DNA from: Caldithrix sp.
GTDB taxonomy: Bacteria; Zhuqueibacterota; Zhuqueibacteria; Oceanimicrobiales; Oceanimicrobiaceae
DNA length: 10,315 nucleotides
Assembly: GCA_004357015.1 (NCBI GenBank)
Contig: SMXE01000267.1
Span: 1-10,315 of the forward strand
Direction: 5' to 3'
Shown here: positions 1 to 10,315 of the stretch, in pieces
Numbering within the stretch: the first letter of the stretch is position 1
How the letters are laid out: every line of letters begins with the position of its first letter
Position numbers and translations under genes: made by a program
The notes under the pieces: generated by a model
The model's database searches: none
Seen by the model: only the letters and a program-made list of their open reading frames with translations
Told to the model about the DNA's origin: nothing

Positions 1-879
1 AGCGGGCTGAATTATCTTTTCGAGCCGAATCTGGCGGCGTTGCTGAACTACAGGACATGGCTGGAGGCGCTCTCACAGTCTGCCTGGTCCACCGGCGCTG
101 GCTGGGGTCTCATCCTGACCTACGCTGTTTATATGAAGAAGGAAGAGGATGTGGTTCTGAATTCGTTTATCGCCGGATTGGGCAACAACACGGCCTCGTT
201 GCTGGCAGCAATGGTGATTTTGCCAACTATATTCGCAATTTTGCCCTATGATGAAGCGATGAAAGCGATGGCCTCCGGCAATACCGGACTCACCTTTATC
301 TGGATTCCAAAGCTGTTTGAGCAGATGCCGCTGGGTTCGTTTTTCATGATTGTCTTTTTTCTCGCCCTGGCCTCTGCGGCGCTGTCATCGCTCATCGCCA
401 TGCTTGAACTGGCCACCAGAATTTTCATGGATGCCGGGCTCGAACGGCACCGGGCAATTTTGTTTGTAGCTACGTTCGGGTTTTTGTTTGGCCTGCCTTC
501 CGCGCTCAGTTTGCAATTTTTCAACAACCAGGACTGGGTCTGGGGCCTCGGGCTTATCATCAGCGGCATGTTTTTTACGTTCGCCGCCATCAAATACGGT
601 GTTGACAAGATGCGGACGACGTTGATCAATGTTGAAGGTAACGATCTCGCCGCTGGCCGGTGGTTCAACCGCATTGTTACTTTTCTGATCCCACTTGAGT
701 TTGTTGTCCTGATAGTTTGGTGGTCGTGGCAGGCCGTGACTGCCTATGATCCGGAAGGCTGGTGGAACCCGTTTCGCACCTTTAGCCTTGGCACCTGCAT
801 ATTTCAGTGGCTGCTGGCCATTGTGATTCTTGTTGTGTTGAATAACAAGATGTTTGAAAAAACCATTAGAGGAAGTTAA
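1..879 (+). CDS. Sodium-dependent transporter, NSS (neurotransmitter:sodium symporter) family, 3' part
   Basis: This frame is open from the first base of the window, so the gene begins upstream; 292 residues of the C-terminal portion are visible and no start should be placed at the internal ATG-like codons. The family imports amino acids or related solutes across the inner membrane with Na+. The opening residues (SGLNYLFEPN, then the SAWSTGAGWG stretch) match the conserved NSS region around helix 8. After it come about six more hydrophobic segments: VLNSFIAGLGNNTASLLAAM, the long SFFMIVFFLALASAALSS stretch, a helix near RAILFVATFGFLFG, the WVWGLGLIISGMFF helix, and two C-terminal helices ending near NNKMFEKTIRGS. 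Bacterial NSS proteins have 11-12 helices and about 450-500 residues, so roughly the last 60% is present. The small gene directly downstream fits the transporters that need a MetS-type subunit. Substrate cannot be read from the sequence. Confidence 0.93.
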   Translation, partial: SGLNYLFEPNLAALLNYRTWLEALSQSAWSTGAGWGLILTYAVYMKKEEDVVLNSFIAGLGNNTASLLAAMVILPTIFAILPYDEAMKAMASGNTGLTFIWIPKLFEQMPLGSFFMIVFFLALASAALSSLIAMLELATRIFMDAGLERHRAILFVATFGFLFGLPSALSLQFFNNQDWVWGLGLIISGMFFTFAAIKYGVDKMRTTLINVEGNDLAAGRWFNRIVTFLIPLEFVVLIVWWSWQAVTAYDPEGWWNPFRTFSLGTCIFQWLLAIVILVVLNNKMFEKTIRGS

Positions 880-896
880 TTGAATTGGAGTTTTGG

Positions 897-1010
897 ATGT
901 CTACTTCAGCAATTATTATGATGGTGGTGATTCTTGGGATCGTATGGGGTGGTTTTGTGGCAACTTTGAGAATTGCTTTCGTAAAGGAGTCCCGCAAAAA
1001 TCGAAAATGA
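897..1010 (+). CDS. MetS-like small subunit of the NSS transporter (37 aa)
   Basis: This short gene is easy to miss. It starts at ATG 897, with TTGGAG at 885-890 and a 6-nt spacer, 17 bases after the transporter stop. The product has a short polar N-terminus (MSTSA), one hydrophobic helix of about 20 residues (IIMMVVILGIVWGGFVATL) and a basic tail rich in Lys and Arg. This plan matches the MetS/MetP family: in Corynebacterium glutamicum MetS is the small subunit needed by the NSS-type methionine/alanine importer MetP. It probably inserts in the inner membrane beside the upstream transporter. Its TGA (1008-1010) overlaps the ATG of holA (1007-1009), so translation of holA is probably coupled to it. 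The assignment rests on size, architecture and position, not on an alignment. Confidence 0.8.
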   Translation: MSTSAIIMMVVILGIVWGGFVATLRIAFVKESRKNRK

Positions 1011-1999
1011 ATTATTCTGAATTCATCTCTTTGTTAGAGAAGAAAGGCCTGCCGAATTCTGTCTTTTTCTGTGGTTCGGAGGATTTCCTGATCGAGGATT
1101 GCCTGCAGCGAATCACTCACACAGTTGACCCGGCTACGCGCGATTTCAATTTTGACGTCTACTACGGCAGCCAGGTCGATGGCGGCAAGATAGTTGATAC
1201 GGCAAGCGCTTACCCGATGCTGGCGGAGTCCCGCCTGGTGATCGTCAAGGAAGTGAACAAGCTTTCCGGCGCCGGTCTGGAAGCGCTCGCCAAATATCTT
1301 GAGCGGCCATCATCGACCACGCGCCTGGTTTTGATCGCAGAAAAAATCACCGCCCGCAACAAGTCGTGGACCAAGATCAAATCCAACACCTGTTTCGTGG
1401 AATTCAAGCAACTCTACGACAATCAAGTCATGAGTTGGATGAAGCAATATCTTCGCGGACGGGGTTACGAGATTACATCTGACGCCAGTATACTTGTTCA
1501 CAGCCGTGTCGGCAACAATCTGCGCGCCATTGCAAATGAATTGAATAAGATCTTGCTGAATCTAAATGGTGAGAAGAGGATTGCGGCGGAAGATGTGCAA
1601 AGAGTTGTTGGACTTTCCAGAACGTTTTCCGTATTTCATTTAACGGACGCCATTGGCAACCGCGAGATTGAGAATGCGCTGCAGATCATGAGCAAGATGC
1701 TTGACAGCGGCGAATCGCACACAGGCATGCTGGCGATGATCACGAGGCACTTTGTGAGTTTGCTGGTCATCAAGGGCGCGGTGCGTCAAAAGAAGAGTGA
1801 TAATGAAATTGCCGCACTGGCCGGCATCGCGCCTTATTTCGTCAAAAAGAACAAGACTATGGCGGCGAAGTACTCGTTTCGACTGTTTGAGAACGTATTT
1901 GTTTGCCTGCTGGAAACAGATCTGAAACTGAAGACCAGCCAGCAGCCGCCCAAGATCGCGTTGCAGACAATGCTCGTTCAAATATTGCAGCAGGATTAG
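1007..1999 (+). CDS. holA: DNA polymerase III subunit delta
   Basis: The delta subunit is the wrench of the clamp loader: it opens the beta sliding clamp so that it can be loaded on primed DNA. From ATG 1007 the product is 330 residues, normal for bacterial HolA. The N-terminus (MNYSEFISLLEKKG, then NSVFFCGSEDFLIED) and the stretch DFNFDVYYGSQVDGGKIVDT with the following SAYPMLAESRLVIVKEVNKL are typical of the family's degenerate AAA+ domain; the C-terminal helical collar ends near LKTSQQPPKIALQTMLVQIL. The frame stays open upstream to a TTG at 893, but that would add 38 residues read from an overlapping frame of the small transporter subunit, so 1007 is preferred. AAAGGAG at 983-989 is 17 nt away, rather far; the ATGA overlap suggests coupled re-initiation. 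It shares no functional logic with the transporter genes upstream. Confidence 0.92.
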   Translation: MNYSEFISLLEKKGLPNSVFFCGSEDFLIEDCLQRITHTVDPATRDFNFDVYYGSQVDGGKIVDTASAYPMLAESRLVIVKEVNKLSGAGLEALAKYLERPSSTTRLVLIAEKITARNKSWTKIKSNTCFVEFKQLYDNQVMSWMKQYLRGRGYEITSDASILVHSRVGNNLRAIANELNKILLNLNGEKRIAAEDVQRVVGLSRTFSVFHLTDAIGNREIENALQIMSKMLDSGESHTGMLAMITRHFVSLLVIKGAVRQKKSDNEIAALAGIAPYFVKKNKTMAAKYSFRLFENVFVCLLETDLKLKTSQQPPKIALQTMLVQILQQD

Positions 2000-2089
2000 C
2001 CTATTGACGTCCGAATTATTGAGCGCTTAGCGTCAGCCATCTTTCCGCAGCACGTTTGCAAAATAGCACAGGAACTTTTCTATCACGAT

Positions 2090-2716
2090 ATGGTTGAAAA
2101 CTTCGACAATACGACCCAAAAATCAGAGCAGCCCAAACGCCGCGACAATCGGCCTTCAGATGAAGATCTCATCGAGCGGTTTCAAAAGGGCGATGTTTAC
2201 GCTTTCGACCTTATCGTAAAGAGATACAAAGAACAACTCTTGAACTTCGTTTACCGTTTTGTCGGCAGCCAGGAAGAGGCAGAAGACATCGTTCAGGAGA
2301 CGTTTCTGAGAGTTTACCGAAAGCGTCATGCCTACAAACGGATCGCAAAATTTTCTACGTGGATTTACACCATAGCCGGAAATCTCTCACGAACGGAGTT
2401 GCGACGTCGAAAAAGAAGGAGAATGTTTTCCGTTACCGACATGGGGTTCGAAGATCGTGATTATGAGATATCTGATGATGGCCACAACCCGGAAACGCAG
2501 GTAGACAGTGTTATTCAGGAAGAGATAATTCATTGGGAAATTAATAACTTATCCCCAAAGTTCAGAGAAGTGATAATTCTTCGCGATGTGCAGGAACTCT
2601 CTTACGAGGAGATTAGTAAGATCATCAAAGTTCCGATTGGTACCGTGAAATCCCGCGTCAACCGAGGGCGGCTGAAACTTCAAGGCAAACTGAAACACTT
2701 GCTGAAAAAAAAATAG
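2090..2716 (+). CDS. RNA polymerase sigma factor, ECF/RpoE-like sigma-70 family
   Basis: This 208-residue protein has the two-domain plan of ECF sigma factors, which direct RNA polymerase to stress or envelope regulons. Region 2 spans roughly residues 25-110: EEDIVQETFLRVYRKR-like sequence (here EAEDIVQETFLRVYRKR) followed by FSTWIYTIAGNLSRTELRRRKR, the core-binding and -10 recognition part. After a charged linker, region 4 covers about 155-203: LSPKFREVIILRDVQELSYE, then EEISKIIKVPIGTVKSRVNRGR, the -35-binding helix-turn-helix. The first 24 residues are a polar extension. ATG 2090 is the only sensible start, but no Shine-Dalgarno lies at normal distance (AGGA at 2070-2073 is 16 nt away). The last codons are a run of nine A (2705-2713). 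The next two genes encode a putative membrane anti-sigma and an HtrA-like protein, which is the usual company of an envelope-stress sigma. Confidence 0.93.
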   Translation: MVENFDNTTQKSEQPKRRDNRPSDEDLIERFQKGDVYAFDLIVKRYKEQLLNFVYRFVGSQEEAEDIVQETFLRVYRKRHAYKRIAKFSTWIYTIAGNLSRTELRRRKRRRMFSVTDMGFEDRDYEISDDGHNPETQVDSVIQEEIIHWEINNLSPKFREVIILRDVQELSYEEISKIIKVPIGTVKSRVNRGRLKLQGKLKHLLKKK

Positions 2717-2765
2717 ATTTTTGTTCAACGTGTCGATAAATCAGTAACGTTTATCAATGTCGAAC

Positions 2766-2772
2766 AAGGGAG
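2766..2772 (+). promoter_or_regulatory. Ribosome binding site that sets the anti-sigma start
   Basis: AAGGGAG sits 5 nt before ATG 2778. The same frame is open from an earlier start-like codon at 2757, but that codon has no ribosome site and would place this AAGGGAG inside the coding region. ATG 2778 is therefore the better start. Confidence 0.6.
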
Positions 2773-2777
2773 CGTCT

Positions 2778-3353
2778 ATGACAACTTGGAAGCAGTTTGA
2801 GCAGGACATGATGGATTATCTTGATGGTCTACTGTCAACGGAGAAGAGGAAGGAGATCGATAAACGGCTGGCGGATGATGCCGAAGCTCTGCAGCTTTTC
2901 AATAGCCTTAGCGCTTTGAAGGCGCAACTCAGAGGTTTGAAGCGGATTAAGACGTCTCCTGATTTTGACACGGTTCTCCGAACGCGGATTCGTATGGAGA
3001 AGAGTCTCAGCCGTCGTAGCTTGTTTGCTGGCGACTCCCGAGCGTCTGTTTTCGCGCTGGCTGGTGCCTTGGCAGTTTTGGCGGTGGTTCTTGCCATGAA
3101 TGTCTCAAATTCGGATCTGAAGCGGCCCTATTCTAACAAGAGTCCTTTACCAGCCTCAGTGGTTACCAGTTTTTCACGAAGTCAGCAAGATTCCGGGAGT
3201 ATCCAAAGGGCAAGGATTAACTATCCGATGGAAATGGTACGCTTGCCGCAGGGCGGCACTCGCCTTGAGTCGGATGCGAGGCGGGGCGTTACGACCGCTT
3301 CCGATTCCTCACGGAATTCTCTCAAGGATCAGATTGTTACAGTCGAGTTTTGA
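2778..3353 (+). CDS. Putative membrane anti-sigma factor, cysteine-free
   Basis: From ATG 2778 the product is 191 residues. Residues 1-70 form a charged, helical N-terminal domain beginning MTTWKQFEQDMMDYLDGLLS and containing EIDKRLADDAEALQLFNSL, which resembles the cytoplasmic anti-sigma domain (helices that clamp region 2 and 4 of ECF sigmas). One membrane helix follows at about residues 90-109 (SVFALAGALAVLAVVLAMNV); the remaining ~80 residues are a low-complexity, Ser/Arg-rich exported tail. The protein has no cysteine or histidine at all, so it cannot use the HxxxCxxC zinc motif of ZAS-type anti-sigmas such as RsrA. Its place 61 bp after the sigma gene supports the role. The sequence itself is too diverged for a firm family call, so the function is inferred from topology and neighbourhood. 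Confidence 0.7.
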   Translation: MTTWKQFEQDMMDYLDGLLSTEKRKEIDKRLADDAEALQLFNSLSALKAQLRGLKRIKTSPDFDTVLRTRIRMEKSLSRRSLFAGDSRASVFALAGALAVLAVVLAMNVSNSDLKRPYSNKSPLPASVVTSFSRSQQDSGSIQRARINYPMEMVRLPQGGTRLESDARRGVTTASDSSRNSLKDQIVTVEF

Positions 3354-3401
3354 TGTTGAGTTTGGTTTGAAACCGCCTGTTGACCAGCGACGCAGATAAC
3401 C

Positions 3402-4628
3402 GTGTTCTTAGCACTCAAAAAACGTCCTCATCTGTTCGCAGCCATTCTCGCCATTGCTGTGGTTGTTCAGAATCAATCTGGAATCGCCAGCGATACCCTC
3501 AAGCGAGTAGAAAAAGAGCTGCAGGCTCTGATGGCCTCTACCAAGGCATCTATCGTTACTGTCACGGCCACGCTCTCCCGCGAAATACCCATCGAATCAG
3601 AGGGAACTTTTCTCTCATTGTTCAGAACCGAACGTGCTACCCAGCCGGTTTCCTACGTCAACATTGGCAGTGGTGTCATTCTGGATGAAGCCGGGCATAT
3701 CTTAACAAGAAACAGCGTGGTTCGGGGCGCCGGCGCAATCCTGGTGACGCTTTCTGGCGGACGTGAGATGGTTGCGCGCTTGCTCAGTCACGATCCTGAA
3801 ACAGGGTTTGCTTTGCTAAAAGTGGAATCGGAAGGATTAGCGGCGATTCACCTGGGAGATTCGGATGAGGTACTGCCCGGATCTTTGAGTTTGATGGTTG
3901 GAAATTCTCTTGGCGTTTACCCTTCAATTGTCCTTGGCGCAATTAATGCTATTCGTGCGGATGGTATGATTCAGCTTTCAGCGGCCCTAACCCCCGGAAA
4001 CAATGGCAGCCCTATTATCAATTTGGACGGTGAGGTTGTCGGCCTTGTTGTAGGACAGGTTAACACGACCGTCAGCGGTTATGAATCTTTGCCTGGCTTT
4101 CATGTCAGTCCGACGATTTTGGTTTATCCCTCGAACCGGGTGAGAAGGATTGCAGCAGATCTTATCAAATACGGGCGTGTGCGCAAAGGTTGGCTGGGCG
4201 TGGTCGGCTACCATGATGGCTGGAAACCGAAGATTCGCAAGATCCGGGAAGACAGTCCCGCGCAAAAAGCAGGTCTCATCACCGGGGACGTTATTGTGAA
4301 GTTCTCGGGCAAAGAGGTTGGCAACATTCCTCAACTCGCACATCTGGTTGAGTATTCTTCGCCCGGAGAAACAGTTGCGGTTGAATATCAGCGGTCAGGA
4401 CAAACCATGACGACCAATGTGGAGATCGGTGAGAAGGCTGTAAGGGGGTCGTCGGATAAAGAGGCTTTTGTGTGGAGTCAGGGCAGCTACGTTTCAAACG
4501 GATTCGAAGAAATGAACGCTCAGGACCCAACCATTATCGCTTTGGAGCGCCACCGGTTACTGGAACACCGGATCAATGAACTCGGGAGGGAGTTAGATCG
4601 TTTGAAGAAGTTCCTTAATTCGTATTAA
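3402..4628 (+). CDS. HtrA/DegS-like trypsin-PDZ protein, predicted catalytically inactive
   Basis: A 408-residue protein with an N-terminal signal or anchor helix (KKR, then LFAAILAIAVVV, residues 11-22), a trypsin-like domain at about 45-220, a PDZ domain at about 255-345 (GWLGVVG, then SPAQKAGLITGDVIVKFSGK) and a C-terminal coiled coil (about 380-408, LERHRLLEHRINELGRELDR). The fold is clearly HtrA-like: IGSGVILDEAGHILT, DPETGFALLKV, LGDSDEVLPG and NLDGEVVGL align with DegP/DegS. At the three catalytic positions, however, the residues differ: His of TNNHVV is Ser105 (RNSVV), Asp of TDLALL is Gly135 (TGFALL), and Ser of GNSGG is Asn201 (GNNGS). It is therefore probably a non-proteolytic, exported ligand-binding or scaffold protein. 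GTG 3402 is the only available start after in-frame stops at 3351, 3357 and 3381; no clear ribosome site precedes it. It is third in the sigma/anti-sigma operon, 48 bp after the anti-sigma gene. Confidence 0.88.
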   Translation: MFLALKKRPHLFAAILAIAVVVQNQSGIASDTLKRVEKELQALMASTKASIVTVTATLSREIPIESEGTFLSLFRTERATQPVSYVNIGSGVILDEAGHILTRNSVVRGAGAILVTLSGGREMVARLLSHDPETGFALLKVESEGLAAIHLGDSDEVLPGSLSLMVGNSLGVYPSIVLGAINAIRADGMIQLSAALTPGNNGSPIINLDGEVVGLVVGQVNTTVSGYESLPGFHVSPTILVYPSNRVRRIAADLIKYGRVRKGWLGVVGYHDGWKPKIRKIREDSPAQKAGLITGDVIVKFSGKEVGNIPQLAHLVEYSSPGETVAVEYQRSGQTMTTNVEIGEKAVRGSSDKEAFVWSQGSYVSNGFEEMNAQDPTIIALERHRLLEHRINELGRELDRLKKFLNSY

Positions 4629-4656
4629 TATAAATACTTAGTTCGTTGTATTTTTG

Positions 4657-4690
4657 AACCGTCCAGCATAACTTGCGGCGGTTTTTTTAT
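4657..4690 (+). terminator. Rho-independent terminator after the sigma/anti-sigma/HtrA-like operon
   Basis: AACCGTC (4657-4663) pairs with GGCGGTT (4677-4683), seven pairs including one T-G wobble, around a 13-nt loop. A run of seven T (4682-4688) overlaps and follows the 3' arm. It lies 29 bp after the stop codon of the HtrA-like gene and just before the next promoter. Confidence 0.75.
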
Positions 4691-4717
4691 TGACTTTTGG
4701 GGAAAAGTTGTTAAATT
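4690..4717 (+). promoter_or_regulatory. Sigma-70-like promoter for the zinc-ribbon/BMC-P/rdgB operon
   Basis: TTGACT (4690-4695) resembles a -35 box and TAAATT (4712-4717) a -10 box, 16 bp apart. Transcription would start near 4724, leaving a leader of about 26 nt that includes the AGGAG ribosome site of the next gene. The promoter begins on the last bases of the terminator above, so the two operons are tightly packed. Prediction from motif match only. Confidence 0.55.
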
Positions 4718-4749
4718 AGATGCCCGTTACTTTAGTGAAGAGGAGTTCA

Positions 4750-4950
4750 ATGGCAAAAGATCAAAGTTTTGCAGCAAAAGTCGCAAAGGCTTCGGCCGAC
4801 AGCAAAGACGGTCATTGTCCAACGTGTGATGAGAGCTATAGCACGGTACAACTGGTCGTTTCGGAAAAAGTGGAAAAGAGTGGCGCCTGGAAGTTCAATC
4901 AGAGGTTTGTCCGTGTTTGCAAGTGTAATCATTCTGAAGTTTACGGCTAA
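4750..4950 (+). CDS. Small zinc-ribbon protein of unknown function (66 aa)
   Basis: ATG 4750 follows AGGAG (4741-4745) with a 4-nt spacer; an earlier in-frame start-like codon at 4720 lacks such a site. I do not recognise a named family. The product has a Lys/Ala-rich, probably flexible N-terminus (residues 1-20) and then a small metal-binding module: HCPTC (Cys23, Cys26) and VCKCNHSE (Cys57, Cys59, with His61 close by), separated by about 30 residues with beta-like sequence (VQLVVSEKVEKSG, then WKFNQRFVRVC). Four well-placed cysteines suggest a structural zinc ribbon, possibly for RNA, ribosome or protein binding. It is the first gene of an operon with two microcompartment vertex genes and rdgB, 18 bp before the next start. 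Confidence 0.75.
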   Translation: MAKDQSFAAKVAKASADSKDGHCPTCDESYSTVQLVVSEKVEKSGAWKFNQRFVRVCKCNHSEVYG

Positions 4951-4958
4951 TACGTAGC

Positions 4959-4962
4959 GGAG
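4959..4962 (+). promoter_or_regulatory. Ribosome binding site supporting a TTG start
   Basis: GGAG, 6 nt before TTG 4969, supports a TTG start for the first BMC-P gene. The resulting N-terminus (M-ILAKVIGTVWATKK) lines up residue for residue with that of the ATG-started second copy (MNLAKVIGTIWATQK). Confidence 0.55.
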
Positions 4963-4968
4963 AACGAC

Positions 4969-5238
4969 TTGATTCTCGCGAAAGTCATCGGCACGGTATG
5001 GGCGACAAAAAAGGATGAAAAACTCGTCGGCATGAAACTGCAAATTGTGCGTCCGGTAGAACTTGATTACAAAGAGAAATCTGGCTTTCTGGTCGCCGTC
5101 GATACGGTTGGTGCGGGCGTGGGTGAAGTCGTCCTGGTTTGTCAGGGCAGTTCGGCACGGCAGACTGCCTTGACTGAGAATCGCCCTGTCGATGCTACGA
5201 TCATGGCTATTGTAGATAAACTTGACGTAGTTGAATGA
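4969..5238 (+). CDS. BMC-P (EutN/CcmL-type) microcompartment vertex protein, copy 1
   Basis: An 89-residue protein of the EutN/CcmL family, whose members form pentamers that close the corners of bacterial microcompartment shells. The family signature is clear: an N-terminal ILAKVIGTVWATKKDEKLVG strand pair, then LVAVDTVGAGVGEVVLVCQG, the conserved glycine-rich turn followed by a beta strand, then the SSAR residues. The C-terminal VDATIMAIVDKLDVV is also typical. The length is normal (85-100). It overlaps the next gene by ATGA (5235-5238), so the two are translated together. The start is TTG. No BMC-H shell gene or encapsulated enzyme lies in this window, so what shell it caps, if any, is not shown. 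Confidence 0.92.
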   Translation: MILAKVIGTVWATKKDEKLVGMKLQIVRPVELDYKEKSGFLVAVDTVGAGVGEVVLVCQGSSARQTALTENRPVDATIMAIVDKLDVVE

Positions 5239-5516
5239 ATCTGGCAAAAGTCATCGGCACTATTTGGGCAACGCAGAAAGATGAAAATCTTGTTGGGGCG
5301 ACGATGCAGATCATCCAACCGCTCGACTACAATCAACAGGCAATCGACTCTCCGATCATCGCGGTTGATACGGTTGGCGCAGGTCCCGGCGAGGTGGTTT
5401 ATTATGTCACCTCCCGCGAAGCGGTAATTCCGTATCCCAAAGATCTGGTTCCCATCGATGCCGCTATTGTTGGCATCGTCGATTGGGTGGACGTGTACGA
5501 TGCATTGCCCAACTGA
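5235..5516 (+). CDS. BMC-P (EutN/CcmL-type) microcompartment vertex protein, copy 2
   Basis: A 93-residue second member of the EutN/CcmL family, starting at ATG 5235 inside the stop of copy 1. It shares MNLAKVIGTIWATQKDENLV and IIAVDTVGAGPGEVVYYV with copy 1, and the nucleotide sequences at the start of the two genes are visibly alike, so this is a tandem duplication. The two differ in the middle (the loop after QIIQP) and after the glycine-rich turn: copy 1 keeps the SSAR segment, while copy 2 has TSREAVIPYPKD. The copies may form mixed pentamers or have separate partners; this is inference. It lies 18 bp before rdgB. Confidence 0.92.
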   Translation: MNLAKVIGTIWATQKDENLVGATMQIIQPLDYNQQAIDSPIIAVDTVGAGPGEVVYYVTSREAVIPYPKDLVPIDAAIVGIVDWVDVYDALPN

Positions 5517-5534
5517 TTTTCGGAGTGCCGGGTT

Positions 5535-6164
5535 TTGAGCAGAAAATTGGTGCTGTCCACCGGAAATCAGGACAAAATTGTTGAAATAAAGAATCTTCTC
5601 CAACACCTTGAAATCGAGATTCTGACCCTCGACGCGTTTCCGGGCGCTCCGGACGTGGTTGAAGACGGCGAGACGCTCGAAGAAAATGCCATCAAGAAAG
5701 CCAGGGCGATTGCTGACTTTACCGGCCTGCCTGCGGTCGCGGATGACACCGGACTCGAAGTCAATTATTTGGATGGCGCTCCGGGCGTTTATTCGAGTCG
5801 CTATTCTGGCGAACATGCCACGTACGCAGACAATGTAAACAAACTGCTTCGTGAACTTATGGGTGTGCCGAGGGAAAAGCGGGGCGCTCGATTTCGCTGC
5901 GTTGCAGCGTTTTGCAACCAAAATGACTGCCGCACCATTGAAGGAAAGTGTGAAGGCGTGATTGGTGAGGAAAGAAGAGGCACCGGCGGCTTTGGCTATG
6001 ACCCGGTTTTTTATGTGCCGGAATATGGCCGCACTTTTGCCGAGATGGACTTGGAATTGAAGAATCGGATCAGTCACCGGGCGAAAGCTTTTTTAAAGTT
6101 AAGGGAGTTAATCGAACGTGGCGAGTTTGACTTCCGAGCGAAGAAAATCAATTTCGGGGCGTAG
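5535..6164 (+). CDS. rdgB: XTP/dITP diphosphatase (non-canonical purine NTP pyrophosphatase)
   Basis: This enzyme of the HAM1/RdgB family hydrolyses dITP, ITP and XTP to the monophosphate and pyrophosphate, keeping deaminated purines out of DNA and RNA; it acts in the cytoplasm with Mg2+. The motifs are all present: STGNQDK (residues 8-14), EDGETLEENAIKKA (43-56), ADDTGLEV (69-76) with the catalytic Asp pair, PGVYSSRYSG (83-92), GTGGFGYDPVF (149-159) and ISHRAKA (179-185). TTG 5535 has GGAG (5522-5525) 9 nt upstream and gives the expected N-terminus. At 209 residues it is about 10 longer than E. coli RdgB; the extra C-terminal residues (RGEFDFRAKKINFGA) run into the tRNA gene, whose first ten bases supply the last codons and the stop. 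Confidence 0.95.
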   Translation: MSRKLVLSTGNQDKIVEIKNLLQHLEIEILTLDAFPGAPDVVEDGETLEENAIKKARAIADFTGLPAVADDTGLEVNYLDGAPGVYSSRYSGEHATYADNVNKLLRELMGVPREKRGARFRCVAAFCNQNDCRTIEGKCEGVIGEERRGTGGFGYDPVFYVPEYGRTFAEMDLELKNRISHRAKAFLKLRELIERGEFDFRAKKINFGA

Positions 6165-6228
6165 CGCAGTCCGGTAGCGTATCTGCTTTGGGAGCAGAGG
6201 GTCGCTGGTTCGAATCCAGTCGCCCCGA
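6155..6228 (+). tRNA. tRNA-Pro(UGG)
   Basis: A full cloverleaf of 74 nt. The acceptor arms CGGGGCG (6155-6161) and CGCCCCG (6221-6227) pair completely, with discriminator A at 6228. The D arm uses GCGC and GCGT, the anticodon stem is TCTGC/GCAGA with loop TTTGGGA (anticodon TGG, proline), and the T arm is GCTGG-TTCGAAT-CCAGT. CCA is not encoded (the next bases are CTT), so CCA-adding enzyme must finish it. Its first ten bases overlap the end of rdgB. No separate promoter is obvious, so it may be co-transcribed with rdgB and released by RNase P. Confidence 0.97.
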
Positions 6229-6232
6229 CTTG

Positions 6233-6279
6233 AAGCTGAAGCCCGCTGTCATATTGTTGATGGCGGGCTTCTTAGCTTT
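6233..6279 (+). terminator. Hairpin terminator after tRNA-Pro
   Basis: GAAGCCCGC (6238-6246) pairs perfectly with GCGGGCTTC (6263-6271), and AAGCT (6233-6237) can extend the stem with AGCTT (6274-6278) past a 2-nt bulge. The T tract is short and broken (TT, then TTT), so termination could be incomplete; the hairpin may also protect or help process the tRNA 3' end. Confidence 0.65.
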
Positions 6280-6338
6280 GACGGTGCAAGCTTTGTGCGC
6301 ACCTCAATTGTAAATTAGAGGGTTATGCATCGTTTTTA

Positions 6339-6367
6339 TTGAATTTTGTCAATTTGTTCTTTATATT
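6339..6367 (+). promoter_or_regulatory. Strong sigma-70-like promoter of the archease-rtcB operon
   Basis: TTGAAT (6339-6344) and TATATT (6362-6367) are separated by 17 bp and lie in AT-rich DNA. The normal distance of 7 nt from the last -10 base puts the transcription start at about 6374, the A of the archease ATG. This points to a leaderless mRNA. Motif prediction only. Confidence 0.6.
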
Positions 6368-6373
6368 GATTTA

Positions 6374-6802
6374 ATGCAGAAACGCGCGTCACGGTATGTG
6401 CCCGTCGAGCACACGGCAGATGCTGGCATAAAAATATTTGCCCCTGATTTGAAGGGTGTTTTTGAGAGCGCGGCCCAGGGCCTCTTTGATCTGATCGCAA
6501 ATCTCGACAGAGTGACTCCCACTTCCCGAAGACAGATTGAAATCGAGGCCACAGACCGTGAAGCTTTACTGGTGACCTGGCTTTCTGAACTCAATTATCT
6601 GTTTCTGACGGAAAGAGTGATTTTTAAAAAATTCCAAATCACGACTTTAGACGAGTGCGCTCTTTCCGCTTTGGTTGCTGGCGAGCCGCTGGATCTTGAG
6701 AAACACGAAATTTACACTGAGGTGAAGGCAGTAACTTACCACGGTTTGTATGTCAAAGAAGCCGACGACGGGTGTGAAGCTCAGGTCATTTTTGATTTGT
6801 AG
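6374..6802 (+). CDS. Archease (RtcB activator)
   Basis: Archease helps the RNA ligase RtcB to be guanylylated and to turn over many times. The 142-residue product has the family's N-terminal VPVEHTADAGIKIFAP motif (His13 and Asp16), LVTWLSELNYLF in the middle, and the C-terminal VKAVTYHGLYVKE and QVIFDL segments, with Asp141 as the last-but-one residue; the acidic residues would bind the activating metal. The length is normal (about 140). It lies 28 bp before rtcB, the classic partner. No Shine-Dalgarno precedes ATG 6374, and the predicted promoter ends 6 bp before it, which suggests leaderless translation. Confidence 0.93.
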   Translation: MQKRASRYVPVEHTADAGIKIFAPDLKGVFESAAQGLFDLIANLDRVTPTSRRQIEIEATDREALLVTWLSELNYLFLTERVIFKKFQITTLDECALSALVAGEPLDLEKHEIYTEVKAVTYHGLYVKEADDGCEAQVIFDL

Positions 6803-6830
6803 ATATTAAGTTGGTATTGCGGCGGGTATT

Positions 6831-8264
6831 GTGAAGCTGAGAAAAGTCACGGACTACTTGTGGGAAATTCCTAAGGAAGGCGGCATGCGGGTTCCGGCGC
6901 GCATTTATGCCACGGCAAAAATGATCGATGCCATCCGCAACGACAACGCGCCGGTGCAGGCGGCCAACGTCGCGTATTTGCCCGGCATCGTCAAATACTC
7001 CCTTGCCATGCCGGACATTCATTGGGGCTATGGATTTCCCATCGGGGGCGTCGCTGCGTTCGATTTGGAGGACGGTGTGATTTCTCCCGGAGGCGTCGGT
7101 TACGACATCAACTGCGGCGTCCGCTTAATGGCTTCCAGGCTGACCCGTCAGCAAATCCAGCCCAAAATCAAACAGCTCGTCAACTCTCTGTTTAAGCATG
7201 TTCCCACCGGCGTTGGCTCCAGAGGTGATCTTCGACTGACTCATGAAGCCGAAAAGAAAGTCCTTGTGCAAGGTGCGGTCTGGGCAGTGAAACATGGCTA
7301 TGGCACAGAGGCCGACCTAGAATACATCGAAGAAAATGGCAGCACCGATGCCGCCGATACAACCGTTGTCAGCTACAAGGCGCTTGAGCGGGGAAGAGCG
7401 CAGTTGGGCACACTGGGTTCGGGCAACCACTTTCTGGAGGTGGGCTATGTAGCTGAGATTTGCGATGAGGAAGCCGCACGCGTGCTCGGGCTTGAGCTTG
7501 ACCAAGTGACTGTTATCATCCACTGTGGGTCGCGGGGGTTCGGGCACCAGGTTTGTGATGATTATTTGACAGTGATGAACCGGGCGGTCCAGAAGTACGG
7601 GATTTCACTGCCCGATCGGCAACTTTGCTGTGCGCCGATCAAGTCTCCGGAAGGCCGAGAGTATCTGGGCGCCATGCGTTGCGCCGTCAATTTCGCTTTT
7701 GCAAACCGCCAGGTGATTGCGAGCTGGGCAGGAGATGCGTTTCAGGAAGCGTTGCGAATGAGCCCGAACGAGATTGGGCTGCGTGTGGTCTACGAAGTAG
7801 TGCATAACATCGCGAAGTTCGAGACGCACGAAGTCGATGGCGAACAGATGAAACTCTGTGTGCACAGAAAGGGAGCCACACGTGCATTTGCGCCGGCCTC
7901 ACCGGATATTCCGGCTGCCTATCGGGGCATCGGCCAACCTGTTTTGATTCCGGGCGACATGGGGCGCTATTCGTATGTGTTGGTTGGCACTCAGGGCGCT
8001 ATGCGGGATACTTTTGGTTCGACCTGCCACGGTGCCGGCCGGGCCATGAGCCGGCACAAAGCCAGGAAAGCTGCCAGAGGCCGGTCCATTGCCAGCGAAC
8101 TCGAGAAACAAGGCATTTATGTGCAGGCGTCAAGTCGTCGTACAATTGATGAAGAAATCCCGGAGGCGTACAAAGATGTCGCGAGTGTTGTCGATGCCTG
8201 CCAGCTTGCCGGCATTTCGAAGAAGGTCGTGCAATTAAAGCCACTTGGTTGTATTAAAGGGTGA
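6831..8264 (+). CDS. rtcB: RNA-splicing/repair ligase RtcB
   Basis: RtcB joins RNA with 2',3'-cyclic phosphate or 3'-phosphate ends to 5'-hydroxyl ends, using GTP and Mn2+. The 477-residue length is standard. Every metal and catalytic residue of the Pyrococcus enzyme has a counterpart a few positions earlier: Asp92 and Cys95 in YDINCGVRL, His200 in GSGNHFLEVG, His231 in HCGSRGFGHQ, His325 in VVHNIAKFE, and His400 in TCHGAGR, the residue that takes GMP. It is therefore predicted to be active. GTG 6831 is the start (GGCGGG at 6821-6826 is a weak ribosome site). It is downstream of archease and overlaps the SatD-like gene by GTGA, suggesting coupled translation. In bacteria RtcB repairs cleaved tRNA or rRNA after stress. 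Confidence 0.97.
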   Translation: MKLRKVTDYLWEIPKEGGMRVPARIYATAKMIDAIRNDNAPVQAANVAYLPGIVKYSLAMPDIHWGYGFPIGGVAAFDLEDGVISPGGVGYDINCGVRLMASRLTRQQIQPKIKQLVNSLFKHVPTGVGSRGDLRLTHEAEKKVLVQGAVWAVKHGYGTEADLEYIEENGSTDAADTTVVSYKALERGRAQLGTLGSGNHFLEVGYVAEICDEEAARVLGLELDQVTVIIHCGSRGFGHQVCDDYLTVMNRAVQKYGISLPDRQLCCAPIKSPEGREYLGAMRCAVNFAFANRQVIASWAGDAFQEALRMSPNEIGLRVVYEVVHNIAKFETHEVDGEQMKLCVHRKGATRAFAPASPDIPAAYRGIGQPVLIPGDMGRYSYVLVGTQGAMRDTFGSTCHGAGRAMSRHKARKAARGRSIASELEKQGIYVQASSRRTIDEEIPEAYKDVASVVDACQLAGISKKVVQLKPLGCIKG

Positions 8265-8911
8265 AGAAGGTTCTGCCTGTGTCCTACTGCGTCATTACAG
8301 CCGATGTCAACAAGTCGAGAGAAATTTCGGACCGGCAGGAGTTGCAGGAGCGGCTCCTCGATTGTCTGCGGCAGGCTAATCGCGAGTTTGCTGAGAGCCT
8401 GGCGGTGAATTTCGCCGTTACACTGGGGGATGAGTGGCAGGGCTTGCTTCGTGGCGTAACCAAGAGCTACAGCATCGCATCGTATTTTCAGGAAATGCTG
8501 CATCCCATTGCGATTTCAGTAGGCATTGGCGTCGGTGAGATTTCCACTGGCCTCGCGGTAAGGTCGACTGAAATGGATGGCGAAGCATTTCACCGTTCGC
8601 GGGAGGCACTTACCTTTTGCAAGCAGCACAATCGGGAACTCTACTTTGTGACCGAAAGGCCCGGAGGCGATGCGCTGCTGAATACGACGCTTCATCTTCT
8701 GCAAGTTCTAAAGGATTCCTGGACGCAGAGACAGTATCAAAAGATAATGCTTTATAAACGTTTCAGGAAAGAAAAGTTGGTCGCTGAGGAGTTGGGAATT
8801 TCCCAGGCGGATGTGAATAAGACATTGAGTTCTGCGAATGGGCGGGTTTATTTGGAATCGCAGGAACAGATCTGTGAGTTTTTTGCGCAGGGCATGGAGA
8901 TTTTGTCATAA
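8261..8911 (+). CDS. SatD-family protein: cyclase-like fold with C-terminal helix-turn-helix
   Basis: This 216-residue protein resembles the SatD family, named from the Streptococcus mutans sat operon; no biochemical function is established. Residues 8-115 recall the order of motifs in class III nucleotide cyclase domains: an early Asp in VITADVNKSRE (Asp15), AVTLGDEWQGLL (Asp57), ISVGIGVGEISTG (85-97) and EMDGEAFHRSREAL (104-117). Residues 155-192 look like a helix-turn-helix of the sigma-region-4 kind (RQYQKIMLYKRFRKEKLVAE, then ELGISQADVNKTLSSA). It could be a ligand-sensing transcription regulator. GTG 8261 overlaps the rtcB stop (GTGA); no independent ribosome site is seen, so translation is likely coupled to rtcB. 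The cyclase comparison is my reading, not an alignment score. Confidence 0.75.
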   Translation: MKKVLPVSYCVITADVNKSREISDRQELQERLLDCLRQANREFAESLAVNFAVTLGDEWQGLLRGVTKSYSIASYFQEMLHPIAISVGIGVGEISTGLAVRSTEMDGEAFHRSREALTFCKQHNRELYFVTERPGGDALLNTTLHLLQVLKDSWTQRQYQKIMLYKRFRKEKLVAEELGISQADVNKTLSSANGRVYLESQEQICEFFAQGMEILS

Positions 8912-8996
8912 CCTAAAAAGGTTATATTTATCAAATAAAACCTAAAAAGGTTATATTCTTAAAATAAAACCTAAAAGGGTTGTATTAGGAGAACAG
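8910..8996 (+). repeat. 29-bp direct repeat, three copies, with inverted repeats
   Basis: Three tandem units start at 8910, 8939 and 8968. The core AACCTAAAAAGGTTATATT is identical in units 1 and 2 and differs at two bases in unit 3; units 1 and 2 match at 26 of 29 positions. Each core holds the inverted repeat AACCT-AAAA-AGGTT. Neighbouring units can also pair: GGTT of one with AACC of the next (8920-8942, and 8949-8971), giving stems of 8-9 pairs around one A-A mismatch. Unit 1 begins on the last two bases of the satD-like stop codon, and unit 3 carries the AGGAG (8987-8991) of the next gene. It may be an operator for the HTH protein just upstream, an RNA switch, or a length-variable repeat. 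Confidence 0.85.
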
Positions 8997-8998
8997 TT

Positions 8999-10315
<1,317 letters not shown>

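Follow-up and report, generated by a model that had tools for sequence, protein, structure and literature searches.

A phylum-wide HtrA pseudoprotease encoded behind an ECF sigma factor and a putative anti-sigma factor with a PDZ-ligand-like end

What does an HtrA protein do once all three residues of its catalytic triad are gone, and why is its gene found beside a sigma factor and a putative anti-sigma factor? The question is raised by a 10,315-nucleotide stretch of a Caldithrix sp. metagenome-assembled genome (contig SMXE01000267.1), here called the window. Its genes run in the order HolA, ECF sigma, putative anti-sigma, pseudo-HtrA, zinc-ribbon-like, two EutN/CcmL and XTPase-like, with two further genes behind them:

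893..1999, forward strand: HolA, DNA polymerase III delta subunit, the upstream syntenic marker (domain match, synteny).
2090..2716, forward strand: ECF sigma factor (Sigma70_r2 and Sigma70_r4_2; TIGR02937 at 109.3 bits, cut-off 42.9).
2757..3353, forward strand: putative membrane anti-sigma factor of 198 amino acids (weak profile matches, alignment, synteny).
3342..3350, forward strand: V-E-F, the last three residues of the anti-sigma factor, PDZ-ligand-like (alignment).
3402..4628, forward strand: pseudo-HtrA gene, 408 amino acids (open reading frame, Pfam, structure model and fold, conserved S/G/N).
4750-4950, forward strand: zinc-ribbon-like protein of 66 amino acids (CPTC...CKC), between the pseudo-HtrA and EutN genes.
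4969-5238 and 5235-5516, forward strand: two tandem EutN/CcmL-type microcompartment vertex proteins (domain matches).
5535..6164, forward strand: gene taken to be XTP/dITP pyrophosphatase-like, named from its sequence, the downstream syntenic marker (open reading frame).
6374-6802 and 6831-8264, forward strand: adjacent genes, presumably Archease and RtcB-like, likewise named from their sequences.

The pseudo-HtrA has the arrangement of an HtrA protein, a trypsin-like domain followed by a single C-terminal PDZ domain, as seen in Pfam matches, PDB sequence matches and the predicted fold. Its parts are the following:

N-terminus, forward strand: signal-peptide-like (by-eye reading).
3714..3716, forward strand: S105 codon at the catalytic His site (alignment; His in 0 of 72 orthologues).
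3804..3806, forward strand: G135 codon at the catalytic Asp site (alignment; Asp in 3 of 72 orthologues).
4002..4004, forward strand: N201 codon at the nucleophilic Ser site, GNNGS against GNSGG (Ser in 10 and Asn in 24 of 72).
4191..4202, forward strand: W264-L265-G266-V267, PDZ loop (conservation).
4224..4427, forward strand: PDZ domain, residues 275-342 (Pfam match).
4527..4622, forward strand: C-terminal helix 376-407, likely a coiled coil (secondary structure of the model; tail length).

The His-Asp-Ser triad of the HtrA (S1C) family is absent from this protein, which carries S/G/N instead. A sequence-only reading of the window had placed Ser105, Gly135 and Asn201 at the three catalytic sites, and the PDB sequence matches and the family alignments confirm that placement. 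Its view that the HtrA fold and the PDZ domain are retained is borne out by the Pfam and PDB matches and the predicted fold, and the C-terminal extension that it described appears in the model as the helix at 376-407; a tail of at least 35 residues is present in 60 of 72 orthologues.

In protein searches a group at 41-55% identity (the window protein apart) is sharply set off from ordinary Do/DegP. Every one of the 57 proteins in this group, counting the one from the window, reads S and G at the positions of His and Asp, with N (56) or T (1) at the Ser site, and S105, G135 and N201 are among the 29 invariant columns of an alignment of 45 of the 51 close proteins. Among more distant matches inspected, 195 of 201 are H/D/S. 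A phylum sample of 82 genomes, one per species, contained 58 with a single match at or below E 1e-60 and 14 with a more divergent orthologue, accepted partly by locus position, giving 72 orthologues from 72 species, most of them labelled KSB1; these genomes and the 57 database proteins are overlapping sets. The His site of the orthologues is occupied by S (58), N, T or K (3 each), R (2) and A, G or P (1 each), never by His. At the Asp site G is found in 54 and Asp in 3, and the Ser site holds N (24), A (12), Ser (10), I (7), V (6), G (4), T (4), L (2), C (2) or E (1); one very divergent member, L150, is unsurely aligned. No orthologue retains even two triad residues together, and the full triad is likewise absent from all 72. 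All eight species of the window's own family have S/G/N. The orthologue check on the three residues has therefore gone in favour of the sequence-only reading, with S/G/N in 56 of 57 close proteins and an intact triad in 0 of 72.

In the rest of the 82 genomes, two of one family (G071 and G072) have the locus, with its HolA, ECF and anti-sigma genes, but the dead HtrA is missing from it, two (G048, G051) have contig ends that cut right at the ECF or anti-sigma gene, and six (G032, G034, G054, G070, G073, G077) gave neither a dead HtrA nor an ECF gene at E 1e-50. The genomes checked, the window's own (contig C200) among them, also encode HtrA paralogues that read H, D or E, and S at the triad sites. 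Six of 11 loci in public contigs have source labels, one being a Caldithrix sp. MAG and five candidate division KSB1, and two database proteins are labelled Calditrichaeota; the phylum is likely KSB1, that is Candidatus Zhuqueibacterota, the names matching in the NCBI taxonomy. A search with basal members returned the dead proteins P0156-P0171 and then ordinary HtrA among the best 120 rows, only candidates sharing most words being scored. Several basal relatives (P0158-P0167, P0169, P0171, L014, L015) have Cys at the nucleophile site and no His.

The dN/dS of the pseudo-HtrA is 0.153 for the G001/G007 pair and 0.148, 0.146, 0.159, 0.109 and 0.127 for five other pairs, with dS above 1.2, near saturation, in three of the six. 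In the G001/G007 pair the XTPase gives 0.176, the two EutN genes give 0.027 and 0.135, and a partial anti-sigma factor gives 0.378. At 0.11-0.16 the gene is not decaying, and these comparisons strongly support a maintained protein under purifying selection. The history of the triad was followed in an 87-row tree from which the triad columns were excluded; its rows comprise 51 dead ones (43 from the set of 72 orthologues and 8 from the database) and 36 others, P0053 with A/D/S among the latter. One branch (SH-aLRT 95, quick method) groups 50 of the 51 dead rows, and its opposite side holds 35 intact rows and the odd long rows P0053 and P0214. Because 50 of 51 dead rows share one side of a supported branch, the tree fits a single ancient loss of the triad as the simplest history. 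P0053 (359 amino acids; Ala at the His site, D and S kept) and P0214 (580 amino acids; S/G/G) lie outside the family and are possible further pseudo-HtrA lines.

These data also bear on whether the triad is truly lost. That the gene is an artefact or a recent pseudogene has nothing in its favour apart from the metagenome-assembled origin of the window, and the same replacement in 57 proteins, the triad loss in 72 genomes and a dN/dS of 0.11-0.16 speak against it; decay was rejected on these grounds and the explanation is of negligible probability. Phylum-wide conservation and the dN/dS values together sustain the earlier description of a selected pseudoprotease, not a decaying gene. A further, very improbable suggestion is that the protein remains an enzyme with an unusual site, using Ser105 or, in basal members, a Cys at the Ser position: 58 of the 72 orthologues have S where His is expected, and Cys replaces the nucleophilic Ser in 2 of the 72 loci and in 12 of the 16 proteins P0156-P0171. 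However, no His or Cys column is conserved anywhere in the dead HtrA alignments, the best His column reaching 29 of 45 or 24 of 72 rows, and a Ser site that varies among N/A/S/I/V/G/T/L/C/E would hardly be tolerable in a catalytic centre. An alternative triad was rejected because no His column is conserved, and for the different catalytic His that the sequence-only reading had allowed for, the alignments offer no conserved candidate. For a di-histidine metal site like that of MamO, too, the alignments show no conserved His column.

The genes upstream of the dead HtrA are nearly constant. Synteny was compared in 70 loci, L044 and L048 being counted for the triad only; locus position had helped to assign the 14 divergent orthologues. 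All 66 loci that extend far enough (68 of 70 overall) have an anti-sigma gene on the same strand no more than 1.5 kb upstream. Among loci with sufficient sequence the ECF gene is upstream in 65 of 65 and HolA in 60 of 60, and on the downstream side 35 of 45 have the XTPase-like gene. EutN genes are near the pseudo-HtrA in just 14 of 70 loci. Since the sigma and anti-sigma genes are such near-constant neighbours and EutN genes are not, the conserved unit is that of the sigma, anti-sigma and dead-HtrA genes. Relatives of the zinc-ribbon-like protein occur in 48 of 71 loci searched and it looks like a conserved small gene, while the Archease and RtcB-like genes both have relatives following the module in L082 and L084. 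A scan of positions 1900-5300 returned 6 promoter-like sites (2.9 in shuffles, sd 1.8) and 4 terminator-like sites (3.8 in shuffles, sd 2.2), neither count being used as evidence.

The anti-sigma factor remains putative, its identity being suggested by gene position and by profile matches that are each under their own cut-off (zf-HC2, E 0.055; NF052375, E 2.6e-4; PRK13920, E 0.0011). By eye these proteins share a zinc-finger-like N-terminal region and one hydrophobic segment, and their tails are poorly conserved. The final residue, however, is aromatic in all 67 complete cases (56 F, 11 Y), one of these tails (L062) coming from an unusually short frame, and V or I is found at -3 in 45 of 67; three of the 70 loci, where the anti-sigma match is below 85 bits, absent or cut by a contig end, were left out of this count. 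Column entropy over 69 anti-sigma tails is 0.70 bits for position -1 and 2.30 bits for -3, compared with 2.92-3.91 elsewhere as far as -20. Control proteins rarely end in F or Y (ECF 0 of 66, HolA 3 of 65, XTPase 4 of 47, pseudo-HtrA 2 of 67), and such ends occur in 139 of 1041 among all open frames of at least 150 amino acids, a set which includes the anti-sigma frames and makes no distinction between real genes and chance frames.

The PDZ domain of the dead HtrA is a candidate reader of this end. Its loop W264-L265-G266-V267, presumably the carboxylate-binding loop as in HtrA PDZ structures, is well conserved, with W264 in 65 and G266 in 70 of 72 orthologues. The DegS PDZ is reported to bind YxF, and a MucE tail ending in WVF to activate AlgW (PMC8545111; PMC8103513). 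From the invariant aromatic end, the intact PDZ loop and these DegS and AlgW precedents we infer that the dead HtrA may be the PDZ partner of the anti-sigma tail. Among 66 pairs, 10 of them with Y, we found no clear signal of dead HtrA columns that track the F or Y end, and the tail could in truth be read by an active HtrA, by RseP or by some other PDZ protein. In G071 and G072 the anti-sigma factors end in V-N-Y and V-S-Y despite the missing dead HtrA, whose position behind the anti-sigma gene is filled by another protein:

L163 5516-6787 (G072), and L166 (G071): GAF-like protein (by eye).

Further HtrA matches inspected in this pair of genomes (L127, L152, L155) are H/D/S. The aromatic tail is thus kept without a dead HtrA and does not prove that the two are paired; its reader may be a different PDZ protein in these genomes, or else it serves another purpose throughout.

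Because the triad is lost, yet the gene has been selected beside a sigma/anti-sigma switch, the dead HtrA probably acts through binding instead of cleavage. The idea of the sequence-only reading, that it detects misfolded proteins with its PDZ domain and relays the signal without cleavage, is plausible and can be tied to this pathway by the adjoining ECF and anti-sigma genes and by the PDZ-ligand-like anti-sigma end. In the model we favour, the dead HtrA would be exported, would probably form a trimer, perhaps clamped by its C-terminal helices, and would hold the V/I-x-F/Y-COOH end of the anti-sigma factor in its PDZ domain. As we infer the direction of the effect, the held periplasmic tail would be out of reach of an active site-1 protease (an active HtrA paralogue) and of RseP. 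When the envelope is stressed, outer-membrane proteins that are unfolded and have similar x-F-COOH ends may then compete for the PDZ domain, and the freed anti-sigma tail would be cut and the sigma factor released. The dead HtrA would in this way combine the shielding job of RseB with the PDZ sensor of DegS, without cutting. Shielding with release by competing outer-membrane-protein tails would be the simplest working scheme because active HtrA paralogues and RseP are present, RseP being found in 9 of 9 genomes, the window's own included. We give a probability of about 0.5 to the whole model, in which a phylum-wide pseudoprotease regulates the upstream ECF/anti-sigma pair by PDZ shielding of the tail. 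The more specific proposal of a phylum-wide stress switch that works by competition and not by allosteric protease activation, the PDZ domain holding an outer-membrane-protein-like tag on the anti-sigma factor until unfolded outer-membrane-protein tails displace it, is tentative and more apt to be wrong than right.

The shield may also be another protein, since PF03888 (the RseB family) scores above its cut-off elsewhere in 18 of 30 relatives (21 at E 0.001); the best match is 35.8 bits and most matches span part of the model. PF03888 gave no match in the window's own genome (G000, 70% complete), and the window protein itself has no PF03888 match in Pfam at E up to 1.

The main rival to shielding is the opposite role, in which the dead HtrA would recruit or switch on an active paralogue and use its own PDZ domain to present the anti-sigma factor to that paralogue. 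MamO offers a precedent, being an inactive HtrA that promotes MamE-dependent proteolysis (PMC4794232), and the paralogues with H, D or E, and S, together with the conserved PDZ loop and anti-sigma tail, would suit such a role. Against it, no active paralogue was seen adjoining the dead HtrA in the loci compared, and the dead group stands well apart from the active paralogues on the tree; mixed oligomers are not obvious because of this distance in locus and tree, and we consider the role unlikely while taking it seriously. Somewhat less likely again is a chaperone or scaffold that makes no contact with the anti-sigma factor, the dead HtrA being merely co-expressed and binding unfolded envelope proteins. 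The M. tuberculosis rseA-htrA-tatB operon, the meaning of which is called hard to understand in PMC10027907, is compatible with it, as is the standing of degP/htrA as an RpoE target (PMC8103513). The synteny is, however, tighter than regulon membership requires, and the anti-sigma tail ends like a PDZ ligand.

The shielding model draws on systems from which the window protein departs in definable ways. DegS is the textbook PDZ-gated protease sensor. In contrast to DegS and AlgW, the site-1 HtrA proteases of the sigma-E and AlgU pathways, the window protein has no triad and carries an additional C-terminal helix, and the ligand-like end is here on the anti-sigma factor itself. MucB and RseB suppress the site-1 cut of the anti-sigma factor, as PMC8545111 and PMC8103513 report; they would resemble the dead HtrA in the proposed role alone, as a periplasmic shield, and differ in their PF03888 domain, missing from the window protein. 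MamO, an alpha-proteobacterial magnetosome pseudoprotease, is likewise a selected HtrA-type protein with a degenerate site and active relatives alongside; it is distinguished by di-histidine metal binding and a role in biomineralisation (PMC4794232), whereas the window protein is encoded in a sigma operon and has no conserved His column. The sigma, anti-sigma and HtrA genes are also adjacent in M. tuberculosis (sigE and rseA-htrA-tatB), but the HtrA there is described as an essential serine protease (PMC10027907).

HtrA pseudoproteases of magnetotactic bacteria and the sigma/anti-sigma/HtrA adjacency of M. tuberculosis are thus already known. A phylum-wide dead HtrA with an ECF/anti-sigma pair bearing an invariant PDZ-type end was not met in literature titles and abstracts, among which subscription journals are thinly covered, and this weakly suggests that a dead HtrA in fixed order behind HolA, an ECF sigma factor and a membrane anti-sigma factor with an aromatic end is new. 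If the model is true, the phylum would offer a case, beyond magnetosomes, of an HtrA pseudoprotease that is widely conserved, and one that has kept the sensor and the place by the anti-sigma factor and lost the scissors, so that two HtrA functions would be cleanly separated. The model predicts that the PDZ domain of the dead HtrA binds the V-x-F tail of the anti-sigma factor, and the family would provide a natural system for the scaffold roles of HtrA proteins without cutting.
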